Assembly: GCA_036873755.1 (NCBI GenBank)
Contig: JAVTVY010018702.1
Span: 1 to 64,000 of the forward strand
Direction of reading: 5' to 3'
Source: Hanleya hanleyi
Taxonomy: Eukaryota; Mollusca; Polyplacophora; Lepidopleurida; Hanleyidae
Length of the DNA stretch: 64,000 nt
The position numbers were made by a program, and so were the translations under genes. Each line of letters starts with the position of its first letter. Within the stretch, counting starts at the first letter, position 1. Under the pieces are notes generated by a model. It worked only from the letters and a program-made list of their open reading frames with translations, searched no databases and was not told the origin of the DNA. Of this stretch, positions 1 through 64,000 are shown piece by piece.

Positions 1-1290
1 ACTGGATGGAATTTCACCAAACTTGGATGGAAGCTTCATTGGGATAGCCCCTCATTTGATTAGGTTTTGGTGTATGTGCGTGCATTCATCCGTGTCCGGT
101 GTCTGTCCGTCCGTCCATCTACTTGTACATGTATATACAGGCCTTGTCTGCAAGATATCTTGAGAACTACTGGACAGAATTTCACCCCACTTGGATGGAA
201 GCTTCAGTGGGATAGCCCCCTCATTTGATTAGGTTTTGGTTTGTGTGTCTGCATTCATCCATGTCCGGTGTCCGTCTGTCCTTCCATCTACTTGTACATG
301 TATATACAGGGCTTGTCTGCAAGATATCTGGAGAACTACTGGACAGAATTTCACCAAATTTGGATGGAAGCTTCATTGGGATAGCCCCCTCATTTGATTA
401 GGTTTTGGTGTATGTGCGTGCATTCATCCGTGTCCGGTGTCCGTCCGTCCGTCCATCTACTTGTACATGTATATACAGGGCTTGCCTGCAAGATATCGGG
501 AGAACTACTGGATGGAATTTCACCAAACTTGTATGGAAGCTTCATTGGGATAGCCCCCTCATTTGATTAAGTTTTGGTGTATGTGCGTGCATTCATCCGT
601 GTCCGGTGTCCGTCCGTCCGTCCATCTACTTGCACATGTATATACAGGGCTTGTCTGCAAGATATCTGGAGAACTACTGGATGGAATTTCACCAAACTTG
701 GATGGAAGCTTCATTGGGATAGCTCCCTCATTTGATTAGGTTTTGGTGTATGTGGGTTCATTCATCCGTGTCCGGTGTCCGTCCGTCCGTCCATCTACTT
801 GTACATGTATATACAGGGCTTGTCTGCAAGATATGTGGAGAACTACTGGACAGAATTTCACCAAACTTGGATGAAAGCTTCATTGGGATAGCCCCCTCAT
901 TTGATTAGGTTTTGGTGTGTGTGCATGCGTTCATCCGTGTTCGGTATCCGTCCGTCCGTCCGTCCATCTACTTGTACATGTATATACAGGGCTTGTCTGC
1001 AAGATACCTGGAGAACTACTGGATGGAATTTCACCAAACTTGGATAGAAGCTTCACTGGGATAGCCCCCTCATTTGATTAGGTTTTGGTGTATGTGCGTG
1101 CATTCATCCATGTCCGGTGTCCGTCCGTCCGTCCATCTACTTGTACATGTATATACAGGCCTTGTCTGCAAGATATCTTGAGAACTACTGGACGGAATTT
1201 CACCCCACTTGGATGGAAGCTTCAGTGGGATAGCCCCCTCACTTGCATGCATCCGTGTCCGGTGTCTGTCCATCCGTTCATCTACTTGTA
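1..1290. repeat. Tandem repeat, about 169-bp unit, ~7.5 copies
   Basis: The phrase 'cttgtacatgtatataca' recurs near 123, 293, 460, 630, 798, 971 and 1139, giving a 168-171 bp period. Each unit also contains 'ttcaccaaacttggatgg', 'gatagccccctcatttgatta' and a 'gtccgtccgtc' microsatellite stretch. Copies differ by only a few substitutions. The array starts before the window and ends near 1290. Short ORFs on both strands here are by-products of the repetition. Confidence 0.95.
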
Positions 1291-3780
1291 TCGCTTCTTT
1301 GTAATTAATATTTTTAGATACGCAGCTTTGTTTAAGATACTTATTGCATTCATTTTATAGCACTTTCCCTTAAATAATGTGCCCATTCAAGACAGGGTGG
1401 GAGGATGGGGGAGACGTATGTTTTTGTTAAAAAAACAACCAGCATAGGCTTCATGCCAGAGCGGCAACTCAAGGGTCAAAGCGGAACCTCTAGTTTTTTT
1501 TTCATTGAACTCTAATGTGCCTTCTCCCTAGGGCTTTAGATTTCACCTGCTTGATTTTCGTGGTATTTGGTCATCACTAGGTGGCACTATAGACTTGAAT
1601 TCAGGTAAACATGTGTAACATGATATCTTCTAAACAACTTGTTTGATTTCCGTGAAATTTGGGTATAATGATCTTGCAAGACAGGCAAAGGACTGACACG
1701 ATTCTGGTGGTGTTGGCGAAATCATGGAGGCATGTTTTTGCATCGCAAAATAAGATTTTTTTTCACAAAAATGGAAATTTACTTCTTTGATCAGGAAAAA
1801 GTAATTCTAATTTGCCTAACATGAATATAACATTCCCAATGTTATAATTCACATCCCTTGTAAGCCAAATGGCCATTTTATTTAATACTTGAAAGTCTCA
1901 GGACTTAGTCCAATATCTACATTCCCAGGCCAGATTTGGGGATTTTGCTTCATCATGTAGCTTCGTGATATTTGTTCTTCATTGGGTGGCACTACAGACA
2001 GTAGACTTATACAGCACAATTTATTGACTCTTCATGAAGTTTATTATTCTGATCTTGTTAGACAAATGATTTTAAAGAATTGATCTCCCATATGGATTTC
2101 GTGACCCATCAACATAATGCTTTATTTATATTTGATGCATTCTTTTTTACAATTCATAATTTAATTAGCATTATAGTTTATAAATGGATTGAAAGGACAT
2201 TGGTGCTGCTAGCAAGCACTAGCATATATGCGGCAGTGGGGGGTTTTACAGCTAAATATAAATAAGTCTAGGTTAAATCAGACCCTGCTTATATACAAAG
2301 ATGCTAAAATGCGGCCAGAGAAAATAATCTGCCATCAGTCAAGTGTGATACTGTATGAAGAATTGCAAGGATTTAAGACAGCTTGAAATCATGACATTTT
2401 GTAACACCGATATTCTCCTTTAAATTGCAAGCCTGCACTATCAGCTAGGCCTACATAGGGTATGCCTGTACATGTTATGCATTCAAGTGATTAATCTGAA
2501 GTGGTTGACTTATTGCATAATGCACTTAACATAAGGGGACTAGTGCTTGTGTCAACAAAGTAAACAGAATCACTGCTACTTCTCTCTCCAATACTGATAA
2601 TAATAATCTGATCCTGTTTGAACGGTGGTATGGTTATCCCAATAACGCTTGTTTAGTCTCCAGTGACTTTGAAGCCCTTGGCTTCCAGATGTCTGGAGAA
2701 GCATTCTGGCCATTCTGGAGTAAAATCACAAATTATCACTTCGTTAATGCTCATTTGTTTTTTGTTTATGTGCAGATCTCCAGAATTTGCTTGAAACTTG
2801 AGAGATGAAATGGCACATGTACCATTGCATTTTGACAGCATAGTTATACAACTGTTAACTATTTTTTAGACTGAAAAATTGGAAAGATTTTTTAAGTGGA
2901 ACTTTTACATTGCTGCTATATGGCACATCTCACCTGGGAAATTTTTATATATAAATTAAGTAAAATGGTTTGTTCTGGTGCATTTTGACAGAATATTTAG
3001 ACTTTGAAGATATTAAATGATGCATCAAATGGAACTGAATTGTCCATGTCATCTGGGTCTCTTTCTGTCTGTCTGTTCATCTTTCTGGTCATACCACATA
3101 TATGCAGATAGTGATGGATCAGAAGCCTTATGAAAATGACTTCACCTGTTTTATCAAGGTTAAATGTAACATTAGCAGTAATTTTTAAAGAAGTTAAGAC
3201 AGGCTCTCCAAATTCATAATACATGTGCAATTGGTGACTGACTAGAAGCCTATCTCAGTTGACTAAACATATTTTTTCAAGGTTATATATTTCACATCAT
3301 GATATAACATGAACTATAGCTTGGCTTTCTAAATTAATACCACATATGCAACTGATGATCGACCCGGATTGCATGAATATGTCTGACTTCAAAAACTGTA
3401 TGTTAAGTCACATACTTTTAACTGTCAACAAACACTTAAAATCTTAACGTTCTTATCATCAACATTGTGGTTGTTCGCGTGTGTTGCAACAGCCTCATGC
3501 TCCAATAGTAACTTAAAACATGACATATCGGCTGAACTGGTGAAACATCCACCATTTCCAAGCTCTGACATACCACGTCACTGTCAGAATATGGGTACCA
3601 TGACACAGTGATAGATCACACAGCTAGTGAAGGTTCCCGATTTATGTTGAATGTCGTCGTTGCCTAAGTACTATTAGCAGCATTGTTTCAATGCATTTTG
3701 CTGAGAAGAATAGGACTTTCATAATGTGATGTTTAGCAATGTAATATCACTTGTCTTTATTGCACCATGTCTTGTGTGCT
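1291..3780. other. No gene recognised
   Basis: AT-rich DNA with only short unsupported ORFs on both strands (longest about 77 codons). No splice-bounded conserved coding segment, RNA gene or transposon terminus was recognised by eye. Confidence 0.5.
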
Positions 3781-3784
3781 ATCC

Positions 3785-3955
3785 TCGTGTTTTGTAGGGT
3801 GGATGGGGGTTATCTGCTTCCATGCTGCTTTAAAGATGTCTTCTTTGAAGTAACAGGAACGCAACTTCACTTGGCTGGATGGTGCTTAGTTGGTTCGTCG
3901 CAATATAGCTGAACTATGGTTGAAAGTGACATTAAATTCTATTCACTCACTATTA
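3785..3955 (-). repeat. Gastropod SINE-like module, - orientation
   Basis: Read on the - strand this segment runs from a CACTCAC-type edge through 'gtcactttcaaccatag', 'acgaaccaactaagcacc' and 'gttgcgttcctgttacttcaaag'. The same module occurs in + orientation at 54085-54240, where GTGAGTGAGTGAGTGA starts it. It is a dispersed repeat with at least two copies in opposite orientation in this window. The link to gastropod short interspersed elements is recollection of family style, not a search. Confidence 0.7.
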
Positions 3956-4149
3956 GCAGCATTTTACAACAACAGTTCGCTGACTTCCAGTTGTCTGTCA
4001 TTTTTATTTGCCAGCATTGTTTCAGATAGAATACAACAGCTTATTTCATACAATCAGGAATGAAAAAAAGGTTGAAATCTTAATGTTCCAACTTCCGTAG
4101 AGAAATAAAAGGGGCAATTTGAAATTTTATTTTTATTCTGATATTCAAT

Positions 4150-5660
4150 TTTTAGCTCATCTGGGCCGTCGTCCGTCGTCAGTCGTCCATCGTCCATCGT
4201 CCGTCGTCCGTAAACATCTTCTTCTCCGAAACCGCTTGGCCGATTAAGCTGAAACTTGGCATGCATGTTCCTTCCAATGAGTACACCAGAATTTGTTCAT
4301 GCGGTGTTGATACGATTTTAAATATGGCTGCCATGGCGGCCATCTTGAATTTGCCAGTGAAATCTTGTCATCATTATTTTTCGGTAACTACTTCATGGAT
4401 CTTTCTCAAATTTGGTACACTGGTTCCCCTTTGGGTCTAGTTGTACAAGTTCAACATGTGTACTTTAGTCCAATTTGAATATCCAATATGGCCACCAGGC
4501 GGCCATCTTGGATTTCCCCATGAAACTTTGTTATTGCGATTTCTCAGGAATTACTGCATAGATCTTTCTCAAATTTGGTACACAGGTTCCACTTGGGGTC
4601 TAGTTGTGCGAGATAGCTTTTGTGGTCGGATTCAAAAATCCAATATGGCCACCAGACAGCCATCTTGGATTTCCCGATGAAACATTGTTTAACAGTTATC
4701 GTGATTTCTCAGGAACCAATGCATGGATCATTCTCAAATTTGGTACACAGGTTCCCTTTGGGGTTTAGTTGTGCAAGATACCTTTTCTGCTTCGATTTGA
4801 AATCCAATATGGCCACCAGGCAGCCATCTTGGATTTCCCTATGAAACATTGTTATCGTGATTTCTCAGGAAGTACTGCATGTATCCTTCTCAAATTTGGT
4901 ACACTGGTTCCCCTTGGGGTCTAGTTGTACAAGATACCTTTTGTGATCTGTTTCGAACATCCAATATGGCCACCAGGTAGCCGTCTTGGATTTCCCCGTG
5001 AAACTTTATCGCGATTTCTCAGGAATTACTGCATTGATCTTTCTCAATTTTGGTACACAGGTTCCCCTTCGGGTCTAGTTGTGCAAGATACCTTTCCTGC
5101 TTCAATTCGAAAATCCAATGGCCACAAGGCGGCCATCTTGTATTTCCCTATGAAATTTTGTTATCGTGATTTCTCAGAAAGTGCTGCATGGATCTTTCTC
5201 AAATTCCCCTTGGGGTCTAGTTGTACAAGATACCTTTTGTGACCTGTTTCAAAAATCCAATATGGCCACCAGGCAGCCATCTTGGATTTCCCCATGAAAC
5301 TTTGTTATCGCGATTTCTCAGGAGCTACTGCATTGATCTTTCTCAAATTTGATACACAGGTTCCCCTTGGGGTCTAATTGTGCAAGATACCTTTTCTGGT
5401 CCGATTCGAAAATCCAGTATGGCCACCAGGTGGCCATCTTGGATTTCCCCATGAAATTTTGTTATCATGAATTCTCAGGAAACTACTGCGTGGATCTTTG
5501 TCAAATTGGGTACACAGGTTCCCCTTGTGGTCCAGCTGTGCAAGATAACTTTTTTGGTCCATTTCGAAAATCCAATATGGCCGCATCTTGAATTTCCCAT
5601 GAAACTTTGTTATCACGAAATCTCAGGAAATTACTGCATGGATCATTTAGTGTTCAGGGC
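4150..5660. repeat. Tandem repeat, about 155-bp unit, ~9 copies
   Basis: Units carry 'atctttctcaaatttggtaca', 'ttccccttggggtctagtt', 'caatatggccaccaggc' and 'ggccatcttggatttcccc'. The 'tctcaaatttggtacac' phrase recurs near 4405, 4570, 4735, 4893, 5047, 5345 and 5500. Several 70-105 codon ORFs arise because the period is not a multiple of three; they encode nothing recognisable. The first unit is preceded by a 'cgtcgtccgtcgtc' microsatellite at 4168-4210. Confidence 0.93.
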
Positions 5661-7500
5661 AGACAACACAAGTTAGGAACTCATCTATATTGCAGTTTTT
5701 TAGTAAAAATTTCTTACAGCTGATTTCTCCAGTTACATCCAGATGAGCTACAGTGCCGTGGCACTATCTTTCAATGTGGGCGGGTCCGCGAAACACAAAA
5801 TTAAGTTTTGTACTGCCTCACACTGGGTTTCGCCCATTAGTAAAGAAATCCCTTCTCAGAGGCGCTACTACCAGGGATGATTTTCGATTGCTCATCCTCC
5901 ACGGGTATATGCCCCACTGTCTGTCCCATTCTTAAAAAAAATGCCACACCTAATAGAGGATGTGCCCATTTTAGGGAGATCTAAACCCTGTGAGTAACAA
6001 TTTATGTGTTACACATGTATTCGGGGAAATGCTCTTCTCCCGTGTTTCACACGAGCTTTCATTATATATATATATTTTTTTTTCAAGAATATAATTGTTC
6101 CCCACCTTCTCATACACCACAATGACATTGGATGTCATAAAAATGCTTTCTATACGACCTATATCGATCTACATATCCCTCCTATACTAGATCTTCGTCT
6201 AATTTAGATGGAGATCTAGTAGATTGACGAAGACACCCCCTGCTGCCCAAGTCACTGTGCTCTCCCCCTTCCCCACCTTTGTTCTGACATCGTATTGTCT
6301 TGTGATCGATATGTGTGTCCAATAACTGATTTGTCCGATAACTAATCCGACAGCCATTGTCCTCCCAGATCGTCGAACGCAGAGCCCAAAGATTACATAC
6401 CCAGCACGCTGACTGTTCCAACTTCGCGGCTTACATGAAGGCCATAATATCAGCCCTGACCTGAAAAATTCCCGGAGAAATTAGTAGTTTGGCAGTTGAT
6501 AAGTACGCTCATGAACAGCTTGTGTCACTTGCACACAAGCTGTTTATGAGCGTAGTTGAGAAGGTGAATTCAAATACAATAATGTATTATGGTGAACTGT
6601 GAAAATAACAACAGCAAACGCGCAGGAGCTATATTGACCTTTGTAAAACGTGTAGTTGGAATGATGTATATGGCTGTGTGCCCGTTGAACTGGATGACTA
6701 CCACCCATGCTATAGCTTTTCATGGATTAAGTTATGCCTTTTTATGTCATACGACTTTTTTTTTTGTGTAATGGATTCATTTGAGTTTTTACTGTTGACA
6801 AGTACTGTTTATATCACAGGCACGGCGGAAGCAATAGGTGCCACTATCACAGCACAAATAGGCGGAGGTCCAGGGGCCACCCAGGCCCCGGAAGCTCCAG
6901 GTATCTTAGATGGACGGAGACGCGTTCTAGCGTATTTCCGAGTAATAAAACAAGAAATCTTCGCATTTGTAAACTCTATTTGTTTTGCCTGTTTTTTTTA
7001 AATATTTCCCGTCAAGCAAATGAGAATGTTCGGAAGTAGACATAATTTAAATATTAAATATATATCATTTTCAATCGAAAGGTTCATTAAGCTTTGATGG
7101 CTCTACTTGTTGGGGAGCCATCCCCCATAATGCAGTTCTGTATACTCCTGTACCAGGCCTTGTAGGCAGGTTAGGTCTGTACAGTTATTATGGAACTGCG
7201 TTTAAAATATCATCCAATGTACCGACGGCGTTTTGGGGAAATACTACCTTCGTGGGATCTCGGTATAATTGGATGAAGGCCCAGTTTATGTAGAGAAGAA
7301 GCTGGCGGACAAACTCTTTGAAGTCCGAGAGGAAACAACATGAGGGCGTATCTGAAATAAAAAAATTCTCGGATAGCCCATAAACATCTGACTTCAAAGC
7401 AACTAGATGGAGACATTGCCTGGCGCTTAATTCGTTCAAACATGGGCATGTTCGGAGAGGTCATGAGCTCACGAATGTTTCTGATTGAAGTGACTGATAT
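5661..7500. other. No gene recognised
   Basis: Unique-looking DNA without a supportable gene; it contains the hairpin at 6504-6554 annotated separately. ORFs of 60-107 codons have no recognisable motif or codon pattern. Confidence 0.45.
6504..6554. repeat. Near-perfect hairpin, 22-bp arms
   Basis: Arms 6504-6525 and 6533-6554 are reverse complements with one mismatch, separated by a 7-nt loop. No clear flanking duplication was seen. Confidence 0.9.
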
Positions 7501-7517
7501 TCGTTGCGGTGTACAGT

Positions 7518-7560
7518 AGTCATGACGGATAGCTAGTAGTACTAGCTATCCGTCATGACT
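7518..7560. repeat. Perfect hairpin, 20-bp arms
   Basis: Arms 7518-7537 and 7541-7560 are exact reverse complements around a 3-nt centre (agt). It is not followed by a T-run, so it is not a simple terminator. Confidence 0.95.
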
Positions 7561-7927
7561 CTAGACGAACCATGACTTTATTGGGATGATGGAATGAGCA
7601 TGGATGCCCCTCAATGCTTACTGGAAAATAAAATCTGCACAGATATAGGCTTTTCGCTTTACTCTATCGTTCTCTGCCTTTTTTTTCTTTTTTTTTTATT
7701 ATTTGCTGGGTCATACCCGTTAATACTCGAGTAAAGAATAATATAGCTGCCTTTCGCAACCGGGAACTACTTTTCATATGGTCTGTTACAGTACAAATAT
7801 GAGCCATTCTTGGCACCCCACATTTTTACACAGTTTACTAGGTGCAGAGGAGAGATCGATTTTACAATGCGTTTGCACATCTCCCGGCTTATGTTTTATG
7901 AAGACGTATAGGCCTATACCACAGTGT

Positions 7928-7977
7928 TAGCTAAGATTCATAGCGTCTCCCTTCCCTCACGCTATGAATCTTAGCTA
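7928..7977. repeat. Perfect hairpin, 18-bp arms
   Basis: Arms 7928-7945 and 7960-7977 are exact reverse complements with a 14-nt pyrimidine-rich loop. The words 'accacagtgt' precede and follow the hairpin (about 7918-7927 and 7976-7985), which looks like a 10-bp direct repeat around it. The hairpin abuts the left arm of the 2.5-kb inverted pair described next. Confidence 0.9.
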
Positions 7978-8339
7978 CCACAGTGTGGGAACGGAAGTGA
8001 ATAGAATGTGTACAGCTTTCGGAAGCTGTAAAGTGTATAGCGAGAGATCAGCTAGCTGTGAGCAGAAATTGACGACGATGGTGTGTGTCGTACGGTGGAT
8101 AATGGTTGTGTTTAGCTCTGGGGGGATTATTTTCCCCAGTAAAGTTGCTGGTATTGAAAGGTAAGAAATCGGCAGATTACGTTTCCAAATATTAGTTATC
8201 ATGGTTATGAAAGCTTAGCCTCCTTATTCGACAATATTGTCCATCTCGTATGTATGAATCATTATAAATAAACGTCAACGGTTACCCGCAATCCAACTAA
8301 AAAGCTCGATATTAGTATTACAGTAAAGCTCGTCATTTG

Positions 8340-8960
8340 CAAATTGTCCGGTAATGAGTCCATCTGAATCCTTTCTCCGGCAAAATGAGAACCGTTTACC
8401 TTGATTTTTGGCATGAACGTGCATTAGGGGACTGTTGCCAGCAGCTTGTGAGCTGACCTACTTTTGATGAAAATTTGACCTACTTAGGTGACCTATAAAC
8501 CTCGAAATTGGCAAAAACATGTCCTATTGCCTCCTGAGACCATGGAAATGCGCTTAATTAGGTCAATGTCAGTGTGATCTGACCTAATTGGGTCAAAGTC
8601 TGTGACTTACTTTCTGATTCAATTTCTGACCTAATTAGGTGACCTAGAAACCTCGAAATAAGGTGACCTATAAATCTCGAAATTGGCAAAAACATGTCCT
8701 AATGCCTCTTGAGACCATGGAAATGCGCTTAATTATAGGTCTTTGTCAGTGTGACGTGATCTAATAGGGTCAAGGTCAATGTGACCTACTTTCTGACCCA
8801 ATTTCTGACATAATTAGGTGACCTAGAAACCTCGAAATTGGCAAAAACATGTCTCAATGCCTTCTACGACCATGGAAATGGTCAGTCTTCAGGTCAAAGT
8901 ACACACTTAATTGAATCACATCAAACCCTACTTCGTAGGTCCTGTGATGTTAGTCACACT
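8340..8960. repeat. Dispersed repeat with internal ~165-bp tandem units, copy 1
   Basis: Three units containing 'aggtgacctagaaacctcg' and 'aaattggcaaaaacatgtc' run from about 8480 to 8890. The left part ('agaaccgtt..ccttgattttt', 'gtgcattaggggactgtt') and the right part ('cctacttcgtaggtcctgtg', 'gttagtcacac') also occur at 18965-19350, so this is an interspersed family. Confidence 0.85.
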
Positions 8961-9518
8961 ACCCATGTGATATGAAGTTCGCATTTCATTCAAGTACTAA
9001 GCGGTTGAATATTTCAAATATCAATATAGCTGACTGCTCGCTGTCCAGAAATAACCGTACGAGTTGGCGATATGGAAGCTGCATGAATAGTAGATGTATG
9101 GTTCGGGACGGCTGCAGACTGTATATATAGTGTATATAGCTATCTACGATTATATCAAATTAAAGTGTATGGCAAGTTGCGATGCTATTCGGATAATAAG
9201 CATTGCGTGGAATCCACGAAATTTGTAAGAAAAATTTCATTCTGTCACACAATTCCAAGAGTTACAAGTTTTGCTCATGTAATTTACCGGTCCTTTTCGC
9301 TTTTCTACCTCAATCAACTGTACTATATGTGACAATATAAAGAAAAAATATCTGCACTCATTTACAATGGGCCAAATATAATTCCTTTGCGCACATTTTT
9401 TATAAATCTCTTTGATCCGTTTGAGACTTTACTTAACAAAAAAACAAAAACAAAAAAGTTAAAAAACCAGATCTAATGTAATACAAACGCCCGGGATTCA
9501 AACACAACTTCATCCGGA

Positions 9519-9806
9519 ATGAGAAACATTCCACCCGGGAGGAAATCTGTATTCAACCAACACGTCTTCATATAGATACTTCACTGTAAGTCCGTCACAC
9601 CTTATCTATATGCCATTTCTGAATCGCCTATTTCATGAATTCCACGGTTACGGAATCACAGATGAATGAGAAACATTCCACCCGGGAAGAAATCTGTATT
9701 CAACCAACACGTCTTCATGTAGATACTTCACTGTAAGTCCGTCACATCTTATCTCTATGCCATTTTTGAATCGCTTATTTCATGAATTCCACGGTTACGG
9801 AATCAC
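9519..9806. repeat. Direct duplication of ~147 bp
   Basis: Two adjacent copies, 9519-9660 and 9665-9806, both start 'aatgagaaacattccaccc' and end 'ccacggttacggaatcac'. They differ by only a few bases, indicating a recent tandem duplication. Confidence 0.93.
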
Positions 9807-10490
9807 GGTTTGGAAGAGCCTGTTATAGAGATAATTTGTTACTCGTGCATGGATGCGCAACTAGCCAACTATTAAACACGTCAACATATATTGTTCGAAA
9901 TTGAACCACATGGAATACGTTAGATGATTTACAGATGTATGCCGTATATGAACTCACAGATCACAGATGTCTAAACACCTTGGTCACAGCGATCTTTACA
10001 CCTCTGATATTGCAACATACAGCTAGCCATACACTCCCGTGAAAAGAGTCATCTGGGAAAATGCGAGAATATCCTGCAATCAGTGATATAGATGATCACG
10101 GATTTCAACGTGATACTGAAGCTCAAATTTCGTTCTATCGATCGACCATACAATTCTTTTTAGAAAAAAGGAGCGGAAACCCACCAAACGATCATCATTT
10201 TTTCCATGTAGGAGACAATCTGAATTTCCCGGCAATGATTAAAAGTCAAAATGTTTTAATGTTAATAGGCTCTGTTGTACATATCTACCTCGGATGAACT
10301 TTACAGGCTCAATGGTGTAAGTAATCGAGATGGAATGTCTTTATAATTGCTCAATGATTGAAAATCTACATTCAAACTTCCCCGCTGATCTACTCTCCCG
10401 CGTACAACTAGCCGATCTTTCGCTATACACTTTACAGCTTCCGAAAGCTGTACACTTCCTCTTCACTTCCGTTCTCACACTGCATGGAGC

Positions 10491-12352
10491 AATTATATCT
10501 GACTGTGATTGATGTGTGCTCATGTTATTTTTTTTATCATATGATACGTTGCCTTATTTCCAATGCACACGAACAAATTAACGTCGAAAAAATAGTCAAA
10601 GAAAATTTGGTTTTGTGTCCCCAGCTCAGTAATTATTGATGGTCGCGAAATCTGTACGAGATACAACCCGATCAAGATTTCAGTCTTGACATAGCAGTTC
10701 ATGACATTGTGTCGTGTACTTCTGACGATGCAACCAAGTTTGCGGACAACGGGGGCTATATTGAATCAATTATGGCGTATGTTTTAACGTCGCATACATT
10801 TTTAGAGGAAATTAAAAAAAAATAGCCAAATTAGAGGAAATTAACAGAAATTAGCCATCCTCCTTAAAATCAGGGTTATCTGCATCCAGCCTTTGACTAG
10901 GAAAGAACCCTTTATTTTGTGAAGATGGCTGGTTGCTGATGTAAGCTTGCTATTTGAGACTAAATGTATTTTTATAGAAATTGTTTCGCTAGAAGCAGGT
11001 CTTTCATTCTGCCGTCAGTAATCCCAACGGGTGCCTTTGAGAATTTGCAGATCAGTTGAAATTTCGGGCCGTTTCAAATGTTGATATGTGGGGAATGACT
11101 GCAAACATTCACATAGTGAATGTAGGCATATGGGGTTAAATAATTGGAATAACCGCTCTGTCGATTGATTAACTGTATTGATTGGAGTCACATACTCTTA
11201 TAGAAAGGACTGTCCATTCATTGCCCTTTGAGTATTGACATCGATCACATTGATGACATAGACCTGAATGTTAGACAATTACTGTTAACGATCATATAAA
11301 ACCAATTTAGGTATGAAGTTTACAATCAAGTTTCGAAATATGGGGTCTCTATACGTAACCACCTCATGCTTTGTATGAAACGTACTTTGGGGAAACGATA
11401 AATAGCCGGTTTACCTCAAAAAAAAAATAAAAAAAATACAACAAAAATACGACAAAAACGCCAGCATTTTCTAGAAATGTCGCGATATCTTTCCGAGGTC
11501 AAATTACAAAATTTGTGTAAAAACGTTTGCCTGGTGATTCAAAATCCACCCCCACTATTAGTGTTTTAGTATAGGTTTGCCTGTTCGTCAATCCCAGTTC
11601 CTTTGAGGAAATAAATATATTGTTTAAACCAACTCCGTTCAGATAGTGGAAATGATTATGCGAGGTTGAAATGATTATAGACTCGTCACGCTAGAGGGGT
11701 CCGGGGGCGTCCCCACCACCCCGTCTCAGAAAATTTTCCCGTGATATGAGCATTTTCAGAGGGGTTTTTTTCAGATACTTATTGGAGTACTTTCTATACT
11801 AACAAAGGCGTCTTGAGAGACAAATTTGTGGACAGAAAAATTATCGATCAATAAACAACGTGCACAATCGTTACCTTTGTAGAAAGACCCTATATAACAA
11901 GATTGGCCATTGTTGTGTTGGGCATTGCAGTCCTCTTTCAAATTGTGATTCCAAGTCTGTTCCTCTTATTTCATATGTGTTGAGAATTTGAACCACCGGT
12001 GAAACATTATATCATGTCAGTTTGGATAATCATCAAGATAAAATATCTGCCGTGTAGGGAATGGCATATTGAGGCATGTATCCGAACTATCCTGTTACAA
12101 ACATCGCGCATTGATTGGTCGAGATATCTGCCATTTATGGATTATATTTACGTCATAATACAGGTACGAATTGATCGCTGCCGGGCTAATACCAATTACA
12201 TTGAAATGACACTATCGGTATAACATTGGGCATGCGAGTTTGAATAAGTTTCTTCTCTCGTCGATAGTTAATGTTCTCCAGGTCTATATGCCTCTGTCGT
12301 CTCTTCGATCATCCTATAGGGTAATCCCGGCGCGGTATATTGGTGATAGAAA
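10491..12352. other. No gene recognised; upstream of the host gene
   Basis: Unique DNA without recognisable coding segments. The final few hundred bases lie upstream of the exon-1 ATG and may hold its promoter and 5' UTR, but no clear core promoter element could be assigned. Confidence 0.4.
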
Positions 12353-13634
12353 ATGATTTTCATTGGGTTTAATTGCATATTTGTGATATTCTTGAGCAGT
12401 ATTTTCTGGGTGAATGGTTCGACTACATCAAGAAACATTGGATCATACTCGTCTCCGACATCCGAACCAATACCAGAGACCATACTAGAGACCAGTTCGC
12501 TCGCCGAACCCCAACCAGGATTAACACCAGACAGTACATCAGAGGGGTCTCTCGAGCCAACGTCGGAGCCAGAAAGTACGGTAGAGACCGGTTCTGTTGT
12601 GGAACCGGAGACACACCCAGAAACAAATGTCACAGCAGAACCTGTATCTGAGGTGTTCTCTGAGCCAACGTCGGAGCCAGAGGGGACAGTGGAACCAGGA
12701 TCCAGCGTGGAACCGGAGACAGAACCAGAAACGAACGTTGCAGCAGAGCCTGTATCTGAAGTGTTCTCTGAGCCAACGTCGGAGCCAGAGGGGACAGTGG
12801 AACCAGGATCCAGCGTGGAACCGGAGACAGAACCAGAAACGAACGTTGCAGCGGAGCCTGTATCTGAAGTGTTCTCTGAGCCAACGTCGAATCCAGAGGG
12901 GACAGTGGAACCAGGATCCAGCGTGGAGCCGGAGACAGAACCAGAAACGAACGTTGCAGCGGAGCCTGTATCTGAAGTGTTCTCTGAGCCAACGTCGAAG
13001 CCAGAGGGGACAGTGGAACCAGGATCCAGCGTGGAGCCGGAGACAGAACCAGAAACGAACGTTGCAGCGGAGCCTGTATCTGAAGTGTTCTCTGAGCCAA
13101 CGTCGAAGCCAGAGGGGACAGTGGAACCAGGATCCAATGTGGAACCGGAGACAGAACCAGAAACGAACGTTGCAGCGGAGCCTGTATCTGAAATGTTCTC
13201 TGTGCCAACGTCGAAGCCAGAGGGGACAGTGGAACCAGGATCCAATGTGGAACCGGAGACAGAACCAGAAACGAACGTTGCAGCGGAGCCTGTATCTGAA
13301 GTGTTCTCTGAGCCAACGTCGAAGCCAGAGGGGTCAGTGGAACCAGGATCTAGCGTGGAACCGGAGACAGAACCAGAAACGAACGTTGCAGCAGTGCCTG
13401 TATCTGAAGTGTTCTCTGAGCCAACGTCGGAGCCACAGGGGACGGTGGAAACAGGATCCAATGTGGAACCGGCGTCAGAACCAGAAACGAACGGCACAGC
13501 AGAGCCTATCTCCGAAAGTGTAGCGGAGCCCACCATGCAACCGGAACCGGCGAACATCCCTCAGTCGGAGACCAGGCCCTCCTCGGTGGAGATACTGGTA
13601 CCACCATCAGTCCTTGTGTTCGGCATCATATCAG
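12353..13634 (+). CDS. Host gene exon 1: signal peptide and 36-residue repeat stalk of a DUF4239 membrane protein
   Basis: The ATG opens with a classic hydrophobic signal peptide (residues 1-22, core FVIFLSSIFW). A Ser/Thr/Pro/Glu-rich spacer follows, then nine 36-residue repeats (residues 72-395; 12566-13537) of the pattern EPEGTVEPGSSVEPETEPET followed by NVAAEPVSEVFSEPTS. Lys and Cys are almost absent from the repeats, as in secreted mucin-like or acidic stalks. The exon ends in the first half of a transmembrane helix (VLVFGIIS) at tcag|gtcagt, leaving one base of a codon. Exon 2 supplies the other two bases and continues the helix. The open frame runs on to 13801 in the intron, but that tail is not repeat-like. 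The long antisense ORF is a composition shadow. The start is chosen because the signal peptide begins there. Exon chain is inference from phase and topology; no transcript is available. Confidence 0.82.
12566..13537 (+). repeat. 108-bp coding tandem repeat, nine units
   Basis: Nine in-frame 108-bp units encode 36 residues each. The inner six are nearly identical while the first and last two have diverged, the usual pattern of unequal exchange in an expanding coding minisatellite. Variation is mostly at single residues such as E/N/K before PEG and S/N in GS(S/N)VEP. Confidence 0.95.
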
Positions 13635-14239
13635 GTCAGTGTTTTCTCAAAAATAGTTCACATACGACATTAGCACAAATAAATAAACACTTTGGAAGTA
13701 TCAGGTTAAACACTGTCTTGAATCAAATTGAACACGACAATGACTCAAAACTACATGACACTTTGACAGTGTATACTTTAACACTTCTGTTCTTCATATG
13801 AATATTCACGGTGATCTGGTATCTAGTCCCTAATCCTGAATTATTTGATCATATATACATGGTCGTTTAGCTCGTTTCCGAGACTCAGTGTGCAGGTGAC
13901 CAGAAGACTTGGTTTGTCGATGTACTTGTAGTTATCGATGAATCTCGAACAATAAATTTTCAATAAAATTGGGGTTCCATGCATGCAGTCCTCCGTGTCA
14001 CGTGACCTTGATTAGAATCGTCCCTCCTTGCGCATGTTCTACTGGAGCACCACTGGGTTATTTTCTACAATAATACTTTCCAGATAGTCATAAAATAGAA
14101 GACCTAGTTTTAGAGTGACAACAATTTCTCTAGTTTAAGTACGCATATCTGTGTTTCACCTGAGGACATGTAGAATGCAGTTCATCGTCCAGAAGTAAAG
14201 AAATAAAATGGTTGGCTTCACAGTCGTCCATCAACCTGT

Positions 14240-15060
14240 AACCATCTGGGTCATCTATACGCGGTAAGACTGACCCTGGGATCGTGTGTATCCATTCTCA
14301 GCCTACTTTCGGCAACTGCAAGAGGGAATTTCCTGAAATCAATACCACGTGACTTCGTCAGCCAATCAGCTAAAGTCTACCGACGTATCCCCACATCCTC
14401 CCCACAGCGCACGCTCCATTTCACAGGCTCCATTATCCATCCCTGCCTCCAATAGCGGAAGTTGACCTTTACTACGTTGCTATGACGTATAGGGGAAACC
14501 ACACGTATGCACGGTTCAGTTTGAATCCGGCCGAACAACTCCTTCAGTTTTGCACATGAGCGAACTACTTTTCATATGCTCTGTCCAGATAAACAGGGGA
14601 AATGATCTCCAGATAATTCTTTTCAACGCTAGGTCAACAGAGGTATTATGCAGATCTGAAAAGTAATCGAAATATTCGGCAAACATCTATTTTATTATAT
14701 ATTATGTCACTTCCGGCGATGTGCGCGAAGGCCCCGAATCCGGTCCAAAAATCTGACTGGTTAGACCCCCAGCGAGGTGGTTGGTATCATGTGCTGCCCT
14801 ACTTGTTCAAAATTACAGATCTACAACGCCTCTTGGGTGATAGGAAAGTTATTCATACCTATATCTTTTGTAAGCCCAGGCAATATCTGTTTCCGGAGTG
14901 GTATGAAAACCTATAATTTATCAGATTTCTCCAATCTGTTCTCCGCCGGATGAAGGCCGAACAGAATCCGGTAAAGTACCGGATATCGCTCCGCGATAAT
15001 GGAGACACACGATTCGCAAGCCATCTTATGGATGACGAAGTGTACGCAAATGAGTCGTCC
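14240..15060 (+). repeat. Left arm of a large inverted repeat (partner 22290-22735)
   Basis: Segments such as 'gtaagactgaccctgggatc', 'ccacgtgacttcgtcagcc' and 'aaagtaccggatatcgctcc' recur as reverse complements in 22290-22735, in mirrored order. The left arm is longer, with extra sequence around 14400-14700. Both copies keep a short open peptide with QNPVKYRISLRDNGDTRF, so a degraded coding sequence inside the repeat family is possible, but I do not recognise it. Confidence 0.8.
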
Positions 15061-15886
15061 ATCATACAGAAATATACAATGTTTGACTTCAAATGTACAA
15101 TGTTTGGATTCAAAGGCGTATGGATGGCTTTTTCGAATACGCACACAAAGACTCCATCTCCTTAAAATCTGTCAAAAAATGAGTAAATATTATTACGTTA
15201 CCTGTATATGGCATCATGATTGCCAATTCTTGGCCCTGCCTATAAATAGCACGAAGATTTTTTCATACAAGAATGAAGATTCGACAAATATAGAAAGCAA
15301 CATTTTTCCAGAAGTATATCCCGACACTGCCCTCCATAAAACCTATTCCACTGATTACCCGGTCTGGCACAGATACTCCGTGACACTACCAGATTGAAGT
15401 GACTTTTGGTAACACGCATCTACATATCATATTTCTGGCATTTGTTTGTTCTTAAACAGTCTTTTTCAGTTTTACGTTGTTATCTTGAATTGATTGTAAT
15501 CAAATCGCATACTGCTATATGGATGAATAAAGTATAGTAATGTATTCATAATAGACCACGAATACATGGAATTTAGGAGAATCTTGAACATCCCATTATT
15601 ACAACCTGTATTGTCCCGGTTCTGTATCACCGTTTTGGAGAAGTTAAATCTTCCGTTACCTCTCTGCATGAAGATCAGAAATGCGCCAGAATATTTTAAA
15701 AGCTCAGAAATCGCAAAATTTCCCGGCTTGACTATACCCCTGTATCAGTTAGAGATGTTCACCAGAGGATCGATCGCTCCTTTCGTTCGACCTTGTTTAC
15801 TTCGTGGGGCATTTAAATTGACAATATATGTTTGGAATAAAATATATCGCTCCAAACATCTTTACGAAAAGTATCAAAATGCGTGA

Positions 15887-15960
15887 AATAAGGCATAGAA
15901 ATCCAAAATCTCCCTTACGATTATAGCATAGAAATCCAAAATCTCCCTTACGATTATAGC
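15887..15960. repeat. 36-bp direct duplication
   Basis: The phrase 'catagaaatccaaaatctcc' plus 'cttacgattatag' occurs twice back to back. Confidence 0.95.
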
Positions 15961-16219
15961 TTGATGATCTGTCAGTGAGCATTCCAATGGTTGTCAGATC
16001 GTTCTGGATGTTGAAATATAGGCATTTTTGTTGTTTGTTGTTTCGGTTATGGGCTAAGGCACTCGCAAACTGATGATTTATTAATCCCATACTGATATTC
16101 CAGAACAATAAAGACTGCTGGTATGTAGTATATGTCGGGTATGTATCATCTTCACGTGTCAGATTAAATACTTCACTAACGTTTCCTTCGACTTGGGTAT
16201 TTGATGATGGGTACCCCAA

Positions 16220-16488
16220 GCTAATAGGGGCCCCGTGGGGTTTCCGGGGATTGACCTGGGATGTCGTTGTGCACACCGCAGGTCATGGTAAGCATAGGCC
16301 TCAGCTCCTCAGACAGCTTATCGTAAGAGGCGACTAACTGAGGCACCCGTGGGGTTCCCGGGTGTGAAAAGGAATAGGACCCCACCCGTGTGGTTCCCGG
16401 GGGTGAAAAGGAACTGGACCCAACGTCGTGATATGACTGAAATATAGTTGAAAGCGACGTTAAATCATATTCACTCACTCACCGCTTA
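16220..16488. repeat. Gastropod SINE-like repeat
   Basis: Contains 'cttatcgtaagaggcgacta', repeated 'cacccgtggggttcccggg' segments and ends in 'aaagcgacgttaaatcatat' and 'cactcactcacc'. This is the same tail type as the modules at 3785-3955 and 54085-54240, with a different head. Classification is from family style. Confidence 0.65.
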
Positions 16489-17019
16489 TAGGGTATATAG
16501 GCATATATACCCGGTGTGACTGCATACCGGTATAGTCTTTCATTTATTTTTATTTTTTTTATTTTTGCTAGAATATATGAATAATAAATCATCAATTTGC
16601 GAAAGCGTAAGATTGTGGTAATGACGTGGATATTAACCCAGTTATAGTCAATAATATGACGTTTCCTTTTCGGTCTCTTTGTACATAAGAGGGAGCAGAT
16701 TTGTTTGCCCTTTTCGCATATAGACCGTTCTTTGATATCTGATCTGACATACTGATAGATATAGCAAGTAAACACATTGTGACAACGTAAACAACATGAT
16801 GTTTAGTTGGACTCATCTTATATTTCACAAAGATAACATCCATGATCAGTACAAGATAAACAGTAAACAAAGAATCATGCCAACAATAAGATACTATTTG
16901 CTAAAATGCTAAATCATTATCTCTGTATTTCTTATATCAGACTTTTCAACTTCCGGATCACGTATAGTAGGCCTTTAGTATCATCCACACTTCAAGTTGG
17001 TATTCGCAGTTCAGCTCAA

Positions 17020-17260
17020 ACTGTGAAACAATGTCACAATATGACAAAACGCGTTAACACTGCATGCAAAGTCAACGCGTTTTGTCACAACTGTTACATT
17101 GTATTACAATTGAGACAAAGAGGGTTAGCACGGTTTTGCAGAGCCAACGTGTTTTGTCGTCATTGTGACAAAATGCAAAAAAAACAAAAAAACAAAAACG
17201 CGTTGCAGCAGCATCTCGTATTGTCTTAACTTTGGACAAAACGCGTTGACATGTTGCATG
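17020..17260. repeat. Degenerate repeats of a 'gacaaaacgcgtt' word in both orientations
   Basis: The word gacaaaacgcgtt and its complement aacgcgttttgtc occur near 17041, 17075, 17143 and 17235, with related copies at 18192 and 18281. Spacing is irregular, about 30-90 bp. The arrangement resembles clustered transposase-binding sites or an old inverted-repeat element, without proof of either. Confidence 0.6.
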
Positions 17261-17321
17261 TCGAACAGCAGCAACTACAAGGAACCCGAATCATCTACGT
17301 ATGCGAAATCTTGGAGGCATT

Positions 17322-17407
17322 CATCTTCATTTTATCAAGCCAATTTCTACGTTCCCACTTCAGATTCGAAGTGGGAACGTAGAAATTGGCTTGATAAAAT
17401 GAAGATG
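17322..17407. repeat. Perfect palindrome, 40-bp arms
   Basis: Arms 17322-17361 and 17368-17407 are exact reverse complements with a 6-nt loop (agattc). The word ggcatt abuts the left arm and lies three bases beyond the right arm, a possible but imperfect target duplication. Confidence 0.95.
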
Positions 17408-18448
17408 GATGGCATTTGGGACACCAAAGTTATCTGCATATCAGAGAGTAACCTTGTAATCAACTGGGGATCAAGTTGCAGTGGCGTAGGAAGATGATAT
17501 GACCTGGGACGGGTGGGAGCGGGGGCAGGGCGGAAGGGGGGCAGGGCGGAAGGGGGGCAGCGGGGATGTCTCCAGATTCTATCATAGCCATACGGGCCAA
17601 AGGCGCGTCACAGTCTAGGATAGTATTCTGAATTTCTATAGTACATTTCCGTGATATGCATCATCTCTATAGTCATGGTTTGTCTGACAAATCCGATCCA
17701 TGACAAGACGAATTCGTCAGGATTAAGATCAGTCTTTTATTAATAGACTTTCCGAACAGCCTTCGTGACCTCATGACCTTTGAATACGCCCATATTTGAA
17801 AAATTAGAAGCCAGCAATTTGTCGTATATCTCATCCCCTTTGAACTGCGATTAACCGTTGTTGTTTTGAATGGAGAGTACACAAAGCGACCGTTCCACAA
17901 CGTATTCCCATTTTAAAGTCGGTTTGTCGGTGAACCCGGCGAAGCACGCTTTAACGCCGTCCGATCATTGGCTGTTACTTTAAACTGTTTGTTCGAGTAA
18001 TAACTGTACTGCCCCAATCTGAGTGCAGGGGCTGGTACGGAGTATACAAACCTGCATTATGGAGGATGGTGATCTGAAGCATTTTCAGAGGTTTCAGAAC
18101 ATTTACATAATTTCCATGCTTCGCCGTGTGGAAACTATACTACAGCAGCAGTTGTCGAGATGTCGATCTCAAACCTGTTCATCTATGAACTTGTGACACA
18201 ACGCGTTGACTCATTTTGGCGTAATTGTGAAAAATGCAAAGAGTTGTGGAAAAAAAGGGTAGCTCTGCATTCAGTGCTAAGGCGTTTTGTCACGTTATGA
18301 CCAAATGCGAAAGGACCTTGTATCTTTACACGGGTAAATGGCCCCTGCTCAGGTGCAATACAGAAGTACCAAAATAGAACACTTCCACTACAAAAATTTG
18401 TTCAAATGGCATGAAGTATAATATTATATTGTATACTTAGAAAAATTT

Positions 18449-18771
18449 CAAGGCACTGAGTCTCATGATTCTTGAGTAACGAGGCCCGTAAAGTTGTTCA
18501 TTCGTGTAAAATACTTGATTCTGAGGTAAAAACAATTCGTATTGTTCTCTGTAAACATATGAAGATAAACGATACCCAGAACCAGATTTGTCCACGACTA
18601 CGTATTGGAACAGCGAGTATGCTGTATCAAGCCGGTTCTGGTTATCGTTTATCTTTATATGTTTGAAGAAAGAAATATGAGGTGTTTTCGCTTCAAAATT
18701 GGCGATTTTGCACGAATGCACTACTTCACGGCCCTGTTATTCGAGAATGATGGAACTCAGTGCCTTGAAAC
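18449..18771. repeat. Long imperfect hairpin, ~150-bp arms
   Basis: The left arm (from 'aaggcactgagtctcatgat') pairs with a right arm ending 'gatggaactcagtgcctt', and the centre pairs 'agataaacgatacccagaac' with 'gttctggttatcgtttatct'. Arms are roughly 75-80% complementary. This is a foldback or MITE structure without coding capacity. Confidence 0.85.
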
Positions 18772-18964
18772 GTATTGTATTTCATGCCAACTGAACAATT
18801 TCTTTCATATGCAATATTTTATTTTTGGCACTTCTACCGCTTCTTTTCTAAACATACATGGTCTTTTGTGACGAAGCGCGTTACAAGTACCCTCGTAACA
18901 CAACACCAGAATCTGTTGTAAAAGGAAAGATAGGAAATGAGGTCCCACTCAGGAATTTTTTTGC

Positions 18965-19350
18965 TGATTTACAACTCGGGTTAGACACATTTTTTTCCTA
19001 CGAAGTAGGCTACCATTCGAAAATAGTCCGGTAGTCAGTCAGTCAGTCAGTGAGTCCATCCGAATCCTTTCGTCGACGAAATAAGGAGAACCGTTGACAT
19101 TAGAACCTTGATTTTTTTGCATGAATGTGCATTAGGGGACTGTTACCAGCAAGTTCTGAGGTGACCTACTTTTGATAAAAAAATTCTGTGATTTTTGATG
19201 AAAATCACTGGTGATTCTGACTTGGGCAGTGCCCATCTTAATACAGGCAGGATTTTAACTTGGGGCGGGGGGATTTACAAGAGTTCAGTGAGTGTCGGTG
19301 TCCTAATGCCTACCCTACTTCGTAGGTCCTGTGACGTTAGTCACACTGCT
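18965..19350. repeat. Dispersed repeat, copy 2 of the 8.3-9.0 kb family
   Basis: Shares 'gtgcattaggggactgtt', 'gaggtgacctacttttgat' and 'cctacttcgtaggtcctgtg' with 8340-8960 but lacks the internal tandem units. A gtcagtcagtcagtcagt microsatellite lies at 19033-19053. Confidence 0.8.
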
Positions 19351-19592
19351 CATGTCTCAAGAGAAACATATAAAAAGAGAGATTGTTTCCTGGGACATTC
19401 TTTCCTTTCACATCTGTAGCAATCTCCCAGTAAGGCTGGAGTAACCTCGTTATATGCTCTGTCAAGTTTTCGTCGAGGAACGAAGGAAAGTAAATATGTA
19501 TGGAAAATGTATTTGAAGAGATGTACAGACGGTAAACCTGGAGCTATCCAAGTACGAAAAACAACACTTTTGTGGAATAATGTCTGGAACAT

Positions 19593-19635
19593 TTAAAGCC
19601 TGACCGGTTTCGATCCTTGTGCAATCTCATCCGAG
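19593..19635 (-). ncRNA. Degenerate hammerhead motif
   Basis: Read on the - strand the segment keeps the CGAAACCGGTC part and flanking helix I sequences. The catalytic CTGATGAG is CGGATGAG and helix II is interrupted. A change of the conserved U in CUGAUGA normally abolishes cleavage, so this is probably an inactive copy of the motif at 20150-20203. Confidence 0.55.
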
Positions 19636-19667
19636 ACTGCAAGAGTTGGATTTGGCGTATTTATACT

Positions 19668-19790
19668 AAGACGGCCACAGGTGTTTGGCAAGTTAATTAG
19701 CTGGGGGGTATCGTCAACAATAGATTGGACCGATCTATTGTTGACGATACCCCCCAGCTAATTAACTTGCCAAACACCTGTGAAGACGGC
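19668..19790. mobile_element. 107-bp perfect palindrome with 8-bp target duplication
   Basis: Arms 19676-19725 and 19733-19782 are exact 50-bp reverse complements with a 7-nt loop. The word aagacggc stands immediately outside both ends (19668-19675 and 19783-19790). An exact 8-bp direct repeat abutting a perfect inverted repeat is the signature of a hAT- or P-type MITE insertion. The arms' lack of any mismatch suggests recent insertion or gene-conversion-like homogenisation. Confidence 0.85.
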
Positions 19791-20149
19791 TGTCGACGGC
19801 TGAATGACGCGTGTTGGTCGATATATGGCTGTTGTTGGCCGGTGTTGGAAGGTAGTTGGCAGGTGCTGGGCAATATTTGGCTTGTATTTGGCCGCTATTT
19901 GGCCGATGTATGTAGGTAAATAACGTATGTTGGCCGGTGGTTGTCCGATGATGATAACTAAGGGGTGGCAACCGTCCGTCGGCCGTTATGTGTACCTGCA
20001 TTCGTGTATAATAGGTGATGGCGTCGGCCGGCACTATATTTCAGTGTGCTGTTTGTCACCCGTGTCAGCCTGTTGCCGACTGATAAAACAAGATAAACAA
20101 TGGAAAACCTCATTCATTGGCCGATCGCCGTCTTACAAACAAACCCAAA

Positions 20150-20203
20150 TCTTGCAGTCTCTGATGAGATCCCAATAGGATCGAAACCGGTCGGGCTTTA
20201 AGA
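20150..20203 (+). ncRNA. Hammerhead ribozyme, minimal helix III type
   Basis: The core reads CTGATGAG, then helix II ATCC/GGAT around loop CAATA, then CGAAAC. Helix III is ACC/GGT without a loop, followed by C at the expected GUC cleavage triplet (cut after 20192). Helix I forms between TCTTGCAGTCT (20150-20160) and GGGCTTTAAGA (20193-20203): ten of eleven positions pair, counting G-U, with one C/U mismatch. All core nucleotides are present. Such short helix III versions usually cleave as dimers and are typical of Penelope-like elements and retrozymes. Activity is not shown. Confidence 0.8.
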
Positions 20204-20697
20204 AGTTTCCAGTCCAAGACATTACTGCACAAAAGTTTCGTTTTTCGTTTCGTATAGGACATCTGAGGTAGCTCTGGGTTTACCGAAGTAACGTTTAAAC
20301 ATCTCTTCAAATAATGTACGGTATGGAAAATGTACCCAACTTTCGCGAAAGTCGGTCAAAGGTATCCACGAGTGCTTTAAATGGAATGTCTCGAAAGCAA
20401 AAGCAACGTCGTCTTCTTCAAACCACCTTGAATCCTGCAACATCTGGTTTGATGACGCCGTTCCTTCCATTTTGATATATATGTCTACATAGGCCGAAAT
20501 ATATCGGAATAATGGAAGTCAATATACATGATATCCAACTTTTTTATTTTCGAGATATACACATTCTTCTGGTATATGTTGACGTCACCTCCTTTTCCCG
20601 AGGTATCTCATGGCGCTGTTTCAGAGATATCTGTTCTATTCAACTTACTGTATCAGTTTGTTAGGACGACCCAGTCGTCACCACAAACTGTGAAAAG

Positions 20698-21024
20698 TAC
20701 GGAGCCGTAAAAGGGACATGCTCCGATCCGCACTTATATTAACTGCGACCCCCAGTTAGTAAGTGCGGGTCGCAGTTAATAACTGGGAGTCGCAGTTAAT
20801 AAGTGCGGATCGGAGCATGTCCCTTTTACGGCTCCGTATAAAAGGGACATGCTCCGATTAACTGCGACCCCCAGTTATTAACTGCGACCCGCCCGCACTT
20901 ATTAACTGCGACCCTCATTTATTAACTGCGACCCGCACTTACTAACTGAGGGTCGCAGTTAGTAAGTGTGGGTCGCAGTTATTAACTGGGAATATACTTC
21001 CGATGTCCCTTTTACGGCTCCGTA
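20698..21024. repeat. Two abutting hairpins sharing one end, filled with 'aactgcgaccc' words
   Basis: The end word tacggagccgtaaaaggga begins at 20698 and its complement ends at 20838. A second unit starts within that end (tacggctccgta, 20827-20838) and closes with the same end word at 21013-21024. The interiors alternate 'ttaactgcgaccc' and 'gggtcgcagttaa' with 'gcacttatt' spacers in both orientations. It looks like two inverted-repeat elements joined end to end, or one element that duplicated by sharing a terminus. Confidence 0.85.
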
Positions 21025-22289
21025 GAAAAGAAACTACAGGTTTACTCCTGTTATTCACAAGTTCGTGTTACAACACACGGTGTGTTTGAAAATGAACACA
21101 GTTTTGTGTAAAAAAATAACAGCTGATCTTCTCGCATGTCTCGTGAAGGATGGTTTACAGAAACATTATTATGATTTTGAACAGTACTATATGCACGAGA
21201 TGAAAGTTCGTTATAATCAACGATGCTTTTCAAATATATATGTGTTTTTTTTTACCTACCAGTAACATCGTTATTGATTGACCTGTGTACTAATACCACT
21301 TGATAATGGACTGCTAACACACAAAAAAATCGATGAAAAGTTGATAGAGAAGAATTATTTGATATCCATTCAAGAAATATCAAAGGTTCCTTGGACATTA
21401 TTGAACATAGAAATATTGCTGTATTTCAGTATGCACGTCACCGATTACTATGTGAGCATCTACCTGATCGTATTGACTTGGCGACTTAGGTGCCTAAGAT
21501 GTTTTAGATCGCACAATAAATACCTCATCAGCTTGCATCCCTCCAGTTTCATTTGCCGGAAATTGTATACGGTATTGCGTGACTGAGGCGATGTTGGGCT
21601 GTTATGAGACGTCATGTCAAGGGTCAAAGGGTCAGACATATTTGAACACAGTTCTTCTATTATTATCGACCGGGTTCGTATTTCAATAATAGCTTCGATG
21701 TTTGACTTTCCTTTCTTCGAATCTCGTCGAAGAAGCGATGGAGTTAGTTAATTCCAAGCTGTTGTCCAACACTCCTTAAAACCAGCACTAGAAAAAAACA
21801 AGTTCTCTGTAGTGTGGGGCTTGGCTTTGTCCTGTACAACCTTTTATTCCATCAAAACAGAATACGATGAAATCAAAGAGTGACACATTGTCACATTGAC
21901 TGTATGTGTACATGTATTAGTATCCGTATACATCGCTATCGAACTGTACCTTTATTCATCTGTAGTGTCATCGCACTTGCTGCACGCGAAAATTGTAGCA
22001 GTGTTGTATTAAAATGCATATTCACTCATAAGAACAGTGCAAGTAGTATATAAAAGATCCATATCTTAGCATTTGGGGTAGGTGTGGAGAAAATGAGGCG
22101 TTTGGGAGGCGTCATCACGTCACGGACCTTTGGTTGCTATGGTAACGTGCAGAGGGGATTTGGGGTCACGTGATAAGCTGGGTGGAGGGAATAAATAGGA
22201 CTCGAATGGGTCTAGGTGGGCTAATATGGGCCCTAAGGGGTCGGGTGGGGTGTCAACTTGTAGCGCTCGTCGAGGTCGGTCACGCGATG

Positions 22290-22735
22290 TGTCATTTGCG
22301 TACACTTCGCCATCCATAAGATGGCTTGCGAATCGTGTGTCTCCATTATCGCGGAGCGATATCCAGTACTTTACCGGATTCTGTTCGACCTTCATCCGGC
22401 GGAGAACAGACCCGAGAAATCTGATAAATTACAGGGTTTCATACCACTTCTGAAACAGATATTGCCTGGGCTTACAAAATATATAGGTATGTAAAACTTT
22501 CGTATCATCCAAGAGGTGTGGTGGATCTGAAATTTTGAACAAGTAGTTCATCACATGACTCGAAAATGGCGAGTTACGTTGGGGTTACGTCGGTAGATTT
22601 TTGCTGATTGGCTGACGAAATCACGTGGTATTGATTTATGGAAATTCCCTCCTGCAGTTGCCGAAAGTAGGCAACATGCATACACACGATCCCAGGGTCA
22701 GTCTTACCGCGTATAGATGACCGAGATGGTTACAG
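22290..22735 (-). repeat. Right arm of the large inverted repeat (partner 14240-15060)
   Basis: Reverse-complement copy of parts of 14240-15060, including 'ggagcgatatccagtacttt', 'ctgacgaaatcacgtggtat' and 'cgatcccagggtcagtctta'. The two arms enclose about 7.2 kb containing no transposase. It may be two independent insertions or one foldback element enlarged by later insertions. Confidence 0.8.
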
Positions 22736-22839
22736 GTTGGCGATGTGTGAGATAGATGCAAAACTATAATTTTTCCTGAAAAAAACGAAAATGCGGAAAA
22801 AATACTTTAGACCCCAAAATGTGAGAACCGAGTCTATGT

Positions 22840-23410
22840 GGATCGTGAGTCTACATTGAAACGCTGGTTGTTTGGGCCGGGAATGATCTCATGGTGCGCA
22901 TCTACGAAGTCGAAGCGTTATAGCAAAACCAACCGTTTTAGGTACGCAGGGGACGAATTTGACCGATTGAAGGACCATTCTTGCTCTAAATGGGTCGTAC
23001 AGGGTGTCATATTGAAGCGCACGTGAAGTAGACTACGACTGGGGTAGTTTGGATCAGAACTGGCGTTTGGGTGGGCATGGGCAGTCGCAGCGTACTATCG
23101 AAAGCGGCAATTTGGGGGGTGCGCAGGCGCGTCTTTGTGCGATTGAGAGATCATTCTTGATCCTAATGGTCCGTAGAATGTGCCATATTGAAGCGTTCGA
23201 GGAGTAGACTATTTTTGGGGCGGATTGGACCGCAAATGACGTCATGGTGCGCAATATGCAGTCGAGGCGTTGTTGGGGTGCGGGCATTATTGGGGTGCGT
23301 AGGGGCGTGTTTGGGTGAGATAGGGACCATCCTTGGCCCAGACAATGTCTTGAAGCTGTCGGTGTGTAGGCCTCACTCTGGACCGAAAGTGGCATCATGG
23401 CGCGCATGCG
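22840..23410. repeat. Degenerate tandem repeat, ~165-bp unit, ~4 copies
   Basis: Units begin around 'attgaagcg' (22855, 23010, 23190, 23350) and contain 'catggtgcgca' and 'tgcagtcgaagcg'-like words. Copies are strongly diverged. The last unit is cut by the reverse transcriptase fragment starting near 23408. Confidence 0.6.
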
Positions 23411-24083
23411 CATTCGACTTTGTGACAAAAGAGATGATTACAATTTCGACATCGTAAACTATCCCTTTGTGGACAGTAATATTCCAGTGGCACCTGCATA
23501 TGACGTATACATATCTCGCCTAGTAGCATTTGCTAGATCCTGTGTTAAATGTGAAGATTTTAATCAACGTCACAAAACATTACCGCAGAAACTTATAAAA
23601 CAGGGCTATACCATCAAGCGCCTCCAATCAAAGTTTCTCGCATGCTGATAGCAAAATACGAGCGTAGCCTGCAAGATCTATGGCGTTACGGTTCGTAACT
23701 TGTGTCTAATTCCGCTTAACCCGGGGCTAGCGGCCGTATGAACCCATGTACTTCAAGATCCTCATGGTGCTCATATGAACAATCACAATTAAAGCGTGAC
23801 TGCATCATTCACTAGATGACTACTTTACAACGAATATCATATGGATTAAAAATATTAATCAGCGATACGGATTTGATATTTTTGGAACATCATGATGTCT
23901 TGCCGGCATCATTGACCGCTTCTCTCTTGCAGGAAACTAGCCTATGTTTATGTATACTATGATTGTCTTTTTTAAGTTGGTGCTAATGCTGTTATGGATG
24001 ATATATGGAATAGGTCTTTGGATTATGGACGCGGATATTCTTTAATGGACGACGGCTGAATTATGAATGACCGACCAGACGCT
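23408..24083 (+). pseudogene. 5'-truncated reverse transcriptase C-terminal tail plus 3' UTR, copy 1
   Basis: The + frame 23408-23648 encodes CDKRDDYNFDIVNYPF, PAYDVYISRLVAFARSC and QKLIKQGYTIKRLQSKF, the characteristic region just after the polymerase domain of a widespread metazoan reverse transcriptase family. The coding tail is followed by about 430 bp that also occur at 34413-34957 and 40464-40850, both in reverse orientation. All three share the same 3' end (agacgcttg) but begin at different points, the pattern of 5'-truncated retroposition. The upstream polymerase domain is absent. I cannot assign the element to a named clade. Confidence 0.72.
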
Positions 24084-25790
24084 TGAAATTGAAACATAAA
24101 TATTTGAGAAAACTCTTTTTCTATATTATCACGTAAGTATTTACAGTGTGAGGACCATACTGACGAAAAATATTCTAGTTGGCTTCGAACAAGAGATATG
24201 TATAAAGAAGTCAAGGCCATCACAAAGTTAACAAGCGCTGAATGAGCGCAAAGACCTCCGTCGAGGCAACAGGGTCAGTAGGGGAATAGTACATCACTGA
24301 ATAACATAGGGCCGGATGCCAAGCTCAATTTTGCATTTGTTGACGTGAACTTCACCGATGGTAATTAACGTGAGATTGAGGGTTCCCCACTAGCATGTCC
24401 AGCTAGGGATGTGGAAGTCACATTCCCCGCAAATAATATTTCTTTGATTTCACGTGCTTGAAATATTGGGGTATGGAATAGAGTATATTGATGGAAAACC
24501 TGGAATACTGCTTGAGACATTAGGCCCCTTCCCACCCACACCTCCCCATGAGAGGACACCCCCACCCAAATCAACACGTTAGCGGCAGAAATGAGACCCT
24601 GTGTGCCTAGTTTTACCAACTTGCTTGTGATTTTATGCTATAGGCCCTACACATCAACACTTCATATTTTGTATGTGTACAGTATAGCATCCTCATTGAC
24701 AGAATCCTCTACAAAACACAACTGATTTTACCGACACTTCGTTCTGATCTGTCTCAGCATCATGTGCGGATTCAATGAGCTCGGAATAATTTTGTATACT
24801 GGTGTTACAGGTCACCTTCATCATAATGTATCAATTACCATGGACTTGTACATGTATCACATTCATATTGAATGGTGATGGCTGATGAGAATATTGCCCA
24901 TATGGAACAAATGGCTGGATTCCAGCGAATAAAAAGTTCCTGTTAATCATAAACAACATACAATTAATAATACTATCAAATAATTATGTATATTCCTTGT
25001 CGACATCAATATAATACAGTCAATATTATGACTGAATCAGGGTAACAGATATCCAAGGGTATATATGTCTACACTAAACTGAAGGAGATCCATGATGCGT
25101 ATTATATTATGTTGTAAAACTTCACTTGCTAATCTCGATTATGTTGCTTATTCTGAAAATAAATGAAGTTATGAAAATAAATTTAGTATGATTGCCCAGT
25201 ATCCTCAAATTAGAAATATCTTCAGCAGCTAAAGTTAAGCCAATCATAACAATATATAACACCATGGTACTCAGGAAATGAAGTCTTTGTTTCTAGAAGC
25301 TAAATCATTTCTGACACATTCAAGTCCTCACCTGGTCAAGGGAGATAATTTTGTAAAAAAAAAACAAAAAAAAACAAGTATAGATCCACACTGGCGCAGA
25401 CCAGAAAGTTTTATGACCTTTGATGATATTTGTGGAGCATGCTGCAGGACTTCAACTTTCATGAATCTGATATTATCCACACAACCCATTCTACATGATA
25501 TTTTTGCCATAGCACCGATAAACTAGATCCCTTCATTAATGTGGTCTAGATCCAGGAGCTATTGGGGGCTGCAGGTTTTGTAAAAGTTAGATCCAATTAT
25601 TCTGAGAGAAGGAATGAAGTCCGGCATGGTTGTTTTGAGGTAAAACTGGGCATCCTTGAAAATGTCTGACCGATTGACACATGTATCACTCTGCCGGTCA
25701 TCATTACATGCGTAATGTTTATTTCCTGAGGAATCGGGGGGGGGGGGGGGGGGGGTTGTGGTCAATCACTGACTCTGATGCTTATGTGCT
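24084..25790. other. No gene recognised
   Basis: AT-rich unique DNA. It ends at a 21-base G run (about 25736-25756), a likely length-polymorphic homopolymer. Confidence 0.45.
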
Positions 25791-25799
25791 TCATGACAT

Positions 25800-27120
25800 A
25801 CGTGACAGGTTTATGGACTTACAACATGTTGGCAGAAGATTATTGTATCTTACATCAAGTTCATGGCTGGAACTATGAAATAAATTTAAAGGTAAACATA
25901 TGCCAAAGCATTGTACATGTATATGTGCTATGTCGCTGTAAATTGCAGGATTAGTGGTCTGTGGACTGCATGGTACAGTTACGGGCAGCGGCACATGTCT
26001 GCATAAGTTTTTCAGTGCTCTCCAGGTAAATGCCATGACTGGAAATATGAAATTAATTCAAAAGTAAACATGCCATATATGACATTGTACATGTATAAGC
26101 TTATACATGTGACATGTTGCTGTGAATCACACGTTTTTTGGCTTGTGAACTACATGATACTGTTATGGGCAGCAGCACATGTTTGCAGAAGTTTACTGAT
26201 GGTTTTCCAGTCCGAAACAGGCAGGGAAATATGAATTTGACCCAAAAATCAACCGGACTATTACACAAAAATACTACAATATAGTACATGTTGTTTGTGT
26301 TGAAGTTTCGCACAATTTGGATTTCACGGACTACGTGACAGATTTATCATGTGCGACACATGTTGGCGGAACTTTATTGATTGTTTTCCAGTCCGAAACA
26401 GGCAGGAAAATATGAATTCGCAGAAAAAAGCAAACCTGCATTTTACATAACAAAGACATAAATTTGGTACATGTGCTGCGCGTTGATAAATCGCACAATT
26501 TTGATTTGGCAGACTACGTGAAAGTCTTATGGACTAAGGGACATGTTGGCGGAAGTTTTCCAATGCATTCCCAGTCCCAAGAAAGGAAGGAAATATGAAT
26601 TTGACCCAAAAATCAACATGACTATTACACAAAAATGCTACAATATTGTACATGTTGTTTGCGTTGAATTTTTGCACAATTTGGATTTCAAGAACTACGT
26701 GACAGGTTTATCATCTACGCCACATGTTATCAAAACTTTGCTAATGGTTTTTTAATCTGAAACAGGCAGGGAAATATGAATTTGCAGAAAAAAGCAAACC
26801 TGCATTTTACATAATAAATACATGAATTTGGTACATGTGCTGCGCGTTGATAAATCGCACAATTTTGATTTGGCAGACCACGTAAAAGTCTTATGGGCTA
26901 CGGGACATGCTGGTGGAAGTTTCAATGCATTTCCAGTCTCAATCAAGCATGGAAATATAAATTTGACCCAAAAGTAAACATGAATTTTGAATAAAAACAA
27001 AGAAAAATAGCACATGTTGTTTGCGTTGAATTTTCATACAATTTGGGTTTCACAGACTATGAGACAGGTTTGCCATCTACGTTATATATCAGTGGAAGAT
27101 TACGGATACTTTTTTCGGGC
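25800..27120. repeat. Degenerate tandem repeat, ~180-bp unit, ~7 copies
   Basis: Units contain 'aggcagggaaatatgaattt', 'tacacaaaaatactacaata', 'gtacatgttgtttg', 'cacaatttggatttca' and 'gactacgtgacaggtttat', recurring near 25865, 26040, 26215, 26395, 26585, 26765 and 26945. Two subfamilies alternate between 26200 and 26930 (copies with 'gacccaaaaatcaac' and with 'gcagaaaaaagcaaacc'), suggesting a ~360-bp higher-order unit. Confidence 0.85.
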
Positions 27121-28444
27121 CCAAACATGCAGCAAAATAAAAAATAAACGAAAAATAAAACATGCATTTTACACAACATTACAAGTATATGGACCACGCC
27201 CCCTTTGTTCGGTTATTGATTTAACGACTAATTGGCTATAGTTCGATGGAACGAGACTGACCTGCGTTAGAACATATGTCATAGAACATGTTCGCATAGA
27301 TCTGGAGTAATGAAACACTCTTGGAAACAAGAAATGACTCAAAATACAAACCCGGAAATGTCTTGGTTTGCGCGACCTTGGTGACCTTCCCCACCGTAAA
27401 TTTTATTTCGGGAAATAGAGCCTAATAACGTGTTTGCTGGTGGAAAGGGAATATTTCCTGCCTCCTAGATTTTCACAAGCTTTCCTTTGATGGGGAAAAG
27501 AGGGAGAGAACGGGTGTAGTTTAGCCAAAGGGGGGAGGGGGAGAGAAAATTGATGGGAAATCTGACCTGATTTGGCAAGGTCGTTTGAGGTTCAGCGATT
27601 TGGGTTCAGCTTCGCTGTGAGTTTCAATTCGTTTCAAATGGTTCCAAAAGGTTTCAAAAAGTTTCAATTTGGAATGGAGTCTATCGGGGGAGAGAAGAAG
27701 CGAAAAATCGCATTGTCCGTCTCTCCAAGCTGGAGGGCCGCCATGTTCAATCTCTCGGTGGATGCAGGACAGGACCGGATAGATCTGGTTTCGAGATCGA
27801 GGTGGAACCCGACTACAGAAGCAAGGCCCACTGCAATGCATTGCAATGGGGAACCCCATTATTTCAATTGTGTCCAAAAAAAAAGGTGCAAGATTTCGTC
27901 GGGAACCATGACGATCCCTATTGGAAATACTATGAGTCGTGGGTTCCCCATATGACAATTATTTGGCGGGAGATTTCACGTTGCGTTCCTAGACCTCCGT
28001 CTGATCGACGGAGGTAAAAACCAGAACTAGAAACATCGTTTTACTAGACCCCATAACCTTGACGCATGGTTTCAATATGTTATTTTTTGGTGAAGATCAG
28101 AGGTTTAACTTACATGATAATGGGATGAATGGATGTCTCTTCAAGTGAACTGCATTAGGTTCTGTGAATGACTCTGATAGGTTCGTCAGCTCTTATATAC
28201 ATTTCGAGATAAATGAAATCGTTAAGGATTGCAGGAAGGTAGTGAGGCGATGAAAAGACGATATAGGATTCGCCGCATATGTTGGATGTTGTATCTGATT
28301 TCCATGATCAAGTATTGATAATACCATTAGTATTTCGTGAATACCAGTATGGTGAAGCGCTGAATGAAGATGCTGTGAAGCTGAAAAAGCTATTAAACAT
28401 ATTCTACCGATAACATGTAATAGTGAATTTCTCTATTATTCCAG
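27121..28444. other. No gene recognised; end of intron 1
   Basis: Overlapping ORFs of 127 codons (+) and 145 codons (-) at 27521-27958 have no recognisable motif and lie in a stretch with 'gtttcaa' mini-repeats (27620-27670). A 9-bp hairpin (acctccgtc/gacggaggt) lies at 27990-28015. A polypyrimidine-poor acceptor (ctctattattccag) closes the intron at 28444. Confidence 0.45.
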
Positions 28445-29092
28445 GGATATTAGTCCTCACTCTCACTCGAAAGAGAACATGTGCCAAGTCGTATCGCCAT
28501 TTGTGGGTGTCGGGTTTCAAGAAGGCGAAATGGAGGGGCGTTATTAAGGTACTCCCAGCTCTCAACCCAAAGGATAACACACAGCGTGTACCAGAGAAGA
28601 CAGTTGAACCTCTGCTGACAAACTTTGACAGAGAAGTCCTGGCCAGTCTCGATAAGTTTTATAACAAACCCCTGGAGTTAGTGAGAATTGCATTTCCAGC
28701 CCTTTTTTCCTTGGCACTATGCCCGGTCACGATCTATCTTTATGATCCTTTAGTGGCGTCCTTGTGGCCGACATCCCAGTTTACCCCCCGACCTGATATC
28801 AATGACGCCATCGCTTGTTTCCTTAGTCCAGCAGGCTTAGTCTATGCCACTTCCTTCGGGTTTGCCTTTCAACAAGCGATGTCCAAGCAGCACGAGGTCC
28901 TGGTCCACGTGACCGGAGAGATCAGCATGATTGACCAAATTGCCACCTTGAGCAGCAAGCTCCGTTTACTGTCGATTGAGTCACGTCTCGAGATCTACCG
29001 AGCGATCAAGGCAGAAATCATCTTTATGATTTTACAAATTGAGCGGAGAGATGTTACGACATTTCAACATCAACCGCACGAGGATATCAAAG
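28445..29092 (+). CDS. Host gene exon 2: DUF4239 (bestrophin-like) domain, N-terminal part
   Basis: The exon begins with two bases that complete the codon left by exon 1 and continues ILVLTLT-RKR, finishing a transmembrane helix followed by a basic stop-transfer cluster. It encodes residues 429-643 of the model. A ~70-residue linker precedes two more hydrophobic segments (about 506-527, LVRIAFPALFSLALCPVTIY, and 550-571, FLSPAGLVYATSFGFAFQQ). A long helical region follows (VTGEISMIDQIATLSSKLRL). The layout of two helices followed by an amphipathic segment matches PF14023/DUF4239, a family related in shape to bestrophin channels and found in bacteria, algae and some animals. It ends at caaag|gtaatt with one base of a codon. 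The open frame starts upstream with a GTG inside the intron, so the acceptor, not an internal start, sets the beginning. Confidence 0.8.
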
Positions 29093-30238
29093 GTAATTGG
29101 TATAGGTGCCCGACAGTAATTATAGAGAGCCATACATACATCCACTTAGTCTCGTCCGCGAGAACACCTTAGAGAAATTAACAGTTGGTGACGACAAGGG
29201 AAAATCGAATCCTCTTGTTCGCTTTGTCTTTCATGCAGAATAGTTCGCTTTGTCTTTCATGCAGAATAGTACACAAGGTTAAACCTCTCTAGTGTACCGG
29301 TACATACGAACTGTTGTCTATGATATATGAGATACACACTCTCTCCCATCACGCTCATATTCAGTACCTGAGTGCCGAGGTTTCTGAGGAATTCCCTTGA
29401 TAGTCCTCTTCATTCTGTGACCTCAAAGGTATTTGTCCAATCCGTTCATTGATCATCGCTCGAGCGTGATAAAGAAAGAAATCATGTATCTCTAGAGAAT
29501 AGACTGGGGTATTCGATTTGTTATCCTAACATCATTGCAAGAATACGGGGATCAATTAGAAACAATACGACTTAAGCATTGAGGGGGGGGGGGGGGGAGA
29601 TTCAACATAGACCATGATCGATGAAAAAATGAAAACAACTCCTACACTATTTCTATGGTGACTGATGATATTGTTTTGATAAGACTACAAACTCGGAGCT
29701 TGCCTTCTTTATTGAAGGTAATTTAATGCACGGGCTTTGGATTTGGTGAAGTATTTCTATGACAAAACTTAATATTTTTGCCAGTACCTCAGTATGGTAG
29801 CATAAAAAAGCTGCCAAAACTTAAATACTTGTGATGTCCCCATTCCACCCCCTGTAATTTTTGCTTCCTTCTCCTGTAGTTTGGGCTTCCCGCCCTGGTA
29901 ATTTATGCTTCTTTTCCCTTGTGACCACCCTAATTTCCAGAGGGAGAGATTTTCACGCGCTTATTACCAATGAAAACATTCCGACTTCTAGGCAATGCAG
30001 TACTAATGCCGTTTCGACTATTCAGCCTTGTCTATTTGTGTACAACAGCTGTGTTGTCGGTCTATGGAACTGAATAAGCGTTGCAACATAATTGATACTT
30101 TACAACATAATTGATAACGGGGGGGGGGGGGGGTTCAGTTGAGAGGGGCATCTGCAAGACTGGGTCGGGGCGGGGCTCAGATAACTATCTACATATGCCA
30201 TTCCTTCTCTCTAAGAACTTTTTCTCCAAATATTTCAG

Positions 30239-30401
30239 TAAAAATCTGGAGTGTCTTGGATTTATTACGAGGAGTTCAACTGGACGACTCGGATCACATG
30301 GACAGAGTTTTGTGTGATAAAATTGTTACACATATCACGCGAATCAACAACATCTGCTCTGACCGCATGGGATCAATGCACAGCAGGATACACCCTCTAA
30401 A
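30239..30401 (+). CDS. Host gene exon 3: DUF4239 middle
   Basis: A 163-bp exon after acceptor tatttcag. Its first two bases join the single base of exon 2 to give Val, then KIWSVLDLLRGVQLDD. It encodes a helical soluble stretch with RVLCDKIVTHITRINNICSD. It ends ctctaaa|gtaagt, a consensus donor, leaving two bases of a Lys codon that exon 4 completes. The exon sits 1.15 kb after exon 2. The next exon is 24 kb away across nested transposons. Confidence 0.75.
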
Positions 30402-30830
30402 GTAAGTATGCCTATGAACAGAAGTGATGTCTCTCTTCAAGATAAGTATGTCAGTGAACGCAATTAGGATACACCCTCTAAAGTATACCTGTCAACACAA
30501 GTAGGATACACTCTCTAAAGTATGTCCGTGAAAACAAGTAGTATACATCCTATAATTATTCCTGTGAACACAAGTAGTATAATCTATAAAGTAAGTATGC
30601 TCATGAACAATTAGGATACACCTTCTAAAGTCTGCCTGTGAACAACAGTAGGATAACCTCCAAAGTATGCCCATGAACATCTGTAGGATACACCCATGCA
30701 AGTAAGTCGGCCCGCGAATACCAGTAAGATACACCCTCTAGTGTACTTGTGGATATGAGAAATATAATCTTGTAGAAGTAAGTATGCCCGTGAACACAAG
30801 TAAGACACACCTGCTGAAGGAAACACGCCC
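30380..30830. repeat. Minisatellite, ~40-50 bp unit, left part
   Basis: Units such as 'aggatacaccctctaaagta' and 'tgcccgtgaacacaagta' repeat from the end of exon 3 to about 30830. The same units reappear at 53665-54075 on the far side of the mobile-element block, so the insertion probably landed within this array. Exon 3's last bases (acaccctctaaagtaag) are themselves the repeat unit, so the array appears to have grown from the exon-intron border. Confidence 0.85.
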
Positions 30831-31079
30831 AGTCTGATTAAAATAAGACCCGACTATCGCTTCGCCTTAGTGGGTCTGGAGTAAAGTCTATGTGATGGAT
30901 GGCCACCATTAGGTAGAAACCGTTTATTGTCGCCGTAATTGTGAACATTGTTTTGATAACTTCCAGAAGAAATCTGCGCCAAACGGTTGAAAAATGTCAA
31001 CAACAGCCGTGAGTCTACAGGAGTGCCGCCTATTTCAAAGAAACCGGAGACCGTCGAAAATAAAACATGTATTGTAAAA

Positions 31080-31345
31080 ATGAAACATTCATATGTAATG
31101 TTGGTGTGTATTATCAAATCAAAACTGCTATCAATGTATGCCATATTCCTCCTATTCGGAGATTCCTGCGATAGAAATTATCTCCCCTTGATTGTCCGCT
31201 AGGTGGCGTGCGTCCGTCGCAAGACGTGTAGCTGGTGTGGAGGACGGGCTGGGCAAATTAAAATTGATAGCAGGATTGATTTGATAATAAATACCAACAT
31301 TATTCATAGATGTTTCACATTTATTGCTCAAATCTTCACCTGCTA
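31080..31345 (-). repeat. Terminal and internal complementary repeats of the DIRS-like element (3' side)
   Basis: The reverse complement of 31130-31215 ('gccacctagcgga', 'ggagataatttctatcg', 'aggaatatggcatacattga') matches 53375-53465. Inside this block, 31080-31136 and 31262-31325 are inverted copies of each other ('tgataataaataccaaca' / 'tgttggtgtgtattatca'). DIRS-type elements are known for inverted terminal repeats plus an internal complementary region at the 3' side, and this arrangement fits. Confidence 0.7.
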
Positions 31346-33653
31346 TCAATGTAGGCCAGACTCCCAACGCACGAGCCGGCTTTGTTGTTGGATTGTGCGG
31401 AGCTCTCCATTGTCCTGATTGTTTCAGATCTGGTATGCCTAGTAATATCCTAATAATTCCCATGTCGTATAGAGGCGTAGGGGGCTCAAGGAATTACAAG
31501 TAATACGGTGAAATGGTGGAGTATTGTACCGACCAATCTTCTGTTCGCCAGATCATCAGGTGCCATCAAGGTCCCTTCGTCTCCGGCATGGTATGCTTGC
31601 TCGTGCTTACCGAAGTGTCAGAATCTGGCTTGCTCGGTTGCGGTGCCCCCTCTTTTGTTGATGGGATTAGTGAACTATGCGTTGTGCTGCTACTATTGGG
31701 CCCAACGTAGTCATCCTATCTGTCTGCACGGACAAGTCCCTAAGGTAGAAGCCGGCGAATGTTGAGTTGGAACTTCAAGCACACGCATCGACAGTGTCAT
31801 TCAATGATAGGTTTTTCCAAAGTGGCTGAGATGTAGCAATGGCTCTCACTTCATGAGACGAAGCCCTAGACAGGAGAGGTGGAGCGTCGATGGCTAATTG
31901 ATACGTCCAGTAAATTGTCGTCTTCAGCCAGGCCACAATCGAAGTTTTAGTGATGTCGGCTGATGCATCTGGCTGTAATGACAGAAACAGGAGTCGCCTT
32001 GCGGGTCTGCCCTCTGAATGTAGTGGCGTAACGCTCTGGCTGGACACAGAAATCAGTTCTCTTCCAGTGGGCCGACGAACTCTGCTAGTGCAGAAATCTG
32101 GTAGAGTCTTTGTGCACACGGTTCCTGTCGAGTAAATTTGTTCTTTGCGATGAACTCCGGAATCGAGCGGAAGGGTACTCTGGACCAATCTGCCGTCCAT
32201 GTCAAGGAAATTCGATCCAGTGCATGAAGTTCTAATATTCATGTAGCTAGAGAGTACGCCGTCAGGAAGGCCGTCTTGTATGCTAAGGCCTTGATGGCCG
32301 TCGACTGCAGAGGCTCAATTGGTGGGCGTAGTAAACACTCAAAATCACTCCCCGGTCCCATTTTGGTGATAGATAACGTATTCGGTGAGACTACAGAGAA
32401 AAGGACTGGAGGAGAGCTGATAAGTTGCTATCCTGTCCAATAGTAATTCCGGACGTCAATTTCAGGACTCTGGATAATGCTGAACGCTACCCCTCTATAG
32501 TACATGGTTGAGAATTCCTGTCCTGGTGGAGGTGTAATTGGAAGTCATACTACTGAAACAGAGGCAGTGTTGGGATCGAGTCCCCTGGTCTCGCACCAAC
32601 TGCTGTAGTAGACACACTTCGACTGGTATAACTGTTAAGTCGATGTTTGCTGCCGCCATCGCTTCTGCAACTGGCCTTGAAAGTCCCTGGTCTGCGAGGG
32701 AATCCTGGATAGTCTGCAGACATGTAGGTTCAGCCACAGCGGGTCGTGATAGTTGATCCAGTAGTCCGAGCCACCAAGGCAGTTGAATTGGCTGGCCTGT
32801 TAATAGTCGTACAAGCAGAGGGAACCACGGGCGATGCGACCAACATGGTACTACCAGCAAGATGACACAGTCGTGTTCCATTATCTTGGTAAGTACCTTC
32901 TGAAGGAGCGCAATCGGTGGGTAGGCATAGACGAAAAGGTTGTCCTAGTTGAGTGAAAGTCCATCGATCGCCCATACTTGTGGATCGCGGATCGAGCTGA
33001 CGGAGGTTGGGATTTGAGCGTTGTTCCTGGTTGCGAACAAATCCACCAACGGTCGTTCCTAAATCGACGCTAGCTGTCGGAACCCTCTGTGTGAAGGTGC
33101 TATTCCGTCTGTAGTAACATGTCCGGTCTGGAGAGGCTGTCGGTGATGACATTCAGGTGACCCGGGACATGTCATGCTGTGACTTGACATCGCTGATATT
33201 ATGCCCTTTGGAATGAGATCCACGTCTCCTGGAACTGTGATTGGGAACTTGTTCCTCTCAATTTTTTTATGGAGCTGACCACCGTAGTGTTGTTGGTCGC
33301 AATCAGTACGGACGTGTTGTGCAGCTGTGAACTCCAATGGCGGACTGCAAGTTGATCGCAGATTTCACCAGGATGTCGATGTGTTGCTTGGCCTGCTGTG
33401 GGGTCCATCTGCCGGATATCTGTTGCTAAGCAACCTGTCAACGACACATCGGCGAATAGGTGCTTCTTCGGGAGTGGTCGCTGAAGCGGGATCCCGGACA
33501 TCACTTTCTCCCTGGACTGCCACTATTCTAGGAAGGGACGAAGATGTTCCGGGACGGGGACTCGAGAGTCGAGTGTTCTTGCCCGCAGGTACGACTGTAG
33601 ATGAAACTGTAGCGGGCGAACGTAGATCCGTCCGAACTGTGTAAGGATGGTAG

Positions 33654-34158
33654 TTAAAGAGGTAGTAGCGTGATTTTAATTGTTTGGGTAAACTGAATAG
33701 CATGATTACTTGCAACATTTGCCAAAAGATTTTCAAATCGTGAAGTCTCGTATTTCTTATAGGGGCCAATGTTGTCAGATTCCTCAATTCAGTCTAGTAA
33801 ACAACATGAAAATGGGAAATGACTTAGATGACGTCGGATAACGTGACCATGTGTCCATGACGTCACGTTAGAAGTTGTCACAGTGCAATAAAAGTTCTAA
33901 GATCCAGTGTAACGTTGCAAAGCATCATGCCCGGAATGCCAATGCGTGTTTTGTGACGTCATCTCAGGCACTAGGGCCTAGTGCAGGTGCTGTCACGTTT
34001 TTCAGAGAATACCAGAAGTGTGATTTCAATGCCCTTGATATTAAAAAATGAGGTTACAGAAAAACGTTCACCATAGTTGATCTCAACTACTAAATAACTT
34101 TTATTGAAATATGTTATTTGCTGAACATTTTTTTTAAATGACGCTACTACCTCTTTAA
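33654..34158. mobile_element. 505-bp MITE with TTAA ends inside the DIRS RT/RNase H region
   Basis: TTAAAGAGGTAGTAGCGT at 33654-33671 is the exact reverse complement of 34141-34158. The terminal TTAA on both ends would be a TTAA target duplication as in piggyBac-type insertions, though the inner ends (AGAGG..) are not the usual CCY of piggyBac. No coding capacity. It separates the RT thumb from the RNase H domain of the host retroelement. Confidence 0.8.
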
Positions 34159-34412
34159 TAACCCGAGAAGGCCTTGCCAGAGACGTAAGTGTAGTGACCG
34201 GGAAGATAACAGTCTTGGGACGAGACTGTATCTTTATCCAACGGTCCTCGGCTGGTAGAACTATCTGTTTCTGAGTGTCTAAGACCGCCCCGATGTACTG
34301 CCGTCGCTGTGCCGGCTCCAATTCCGACTTCTCCGGATGTGGAATGAACCCAGATGCTGGCACCTGTGACTCCTATATGATTCTATGTTAATTGCCCTGA
34401 GATTGTAGAATT

Positions 34413-34957
34413 ACAAGCGTCTAGTCCGTCATTCATAATCCAGCCGTCGTCCATTAGAGAATATCCGCGTCCATAATCCAAAGACCTATTCCATTTCCAT
34501 ATAACAGTATTAGCACCAAATTCAAAAAGACAAAAGTATACATAAACATAGGCTTGTTTCCTGCAAGAGAGAAGCGGTCAACAGTTTTCAATGATGCCGG
34601 CAAGACATCATGATGTTCCAAAATATCAAATCCGTATCGCTGATCAGTATTCTTAATCCATAATATTCGTTATAGAGTCGTCATCTAAAAATGATGTACC
34701 TCAGTCACGCTTTGATTGTGACCGTTCATATGAGTACCATGAGGATCTTGAAGTACATGGGTTCATACGGCCCCTAGCCCCGGGTTAATCGAAATTAGAC
34801 ACAAGTTATGAAACGTAGCGCCATAGATCTTGCACGCTACGTTCGTATTTTGCTATCAGCATGCGATATGTATCGCCAAATTTGAGAAACTTTGAGTGGA
34901 GGCGCTTGATGGAATAGCCCTGTTTTATAAGTTTCTGCAACAATGTTTTGTCATGAC
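34413..34957 (-). pseudogene. Reverse transcriptase tail family, copy 2, inserted in the DIRS RT
   Basis: The - strand encodes KTLLQKLIKQGYSIKRLHSKF and FGDTYRMLIAKYERSVQDLW, homologous to the + strand tail at 23570-23680, followed by the shared 3' region ending agacgcttg (34413). The 5' truncation lies near HDKT, about 170 bp downstream of that in copy 1. The insertion splits the DIRS RT just after the FTRI segment. Confidence 0.75.
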
Positions 34958-35091
34958 TGGTGATGTGATGCGGGTGAAGCACCAAGGAGCGATCGAGACG
35001 CCGAACGGTAGAACCTGCCACTCGAATCGTCTCATGTCAATGATGAAACGCTGATAACGCCGACGAGGTTGATGAATGGGAACGTGAATTG

Positions 35092-36047
35092 AAGCGATAT
35101 GCAAGAGGTGGGAAAATATGACGTCTGGCGAATAAAAAGCAACCATATGACTCTACAGGAAAGCTTTCCTCGGCACCTCACATTCAGATTCGAGAATACG
35201 GTCGATTCTCGGACGTAGCCTTAGTATCTCAGCCGCGCTTTTATTGCAGATGTTCACGTGAAGAATATGAAGTATCCACACGGCCCCTAGCACCGGCTAA
35301 AGAGAAATTAAATACGCTAGCTCGGGAGCTGTGATGACAGATCAGCTCGAAGCAATAACTCATCTGATGTTAATTGATGAGCATCGAGGACGTCTGATGA
35401 AGTAAACGCCCCAGCATGGGTACACCTGGTAAATTCAAGAATACCAAGAAAAACTAACCTGTAATGCCCGTCGTAGGCCCTAAATTTTCCACCAAAACAA
35501 TAAACCTACATATATTTGTCGAGAGACATGTACAGAAAGCGGGTTCCTCGGGGACTAACAGTCCACCAGCAGAATCCTACCATATACGGGTAATAAATTG
35601 GAGCGACATGCAAGAGGTGAGGAAAACTGACGACTAGAGAGCATCCATATGAGTCTTCAAGACGACGTCGGACTTTACAGCTTAGTTTCTTTCTAGATTT
35701 CTTGCATTTACCAGGTTACCCCATGTTAAGGCGTTTACTCCATCAGACGTCCATGAGGCTCATCCATTAACATCAGATGAGTTGTTTGAGCTGACTTGTC
35801 ATCACATCCCCCAAGCTAGCGCATCTAATTCCGCTTAAGCCGGTGCTAGGGACCGTGTGGATACTTCATAGTCTCCACATGAAAATCTGCAATAAAAGCG
35901 TGGCTGAGATACTAAGGCTACGTTTGAGAATTCACCGTATTCTCGGATCTGAATGTTAGGTGTCGACGAATACTTGCCTGTCGAGTCATATGGTTGCTTT
36001 TTAGTCACCAGACGTCAATTTTTCCCACCTCTTGCATATCGCTCCAA
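35092..36047. mobile_element. ~955-bp foldback element inserted in the DIRS RT
   Basis: The segment 35092-35450 matches the reverse complement of 35690-36047: ends 'gatatgcaagaggtgggaaa', then 'agcaaccatatgactc', 'cggccc ctagcacc', 'catctgatgtta'. The centre (35450-35690) holds a further direct partial copy of the end (35602-35665). It cuts the RT between DAYLQ and HVPIH. No transposase. Confidence 0.75.
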
Positions 36048-36492
36048 TCTACAGTAACGCTTCCGAATATAAGCTGAAGATAGGCGTCCTGCAGGTCGAT
36101 GGAGGCTATCCAGTCTCCTGGTTGTCGGAAGAAAATTGGCCTGGGTATCTTGGTTAGAGAAGGCGTCCGAGACCTGACAGAAAGACTGTCCATGGCGCCC
36201 TCCTCTGGTGAACTTGCCTTTGCCTTTGCCAGGTCGTTGAGCTAGGGCACCAACAAGACGGGAGGTCTTTAGGCTGACCTCGGTAAGTAGGGCTTGAGTG
36301 GCAGATTGCTTCTCGCCAGGACTTCTTTTGACATCGGTGGCCACCTTGAGAAGAACCATACGTCGTGCCCCAATGTATCTAAGCCGGGTCAAGTCGTCCC
36401 AGCTGATACATTCACGACAATTAACCTGTCTATAACGAATTTGCGATCGACATTTAAAGCAAAAGAATGCGAGTCCTCTTTGGGCCAGAAAT

Positions 36493-36960
36493 GCCGGAGT
36501 TTACATCCGGGGACTTACATCCGGGTTCTTTAGCTGTGTGTTCCATACGGGTTCACACATTGATGGGAACAGCCGGGTAGTTTAGGATTGACCTATATCC
36601 GGGTCCTCTAGCAATACCTGTAGTGTGTAGCATTACATACGGGTTCTTGTACATCCGGGTTCACACGGTGATGGGAACAGCCGGGTAGTTTAGAATTGCC
36701 CTATATCCGGGTCCTCTAGCAATATCTGTAGTGTGTAGCATTACATACGGGTTCTTGTACATCCGGGTTCTTGTACATCCGGGGTCTGTCAGGGTGGTGT
36801 ATAAAAGTGGGGATTTTCATGGAATGGCTTCATTCATTGCCCTGCCGATCGGAGCTACCTGACCAGTCTAAGCCAGCCTGAGCCTACCTGAGCAGTCACC
36901 AGCCTACCTGAGGAGTGACCTGACCACCCTACCAGTGGAGCCTGAAGCCAGACCGATAGC
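36493..36960 (+). repeat. Polinton left terminal inverted repeat with promoter and leader
   Basis: Starts 'ccggagtttacatccgggg' abruptly after DIRS sequence and matches the reverse complement of 52450-52985. It contains two ~115-bp internal units ('gatgggaacagccgggtagt', 'tatatccgggtcctctagca', 'tgtagtgtgtagcattacat') and short 'ttgtacatccgggttc' repeats, then the TATA box and a leader with 'gcctacctgagcag' words up to the polymerase ATG. The left copy lacks the outermost ~100 bp present at the right end. Confidence 0.85.
36799..36807 (+). promoter_or_regulatory. TATA box in the left TIR
   Basis: GTATAAAAG followed by 'tggggattttcatgg'; identical boxes lie at 41216-41224 (+) and 52592-52600 (-), each within a copy of the TIR. 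It stands about 155 bp upstream of the polymerase ATG. Confidence 0.8.
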
Positions 36961-39900
36961 ATGAGACGTGGAGAAGATTTTCCAGAGGATCCAGGAGCGC
37001 CTCCGGCTGAAGTCTTACCCGAAGACGAGCGTGTGAGTGCGTTGTACCATCGTCACTGGAACACGATACGTCGTTGTTTCCACCGTCACCGTCGCCTGTT
37101 GGATTTGTATAATTTTCGGTTGGAGGACCTCACGCATCTTCCTATTTACGCCGAGAACATTTTTTGCAGATTAGGTGACAGCCTTCAAATTGAATGTGAC
37201 ATTTGGGTATATCTTACAGCACAAAGAGACGGACCAACTGCGGTATTTTTACCCCAGTAATAATTCCTATGTGTTTGACCAGCCGGTCACGGTGATGGAT
37301 GCTATTTCTCTGGAGCCACTCATCGACCAACTGACTACGTTGGATCCATTGGTATGGTCCCGGTTGCAACGGCCCAACACCAAATGGACTGTAGAAATGG
37401 TGACGAACGTCACATTTTTCGTCACCAAATTGAGAGATCACCCCATCGGCGCTCCTGTTATTCTTCCACCATGGCTGGCCCGTCGAAAAGGGCTGTATGC
37501 GTTAACGGGAGGCAACCATGGGCCCTACACAGACCGGAAATGTCTGTTTCGGTGTTTGGCCGTTCATTTGGACCAGTGTAATCCTCGGACTTGTCATAGA
37601 AATGCAACACTGTATTGGAAAGAGTATCTACAGGCGCAAGACATTGACCCGCGGCAGTTCCGGGGGAGTCCTATTCAAGTATTTGGATGTCGTGGAAACA
37701 CAGTTCCACGTGAATATCTTTGTGTACCGTTTACTACCGAAGGAGGGGGAGGAGGATACATTTGTGGCTGAATTGGTTCATCGCTCAACAGAACGGTATG
37801 CCTCTACGATGAAAGTCAATGTCTTCGACAACGGAGGGGGGAGTCATTTTTCCCTGATCCACGATATGAGCCTGTACGCGCAATCCTACAGTTGTTCTCA
37901 ATGCCATCGGGTGTTTGACCGTTCCTCCAACTTACATCAGCACGAGAAGATTTGTGGCAACGCTGTGAAACGCAAATTTTCTGGTGGAGTGTACCATAAC
38001 ACGCCTACTATTTTCGGAGTCGGAGATGCAGGACATTCAACCGGAGGCTGTACCCTTACCCAAGCCGTATGCGGAGAAATTGAAGTTGCGCTTCCTACAA
38101 TACCTAGGCCAGTTACCTGTGCTCGGCTTCAATTCGGGGCGATACGACCTGAACATGGTGAAGGAATTTCTCTACCCTTACTTGGCCCAGTCCGATACCA
38201 TCAAGTCCGTCATCAAAAAGATCAACAACCACATGGCCCTTACCACCACATCACTCCATTTCCTGGATGTACGCAACTACTTAGCTCCAAATTACAGCTA
38301 CGATCAGTGGGTAAAGGCCTATGATTGTGCACAAACCAAAGGGAGGTTCCCTTATACCTATATGTCAACGCTCGAGGAAACACAGTTACCACCCAGGGAC
38401 GCTTTCTTCGACGATCTGAAGCAGGTGGAATGTTCAGAAGACACGTACCGGGAACTACAGCAAGTATGGAACGACCAACATATGCAGACCTTGCGAGATT
38501 TCCTGGTGTATTATAACAACTTAGATGTGGTTCCATTCCTCGAAGCGGCCGAGAAAATGGCCCAACTCTTTCGGGATCAAATGCACGTGGACATATTGAA
38601 GGAGTGCTTGAGTTTACCGGGTCTCGCGCTTTGCCATCTTTTTCAAGATTGTTCCACGTACTTTTCACTCATTCACCAAAAAGACGAGGACATGTATGAA
38701 GGACGTCACCACCCTTCCAGGTGGGAAACCCTGTGCCAAAAGCATTGGATTCGACGCCAATGCCCTGTATCTGTGGTCTCTCGCTCAACCTATGCCCAGT
38801 GGTTATTATACATGCTGGTTGGCGGAAGGTCAGCATTTCCGACCTGAACGTACACCGTACAAGCATCTAGCTGACCAGTGGTTGGACTGGCAAGCCGATC
38901 GACGGGAAATTTCTATACGACACCAAACCAACGCCACAGAGAAGCGGATAGGAGATCGTCGACTCCCCGTCGATGGGTTTGCTATACGCCACAATAAACC
39001 TACCGTATTCCAATTTTACGGGTGTTACTGGCACGGCCACCAATGCCATTTCAGCGCTGGCCGCTTCAACGAACGACGTGGAAAATTGGCGGAAGAACTA
39101 CGGGCAGAAGTGGTCGAGAACGGGGATTACGTGAAAGAGATGGGGTACCAGCTCATCGAAATGTGGGAGTGTGAATTTCACACCATGTGCCAGGCCCTCC
39201 CATACTTACGCCGCTTCCTTAAAGCGCGAGAGTACCCTCTCAGTCGCCGGCGACTCCTGACCCAGCCACAGCTTCTCCACGCCATTCATTCCGGGGACCT
39301 CTACGGGTTTGTTGAATGCGATCTGCATGTTCCCGACAACCTCAAGCCACTATTCGCCCAGTGCCCACCCATCTTTAAAAACACGCTGGTGAGTCGGGAT
39401 GACATTGGAGACACCATGGGCGCCTATGCTGAGCAACACGAATGCCTGCCTCGTCCTCGTCGGATGCTGATCGGGAGCATGTGGGGAGAAAAAATCTTGC
39501 TGGGTACCCCTCTGCTACAGTGGTACATGAGCCACGGCCTCGAAGTGACGCGAGTGTACCAAGTCCTTCAGTACGTACCGAACGACTGTTTTGCGGGGCA
39601 TGCCGACATCGTGATGTCTGCCCGTCGCCAAGGCGATAAAAATCCCAGTCAGGCCATTATCGGGGAATCCTGGAAACTCACGGGCAATGGCTACTATGGA
39701 AAAACGGTCACCAACCAAGACAAGCATGTCAACGTGAATATCTGCACTACCAAACAAGCGCGCAAAAAGATCAACTCGCATCTGTTTCGGTCCGTGGACG
39801 TCATCGATGATGACACGTATGAAGTCAGTTCAGCCAAGAAGACCATTCGTTACAACCTCCCGCTCCAAATTGGATGTATGGTATACCAGGTGGCCAAGCT

Positions 39901-40391
39901 GAGGATGCTGCAATTTTTATATTTATATAATGGAGATGGACACAGACACTGCCTACATGGCCGTCTCTAATGCGGATTGGGAGTCACTCGTCCAACCCGA
40001 ATTACGCGCGCAGTATGAGGCGGAACGGGACCAGTGGCTACCTCGACGCGATCATTACCAGTACGACAAGCGGACGCCGGGTCTCTTCAAGTTAGAGTGG
40101 AGTGGAGATGCCATGATCGCCCTATCGTCCAAGACGTATTATTGTTACGGAGGTGATGGAAACAACAAGTTTAGATGTAAAGGCGCCAACCAACGTGACC
40201 CTGCCATCGACAAAGCCCTCTACCTGGGCGTGCTGCAAAGCCAGCCCAGTGCGAGTGGCACTAACAGAGGATTCCGCGTCGTCGACCACCAGATGCGAAC
40301 CTACATCCAGAAACGAGATGCCTTCACATTTTTCTATCCGAAACGGTGGAGCCTTCCCGATGGAGTCAGTATCACCTACTTGGACTTGTGA
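36961..40391 (+). pseudogene. POLB: Protein-primed DNA polymerase B of a Polinton/Maverick, frameshifted
   Basis: The reading moves through six overlapping frames: 36961-37260, 37175-37771, 37518 onward, 37984-38847, 38696-39970 and 39930-40391, with breaks near 37.17, 37.68, 38.02, 38.70 and 39.94 kb. Recognisable parts in order are the N-terminal FVTKLRDHPIGAP region (37.4 kb), TDRKCLFRCLAVHL, a Zn-binding CSQCHRVF..HQHEKIC (37.9 kb), exonuclease GFNSGRYDLN (38.13 kb), motif A FDANALYLWSL (38.75 kb), motif B KLTGNGYYGK (39.68 kb) and motif C MDTDTAYMA (39.93 kb). The C-terminal TYFYPK-type end is present. This is the family-B, protein-primed polymerase shared by Polintons, adintoviruses and bidnaviruses. 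About 1,140 codons in total, a normal length. Catalytic motifs are individually preserved; the breaks could be decay or sequencing indels. Confidence 0.9.
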
Positions 40392-40463
40392 AACTATGAC
40401 TTTTGATAGTACGAGTTAAACTAGTACTGTAAAATTTAACGTACACCTGTAAAAAGTCGGGAT

Positions 40464-40850
40464 TACAAGCGTCTAGACCGTCATTCATAATTCAGCCGTC
40501 GTCCATTAGAGAATATCCGCGTCCATAATCCAAAGATCTATTCCATATTCCATATAACAGTATTAGCACCAAATTCAAAAGACAATCATAGTATACATAA
40601 ACATAGGCTTGTTTCCTGCAAGAGAGAAGCGGTCAACAGTTTTCAATGATGCCGGCAAGACATCATGATGTTCCAAAAATATCAAATCCGTATCGCTGAT
40701 CAGTATTCTTAATCCATAATATTCGTTGTGAAGTCGTCATCTAAAGAATGATGTATCTCAGTCACGCTTTGATTGTGACTGTTCATATGAGTACCATGAG
40801 GATCTTGAAGTACATGGGTTCATACGGCCCCTAGCCCCGGGTTAAGCGGA
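40464..40850 (-). repeat. Reverse transcriptase tail family, copy 3 (3' UTR only)
   Basis: Reverse-complement copy of 23690-24083 and close match to 34413-34800. It begins at the shared 3' end (agacgcttg complement) and is truncated at 'ccgcttaacccggggct', so it holds no coding sequence. It lies between the polymerase stop and the third TIR copy. Confidence 0.85.
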
Positions 40851-40854
40851 TAGT

Positions 40855-41235
40855 TCAAGGTCATATTGAATGATAGGAATGCATGTACTGACCTGTTCAT
40901 CCGGAGTTTACATCCGGGGACTTACATCCGGGTCCTTTAGCTGTGTGTTCCATACGGGTTCACACGGGTTCACACATTGATGGGAACTGCCGGGTAGTTT
41001 AGGATTGACCTATATCCGGGTCCTCTAGCAATACCTGTAGTGTGTAGCATTACATACGGGTTCTTGTACATCCGGGTTCACACGGTGATGGGAACAGCCG
41101 GGTAGTTTAGAATTGCCCTATATGCGGGTCCTCTAGCAATACCTGTAGTGTGTAGCATTACCTACGGTTTCTTGTACATCCGGGTTCTTGTACATCTGGG
41201 GTCTGTCAGGGTGATGTATAAAAGTGGGGATTTTC
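40855..41235 (+). repeat. Third, internal copy of the Polinton TIR
   Basis: Same orientation as the left TIR and includes the outer part missing there ('gaatgataggaatgcatgta', 'ctgacctgttcatccggagt'). It runs through both ~115-bp units to the TATA box (41216-41224) and 'gtggggattttcatgg', then stops at 41239. The leader and a gene are replaced by a tRNA-like sequence. Confidence 0.85.
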
Positions 41236-41314
41236 ATGGCCGAGTGGTCTAAGGCGCCGGTTAACAGTGCTGGTCTGCGCAATGCAGGTCGTGGGTTCGA
41301 ATCCTACTCCTGAC
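41236..41314 (+). pseudogene. tRNA-Leu-like sequence lacking its 5' acceptor strand
   Basis: Contains a type II-style D arm (ggccgagtggtctaaggc), a short variable arm (tctgcgcaatgcagg), a canonical T arm (gtgggttcgaatcctac) and a 3' strand tcctgac, followed by a T5 run (41317-41321) as in Pol III terminators. The seven bases expected at the 5' end do not pair with tcctgac. The anticodon loop (taacagt) lacks the invariant U33 in the simplest fold. The best family resemblance is tRNA-Leu. A/B-box-like sequences remain, so Pol III transcription is conceivable, but a functional tRNA is unlikely. Confidence 0.7.
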
Positions 41315-41329
41315 GGTTTTTACAACTGT

Positions 41330-41553
41330 ATTCTTTGTAACTCTACTGTATTGTTCACATTCTTTGTACATATTCTAACCATTCTTGTTCGCCTGAATAT
41401 CAGTGTTGCCCAACTGTATACTTTGTAACTCTACTGTTCACATTCTTTGTACATATTTTAACCATTCTTTTCGCCTGAATATAAAAAAAGTCACTTGTGT
41501 TTTCATGAATTTTTTATTGAACATCAATGAACGTCAGAACAATAAGAACACAT
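41330..41553. other. Duplicated AT-rich spacer with - strand poly(A) signal
   Basis: 'caactgtattctttgtaact' and 'ttctttgtacatattctaac' occur twice (41323-41400 and 41410-41475). On the - strand AATAAA lies at about 41511-41516, some 40 bp past the protease stop, a likely polyadenylation signal for the late - strand genes. Confidence 0.6.
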
Positions 41554-41973
41554 TTAAGACAACCAGAGAAATAGGGCATGCACATTAAAACGAGAGGCAG
41601 CCCAGTCGTACACTAAGACATCACGGTCTTCGGCTTGAAAATAATCATCAAACATCTGTACAATCGTTTGCATAGAATGTCCTCTACTCCGGTGAGTGAG
41701 ATAAAACACACAGTACTGTCCACATCCACTACTCAAGGGTCCTTGTAATCTTTTAGTATTCCAACGCCAGACTGTAGTAGATTCGTCCATGAACTGGGTC
41801 AAATCGGGATGCACGGGTGCAAGTCCGTAGGAATCAAAGTATTCTCCTTGGCCCAGGGCGTCCACGTATACAGCCACCCAATGTTCACCCGGTCGAGTAC
41901 CTGGGTCTGTATTCAGGATGTAGGCCGCAGGGGTGGGTGTGGTGGAAAAGACATTACGTGGAAACACACCTCG
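41554..41973 (-). CDS. PRO: Adenain-type cysteine protease of the Polinton, N-terminally truncated
   Basis: The frame shows the C48/adenain fold signature: GEHWVAVYVD carrying the catalytic His, YFDSYGL carrying the acidic residue, and CGQYCVFYL carrying the Gln and nucleophilic Cys. In adenoviruses, Polintons and adintoviruses this enzyme matures capsid proteins. The recognisable homology starts at GVFPRN, about 25-30 residues into a normal adenain, and directly follows the end of the pVI-like reading frame in another frame. A small deletion has therefore probably removed the pVI C-terminus and the protease start. No stop codon interrupts the visible catalytic domain. Confidence 0.85.
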   Translation of the reverse strand, partial: RGVFPRNVFSTTPTPAAYILNTDPGTRPGEHWVAVYVDALGQGEYFDSYGLAPVHPDLTQFMDESTTVWRWNTKRLQGPLSSGCGQYCVFYLTHRSRGHSMQTIVQMFDDYFQAEDRDVLVYDWAASRFNVHALFLWLS

Positions 41974-42193
41974 AAATCACCGGCGACTTGCAGTCCACTG
42001 CGTACCGCTTGTTTGCCCACCGCTTTTACTCCACGTGCCACCAAGGGCAAGAACGTTTTGACAATGCTTCCCAGTATGTTTCCCAGCCCGTGACCTCGTT
42101 GCATGCACCGCTAAAGACCTGACCTCCACCTCCCGTTTGTTTCTTGTAATAGTCTGCATAGCTGGCCGTATGGCACTGGTAAGGCACGTACAT
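41913..42193 (-). pseudogene. Adenovirus pVI/pX-like minor virion protein, frameshifted
   Basis: The ATG at 42193 overlaps the stop of the preceding gene (TAATG). The first frame contains YADYYKKQTGGGGQVFSGA. Near 42105 the reading shifts to QRGHGLGNILGSIVKTFLP and GVKAVGKQAVRSGLQVAGDF. A Gly-rich start, then Q-R-G-x-G-L-G and an amphipathic helix, is the hallmark of the pVI-like protein encoded beside the protease in many Polintons; in adenovirus pVI is membrane-lytic and a protease cofactor. The C-terminus is fused to the protease frame by an apparent deletion. Confidence 0.7.
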
Positions 42194-42905
42194 TATACGA
42201 AGTGGGGAGAACGTGCTTGTCGGAAATGAAGTGTCAGCACCACTTTCCCTCGTTCGAATGCCACCGGGCGTCCCGTGTCATCTCTTATATCCACCGTGAT
42301 CGTGTTGATATCGGTGTGTCGTACGGGTAGGTAGAGTATGTGGTTGAAACTCTGGGTGACTTGATCTCCATACTTCTTTCTAATGGGGACCACCCGTAAC
42401 AGAGATGTGTTGACATCTCCCACAATGTGGTTGTCGACTACGTCCGAGTAGACGTAGAGTTCGTACATACCCACTTTCATATCCATCGCAATGTCGCCTT
42501 TGTCGGTGGTTGGGCCCGGGTAGACGGAATAAGGGAGACCTAACATTTGCTGTAGGGTCGGACTGAGTTTGACACTCACGTTGGGGCTGAGAAGGATACA
42601 GGGCTTGTCGTTGTGTGTGTTGTAATCGAACTCCACATGATTGTTGAAGGGATAGGATTTGATGGGTTTTGAATTATTCGTGACCACCCGTAGAGACTTA
42701 CAATGCATCAGCGTTCTCAAGCCATCCATGAATTGGGGTATCGTATTGGCCTTCGGGTAGGGTCAGCCGGGTTACTTGCCTTCGTAGGCCACCTCGTACC
42801 ACACGTCCTTGTCTCGCACGTTGTACCACCAGTTAGTGTATTGCATATCCACGAGTCCGCATTCCCATCGTCCAGGTAAATGCAACGGTTGCGGTAACTG
42901 GGTCA
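42193..42905 (-). pseudogene. Polinton minor capsid (penton-like) protein, disrupted
   Basis: Upstream part, about 42905-42778: DNTLAKYVTQLPQPLHLPGR and ECGLVDMQYTNWWYNV, the N-terminal jelly-roll strands typical of this family. Two close frame changes follow near 42775 and 42730. The main open stretch 42729-42193 includes VSVKLSPTLQQMLGLPYSVY, YELYVYSDVVDNHIVGDV and DTGRPVAFERGKVVLTLHFR, a very conserved C-terminal block. The residues before DNTLAKY are missing and replaced by the tail of the upstream gene. The assignment as minor rather than major capsid rests on size and the DNTLxxFxTxL/GKVxxTLHFR motifs. Confidence 0.7.
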
Positions 42906-43655
42906 CGTACTTGGCCAGGGTGTTGTCAAGTAGGCTTCCCTAGTAGGGTCCCAGGTCTTGGGGGCTTGTAGCTGCCGTCGTGATCGGCGCGGTGTGTCTG
43001 CATAGGGATGAAAAGAACGTCCCCGCCGGGAGGGTGTTTTGGGAGGGGTCTGCGGTTGCCACTCACGTTCCCAGGTATGGGGGAGTCGAGAGGGTACTTG
43101 CATCCAGTTCCAGCGTTCACGATTTCCCACCAATTCTCGAGGGACGTGTGTGTCTTTCAACGGTCTAGCAAAGGCTTCCCATCCCGGTGGAGAACGGGAA
43201 CGTACCGTATCGTTGATCAGATCGGTGATACGAGACCCTGGGATCACTTGGTTTCGAATAAGCAGCTGCCCGTGATCGGTCCAACCCATATCAGGTTTCT
43301 GTTTCACCCGGTCCAACAATAAACGAGCCTTGGTCTTGAATGCCTTAGGGACACTGGCCAACACTTCATCTTCGAGCTGCGGTGAGGCGGAGGAAGTTGG
43401 TGGTGGTGGTGGTAGTGGTTTGGGTAGTGTGGGTAGTGTGGGTGTTGAACCACCCCTATATTGATCCATAAACGTCTTGTACCGGTTCAGCGTCTATGGG
43501 TAAAGTTTAATTTTCTCGTGATCGGGCAGTCGGCGTTGAAGTATGTTATTCATCTCTTCATCGAGGGACTGCAGTTGTTGTACCGTGGCAGGGACAGGGT
43601 AGGGTGATTGCAAACTTTGTAACAGTCGAGGTTCGACCAGCATCATTTTTTTCAT
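42903..43655 (-). pseudogene. Conserved Polinton structural-type protein with one in-frame stop
   Basis: The start MKKMMLVEPRLLQSL at 43655 is in frame with the long open stretch 43469-42903 but a TAG at 43494-43496 interrupts it. After a Pro-rich linker comes KAFKTKARLLLDRVKQKPDM and IPGSRITDLINDTVRSRSPP, then a basic Arg-rich C-terminus. A start KMxLVDPRLL, then IPGSxIxDLxNDxLR, recurs in Polinton and adintovirus genomes beside capsid genes; its role is not established. The single stop (one base from CAG) is the only break. Confidence 0.75.
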
Positions 43656-43665
43656 ATGTTCCATG

Positions 43666-44001
43666 TTAGCGTCCCAAGATGGATCCTACTAACGGTCCCA
43701 GTACGGAGACTGCTAATGGCGCAAGTAGTGCCCCGAGAAATCCACCTTGCTGTAACACCTGTTTCTTTTTCTTTAAACTCGTCTTCTTCACCAGCGTTTG
43801 GAGACCCTTCTTGTGCCGTTGCAATTTCCCTTTCTGCAGAGGACTGAGGGGAACATTCCCTTTTAACACATTATGAGCGACTTCACACAAGCACCGTACC
43901 AATCCCGCGTCCGCCCCGCGCACCAGGGCCCGGACCACCTCCGGTGGCGCGCTGCGTAACATGCGGAGCGCCGGCGCGTGCTTCCGTATCCGCGCAGACA
44001 T
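43666..44001 (-). CDS. Conserved basic Polinton protein with hydrophobic C-terminus
   Basis: A 111-residue open frame. The first half contains helix-rich RMLRSAPPEVVRALVRG and VLKGNVPLSPLQKGKLQRHK; a Lys-rich segment (SLKKKKQVLQQGG) and a hydrophobic Ala/Leu/Val/Gly tail (FLGALLAPLAVSVLGPLVGS) follow. The combination NVLKGNVPLxxxQKxxLxRHKxxL plus a membrane-active tail is widely conserved in Polinton-like elements, with unknown function; a virion core or membrane-associated role is inference. It is intact, with its stop 11 bp from the next gene's start. Confidence 0.75.
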   Translation of the reverse strand: MSARIRKHAPALRMLRSAPPEVVRALVRGADAGLVRCLCEVAHNVLKGNVPLSPLQKGKLQRHKKGLQTLVKKTSLKKKKQVLQQGGFLGALLAPLAVSVLGPLVGSILGR

Positions 44002-44040
44002 GATGAGAAAGTGAATGGTATGAAGTCCGCTCTTGTTCTT

Positions 44041-44651
44041 TTATTTGGGTGTGTACACCGTCTGGAACTCTCCGGGAAAAATGTGGGTCCGCAGTCGAAG
44101 TGCCGAAGGTGTCCCTTGTTTCAAGTCGATGAGCAGGTAGCCGTGGGCCTCCTGGGTGGCATCTTCAAACGCTTCCCGAACAAAGGCCGTGTGTTTAGGG
44201 TACATCTGTTTCGCCAGGTGCATAATTTGTGACGCGTCTCTGGGGTTTTTGAACAACACCACATACTGGGCATTCAAAATGATGTTCCTGTGCTCTTTGT
44301 TCTTACTGAAGAGATTTTAGACGATGTAGATGATACTCAGCCGACGATGATGACTTCCTTTGGTAAAAAGCCGGGTGACTCGACTATCCGTTTCGGCCAT
44401 CAGATCATCCACGACCACCAACGTGTCTCCTGGGGTATCCTCTGGGGGTAATCCTTCCACCAAGGTAAGTCCAGGCCTCCGTGCCAGTTCCTCGTAGGCA
44501 GACTGCCAAGCTCCATAACATCAAAGGATGCGGGCCACGGGAGGAGAAATGAGGGCTGGCTCCCCGATGAGACGTTGAACGAAGTGTGTTTTTCCCGACC
44601 CGGTCGGTCCAGCGATGAGACACGTGAAAGGATGCTGCCACCGTGGATCCA
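44041..44651 (-). pseudogene. ATP: Polinton genome-packaging ATPase (FtsK/HerA, A32-like) with two in-frame stops
   Basis: In one frame: Walker A AGPTGSGKTHF (about 44600), Walker B LVVVDDLMAE (about 44410), the TRLFTKGSHHR sensor-like segment (about 44365), and the C-terminal FKNPRDASQIMHLAKQMYP block (about 44200-44250). Two codons are stops: TGA near 44527 and TAA near 44319, in positions usually Trp and Gln. No frameshift is needed. The enzyme pumps the genome into capsids in Polintons and nucleocytoplasmic viruses. The start ATG at 44651 overlaps the end region of the neighbouring membrane-protein gene. Confidence 0.88.
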
Positions 44652-44656
44652 TCCAG

Positions 44657-45244
44657 TTATTTGGTGTTTTGGGCTAAGCGTTCAGAGGCCCACCACCGTT
44701 GTCGCGGATCCCACCGTGGATCGTAGTCCGCGGGATACCGTTGCCGTGGTAATGGTGGTACAAGACCTACTACAGGATAGGTCACCCTGCTGAATGGAGT
44801 GGCCGCTCCCCTCGTGAGAGGTGTACTCTTCGGGCCTAGAGTAGTGGTTGCGATGATCGGTAGTACTCTGCTGAAGATTGAGGGTTCCTTCGTTGGTAAT
44901 CGTGGTACTTCTACACCAGGATAGGTCTCCCTGCTCTCGGCCCCCGGAGCTCCCTTCGTGATGGGTGTACTCTTCGTGGTAGTGGTTGCGATGATCTCCC
45001 TGCTGAACGGAGGTGATTCTCTCGTGATGTTCCCCGGTGGTGCTTCGAAGATGATGGTGTTGTTGTTGTTGTTGGTAGCGTATTGACGTTGAGGGGGTGA
45101 GAGGGTAGGTAGGCAGGCTATCAGGTACGCCAAGTCGTAAAAGACACCTCCAAACAAGACACCCAGAAGTGTTAATATACACACGACAGTACCGACTTGT
45201 CCTTTTCGAGTACGCAACAGTAAAGGAAGTTGTGCACAATCCAT
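44657..45244 (-). CDS. Membrane-anchored Ser/Thr/Pro-rich protein of the Polinton, unknown function
   Basis: Intact 195-residue frame. Residues 19-45 form one transmembrane segment (VVCILTLLGVLFGGVFYDLAYLI). The rest is Thr/Pro/Arg-rich with two imperfect ~45-residue repeats, each with FSR, ATTT, KSTP(I/L)T(K/R)G and TYPxV. No family recognised. Its place between ATPase and integrase and the TATA-like box upstream (45284-45294, - strand) suggest its own transcription. It may be a virion membrane or host-interaction protein; that is speculation. Confidence 0.65.
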   Translation of the reverse strand: MDCAQLPLLLRTRKGQVGTVVCILTLLGVLFGGVFYDLAYLIACLPTLSPPQRQYATNNNNNTIIFEAPPGNITRESPPFSREIIATTTTKSTPITKGAPGAESRETYPGVEVPRLPTKEPSIFSRVLPIIATTTLGPKSTPLTRGAATPFSRVTYPVVGLVPPLPRQRYPADYDPRWDPRQRWWASERLAQNTK

Positions 45245-45283
45245 GGTACAACCCTAGACTGAGGCTGTAGGAGACGTGAGGTA

Positions 45284-45294
45284 GAATTTATATC
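45284..45294 (-). promoter_or_regulatory. TATA-like box upstream of the membrane-protein gene
   Basis: On the - strand GGATATAAATT lies about 40-50 bp before the ATG at 45244, overlapping the end of the integrase frame. Confidence 0.5.
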
Positions 45295-46445
45295 CGTTTC
45301 ATGTCACGGGCAGAGACCCAAGAATTAAACGAACTGGGCCAACCTTGCCATTTGACGAAATGATAGGGGATGCCACGTCGACGTTCCGTTTTCAAAATCT
45401 CCTCCACCGTGTAGTAGTCTTTCTGTGGTTTTACGACCGGTTGTAATTCTGCCTCGTAAAACGTGCCTTGCAGTGTTTCTCCTTGTAGATCTTCCAGTCG
45501 ATGGACGTGTGGGGTTCGGGGACTATGGCGAGGAATGACAAAATGCTCATCACTCCAGTTGGGCAAGTAACTTTTCTCATATTGCCCTTTGACTTTACTG
45601 ATCCGTATCACATCTCCGCGTTTGTAACGGGGTGAAGACCCTTCTTCAGGAGGTGAGTAGAGCGTACGGCGCACTTGATGTTCGTTGCGTTCCGTCACAT
45701 CGATGGGCGCCCGTTGGATACTGCGATGATAGGCTCGATTGTTCCCTCGAACCAGTTGAGGTAGCACATCGATGTACCGTCGGGTGTTTTTGGCTGTAAA
45801 ATACTTGTACATCCGACCTTTCAAGGTCCGATTGAACCGTTCCACCACAGAGGCTTTGGTTTCGTTGTACGTATGGAAGAAAAACACCTTCTGTTTCTTG
45901 AGAAAGGCTTGAAAGTGTCGATTGAGAAATTCTGTGCCTTCATCTGTTTGCAAATAGAGAGGTTTGCGACCTGTCTTAAAAATCTGCCGGAACGCCTGTA
46001 CAAGATTCTCCCCTGTTTTGGTCCGGATGGGTACCACCCATGCGACCTTGGATAAAATATCGATACAGGTCAACATGTACCGATGTCCATCATTGTGGGT
46101 AGCAAATCGACTCATATCGACCAAATCTGCCTGCCATTGTGCATCTATGCCTCCTACGATGACTCGGTTACGGCGAAAATGCCGTCTGGCTGCTCGATGT
46201 AAGCTATAAGTGTCTTGGGTTTTTAACCATTCGCGAACTTCAGCTCGACTAATGCCTTGGGACTGCGCAGCTCGAGCGAGCGCTCCCACAGCTCTATAAG
46301 CGGCTGGACTGTCTGGACTGTAATACAATTCCGTTAACACCGTATCCACATGTGTTGTACCCTTATCCTTTCGGGTCTCCCTACGGGTCGCCGTAGGGGT
46401 TTCCCTACGGGTCTCCCGCCGGGTGTCCCACCGGGTTCGCTTCAT
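45288..46445 (-). CDS. INT: Polinton integrase (retroviral type, rve fold) with C-terminal chromodomain
   Basis: Intact 385-residue frame. An Arg/Thr-rich N-terminus precedes a helical region, then the rve catalytic core with Asp107 (QADLVDM), Asp168 (LQTDEGTEF) and Glu202 (ASVVERFNRTLKG), a DD33E spacing. An SH3-like region (YKRGDVIRI, about 290) and a chromodomain (YTVEEILK..YHFVKWQGWP, about 343-385) complete the protein. It inserts Polinton DNA with short target duplications; the chromodomain may bias insertion to marked chromatin. It is the longest undamaged gene of the element. A TATA box lies about 30 bp upstream. Confidence 0.95.
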   Translation of the reverse strand: MKRTRWDTRRETRRETPTATRRETRKDKGTTHVDTVLTELYYSPDSPAAYRAVGALARAAQSQGISRAEVREWLKTQDTYSLHRAARRHFRRNRVIVGGIDAQWQADLVDMSRFATHNDGHRYMLTCIDILSKVAWVVPIRTKTGENLVQAFRQIFKTGRKPLYLQTDEGTEFLNRHFQAFLKKQKVFFFHTYNETKASVVERFNRTLKGRMYKYFTAKNTRRYIDVLPQLVRGNNRAYHRSIQRAPIDVTERNEHQVRRTLYSPPEEGSSPRYKRGDVIRISKVKGQYEKSYLPNWSDEHFVIPRHSPRTPHVHRLEDLQGETLQGTFYEAELQPVVKPQKDYYTVEEILKTERRRGIPYHFVKWQGWPSSFNSWVSARDMKRI

Positions 46446-46460
46446 GATGCGACTGACGCT

Positions 46461-47159
46461 CTAGACTGTGTGGCCCTTATATAGTACCTCATCGACAATG
46501 GGGACTACTTGTTCCAAAACCGTCCATAGATCGGGGTCCAGGGTAAAACCACCGTCGTTCAGACAGAGAAGTCGAGCGAAAAAGGAACCACGGAAAATGT
46601 AAACGTCGTCACACAGGTGAATGCTATCGCCGTCCAGGTCACCCAACAACACCCGTTTCAAAGTAGTCCATCCTTCCGGTGACAAAGAGACGTGCGCTTT
46701 GGGTTCAGGCGTACACCAACACCTAAGTCCGCTATCGATGAGGTCCACTCGTTTGGAGTACAACAATAGGGTGCAGCCAGGTGTAAGCCTCCGGGTAGCC
46801 ACAGTCCCTTCTTTCACCTCGGGATGCAGTAAGTCATCCACCTCGGGGAGTACATCTTTCAGTGCCATCCATAAGGGTGGACAGAGTGTGATATGGGTAC
46901 CTCCACACTGTTCCAACCGGGGAAAAAGGGAATCCTCTCCAGCAGTGCGTATGTGCACACCGACTTCCACGTGCATGAAATCCCTTTCGGGCTCTTTTCC
47001 CTGTAACAACCGTGTCAATAGAGTCCAGCCTGATAGCGATAACAAAATCTTCACCTTCTGCGGTGCGTCTTGGACCAGCTCCAGGTGATCGTCATTGACG
47101 ATGAGGTAGACGTCGGACGTCAGTTGGAATAACGCAAGCTCTGTTGCGTTCGCTGCCAT
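46461..47159 (-). CDS. Polinton protein with duplicated PC4-like modules
   Basis: Intact 232-residue frame. The motif 'strand, x-L-x-x-x-x-W-x-x-L, then an acidic helix' occurs four times: LLSLSGWTLLTRLL, ITLCPPLWMALKDVLPEVD, VSLSPEGWTTLKRVLL and FTLDPDLWTVLEQVVPIVD. Together with VGVHIRT before the second, this resembles the PC4/p15 fold (IR..PT..GxxLxxxxWxxLxxxxxxID), a single-strand DNA-binding transcription cofactor. I read it as two tandem, divergent PC4 domains, each dimer-like in itself. Residue matches are weak, so a different repeated fold is possible. On the - strand two TATA-like boxes lie upstream (about 47197 and 47309). Confidence 0.5.
   Translation of the reverse strand: MAANATELALFQLTSDVYLIVNDDHLELVQDAPQKVKILLSLSGWTLLTRLLQGKEPERDFMHVEVGVHIRTAGEDSLFPRLEQCGGTHITLCPPLWMALKDVLPEVDDLLHPEVKEGTVATRRLTPGCTLLLYSKRVDLIDSGLRCWCTPEPKAHVSLSPEGWTTLKRVLLGDLDGDSIHLCDDVYIFRGSFFARLLCLNDGGFTLDPDLWTVLEQVVPIVDEVLYKGHTV
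46474..46484 (-). promoter_or_regulatory. TATA box of the integrase gene
   Basis: On the - strand ACTATATAAGG stands about 30 bp upstream of the 46445 ATG and lies within the last codons of the upstream PC4-like gene. Confidence 0.6.
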
Positions 47160-47929
47160 GGTGGTGAATGAAAAGAAACAGCTAGGGAGGTATGTCTATA
47201 TAGAGTAGTAAACGTTAAGGGAAAATAGGTCTCGAAATGCACTTGTACACGAGTCAATAGTTGCTGTGCATTGCCCCGCAAGGTCAATAGGGCTCGAAAT
47301 GCGCTTTTATACTACTCCATGTGAAGACGAATAGTCCTCCTGGTATAATTGGCCTAGTCCGTGTCCGTTATAGCTTTTTTCGTTCACCTTCGTGAAAGTC
47401 CGTGATCATTCGGTGTTGTAATGTTATTGGGTTAGGAATTCATTTAACCTAGGATTTTTGCTAGTCGCACCTTGGTCCAAAAAAGGGATTCTGGCGTTCA
47501 CCCAGCCAGACTGTAGCCAACCCTTTGGACCAATGAATGTCCATTATTTCAACCCATGGCTAAGCCTGAACAAGAGCCAATGAGTGGGCTAAGCCGGTCT
47601 TAGACAGCCAATCGATATCATCCAGGGTTATTGTATGGGACTTCAATTTAACCTAGGAAATTTCTATTGAAAGCTTGGAAGGATTCTAGGGTAATGGTGG
47701 GCGGGTACAACTACTGCATTTGGACCAATGAATATCCATTATTTCAAGCAATAGATTTGCCCGAAGAAGAGCCAATCGATGAGGTTCGCGCCTTTTAGGC
47801 AGCCATTGGATATCCATCACATTCAGCATATCAACCCCGAGCGAAGCGGAAAAGGTGCATTCAATCACAATTGTTCAACCCGTAAAGACCGTATTATCAC
47901 CAGCAAGAAGAATAAGCGGAGTTGCAAAG
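47160..47929. other. Intergenic region with - strand TATA boxes and a duplicated segment
   Basis: On the - strand CTATATAGA (about 47195-47203) and GTATAAAAG (about 47305-47313) could drive the PC4-like gene. 'ggtctcgaaatgc' recurs at 47229 and 47291. 'gaccaatgaat.tccattatttcaa' occurs at 47528-47552 and 47724-47748, each followed by 'gagccaat' and 'ggcagccat', a ~196-bp direct duplication with divergence. Similar 'agccaatc' words could be promoter elements for the small + gene downstream. Confidence 0.5.
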
Positions 47930-48333
47930 ATGTCGACGGGCGGGGGAAAGATAGCGGCAAAGGCCAAAGTTGAAAGAAAAGAGAGAAGAGAATTAGCGAG
48001 AGCTATTAAAGCCTTCTGGATGGATGAGATAAAGAACTGGACAAGGAACAACACCAATATGACGCCGCTAGCCTGGTCGGATTTACACCACCTGGCGAAG
48101 ACTGATTGGCCGCCTTAGAGGATGTGCTACAACAGCCCCAACCAGTCGTCCCCGAGTTTATAGACGTGGACGCCCTGGAGGAAGAACGCCAGGCAGCTAC
48201 CTCCCAACAACAACAACAGCCCGGGGGCAGATAGGCAAGCCCCCCCCTCCAGAGACAACTGGATAAAAAAACGTTCCAACTACCCTTTCAGGGCCAACCA
48301 GTCCTTCGAAAGGGGACTTTTTAATCTGGCACA
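47930..48333 (+). pseudogene. Small charged Polinton protein, probably frameshifted
   Basis: The ATG at 47930 opens a 62-residue Lys/Arg-rich frame (KIAAKAKVERKERRELARAI, AFWMDEIKNWTRNN). After its stop another frame continues EDVLQQPQPVVPEFIDVDAL and a Gln run. About 100 bp on, a third short stretch ends FERGLF-stop within 'cagggccaacc..cgaaaggggactttt', which matches the 3' end of the + gene at 50605-50965. So this may be a degraded relative. No domain recognised. Confidence 0.4.
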
Positions 48334-48840
48334 TTTCAATTTAACATCAGACTCACCATGTCAATCTCCTCTCCTCTATGCTTACCAATCTCCACCTCCT
48401 CACTCAAAAAAATTTTACCCTAAAGGCCCTTTTCAGGGCCAACCCAACCCTTCTGCTGTCCGCCATATTCGATGATAATTGCCAATCTCCAGCACCTCAC
48501 AAAATACACATTCAAATTGAGTGCATTCTATGACAATCCCAACACTTCATACCCTTCAAAGTGTACCATGACCCATGTGCTACCGTTACGACCGTGTGGG
48601 CGTTTACACTCGGCTTTTTCCAGGACTACTCGGTGTATCTATTAGACTAGTATATTACTGTGTAACTTATACATTCATACTAATAGTGGGTGGATGGTAG
48701 TGTGAGTAGGAAGTTCCCATTGACTAGGTGTTATTTACCTAGGTGTATGCAAGGTGTAGGAGCTTGTGCTTTTTAGTTATAAAGCTCCTCTTTCGGGAGG
48801 TATTGGGTGGCCCTGATAAGGACCGTATGAGTTGTAATGA
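48334..48840. other. No gene recognised
   Basis: C-rich - to AT-rich spacer. 'cagggccaacc' recurs at 48434. No supportable ORF. Confidence 0.45.
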
Positions 48841-49380
48841 TTACAACGATTGGAGTAGTTGTCTCTTGGCGCATAGGGGACATCTCAGCGGGACGAGTGC
48901 ACACGGGACGGGTATGCAACATGGTGGACTTGCTCTCCCTGCAAGTTTGGTGATACAGCAGGCACATAACGCTTGGTGTCCACAGGGGAAAAAGGTGAAT
49001 TTGCCGTAGTGGGTAAAACATTTGACACATGGTAATTGCTTTACCACCCCCAGTGTTGTGTCCCTCTGCAGCCTTGTTATTTCCGTGCAGTGGTCGTCAA
49101 GATATTGCTGCTGTTGCTCCTGCTGCGGCACTTTCGTCAAATGACCCTCTACCGTCTGTTCTTTGTCTTATTTTACTTCTTCTTCTCTCAACAGATTGTC
49201 TATAATCTCCTCCAGCCAACCCTCGTTGGTACTATTGTCTTGTGTAGTCACTTGGATGTCGATGAATTCACCTGTTGTGTCGTCAAGATATTGCTGGTGT
49301 TGTTGCGAAACTTCGATATCGATCAATTCACCCGTTGCTTCGTCAAGATATTGCATGTTGCTTCGTCTAGCATCAGTCAT
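48841..49380 (-). pseudogene. RING-finger protein gene with one in-frame stop
   Basis: The ATG at 49380 (TDARRSNMQYLDEATGE) sits at the same place relative to the central inverted repeat as the ATG of the divergent + gene, so I choose it over the longer frame to 49515. Two QYLDxxTGExIDI repeats follow, then a Gln-rich linker and a C-terminal RING: CVKC, FFPCGHQALCACC and RCPLC. This is a C3HC4-type arrangement like the C-terminal RING of inhibitor-of-apoptosis proteins, a ubiquitin-ligase module. A TAA near 49168-49170 interrupts the frame between the repeats and the Gln linker. No BIR domain is visible. Confidence 0.75.
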
Positions 49381-49384
49381 GAAG

Positions 49385-50600
49385 TGGTTGGCATGAATGT
49401 GTGTAGCAGACGACCGACAGCCCGCTTTTTTATTCTCTACCGTAAAAAACCCGGCTGAGGGCGCGCGGACGTCAGCGAAATCTGTCTGGACATCATGGCC
49501 AGAAAGAAAAGACAAAATGATATGTGCTTTCTACAAGATTTGGAAGCGGGCTAAATTTTTAATAAACACGAGTTGAGATCTAAAACACTTTAAATTTATA
49601 CCTTGGCATGTTATCGTGTAACCCTGAAAATTTCATAGAGCTAACGGCTGCATAAATATATATATTTTTTCATTTTCCACGTTTCAAAAGCCCAATTTCA
49701 CCTGCACGACTGTGTTAAAAGTACGGTAAACTTGAAATAAATGGACTTACTGCTCTTAAAACACTTTAGGTGTCGCCCCTTACGACGTTAGTGTGTCATT
49801 GTAAAAAAATTCATAAAGTTTATAGACGAAGAAATGTGATTTTTTTTATTTCCAACACTCTAGTGTGAAAACAACCATTGACACCTATAGCTGTATTTGG
49901 TGCCGTACTCTAAACAGTTCCCATCACGCAGCGAACACTACACTGCATGTACAAGGTCCCGTGTGTACACGGATGTAAACAAGTCCCCGGATGAATGAAT
50001 AGATACATGCATTCCTATCATTCAAAATAATCGGTACATGTAGTGTTCACGTGATCGCTGCGCGATGGAAACTGTTTAGAGTATGGGACCGAATGCAGCT
50101 ATGGGTGTCAATGGTTGTTTTCACACTAGAGGGCTGGAAACAAAAAATTCACATTTCTCCATCTATAAACTTCCAGAATTTTTTTAGAATGACACACTAA
50201 CGTCGTAAGGGAGACACCTAAAGTGTTTTAAGAGCCGTAAGTCCATTTACTTCAAGTTTACCGTACTTTTAACACAGTCGTACAGGTGAAATTGGGCCTT
50301 TGAAACGTGGAAAATGAAGAAAAAATATATTTATGCAGCCGTTAGCTCTATGAAATTTTCAGGGTTACACGATAACATGCCAAGGTATAAATTTAAAGTT
50401 GTTTTAGATCTCAACTCGTGTTTATTAAAAATTTAGCCCGCTTCCAAATCTTGCAGAAAGCACAGATCATTTTGTCTTTCTTTCTGGCCATGATGTCTAG
50501 ACAGATTTCGCTGACGTCCGCGCGCCCTCAGCCGGGTTCTCTACGGTCGAGAATAAAAAGCGGGCTGTCGGTCGTCTGCTACACATATTCATGCCAACCA
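49385..50600. repeat. Central inverted repeat, ~570-bp arms, carrying divergent promoters
   Basis: 49385-49960 matches the reverse complement of 50035-50600: 'ataacatgccaaggtataaa', 'ttaaaacactttaggtgtc', 'ctctagtgtgaaaacaacca' and 'gcgaacactacactgcatgt' all recur. Arms are about 90% identical. Each arm ends in 'gaataaaaagcgggctgtcg' (TATA-like AATAAAAAG) and 'cattcatgccaaccac', leading to an ATG on either side (49380, - and 50605, +). The 70-bp centre contains 'ccccggatgaatgaatagat' and 'catgcattcctatcattcaa', which also occur in the outer TIR copies. No ORF fills the arms. Confidence 0.9.
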
Positions 50601-50604
50601 CATC

Positions 50605-50965
50605 ATGGCTGCTAGACGTGCACTGTTCGACGCAATGAACACGACTGATGAAGCTTTGGCGAGGGAACTAAGCCATAACGCTACACAGGATGAAGCTGTG
50701 AGGGACCAAGCCCTGGCGCAGGGACTACAAGATGCTAGACTAATGCCCCCGATCAATCGAGTACTCACTCGGGACGGAGAATTGAGGGAACTGGCCAGAT
50801 ATAGAGATAGCCGACACTCTGGATGCGGACGACGATGATATTACAGACATAGATGAAGACGAAGAAGATGTACAGACGCCACATCGTCCACAAATAGGGT
50901 GGTTAAACACACGCAGCATGGCTCCACCAGGGCCAACCCATACTCTCGAAAGAGGAACTTTCTAA
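50605..50965 (+). pseudogene. Small acidic Polinton protein, frameshifted
   Basis: The ATG at 50605 directly follows the right arm of the central inverted repeat. Its frame begins MAARRALFDAMNTTDEALAR and EAVRDQALAQGLQDARLM, a helical region. Near 50805 reading shifts to an Asp/Glu-rich stretch (DADDDDITDIDEDEEDV) and ends LERGTF-stop near 50965. No domain recognised. The first residues resemble the start of the RING protein (M-x-A-R-R), perhaps because both starts arose with the duplicated promoter. Confidence 0.5.
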
Positions 50966-51109
50966 CCAAAAAGCACAACTCCCACACCTTCCCCTGCATA
51001 GAGTGAACACTGACACACATTAGTTGAATTTCTAATATTTATTAACAGTAGAATGAACATAAGATTTTCACCGGCTCTTTGCGTTAATTTTTTTAATAGC
51101 GTTATACGG

Positions 51110-51280
51110 TGTCACCATGATGGTAGAATGAACATAGAATGAACATAGAATGAACATAGAATGTAGGAATACGGTAATGTCTGAATGTTCAATATTTAGT
51201 CAACAAGACTTGTTTGAAATCATGTCTTTCTTGCCAGGTCTGAATGTTCAATATTTAGCCAACAAGACTTGTTTGAACGC
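51110..51280. repeat. Two small duplications
   Basis: 'agaatgaacat' recurs four times at 51125-51165. 'tctgaatgttcaatatttag' with 'caacaagacttgtttgaa' occurs at 51180 and 51239, the second copy containing the CARD-gene stop region. An AATAAA-type poly(A) signal on the - strand lies near 51038. Confidence 0.8.
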
Positions 51281-52446
51281 TTCCGTGTCTTTTTGCCCCT
51301 CGTGCACGAATAGGAAGGTCGCAATCTGCTCACGGGGAATTCTCGGTGGACAGGCCGCTTCCAATGCCTCCGCGATTTCCGTCTCGTTGATGTTGTGTAA
51401 CGCCTGAGTCATCAGCGCGTCTGACGGTGCCGCCAAAGGATGCGGGCCATCCAGACACGTATGCATGTCTAACGATCCGACACAGCGTGCACATTGTTGG
51501 ATACGCTCGCCTTCAATGCGAGGTTTAAGATGATTCAGGAAGGTTTCAATGTACTTTTTGTAGATATACTCAGACAGCTGGTCATGCAGAGCTTCAGAAA
51601 TTTCGTGTGCGAGGTGCTGAAGCTTCCGCCACGCAGGTATTTGCAGGATGACTCCCTTGGGTAAGGGAATACGCGTAGTATCTTTCTTCAACTTCCATTT
51701 ACGAATATGTACCAGCAGCATGTCGTTGAACATAGAACAGGTGAGGAAGACATCGTCTCCACAACAAAATTCATGTTCGATGTGGTTCTCAATAACCGCC
51801 TCGACGACTTGACTTTGTATCTCTGTACTCTTTTCCATTGCTCAAGCGTCAAGGCAATATGCTTAGGTGGTTTATCGTCCCAGGCTGATGCATTAAAGTG
51901 CACTTGCTCATATTTCACGGTTACAGTTAAATAGGGCGTGAGCTCCCAACTGGTGATCTTGGTAGCCTGGTAGGCCTGCTGGATGATGTCATTCATCTGC
52001 TCCACAGACATAGGGAGTAGCATCTCTTCCTCCGCTTGCTGAGGCTCTTGCTGAGGCATTATTAAAGGTGTTAGTTGGGGACGTTTGGCTGGTGGATAGG
52101 ACTCTTCCGGGTCTTCCTGGGCACGTTTGCTACCTGTACTCTCTTCGGGGATGTCTATGAGTAAGGTGTGTTCCTCGGGTTGAAGTTGAGAGGCTATTCC
52201 CGCATTCCCCGTCTCTCTCAGCGCCTCCAAGAAGGCCTGAAATGCTAAAGGACCTCGGCGTGGTAGAGTGTCCATGAGGACTCTGTTTCGTGCCGTATTG
52301 GTATTCTGTGCCATGATGTCTTCTTCCATGTATGTAATGATTACGTTTCTCACCAGAAGGAGATCACATAGTTCGGCCACACTCATCATCTCACTAATGA
52401 TCTGGACACGGTGCTGCATCAGCTTAGCTCGGTCAGATGAGTCCAT
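51248..52446 (-). pseudogene. CARD domain fused to PC4-like modules, one frameshift
   Basis: The first frame (52446-51688) opens with a full CARD: HRVQIISEMMSVAELCDLLL, the NVIITYMEEDI helix, and LPRRGPLAFQAFLEALRETG (about residues 1-90). CARDs are death-fold adaptors of caspase and RIG-I/MAVS-type pathways in animals. A Pro/Gln/Glu-rich linker with a KRAQ..PPAKRPQ nuclear-signal-like stretch follows, then a PC4-like half (LTVTVKYEQVHFN, HIALTLEQWKRV). Near 51830 reading shifts to the frame ending at 51248, giving a second PC4-like unit: VFLTCSMFNDMLLVHIRKWK, PKGVILQIPAWRKLQHL. The C-terminal ~120 residues hold a CARC..MHTC Cys cluster and are unrecognised. It starts exactly at the end of the right TIR leader. 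CARD call is strong, PC4 moderate. Confidence 0.82.
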
Positions 52447-52449
52447 GGC

Positions 52450-53080
52450 TGTTGGCTCAGGTAGGTGCTGTTCAGGCAGGTCTTGAGTAGGCTGGTCACT
52501 CCTCAGGTAGGCTCAGGCTGGCTCAGGGTGGTCAGGTAGCTCCGGTCAAGTAGGCAGGCCAATAAATGAAGCCATACCATGAAAATCCCCACTTTTATAC
52601 ACCACCCTGACAGACCCCGGATGTACAAGAACCCGGATGTACAAGAACCCGTATGTAATGCTACACACTACAGGTATTGCTGGAGGACCCGGATATAGGT
52701 CAATCCTAAAATACCCGGTTGTAAACCCCGGATGAACAGGTCAGTACATGCATTCCTATCATTCAATATGACCTTGAACTATCACGTGATCTCCCCATGG
52801 TGGAAAAACCCCAAATTCAAGTCAGTACATGCATCCTATAAATGGTATTGCTAGAGGACCCGGATATAGGTCAATCCTAAACCACCCGGCTGTTCCCATC
52901 AATGTGTGAACCCGTGTGAACCCGTACGGAACACACAGCTAAAGGACCCGGATATAAGTCCCCGGATGTAAACTCCGGATGAACAGGTCAGTACATGCAT
53001 TCCTATCATTCAATATGACCTTGAACTATCACGTGGTCTCCCCGTGATGAAAAACACCAAATACAAGTCAGTACATGCAT
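52450..53080 (-). repeat. Polinton right terminal inverted repeat with promoter and leader
   Basis: 52450-52985 mirrors 36493-36960, including the leader words 'gcctacctgaggagtgacc', the TATA region, 'ttgtacatccgggttc' repeats and the ~115-bp unit. The segment 'atgaacaggtcagtacatgc' plus 'cctatcattcaatatgacct' and 'tgaactatcacgtg' occurs twice (52732-52800 and 52975-53035), so the right end has an internal duplication. Homology stops near 53080, where DIRS-type sequence begins. I could not fix the outer end to the base or find a 5-6 bp target duplication. Confidence 0.8.
52592..52600 (-). promoter_or_regulatory. TATA box in the right TIR
   Basis: GTATAAAAG on the - strand within 'ccccacttttatacaccacc', mirror image of 36799-36807, about 150 bp upstream of the CARD-gene ATG. 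Confidence 0.8.
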
Positions 53081-53500
53081 AGGTCACGCTCGATTCACGC
53101 AGACCGGAAATGACGTCATACACATCTCACCGCGGAATAATACACGACGAGGTCAAAATACTCGCTTCTGATTGGCTGACGCAAAGGTCAAAGGGAGTCT
53201 ATATGCTTGCTGTATACTACTAGTGTGCTTGACAGATTGGGAGACTACGTCAGACATCGTTAGTCTAGAATGTAGCTTTAGTACAAAAAAGTCTAGGATA
53301 CGTCTATAATATCTTGGATTTACTTGTTTACAGTCTTTTCTAATGCAGGTCTTGCTTTCAAGACTGCAATAGGAGGCACGCCACCTAGCGGACGATCAAC
53401 GAGAGATAATTTTATTGCAGGGATCTCCAAATAGTAGGAATATGGCATACATTGATAGCAGGTGAAGATTTGAGAAATATAGATTATTGTGAGGAGCTTG
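53081..53500 (-). repeat. Other end of the DIRS-like element
   Basis: 53375-53490 ('ggcacgccacctagcggacg', 'ataggaatatggcat'-like, 'cattgatagcaggtgaagat', 'tttgaga') is an inverted copy of 31130-31345. This places the two DIRS termini on opposite sides of the Polinton. The 300 bp before it would be DIRS 5' sequence; no coding motif was recognised there. Confidence 0.7.
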
Positions 53501-53664
53501 AAGCTTGACGCGATTGATCGACTCAGTGGATTTGGCCTTTGTCACAATTCAATTTAGAGGGTAGTGGACACAAACCAGATGAGCTTCTTTCTAGACCTGA
53601 GAGATCGGCGACATTTAGGTCTAATTTTAATCGGCAGGTAGGTAAACTTATGAATCACAATATG

Positions 53665-54075
53665 ACACACGCACTTAAGTATGCTCGTGAACACCGGTAT
53701 GATAAGGTTGGTTGGTTGTTTGAAATTTAACGTCGCACCTAACCTTATTGGTCACACGGCGACGATGACCCAAACAAACATACCCAAGCAAAACCCTAAC
53801 CCTAACAAAAACCTAACCAAAACTACAAAAAAAAATGAATTTCGAATTTTGAAAATTAGGCACTACACTGGTGATCACAATGGATCGTCAGAGAGCCTAA
53901 TTTGTTTGGCACTTTAATCTACCTCCTGTGCCAGGCAAACATGGTATGGTAAACCATGCTGCCCTAAGCTGGAGGGCCCGGTATGATAACCCTCTACTGT
54001 AAGCATACCGTCGATACACCCTCTAAAGTATGGCCATAAACACCAGAAGCGCACATCCTCTCAAGTATTCCCGTT
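53665..54075. repeat. Minisatellite, right part
   Basis: 'aagtatgctcgtgaacaccgg', 'gatacaccctctaaagtat' and 'cctctcaagtattcccgtta' match the array at 30380-30830. A 'ccctaaccctaac' stretch at 53790-53830 lies inside, interrupted and too short to be telomeric. Confidence 0.75.
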
Positions 54076-54084
54076 AACAGGGTG

Positions 54085-54300
54085 AGTGAGTGAGTGAATA
54101 GGATTTAACGTCGCTTTCAACAATATTTCAGCCATATTACGACGAACCAACTAAGCACCTCCCAGCCAAGTTGCGTTCCTGTTGCTTCAAAGAATAAATC
54201 TTTGAAGCAACATGGAACCAGATACCCGCCATCCCCCCTATATAACACTGAGGACAGCACAAGGCACAGACGGGACGTTTACATTGGTGCAGTAAAGACA
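54085..54300 (+). repeat. Gastropod SINE-like module, + orientation
   Basis: Begins gtgagtgagtgagtga, then 'aacgtcgctttcaacaata', 'acgacgaaccaactaagca' and 'gttgcgttcctgttgcttc'. Reverse-complement relative of 3785-3955. Confidence 0.75.
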
Positions 54301-54680
54301 AGTGCAATTACAGTGCTAGAAACTACATTATTAAGTTCCTGCTGCTTCTCAACAAAGTGTGTTGAAGCAAGAGGAACAAGTTTCTGTTTCTGAAGCAATA
54401 CACGTGAACGCCAGCGGACACTTCTTCGAAAGTATGCCAAGGCACATTCCATGAGACACCACAGCCTTTAGAATAGGTGGCCGGTAGAACCCATATAGCT
54501 ACTCGTACCGGTATATTTCCGTACTGGTAATATTACATTCACCATAGCCAATGTCATCCAACTCTCATTTTATTAGCTACTCATTAAAGTTAAATATTGA
54601 CCTTAACAAGTGTAGCAAAAATCATTTTCACCCCAGAATTGTACATTTGATCAAGCTTATGTTTATTTATCCCTTTTCAG

Positions 54681-54984
54681 GTGGGCCTTTCTGGAGACGC
54701 TGGGTTTCTTTTCATTTCTGGGAGTCCTCCTCCTTCAGGCTGGGGGGTATAGGATTGAATTGGCCATGTGTGTCGTCACGGTTATCTCCATCAGTATGCT
54801 GTGTTATGTCGTCTCGGATCTGGATTCTCCATTCAGTGGATTTTTTCGAGTCGATCTGAGCGTTTTCCCCGATGTTATACGCAGGCTGGAGACTATGTAC
54901 GAAAACACAATAAATGGAGACTTGTCAATTGTAGCATACCCAGCAAAACAAAGCAAGAAGTCCAAAAACAAACGAGTCAATTGA
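54681..54984 (+). CDS. Host gene exon 4: DUF4239 C-terminal part and stop
   Basis: After acceptor cccttttcag the first base completes the Lys codon of exon 3, then WAFLETLGFFSFLGVLLLQ. Two hydrophobic helices (about residues 701-718 and 724-745) lead into DLDSPFSGFFRV, the LDxPFSG motif that closes DUF4239 domains. The frame ends NKRVN-stop at 54984 after a short Lys-rich tail. Residues 699-798 of the model. The match of a third, independent splice phase and the domain continuity strongly support linking this exon to those 24 kb upstream. Confidence 0.8.
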
Positions 54985-57680
54985 CGAAGGCTCACCAATC
55001 ACCACGGCTATTATTCCTCTATACAATTCTCGCCTGGGAGCTATTTCGGTTTTTCGGTCGTCTTTCGTCAGTCAAAATATTTAAGGATGTCCGCTGCTGG
55101 TAAATCAAAGTAATTAAGATTTTGAATAATGCGTGTTGTTGCATTCATAATTGTGTAATATAAGGGAAAACAAAGAAAAACATATAGGTTGGTGTGTATT
55201 TTTTAGCTGCAGGCAACGTCATGTGGACTGACCCATGCTTCATTTGATAACTCAGAAAACATAGGGAATAGCCCTAGTTTTGAAGCACATTCATGAAATA
55301 TTCATAATAATAGTATTTAAATTTTTCTTATATTCTAACTTTTTGCAGAGAATCCCAATGTCTATCAAAATTTATCAAATTGGATGGATGTTGCTGTGCA
55401 AAATTTTCGGCTAGAAGGCTTTTAAAGGAAAAACTATCTCTTGGCCTAGAAGAGGGAGATAACCCAATAGGAAAAGCAGGCAAAATGGCCGCCAAAGCCA
55501 AAAATCACCAGCGGACATCCTTAACCTATGGTTGAGTTTTGATCCTGCTGGTCTGTGTAAAAGGTTTAGTATGACTTGGCCAGCTGGCAGGATATGACCC
55601 TGCCTGGCACAGAATCAAGTTGAATTAGATTAATTCAGTTATTACTATAGGGTATTGACATATATCCTGTATACATTTCATAATGTTAATTTCCTTTTTC
55701 GGGAAAGTAATTAATCTAGTAAGTTTACGAGTATGGCAAGCCGGTTTGGTATTTATTCATTTATTTTTGAGATCAAAGATTCTTTTTTTTATATCAAAAA
55801 TAATTTTGCGCCGTTTTGGTATTTATTAGTTTATAAGTTGAAACCAAAAAAAATCTTTTTTTTGATATCAAAGTCTACTTTTATATCAGAAATCGTTTCT
55901 TTTTAAATCAATGCAATTCTTGCAAAAATTATTTTTTGGATATCAAAAATAAAGTTTATTTTTGATATCAAAGACAGATTTTTGGGGTATTAAAAATAAC
56001 TGAATACATACCAAAACGGCTCGCCATATGCGAGAGCCTTGGGTCTGTTCTGTTCTTTGTTGCAACCCTTATCACCAGGTATGCGATTTAAGATAAACAC
56101 TCCCCACCTTAAGTAAAAGGCTTGTGGACTTTTGTCGAGAGAAAATCAATACATTACATGTAGGACATCACCATTCGCAATGGAGCTTCGGTACATGAAA
56201 CAGGTGGATCATGACGTTTAATACAGATAGAATTAAAACGTGATTTAAAACGTGATATGGTATAAATATAACAAAAAGGGTTGTCATTTTGTATATTTCA
56301 ATTTGGTATACACGCTGGAAAAAAAATTATGCGTAGTCAACCATTTATTTTGTAGACTGTACACTAATTAAACTGTACAGACATTAGACAATTTGGTCAA
56401 TCGATCTTCTGGGATTGTCGCACAAGAAGCCACGGTATATGGGCCACTGATCTCACAATGGTACACCGAAAATTGGTACAAAGATACTGGGCTACGATTC
56501 TTAATTCTTTCCTTTTTCATGAGCTGAGCCTTCTCTGGCAAGTCGTTATATCATTGTGGAAATCACCCGGGATTAACGCGAAATCCATGAAATATCTTTG
56601 TAGTCAGAAAATCTGCATGTGTAGTCCTATGACTTTTGTCAAATTACACCAATAACTTATGCATTAACAATGTGATCAATGTGTTTCAGGAGATTAGTAG
56701 TATAGAAAGGTAAAATCTGCAACGGGAGAAGTTGAGTCGTAAATGTGGGTGTTGTAACTTCACTTCCGGACGTTGCATTGCTATGGCAACGACCTTTGAT
56801 CCTTGACCACGAGATTACTTGTGGTCACAACTGGTAGGTGGATGCAAATATAGAATTCCGGAAACCCCCTAAATGTGGAAAAATGGACTACCAAATCATG
56901 TGAAAAAGCGGGTGGAGCCATATGTGGACCGCATGAGTCGTGCAGGGTGGGAGCGATCACTGATGTCGGTCACATGACGAATGGGTTTATATACAAAACA
57001 AGAATAACCCCAAAAATCCGGAAAAAGGGCCTTAACTGTGCTTAAAGCCCTGAAAAACTGACATTACACTGATGTTCTTGTACAAGGTTGGGGTGTGCAT
57101 GGGCTGACACTGCAGGGGCAGACTAAAACTGGGGTATGCGCAGTAGAGAAAGCACATTGCGCACTTTGCACATCTCTATACACCCTATACAACCCATAGG
57201 TGTGGACCTTGGGCTGGATCCTCCAGAGAAGACTGACATCATTAGTAGGAGAGATATCATCAGTATGAGAGACGGGCACTCGGATGGATGAATTACACCC
57301 CCCTATGCACTAACCCACATGTGGGGTGTTGTAGGTGGAGGACGATGGGTCGGTCTAGCCTGGCAGGGTTACCTCCTCTATAGGGTACCGGGTAGAGAAT
57401 GTGACGAAAGTGTGAGTGATTGAGTGAACGAGAAATTAGTGAGCGAGCGATTGAGTGGTCATACTAGGTCATATGTGACCATCAGAGTCAGTCTGTCTGT
57501 AGCCACCCTCCGAGCAACACCATGTCGTGTACGTATACTTACTTTGTCAGAAGACAATTGTCCGGATAATATGCTCAGACATATTCGGCCGTGGGGTAGA
57601 CCATCCCTGTACGATGACTGTCAGTGGTCGAACAGGGTGTGAAAAGATGTGATGGCTGATCAAATTCTTAGAGGAAGGGC
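54985..57680. other. No gene recognised, except the MITE at 55732-56028
   Basis: Likely includes the 3' UTR of the host gene. No coding segment recognised. 56760-57340 contains scattered 'cctttgatccttgacc' and '-tgatatc' words but no clear structure. Confidence 0.45.
55732..56028. mobile_element. 297-bp MITE filled with palindromic 'tttgatatcaaa' words
   Basis: Ends TATGGCAAGCCGGTTTGGTA and the reverse complement of 'taccaaaacggctcgccata' match over about 37 bp with few differences. The interior repeats GATATC-centred words (near 55795, 55868, 55935, 55962). A related end (tatggcaagctgtttcggta) occurs at 59432 with an interior of CATATG-centred words. Confidence 0.75.
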
Positions 57681-57684
57681 CCGG

Positions 57685-57980
57685 TGGCAGCCCACCTACT
57701 TTACACCCAGGTCATGTGGACAAAGAATGCATGCTTCGTCCAAGGCATTTCTCAAGATATCGATCAAGCATACTTCAACCAAGAGCAGACCAACATGGTA
57801 GTACTGGATGATCTGATGGGTGCTGACAAGGACAATTAAATCATTGACGACGTGTCCAAAGGATCCAATCACCGGAATCTGTCAGTGATTTATTTGACCC
57901 AGAAACTCTTTCCTTCAGGGCAGGCATGCAGAGATATTGCCTTGAACTGCCAATACGTTGTGTTGCTCTGGATGTAAAGT
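57685..57980 (+). pseudogene. Remnant of a second Polinton-type packaging ATPase
   Basis: The + frame shows CFVQGISQDIDQAYFNQEQT, then a Walker B-like MVVLDDLMG, a TAA at 57837-57839, then SKGSNHRNLSVIYLTQKLF and ALNCQYVVLLWM-stop. The order LDDLM, then KGSxHRNLSVIYLxQ, then LNxxYxVL is the conserved core of the FtsK/HerA ATPase of Polintons and related viruses. The Walker A part upstream and the C-terminal FNNP block downstream are not recognisable. It differs from the ATPase at 44041-44651, so it comes from a different element lineage. Confidence 0.78.
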
Positions 57981-59425
57981 TTATTTTTTCATCCACTTGC
58001 CAGTCACATGACTATGTGACCTCAAGGTCAAAGGTCGTTGACATGGCAACCCAAGTGCAAAATTCAACCCTCCCCATTTTATGCTTCAATTCCGTCTTCT
58101 CACTCTTATTGATCGCACAGTGCTCCTCCTGGAAGTGCACACTGATGTACATGTGCTATGACCTGGAAGTTACCTCATTGCGCATGAGCGATGACCTGTA
58201 GATGACATCACCAGAAGAGACTTCATCACCGGAAGCGACGTCACAACCCATCACATTTCCAACCCCTCAAATGATACCAGATTTCTTATTTCTGTAGTAC
58301 TCACACTGTGCCATACAGGCTGATATCGTAGAATCTCACATTTTGTAGCAGACAATAAGGCCGTGTCGGTTAGAGCACCGGTCCTGTTGCTGTTGGTTTT
58401 TAATCCGGTGTATATTGAATTGCTCCTGGAACACATGGACGACGGTTACGCAGACAAGGGTCATTCATTTAGGACAAAAGGACAGCTTCAGACAAGGTAC
58501 AAGGGTTTAAGTCCTTTCAAACCGTTATGTGATTTTCTACTTGTCCGTGTAATGTACCTTGGATTTTCCTGGTGGCCTCCGACACCGAGGCTGGGGCTCT
58601 GCATATTGGCTATTAATTTATGTTTATGCATGATTGCATGTATTAATTTAAATGTAATGAATGTGTTCTCAGTGAGCCGAACCCATGTAGTACAGGCAGA
58701 CATTCTATAAAGGCAATCATATAACCTGCTCTCATTTTGTGTGAGATGTGCCCATATAGGTTAGAGTATCTATCCTGTATGGCCAGGCTGTTGGTTTTAC
58801 TATGTGAACACTATTTGTGTGATTTTCTATTTGGAAGCAAGGTGTTGTGTGACAAATTTTAGAGTAAAGCATTTTATTTATTCCTTAACTGTTATGGTAT
58901 TTAAATAAATATTACAATATTCATATCTGTGATACTTTCACTTTTTTCATGCCCAAACAATGGTATGCCACACGTGAGTGCCAACAGTGATATGTAATAA
59001 TGGTACAATAAAGTCTGACGTTTCTTACCGTTATTGTCGGGGGCCACAATTATAGGTGCTAGTCACCTGTGTGGCCTTCCTGACGAATATCAAAGACGAA
59101 TAAATAAAAGTTATTCGGAAAAGACTGCTTGTTTCAAGATTTGTAGACTCACATTTTCGCACAGACAATGAAAACAACTATTCTGATGATAGTCAAACCC
59201 CTGGATGGTCACACACTAGGTTACAAGAGTTTAATAAAACAGATCTTGTGATAAAACAAACCGGATGATTATTCAGCATTCATGGTGGAACAAGTGGGCT
59301 GTACCAATTTAAAGTCAATGCCTTTTAGGCTTAGCAATGCCTAGGCAACTTTCTTTCAACTGAAACTGAACAAAACATTAAAAGGGTGGTCGAAAACAAT
59401 GCCGGCGTATTGACAAGAAGTCCCC
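57981..59425. other. No gene recognised
   Basis: Short ORFs up to 115 codons without motifs. 'gacctcaaggtcaaaggtcg' (58017) recalls 'gaccttgacctttgacct' words at 59670-59985 and the 8.4-8.9 kb repeat. Confidence 0.45.
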
Positions 59426-59429
59426 GCCG

Positions 59430-59645
59430 TATGGCAAGCTGTTTCGGTATTTAATCGGTTATTCAACATATGTTGAAAACTTTTGCACCTATGTCAAAAA
59501 GTTTTCAACATATGTATAAAACTTTTCATCATATGTCTAAAAGTGCGGATTTATTCCACATATGTGCAAAAGTTTTCAACATGTGTGAAATAGTTAATTT
59601 ATTTAACATATGTGTAAAACTTCAACATATGTGTACAACTTTTTT
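59430..59645. repeat. Repeats of 'acatatgt..aaaacttttcaac' after a MITE-like end
   Basis: Starts with the TIR-like tatggcaagctgtttcggta, then about nine CATATGT-centred words spaced 20-25 bp, mostly with 'aaaacttttcaa'. No matching right end was found before 59645, so the element may be truncated. Confidence 0.7.
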
Positions 59646-61140
59646 CAAGTTAGTCATCAGTTACATGTGTAATATGACCTTGACCTTTCTGTCCTTTTGA
59701 CCTCAAAGTAATTAGGGTTATTCTCTGCTCAACATGCAAGGTAGGCCTCAAGTTTTGAACCAATTCTGGACATGGAACATGGAGATTTCTCATTTTGTAC
59801 AGGTTCTCTGGCTTGAGTGAACTCGACCTTTGACCTGTTGACCTAAACATAAAATAACTTTCTTCTTTAACCCATTGGCACTATATACCCAATGTTTGGG
59901 ACCGATTGATGAACTGGATCTGGATATTTCCCTTTTTTTAAGATCTTCTAGCCTAAGTGACCTTGACCTTTGACCTAGTTACCTCAACATCAATAGCAAG
60001 AAAGCTATTCCCCAATTATACATTCAGTTAAAATTTGGAGCAAATAGAATAAATAGTTTTCATGTTATGGTGTTAACAAGAAAAAGTGACGCACACACAC
60101 ATACAAACAGTGATTCTATATCCCCTGATCAGGGTCCGGCGAGGGATAAAAAGACGAAGCCATCGAAAAATACCTATTTCCAAACATGTTGGAAATTTGG
60201 AGATGATTGGTTGATGAGAAAGAAGAATCCGTGTTTGCCATCCTTTCGATGCAATTGGATGCCTTCTGTATGTCCAACGATGAAACTGCTTATTGTAGGC
60301 AGATTGCACAGTGTATTATTAACCCATGAAACTATCACACAAACCGGCATCTCCACACTAATGGCAGCAATAGGGTTCATAGTCGAAACCCTCCCCTCCC
60401 TCGGGCATTTTTGCAGACTATTATTTTAAGATAGCCTGGTATGTGTATTTGTGGAATCTGCCTGTTTGCCAGTACAATTTTGGTGGAATAAAAGTATAGG
60501 CTGTGCGAAGTATACACAGCTTGAGCCTTTTTGCTGATTCCCAAAATGGGGGGTAGGGTGCAATGCAGCCTTATATTTTCTTCACATTCGGGTGTAGCAC
60601 GCTGAATTTTACCATACAGTATGCCGAATGAGTACCTTATCAGCAAAGGAAATAGAAAGTTTTCTGCCCTGAAGAATAATGACGTCACAGTAACGTCATG
60701 TCATCAAATCGTGGTTTTGAGTGATTTTCTTTCGTGCTTATTTTGTACATATGTTAAAACTATTCAATTTATTGATAAAACTGTCCAGATTATCTCCAAT
60801 AATCATTAACTAGTTCGAATAAATTATCTCACATTTGGCAATTGCATGTAATCTGGGGTTAAACATTGAATAAATATGTCCAAAACACGTAACACGTTAG
60901 ATGACTGATTGTGGCACAAGGGTACTCGTGGATCACAATCTGTCGGCAAACCCTTTCATAGGAGCTCATCAACACAATCACATGGCTTCTAGGGCCAGGG
61001 TTATCAAACTATACATTAAAATGCGCTACACTTGCACAATTAACTCACAGAATGCAATAAAACTTATATACGAACACCGGTATTTCTCGTGAAAGCAAAC
61101 AAATGTCCGATACCGAATTTAACTGCTTTGAAGTAAGTCT
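59646..61140. other. No gene recognised
   Basis: Contains 'tgaccttgacctttgacct' repeats (59670-59985). A 120-codon + ORF at 60067-60429 includes YFQTCWKFGDDWLMRKK, which looks protein-like but I cannot place it. Confidence 0.4.
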
Positions 61141-61152
61141 TCCCGCTGAATA

Positions 61153-64000
61153 TTACTCTGTATCACCAAAAATTATGTCGTCAAAACCGACAACTTCTGG
61201 AGCGTCTTCCTCCTCTCCATCGAACTCTTCCTGCTCTTGATATACGTCCACAAGTTCCCTTGTAATCAAGTCCCCTTCTGTCCACTGGAAATCTAATTTT
61301 CCGTCAACTATGCGCCAGCCATGCCCGTTTGGCGTTGGTACATCTGGCATAGCCTGATCTGCTCTGCACCAAACCAAGGCCTGATAGTTAGCCCGCTGTA
61401 TGTGCATCCTCAGCGATGCTCTGCAGGGAGGAAGAAAGCTCAAGTCCACCCCATCACAGTTGGTCAACAGTGCTCCAGTCTTTCGTCTAAACCTCTCCAA
61501 GAACTGCTAGTGACGTAGCCTTTTGATATCACCAGATTTTGAGTTCCTTCTGTACATAATGCAAGTGAATTTCTCTAGTTTCTCATAAATACGGTCATCC
61601 AAGACATATGAGCTTCCTAAAGCAGAAAAGGCATGTAGGAATTTTGGATGATCTTTCAGGACCTTCAAAGGGAGTAGCTTTCGCACGAAAGAACTGGTGG
61701 TGTCACAACCAGAATACGCATGTAGTGCTGGTAGTACCGTACACACATCCTTCCCAACATCTGTAATCACACGATGGACATCAATAAGCCATCTCTTGTT
61801 GCCGACTCCTGTGCCAAATAACACAGGCTGCTGAATATCCTGTGCAAATTTTAGAAGCAGAATATATACATCTGTGTCTGGTGATCTGACAACCAGAGTG
61901 GTCTCTGGGGGCGATTGAGAAGCCATATGCAGGCAGTGTAGGATCATCCTTGTATCCGCTTCTTCTTGAGTTGAACGTAACTCTGCCACATCTTCTGATT
62001 TAGTATTTTTGCCATCTGATCTTTTAAGAGATATGCATTCCTTCTCGCATACGAACAGAATTTCCCTTCCCATCAACTTTGCCGAGTATTCTGGCTTCTG
62101 CCATTGCAGTAAAAGCAGTTGGATGAGTTGCCTCTTGTCAGTTACGTAAAAACTTTTACCAATCACAGGGGACTTTTGTGAGTGCTCCCTTGATCAAGTG
62201 TGCCGCTGATGCCCCTCTATGTGCTCTCTCTGCTTCTTTAATTGACAGATCTACGTATGTATCCGTCACAAAGTCTACACGTTGTACTTTGGAAAGTTGT
62301 TCAAACACACTTGCTGCTAGTTCGCTAAATGTTCCTGGAACTGCTGTCTGGGCTTGCAGAAGGGCATTTCCGTCGATTATGCACTTCATGTCATCGTTGT
62401 TTGGTCGCTGGAAAAGGTTAGACTGTCCTTCAAGGTAGTGCATCAGCTTGGACTTTGTCGAAGAGCCTTCCGCAGTTGCTAAATACCAAGGAATAGGATC
62501 AAGAGGATAGCTCAGTACCTTTTTCATACTGATGTTGTAGCCTACTTAAGAGCCAGCAATACCAGTCGACCAAACACATTTCGCTGTTCCACTACATTTC
62601 GTGATTTACTGTTTGTCCCTGTGACTTTTGCAGACTTTGCTAGTGATGCAAATGTCTTGAGCTTCAGTTTCGTGATTGCTTCATGAAATCCTCTTTCTTT
62701 CTTGACCAGCCTCTCTTGAACAAATGCTTCGTGTGCTTTCTTTCCAATACTCTCGGCTGAAAGGAGATCTTGTTCAACAGCTGATGGTGCTGGTGCACCC
62801 GATGACAGACAATAAAGTACATCTTTGTCATCCACTTCGAATGGATTGACAAAGCCTTTGATGGCATCAACAACCTTGCAGACATCTGCTTCGCTTCGGA
62901 GTATTTTTGATGTCCTTGCGTCCTTGCGAGTCGAACATTCGGGGCTTCCCATCTCAGTCACATCCATGGTGGCCTGGGCATAGTCTGATGGAGAGTGTCG
63001 TGTCATACACCATCTGTAGTATGCACCGTAGTTTCTGCTGAATTCAATTATGCCTCCGTGGGACTTGGCGTGGCGGTTGATTGTTTGCTTTATAGTGAGG
63101 TCAACAGCATTTCTGGATGACTGGATTTCGGACCTATTCACACTGAATCCAATCTTTCTCAAAAGCTCCTCTTCACCCGGATGGGAATGCGACAGGTTCA
63201 GGAGAATCAGCAAATACACCGTTGTGTATCTGGCATAATTTGGTCGATCATAGCTGAAGAATAGGGGACAAAGCTTTTGCAGACAAGTTAGATGTAGACC
63301 CAAGTTGTTCTCTTTCGTTGCTCTGAGAAACATCAAGACAAGTCGCACCTTGTCCATATAGTCCAGCCAAAACTGAGCAGTTTTGCCCATTTCTCACTGG
63401 CGGACCTATTCCTTGAAGCCGTTGTAGAGCATTAATAACTTTATACAGCTGCTGTTGGCCACAGTTTCAGAGATGCGTTCGCAACTTGGGATGAGTGACA
63501 GGTGATGTAGAAGGTCCTTTGCTTCATCTCCAATTGACTGTCCCTCTGATGCCTCGCAAGACTTGATCAGCAAGGGTTCTAAGGCTTCGACAGTCAGCTT
63601 GTGAACACGCAGAGCTCTGTTGTAGTGTTTGCCTGACAGGACTTTGTTAATTGACCCACTAGCACAGATCCCTGCTTCTATTACAATTTCTTCAAAACCG
63701 CTAGACTGAAGTCGCTTGCCAAGTGCACCAAGACATGCACAGGTAGTGTGGAATACACCCATTCTAACAATGACATCTCCAAATACACGGAGATTCTGCC
63801 ACACAAGAGCATACGCTTTTTTCGTGACCGCCAAATCGAAAGTTACGATTGTGTAGTGTTGTCCAACTTCTCTGGATGCCATTTGGGAAATTTTCAACAG
63901 GTGCTGAACGGTGGCATTTTCAGTAATGGGAGTATTTACAGGAGCCATGTAGTCAACAGTGGATAACTTCTCCTTCTCCTCTTTGCTCTTGGCTGTCAGA
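61153..64000 (-). pseudogene. Multi-copy PIN/FEN1-like family gene, disrupted, 5' end outside the window
   Basis: Open stretches on the - strand follow one another: 63990-63406, 63390-62542, 62527-62156, 62166-61507 and 61500-61153. Breaks are TAG and TGA near 63393-63407, a frameshift and stop near 62545, a frameshift near 62160 and a TAG near 61505. Motifs: YTIVTFDLAVTKKAYALVWQ, MGVFHTTCACLGALGKRLQS, GKHYNRALRVHKL, GKTAQFWLDYMDKV, NVFGRLVLL, YPLDPIPWYLATAEG, STQEEADTRMILHCLHMA, VRSPDTDVYILLL, ALHAYSGCDTTSSF and RANYQALVWCRA. The pair EEADTRMILH then SPDTDVYILLL resembles the acidic active site of PIN/XPG-like nucleases. The family is abundant in invertebrate genomes and behaves like a repetitive-element protein; I cannot name its transposon superfamily. 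Confidence 0.7.

What the first reader, a model, noticed from the sequence alone, without database searches (positions are those of the whole stretch)
51248..52446. CARD domain fused to PC4-like DNA-binding modules in a Polinton
The N-terminus has a textbook CARD (LPRRGPLAFQAFLEALRETG and preceding helices) and the rest has PC4-like units with LLVHIRKWK and PKGVILQIPAWRKL. I know of no described protein joining a death-fold adaptor domain to a PC4-type ssDNA-binding or transcription-cofactor fold. The gene sits at the end of a virus-like element under a promoter shared with its polymerase, so an early-expressed inhibitor or decoy of caspase or MAVS-like signalling that also acts in the nucleus is a reasonable hypothesis.
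Basis: partly seen in the sequence, partly recalled or inferred. Interest (0 to 1): 0.9.

Follow-up and report, generated by a model that had tools for sequence, protein, structure and literature searches.

The report
Virus-like element's CARD–PC4 fusion protein

Summary
The CARD and a PC4 domain are really there, on the minus strand at the right end of a Polinton-type element. In the window they lie in two overlapping frames (51688-52446 and 51248-51838), so this copy is broken; codon bias changes frame at the overlap, which points to one decayed gene. The same genome lists 152 matches, the window included. In 20 of 28 loci examined (18 of 20 picked for long frames, 2 of 8 not picked) CARD, linker, PC4-like units and tail form one open frame of about 400 aa, and Pfam finds CARD and PC4 in 20 of 20 of these proteins. 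The CARD is of the CED-3/caspase-9 type and keeps the three arginines with which procaspase-9 binds Apaf-1. The second PC4 unit is firm, the first only probable. The gene starts at the inner edge of the terminal repeat, with the same TATA promoter as the polymerase-like gene at the other end. I favour an early, DNA-bound decoy of apoptosome-type CARD assembly: the fusion is well supported, the function inferred. Limited literature searches showed no such protein.

The parts
51688..52446 (-). ORF1, 252 aa: CARD, linker and first PC4-like unit; the part after about residue 209 reads out of the coding frame
52180..52425 (-). CARD domain (ORF1 residues 8-89)
   Evidence: Pfam PF00619 E 6.1e-15; PDB CED-3 E 2.4e-8, caspase-9, RAIDD
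52081..52128 (-). Bipartite nuclear-localisation-like stretch in the linker (KR-x12-KR)
   Evidence: sequence; pattern KR-x(8-14)-K[KR] in 16 of 20 one-frame relatives; the motif's meaning is recalled
51820..51966 (-). First PC4-like unit (ORF1 residues 161-209), probable only
   Evidence: shuffle tests 0-34 of 5000 depending on profile; no Pfam PC4 hit; natural-copy profile finds no PC4 in PDB
51248..51838 (-). ORF2, 196 aa: second PC4 unit and C-terminal tail
51617..51748 (-). Second PC4 unit (ORF2 residues 31-74)
   Evidence: Pfam PF02229
51455..51493 (-). Cys-rich CxxC-x8-C stretch in the tail, possibly metal-binding
   Evidence: the three cysteines kept in 20, 18 and 19 of 20 relatives; zinc role is inference
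52446..53030 (.). Right terminal inverted repeat, reaching to the start codon of ORF1, with TATA box (minus strand, 52593-52599)
36494..36950 (.). Left terminal inverted repeat with TATA box at 36800, ending about 10 bases before the ORF at 36961
36961..40391 (+). DNA polymerase B-like gene, in several frame-broken pieces
   Evidence: ORFs; only a weak Pfam DNA_pol_B_2 hit, E 0.14, none for three other pieces
41554..41967 (-). Adenovirus-type cysteine protease
   Evidence: Pfam PF00770 E 3.6e-4, just under cut-off
45288..46445 (-). Integrase with chromodomain
   Evidence: Pfam rve E 4.7e-10, Chromo E 4.1e-6
46461..47159 (-). Second protein of the element with four PC4-like units that seem to come in two alternating types
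   Evidence: shuffle tests; no Pfam hit
48841..49140 (-). RING-finger protein of the same arm
   Evidence: Pfam zf-C3HC4_3 E 1.2e-4, below cut-off; relatives in L061, L062 and, weakly, L064

Best explanation
This is a broken copy of a real, multi-copy Polinton gene for a CARD - linker - PC4-like pair - Cys-rich tail protein of about 400 aa. Shown by sequence: the fusion, its position at the inner edge of the terminal repeat, and the promoter shared with the polymerase-like gene. Inferred: it is made early together with the polymerase and enters the nucleus; the PC4 part holds it on single-stranded or unwound viral DNA; the caspase-type CARD occupies the acidic face of an Apaf-1/CED-4-type CARD adaptor and so blocks recruitment of the initiator caspase, keeping the infected cell alive while the element replicates.
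For: CARD: E 6.1e-15; CED-3, caspase-9, RAIDD; the profile of 20 relatives adds Apaf-1. PC4: (20 of 20 one-frame relatives match both families at E up to 0.1); the six-unit window-only profile finds three PDB sequences at E up to 10, all PC4 (E 0.008-0.013). One frame: 20 of 28 loci (20 of the 28 were picked for long frames or divergence). Same history: CARD and PC4 unit 2 distances co-vary, Spearman 0.73, 0 of 2000 permutations. Procaspase-9 R13/R52/R56 align with R13/R53/R55, kept in 19, 17 and 19 of 20; [quoted passage not shown] Shared TATA promoter; terminal-repeat-like DNA upstream of the gene in 18 of 20 one-frame relatives. A CARD-only iridovirus protein is an early gene, goes to the nucleus and lowers caspase-8/-9 activity (PMC4457926, abstract and passages). 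Third codon positions differ 1.30 times as often as first/second between subfamilies, bootstrap 95% 1.09-1.54.
Against: No expression, binding or localisation data. dN/dS of 0.62 lies inside the neutral range of my simulation (medians 0.49-0.92), and the codon-position excess falls to 1.23 without CpG sites (no interval computed), so constraint is shown only weakly. The alignment to caspase-9 has a two-residue gap in the query between the R52 and R56 positions. Arginines at these sites also occur in other CARDs (NOD2 CARDa has two of the three). Unit 1 is not found as PC4 by Pfam or by a natural-copy profile. The profile of the whole protein finds PC4 in PDB only at E 0.42. Of the PC4 residues that I recall as ssDNA-binding only some seem kept in unit 2. 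The relative with the least similar CARD (L028, 52% to the window's) is under the Pfam CARD cut-off (20.9 of 23.9 bits).
Confidence: 0.5

Rival explanations
1. The CARD is a self-assembly module, not an immune decoy: CARD-CARD contacts polymerise the protein so that its PC4 parts coat displaced single strands cooperatively, as a replication-centre scaffold.
For: A second protein of the element already has four PC4-like units, so PC4 pairs look like a native replication or transcription module; the gene shares the promoter of the polymerase-like gene. CARDs form helical filaments (recalled).
Against: The CARD is closest to caspase prodomains and keeps the adaptor-binding arginines, which a pure oligomeriser need not.
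Confidence: 0.22
2. The protein is a death trigger rather than an inhibitor: the PC4 part senses viral single-stranded DNA and the caspase-type CARD nucleates caspase activation, excluding rival elements or having been kept by the host as a defence.
For: A DNA-binding domain joined to a CARD has the layout of a sensor; many copies are open (42 of the rows listed have stop-to-stop frames of 380 aa or more without inner stops, my count; such a frame does not by itself prove a CARD, see L005).
Against: The gene keeps the element's terminal-repeat-like upstream DNA in 18 of 20 one-frame relatives and element neighbours in 7 of 10 stretches, so no sign of host capture; a suicide gene under the polymerase's promoter would harm the element.
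Confidence: 0.1
3. The protein is a PC4-type transcription or replication cofactor in which the CARD is only a protein-protein handle with no immune role.
For: In the three copies with the most divergent CARD (L026-L028) PC4 unit 2 stays at 77-78% identity to L003 while the CARD falls to 60-67%.
Against: In L024 and L025 it is the other way round (CARD 83%, unit 2 78%); the CARD is recognised in 20 of 20 one-frame copies.
Confidence: 0.15
4. No fusion: two adjoining genes, or chance resemblance.
For: The window copy has two overlapping frames; a CARD-less PC4-pair gene exists in L061.
Against: 20 of 28 loci have one frame; both Pfam families in 20 of 20 of these; codon bias switches at the overlap; a stop lies two codons upstream of ORF2's ATG in its own frame.
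Confidence: 0.03

Closest known systems
Ranavirus (iridovirus) CARD-only protein, e.g. GIV-CARD
   Same: Virus-encoded CARD; early gene, moves to the nucleus, lowers caspase-8/-9 activity (PMC4457926, abstract and passages)
   Different: 91 aa and CARD only, no DNA-binding domain; described as similar to ICEBERG, whereas this CARD is nearest to CED-3/caspase-9; virus of a different kind
CARD prodomain of procaspase-9 / CED-3
   Same: Best sequence matches (CED-3 27 of 90 identical, caspase-9 31 of 89); the three Apaf-1-contacting arginines align
   Different: No protease domain; joined to PC4 and encoded by a mobile element
Eukaryotic PC4/p15 coactivator
   Same: Pfam PF02229 match of unit 2; the profile of the window's six units finds only PC4 chains in PDB
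   Different: Divergent unit(s) inside a larger protein; ssDNA binding untested
PC4-like proteins of phages (T5 SSB-like protein, anti-CRISPR AcrIIA22)
   Same: Mobile elements using the PC4 fold, probably for their own DNA or against host immunity (PMC8545432, passages)
   Different: Bacterial setting, no death-fold domain mentioned in the passages; AcrIIA22 is 54 aa; sequence relation not tested
P0001, a 343-aa metagenome protein
   Same: CARD 32% identical over 42% of ORF1
   Different: No PC4 found by Pfam; further CARD-like stretches instead (second BLAST stretch, the rest by eye)

Membership tests
CARD (death-fold superfamily) | Pfam PF00619 above its curated cut-off | tested here: met
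   55.4 bits against 23.9; 20 of 20 relatives at E up to 0.1, though L028 at 20.9 bits is below the cut-off
CARD (death-fold superfamily) | Six-helix death fold in three dimensions | not testable with these tools
   structure prediction switched off
PC4/p15 (unit 2) | Pfam PF02229 above its curated cut-off | tested here: inconclusive
   24.0 bits for ORF2 (cut-off 25), 26.9 for the piece; 20 of 20 relatives at E up to 0.1, best 2.1e-6, L028 18.8 bits
PC4/p15 (unit 1) | Recognised by a PC4 profile | tested here: not met
   no Pfam PC4 hit; A8 profile finds no PC4 in PDB; only shuffle tests and the A1/A3/A5 profiles speak for it
PC4/p15 | Binds single-stranded DNA as a dimer | not testable with these tools
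   no assay
Polinton/Maverick | Retroviral-type integrase | tested here: met
   rve E 4.7e-10, 40.1 bits against 32.6
Polinton/Maverick | Adenovirus-type protease | tested here: inconclusive
   PF00770 E 3.6e-4, 20.7 bits against 21.3
Polinton/Maverick | Protein-primed DNA polymerase B | tested here: inconclusive
   DNA_pol_B_2 E 0.14 in a broken gene; three other pieces no hit
Polinton/Maverick | A32-type packaging ATPase | tested here: inconclusive
   in a relative, L059:4042-4653, Pox_A32 22.9 bits against 22.8 over a short stretch; not found in the window ORFs scanned
Polinton/Maverick | Long terminal inverted repeats | tested here: met
   413 of 452 aligned bases alike
Polinton/Maverick | Major capsid protein | not tested
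   no Pfam capsid hit among the ORFs scanned, no structure search possible
Viral CARD-only decoy | CARD without other domains | tested here: not met
   PC4 in the same frame in 20 of 20 one-frame proteins

The most novel reading that the evidence does not exclude
A new class of viral effector in which a nucleic-acid-binding domain carries a caspase-type CARD onto viral DNA, so that apoptosome-type assembly is titrated or nucleated at the replication site: a direct physical link between single-stranded viral DNA and the cell-death machinery.
Probability: 0.4. Interest if true: 0.85.

Novelty: new variant of a known kind. Interest (0 to 1): 0.72.

Why it matters
Viral CARDs are known from iridoviruses and PC4-like proteins from phages, but I found no record of the two in one protein, nor of a death-fold protein in Polintons: zero papers hold 'polinton' with 'caspase recruitment domain', 'polinton' and 'maverick' with 'PC4' or with 'death domain'; the passages found in PMC11071296, a survey of adintoviruses and relatives, contain none of PC4, CARD or caspase. 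The library holds open-licence papers only, the main adintovirus paper is not in it, and the one search that could have shown CARD-PC4 fusions elsewhere returned mostly unrelated papers. If the reading holds, Polintons of animals act as viruses that manage host cell death, and the CARD gives a testable handle on whether apoptosome-type apoptosis is an antiviral defence in this host.

Tried and rejected
Relatives outside the genome: the search for homologous proteins gave only P0001 for ORF1 and nothing for ORF2 or the four-unit protein; viral contigs gave nothing in seven scans; genome contigs nothing; phages nothing for the integrase. So I know the family only from this one genome. Programmed frameshift: a search of ORF1's frame for the canonical X XXY YYZ heptamer printed none, and relatives have one frame, so I read the split as decay or an assembly indel. 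Shared frame break: some copies align from ORF2 residue 1, which I first took for an inherited break; L037 suggests it is only the other-frame reading of conserved DNA; the other such copies were not read one by one. dN/dS was dropped as evidence because the neutral simulation, made on ORF2's frame only, covers the value. PHROGs and NCBIfam gave nothing firm. Chance PC4 resemblance: among 847 six-frame pieces of the window a single-sequence PC4 profile ranks the four-unit protein first but ORF2 only fourth, behind two unrelated pieces, and does not list ORF1 in its first rows, so single-sequence scores alone are weak. A profile of the four-unit protein alone finds no PC4 in PDB. Pairwise, unit 1 against PC4 is matched by 78 of 5000 shuffles.

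Full report
WHAT IS IN THE WINDOW. The finding covers two minus-strand ORFs, not one: 52446-51688 (252 aa) and 51838-51248 (196 aa), overlapping in different frames. ORF1 begins with a CARD (Pfam E 6.1e-15). Against solved structures its best matches are CED-3 (E 2.4e-8), caspase-9 (1.6e-6 and weaker) and RAIDD (4.4e-6). ORF2 holds a PC4 domain: 24.0 bits over the whole ORF, one bit under Pfam's cut-off, 26.9 bits over the piece itself. Codon log-odds trained on 1231 codons of six other ORFs of the element are positive in ORF1's frame in the 7 windows of 90 bases down to the overlap and negative in the 7 after it. ORF2's frame is positive in the 6 windows from 51814 down, negative in a last one that runs past its stop, and before the overlap positive (+1.8) in 1 of 7. 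ORF2's frame has a stop two codons upstream of its ATG.

THE INTACT RELATIVES. After ten unanswered tries, the search of the window's own genome (2.48 Gb, 52,793 contigs, unnamed) with ORF2 gave 152 matches, the window's own included, the others 69-93% identical (150 of 4656 candidates scored, so a lower bound). I examined 55 loci. L001-L028 are the window, the seven next-best matches, and 20 that I picked for long open frames or divergence. Of these 28, 20 have CARD, unit 1 and ORF2 each covered by more than 80% in one frame: 2 of the 8 not picked and 18 of the 20 picked. Of 20 picked for short frames (L029-L048) 18 have the CARD upstream in the same order; L035 and L037 do not. Of seven more (L049-L055) 6 do; L051 does not. 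In all 52 of 55 loci carry the CARD. The one-frame proteins run 396-418 aa from the CARD's start, apart from L012 (387 aa, first ATG nine residues later). Pfam finds CARD in 20 of 20 and PC4 in 20 of 20 at E up to 0.1. Distances in the CARD and in PC4 unit 2 rise together (Spearman 0.73, 0 of 2000 permutations, 19 copies, L012 left out), so the two parts share a history.

THE SETTING. The element has an integrase with chromodomain, an adenovirus-type protease just under its cut-off and a broken polymerase-like gene. A relative, L059, also has an A32-type ATPase at its cut-off. The terminal repeats match over 413 of 452 aligned bases between 36494-36950 and 52978-52446, and a second left copy at 40849-41239 matches 53030-52577 in 364 of 391. 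The right repeat runs up to the CARD gene's start codon, the left one to about 10 bases before the ORF at 36961; both have TATAAAA. In 18 of 20 one-frame relatives terminal-repeat-like DNA lies within 1 kb upstream (not found for L026 and L027; only short matches in L028), and in 17 of 20 there is a TATAAAA: in 14 at 90-200 bases from the start, in L026 and L027 at 235 and 246, in L028 at 520; none in L007, L016 and L024. In 7 of 10 downstream stretches of 9.5 kb the four-unit protein and the integrase follow in the window's order; L061, L063 and L064 lack them. Three of the seven also reach the protease and then the polymerase on the opposite strand, a fourth the polymerase without the protease.

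HOW IT PROBABLY WORKS. The three procaspase-9 arginines that PMC3314614 calls crucial for Apaf-1 binding (passages read) align with R13, R53 and R55, present in 19, 17 and 19 of 20 relatives. This suggests a CARD with the caspase-side face, able to occupy the adaptor in place of the caspase. The linker has a bipartite basic motif in 16 of 20, which fits nuclear entry. The grouper iridovirus CARD-only protein is an early gene whose product moves into the nucleus and lowers caspase-8 and -9 activity (PMC4457926, abstract and passages), a precedent for nuclear viral CARDs. PC4-like proteins of phages include a predicted SSB-like protein and an anti-CRISPR (PMC8545432, passages). Putting these together, I favour an early protein held on viral DNA by PC4 and blocking initiator-caspase recruitment by its CARD. 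Every functional step is inference. The scaffold rival (CARD polymerising a DNA-binding protein) is nearly as economical.

CONSTRAINT. Mean dN/dS among 19 one-frame copies is 0.62 (CARD 0.59, unit 2 0.51, linker 0.73), but neutral simulations give medians of 0.49-0.92 depending on mutation bias, so this shows nothing. Codon position is a better test: between subfamilies third positions differ 1.30 times as often as first and second, bootstrap 1.09-1.54, 1.23 without CpG sites (no interval). That is mild evidence for protein-level constraint at some time; many copies are decaying in the host.

WHAT REMAINS OPEN. No relative was found outside this genome in the searches listed. The genome-wide search with the CARD alone did not complete.

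Noticed in passing
34410-34791 / 40462-40848 and 36494-36822 / 40901-41239: The left flank (372 of 381 identical) and left terminal repeat are present twice; the polymerase-like ORFs end where the second copy starts. Tandem rearrangement or haplotype misassembly.
   Followed up: partly
49374-49938 / 50051-50611: A large near-palindrome (arms about 560 bases, most blocks 89-95% alike) with a terminal-repeat-like stretch in its centre (49985-50028).
   Followed up: no
L061:3172-7292: A 95% palindrome whose centre holds two head-to-head CARD-less genes of the PC4-pair plus tail type (units 58-70% identical), one of them broken; may show the state before CARD capture, or a truncated derivative.
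   Followed up: partly
G000 contigs C3177, C28139, C25102, C50051, C18812: Two CARD-PC4 gene copies face each other 6-18 kb apart (places), as if the gene-bearing arm were present at both ends of some elements.
   Followed up: partly
46461-47159: A 232-aa protein of four PC4-like units, directly upstream of the integrase, unknown to Pfam; relatives in 7 of 10 stretches.
   Followed up: partly
48841-49140: RING-finger protein in the same arm as the CARD gene; with the CARD it would make a small cell-death or ubiquitin toolkit.
   Followed up: no
41554-43469: L057 has about 1.7 kb with further ORFs between its relatives of the 178-aa protein and the protease, the window about 0.2 kb; L059 has about 1.6 kb between the 188-aa protein and the protease, the window about 0.9 kb. 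The window copy has probably lost sequence here.
   Followed up: partly
12268-13801: Long overlapping ORFs on both strands made of short tandem peptide repeats.
   Followed up: no
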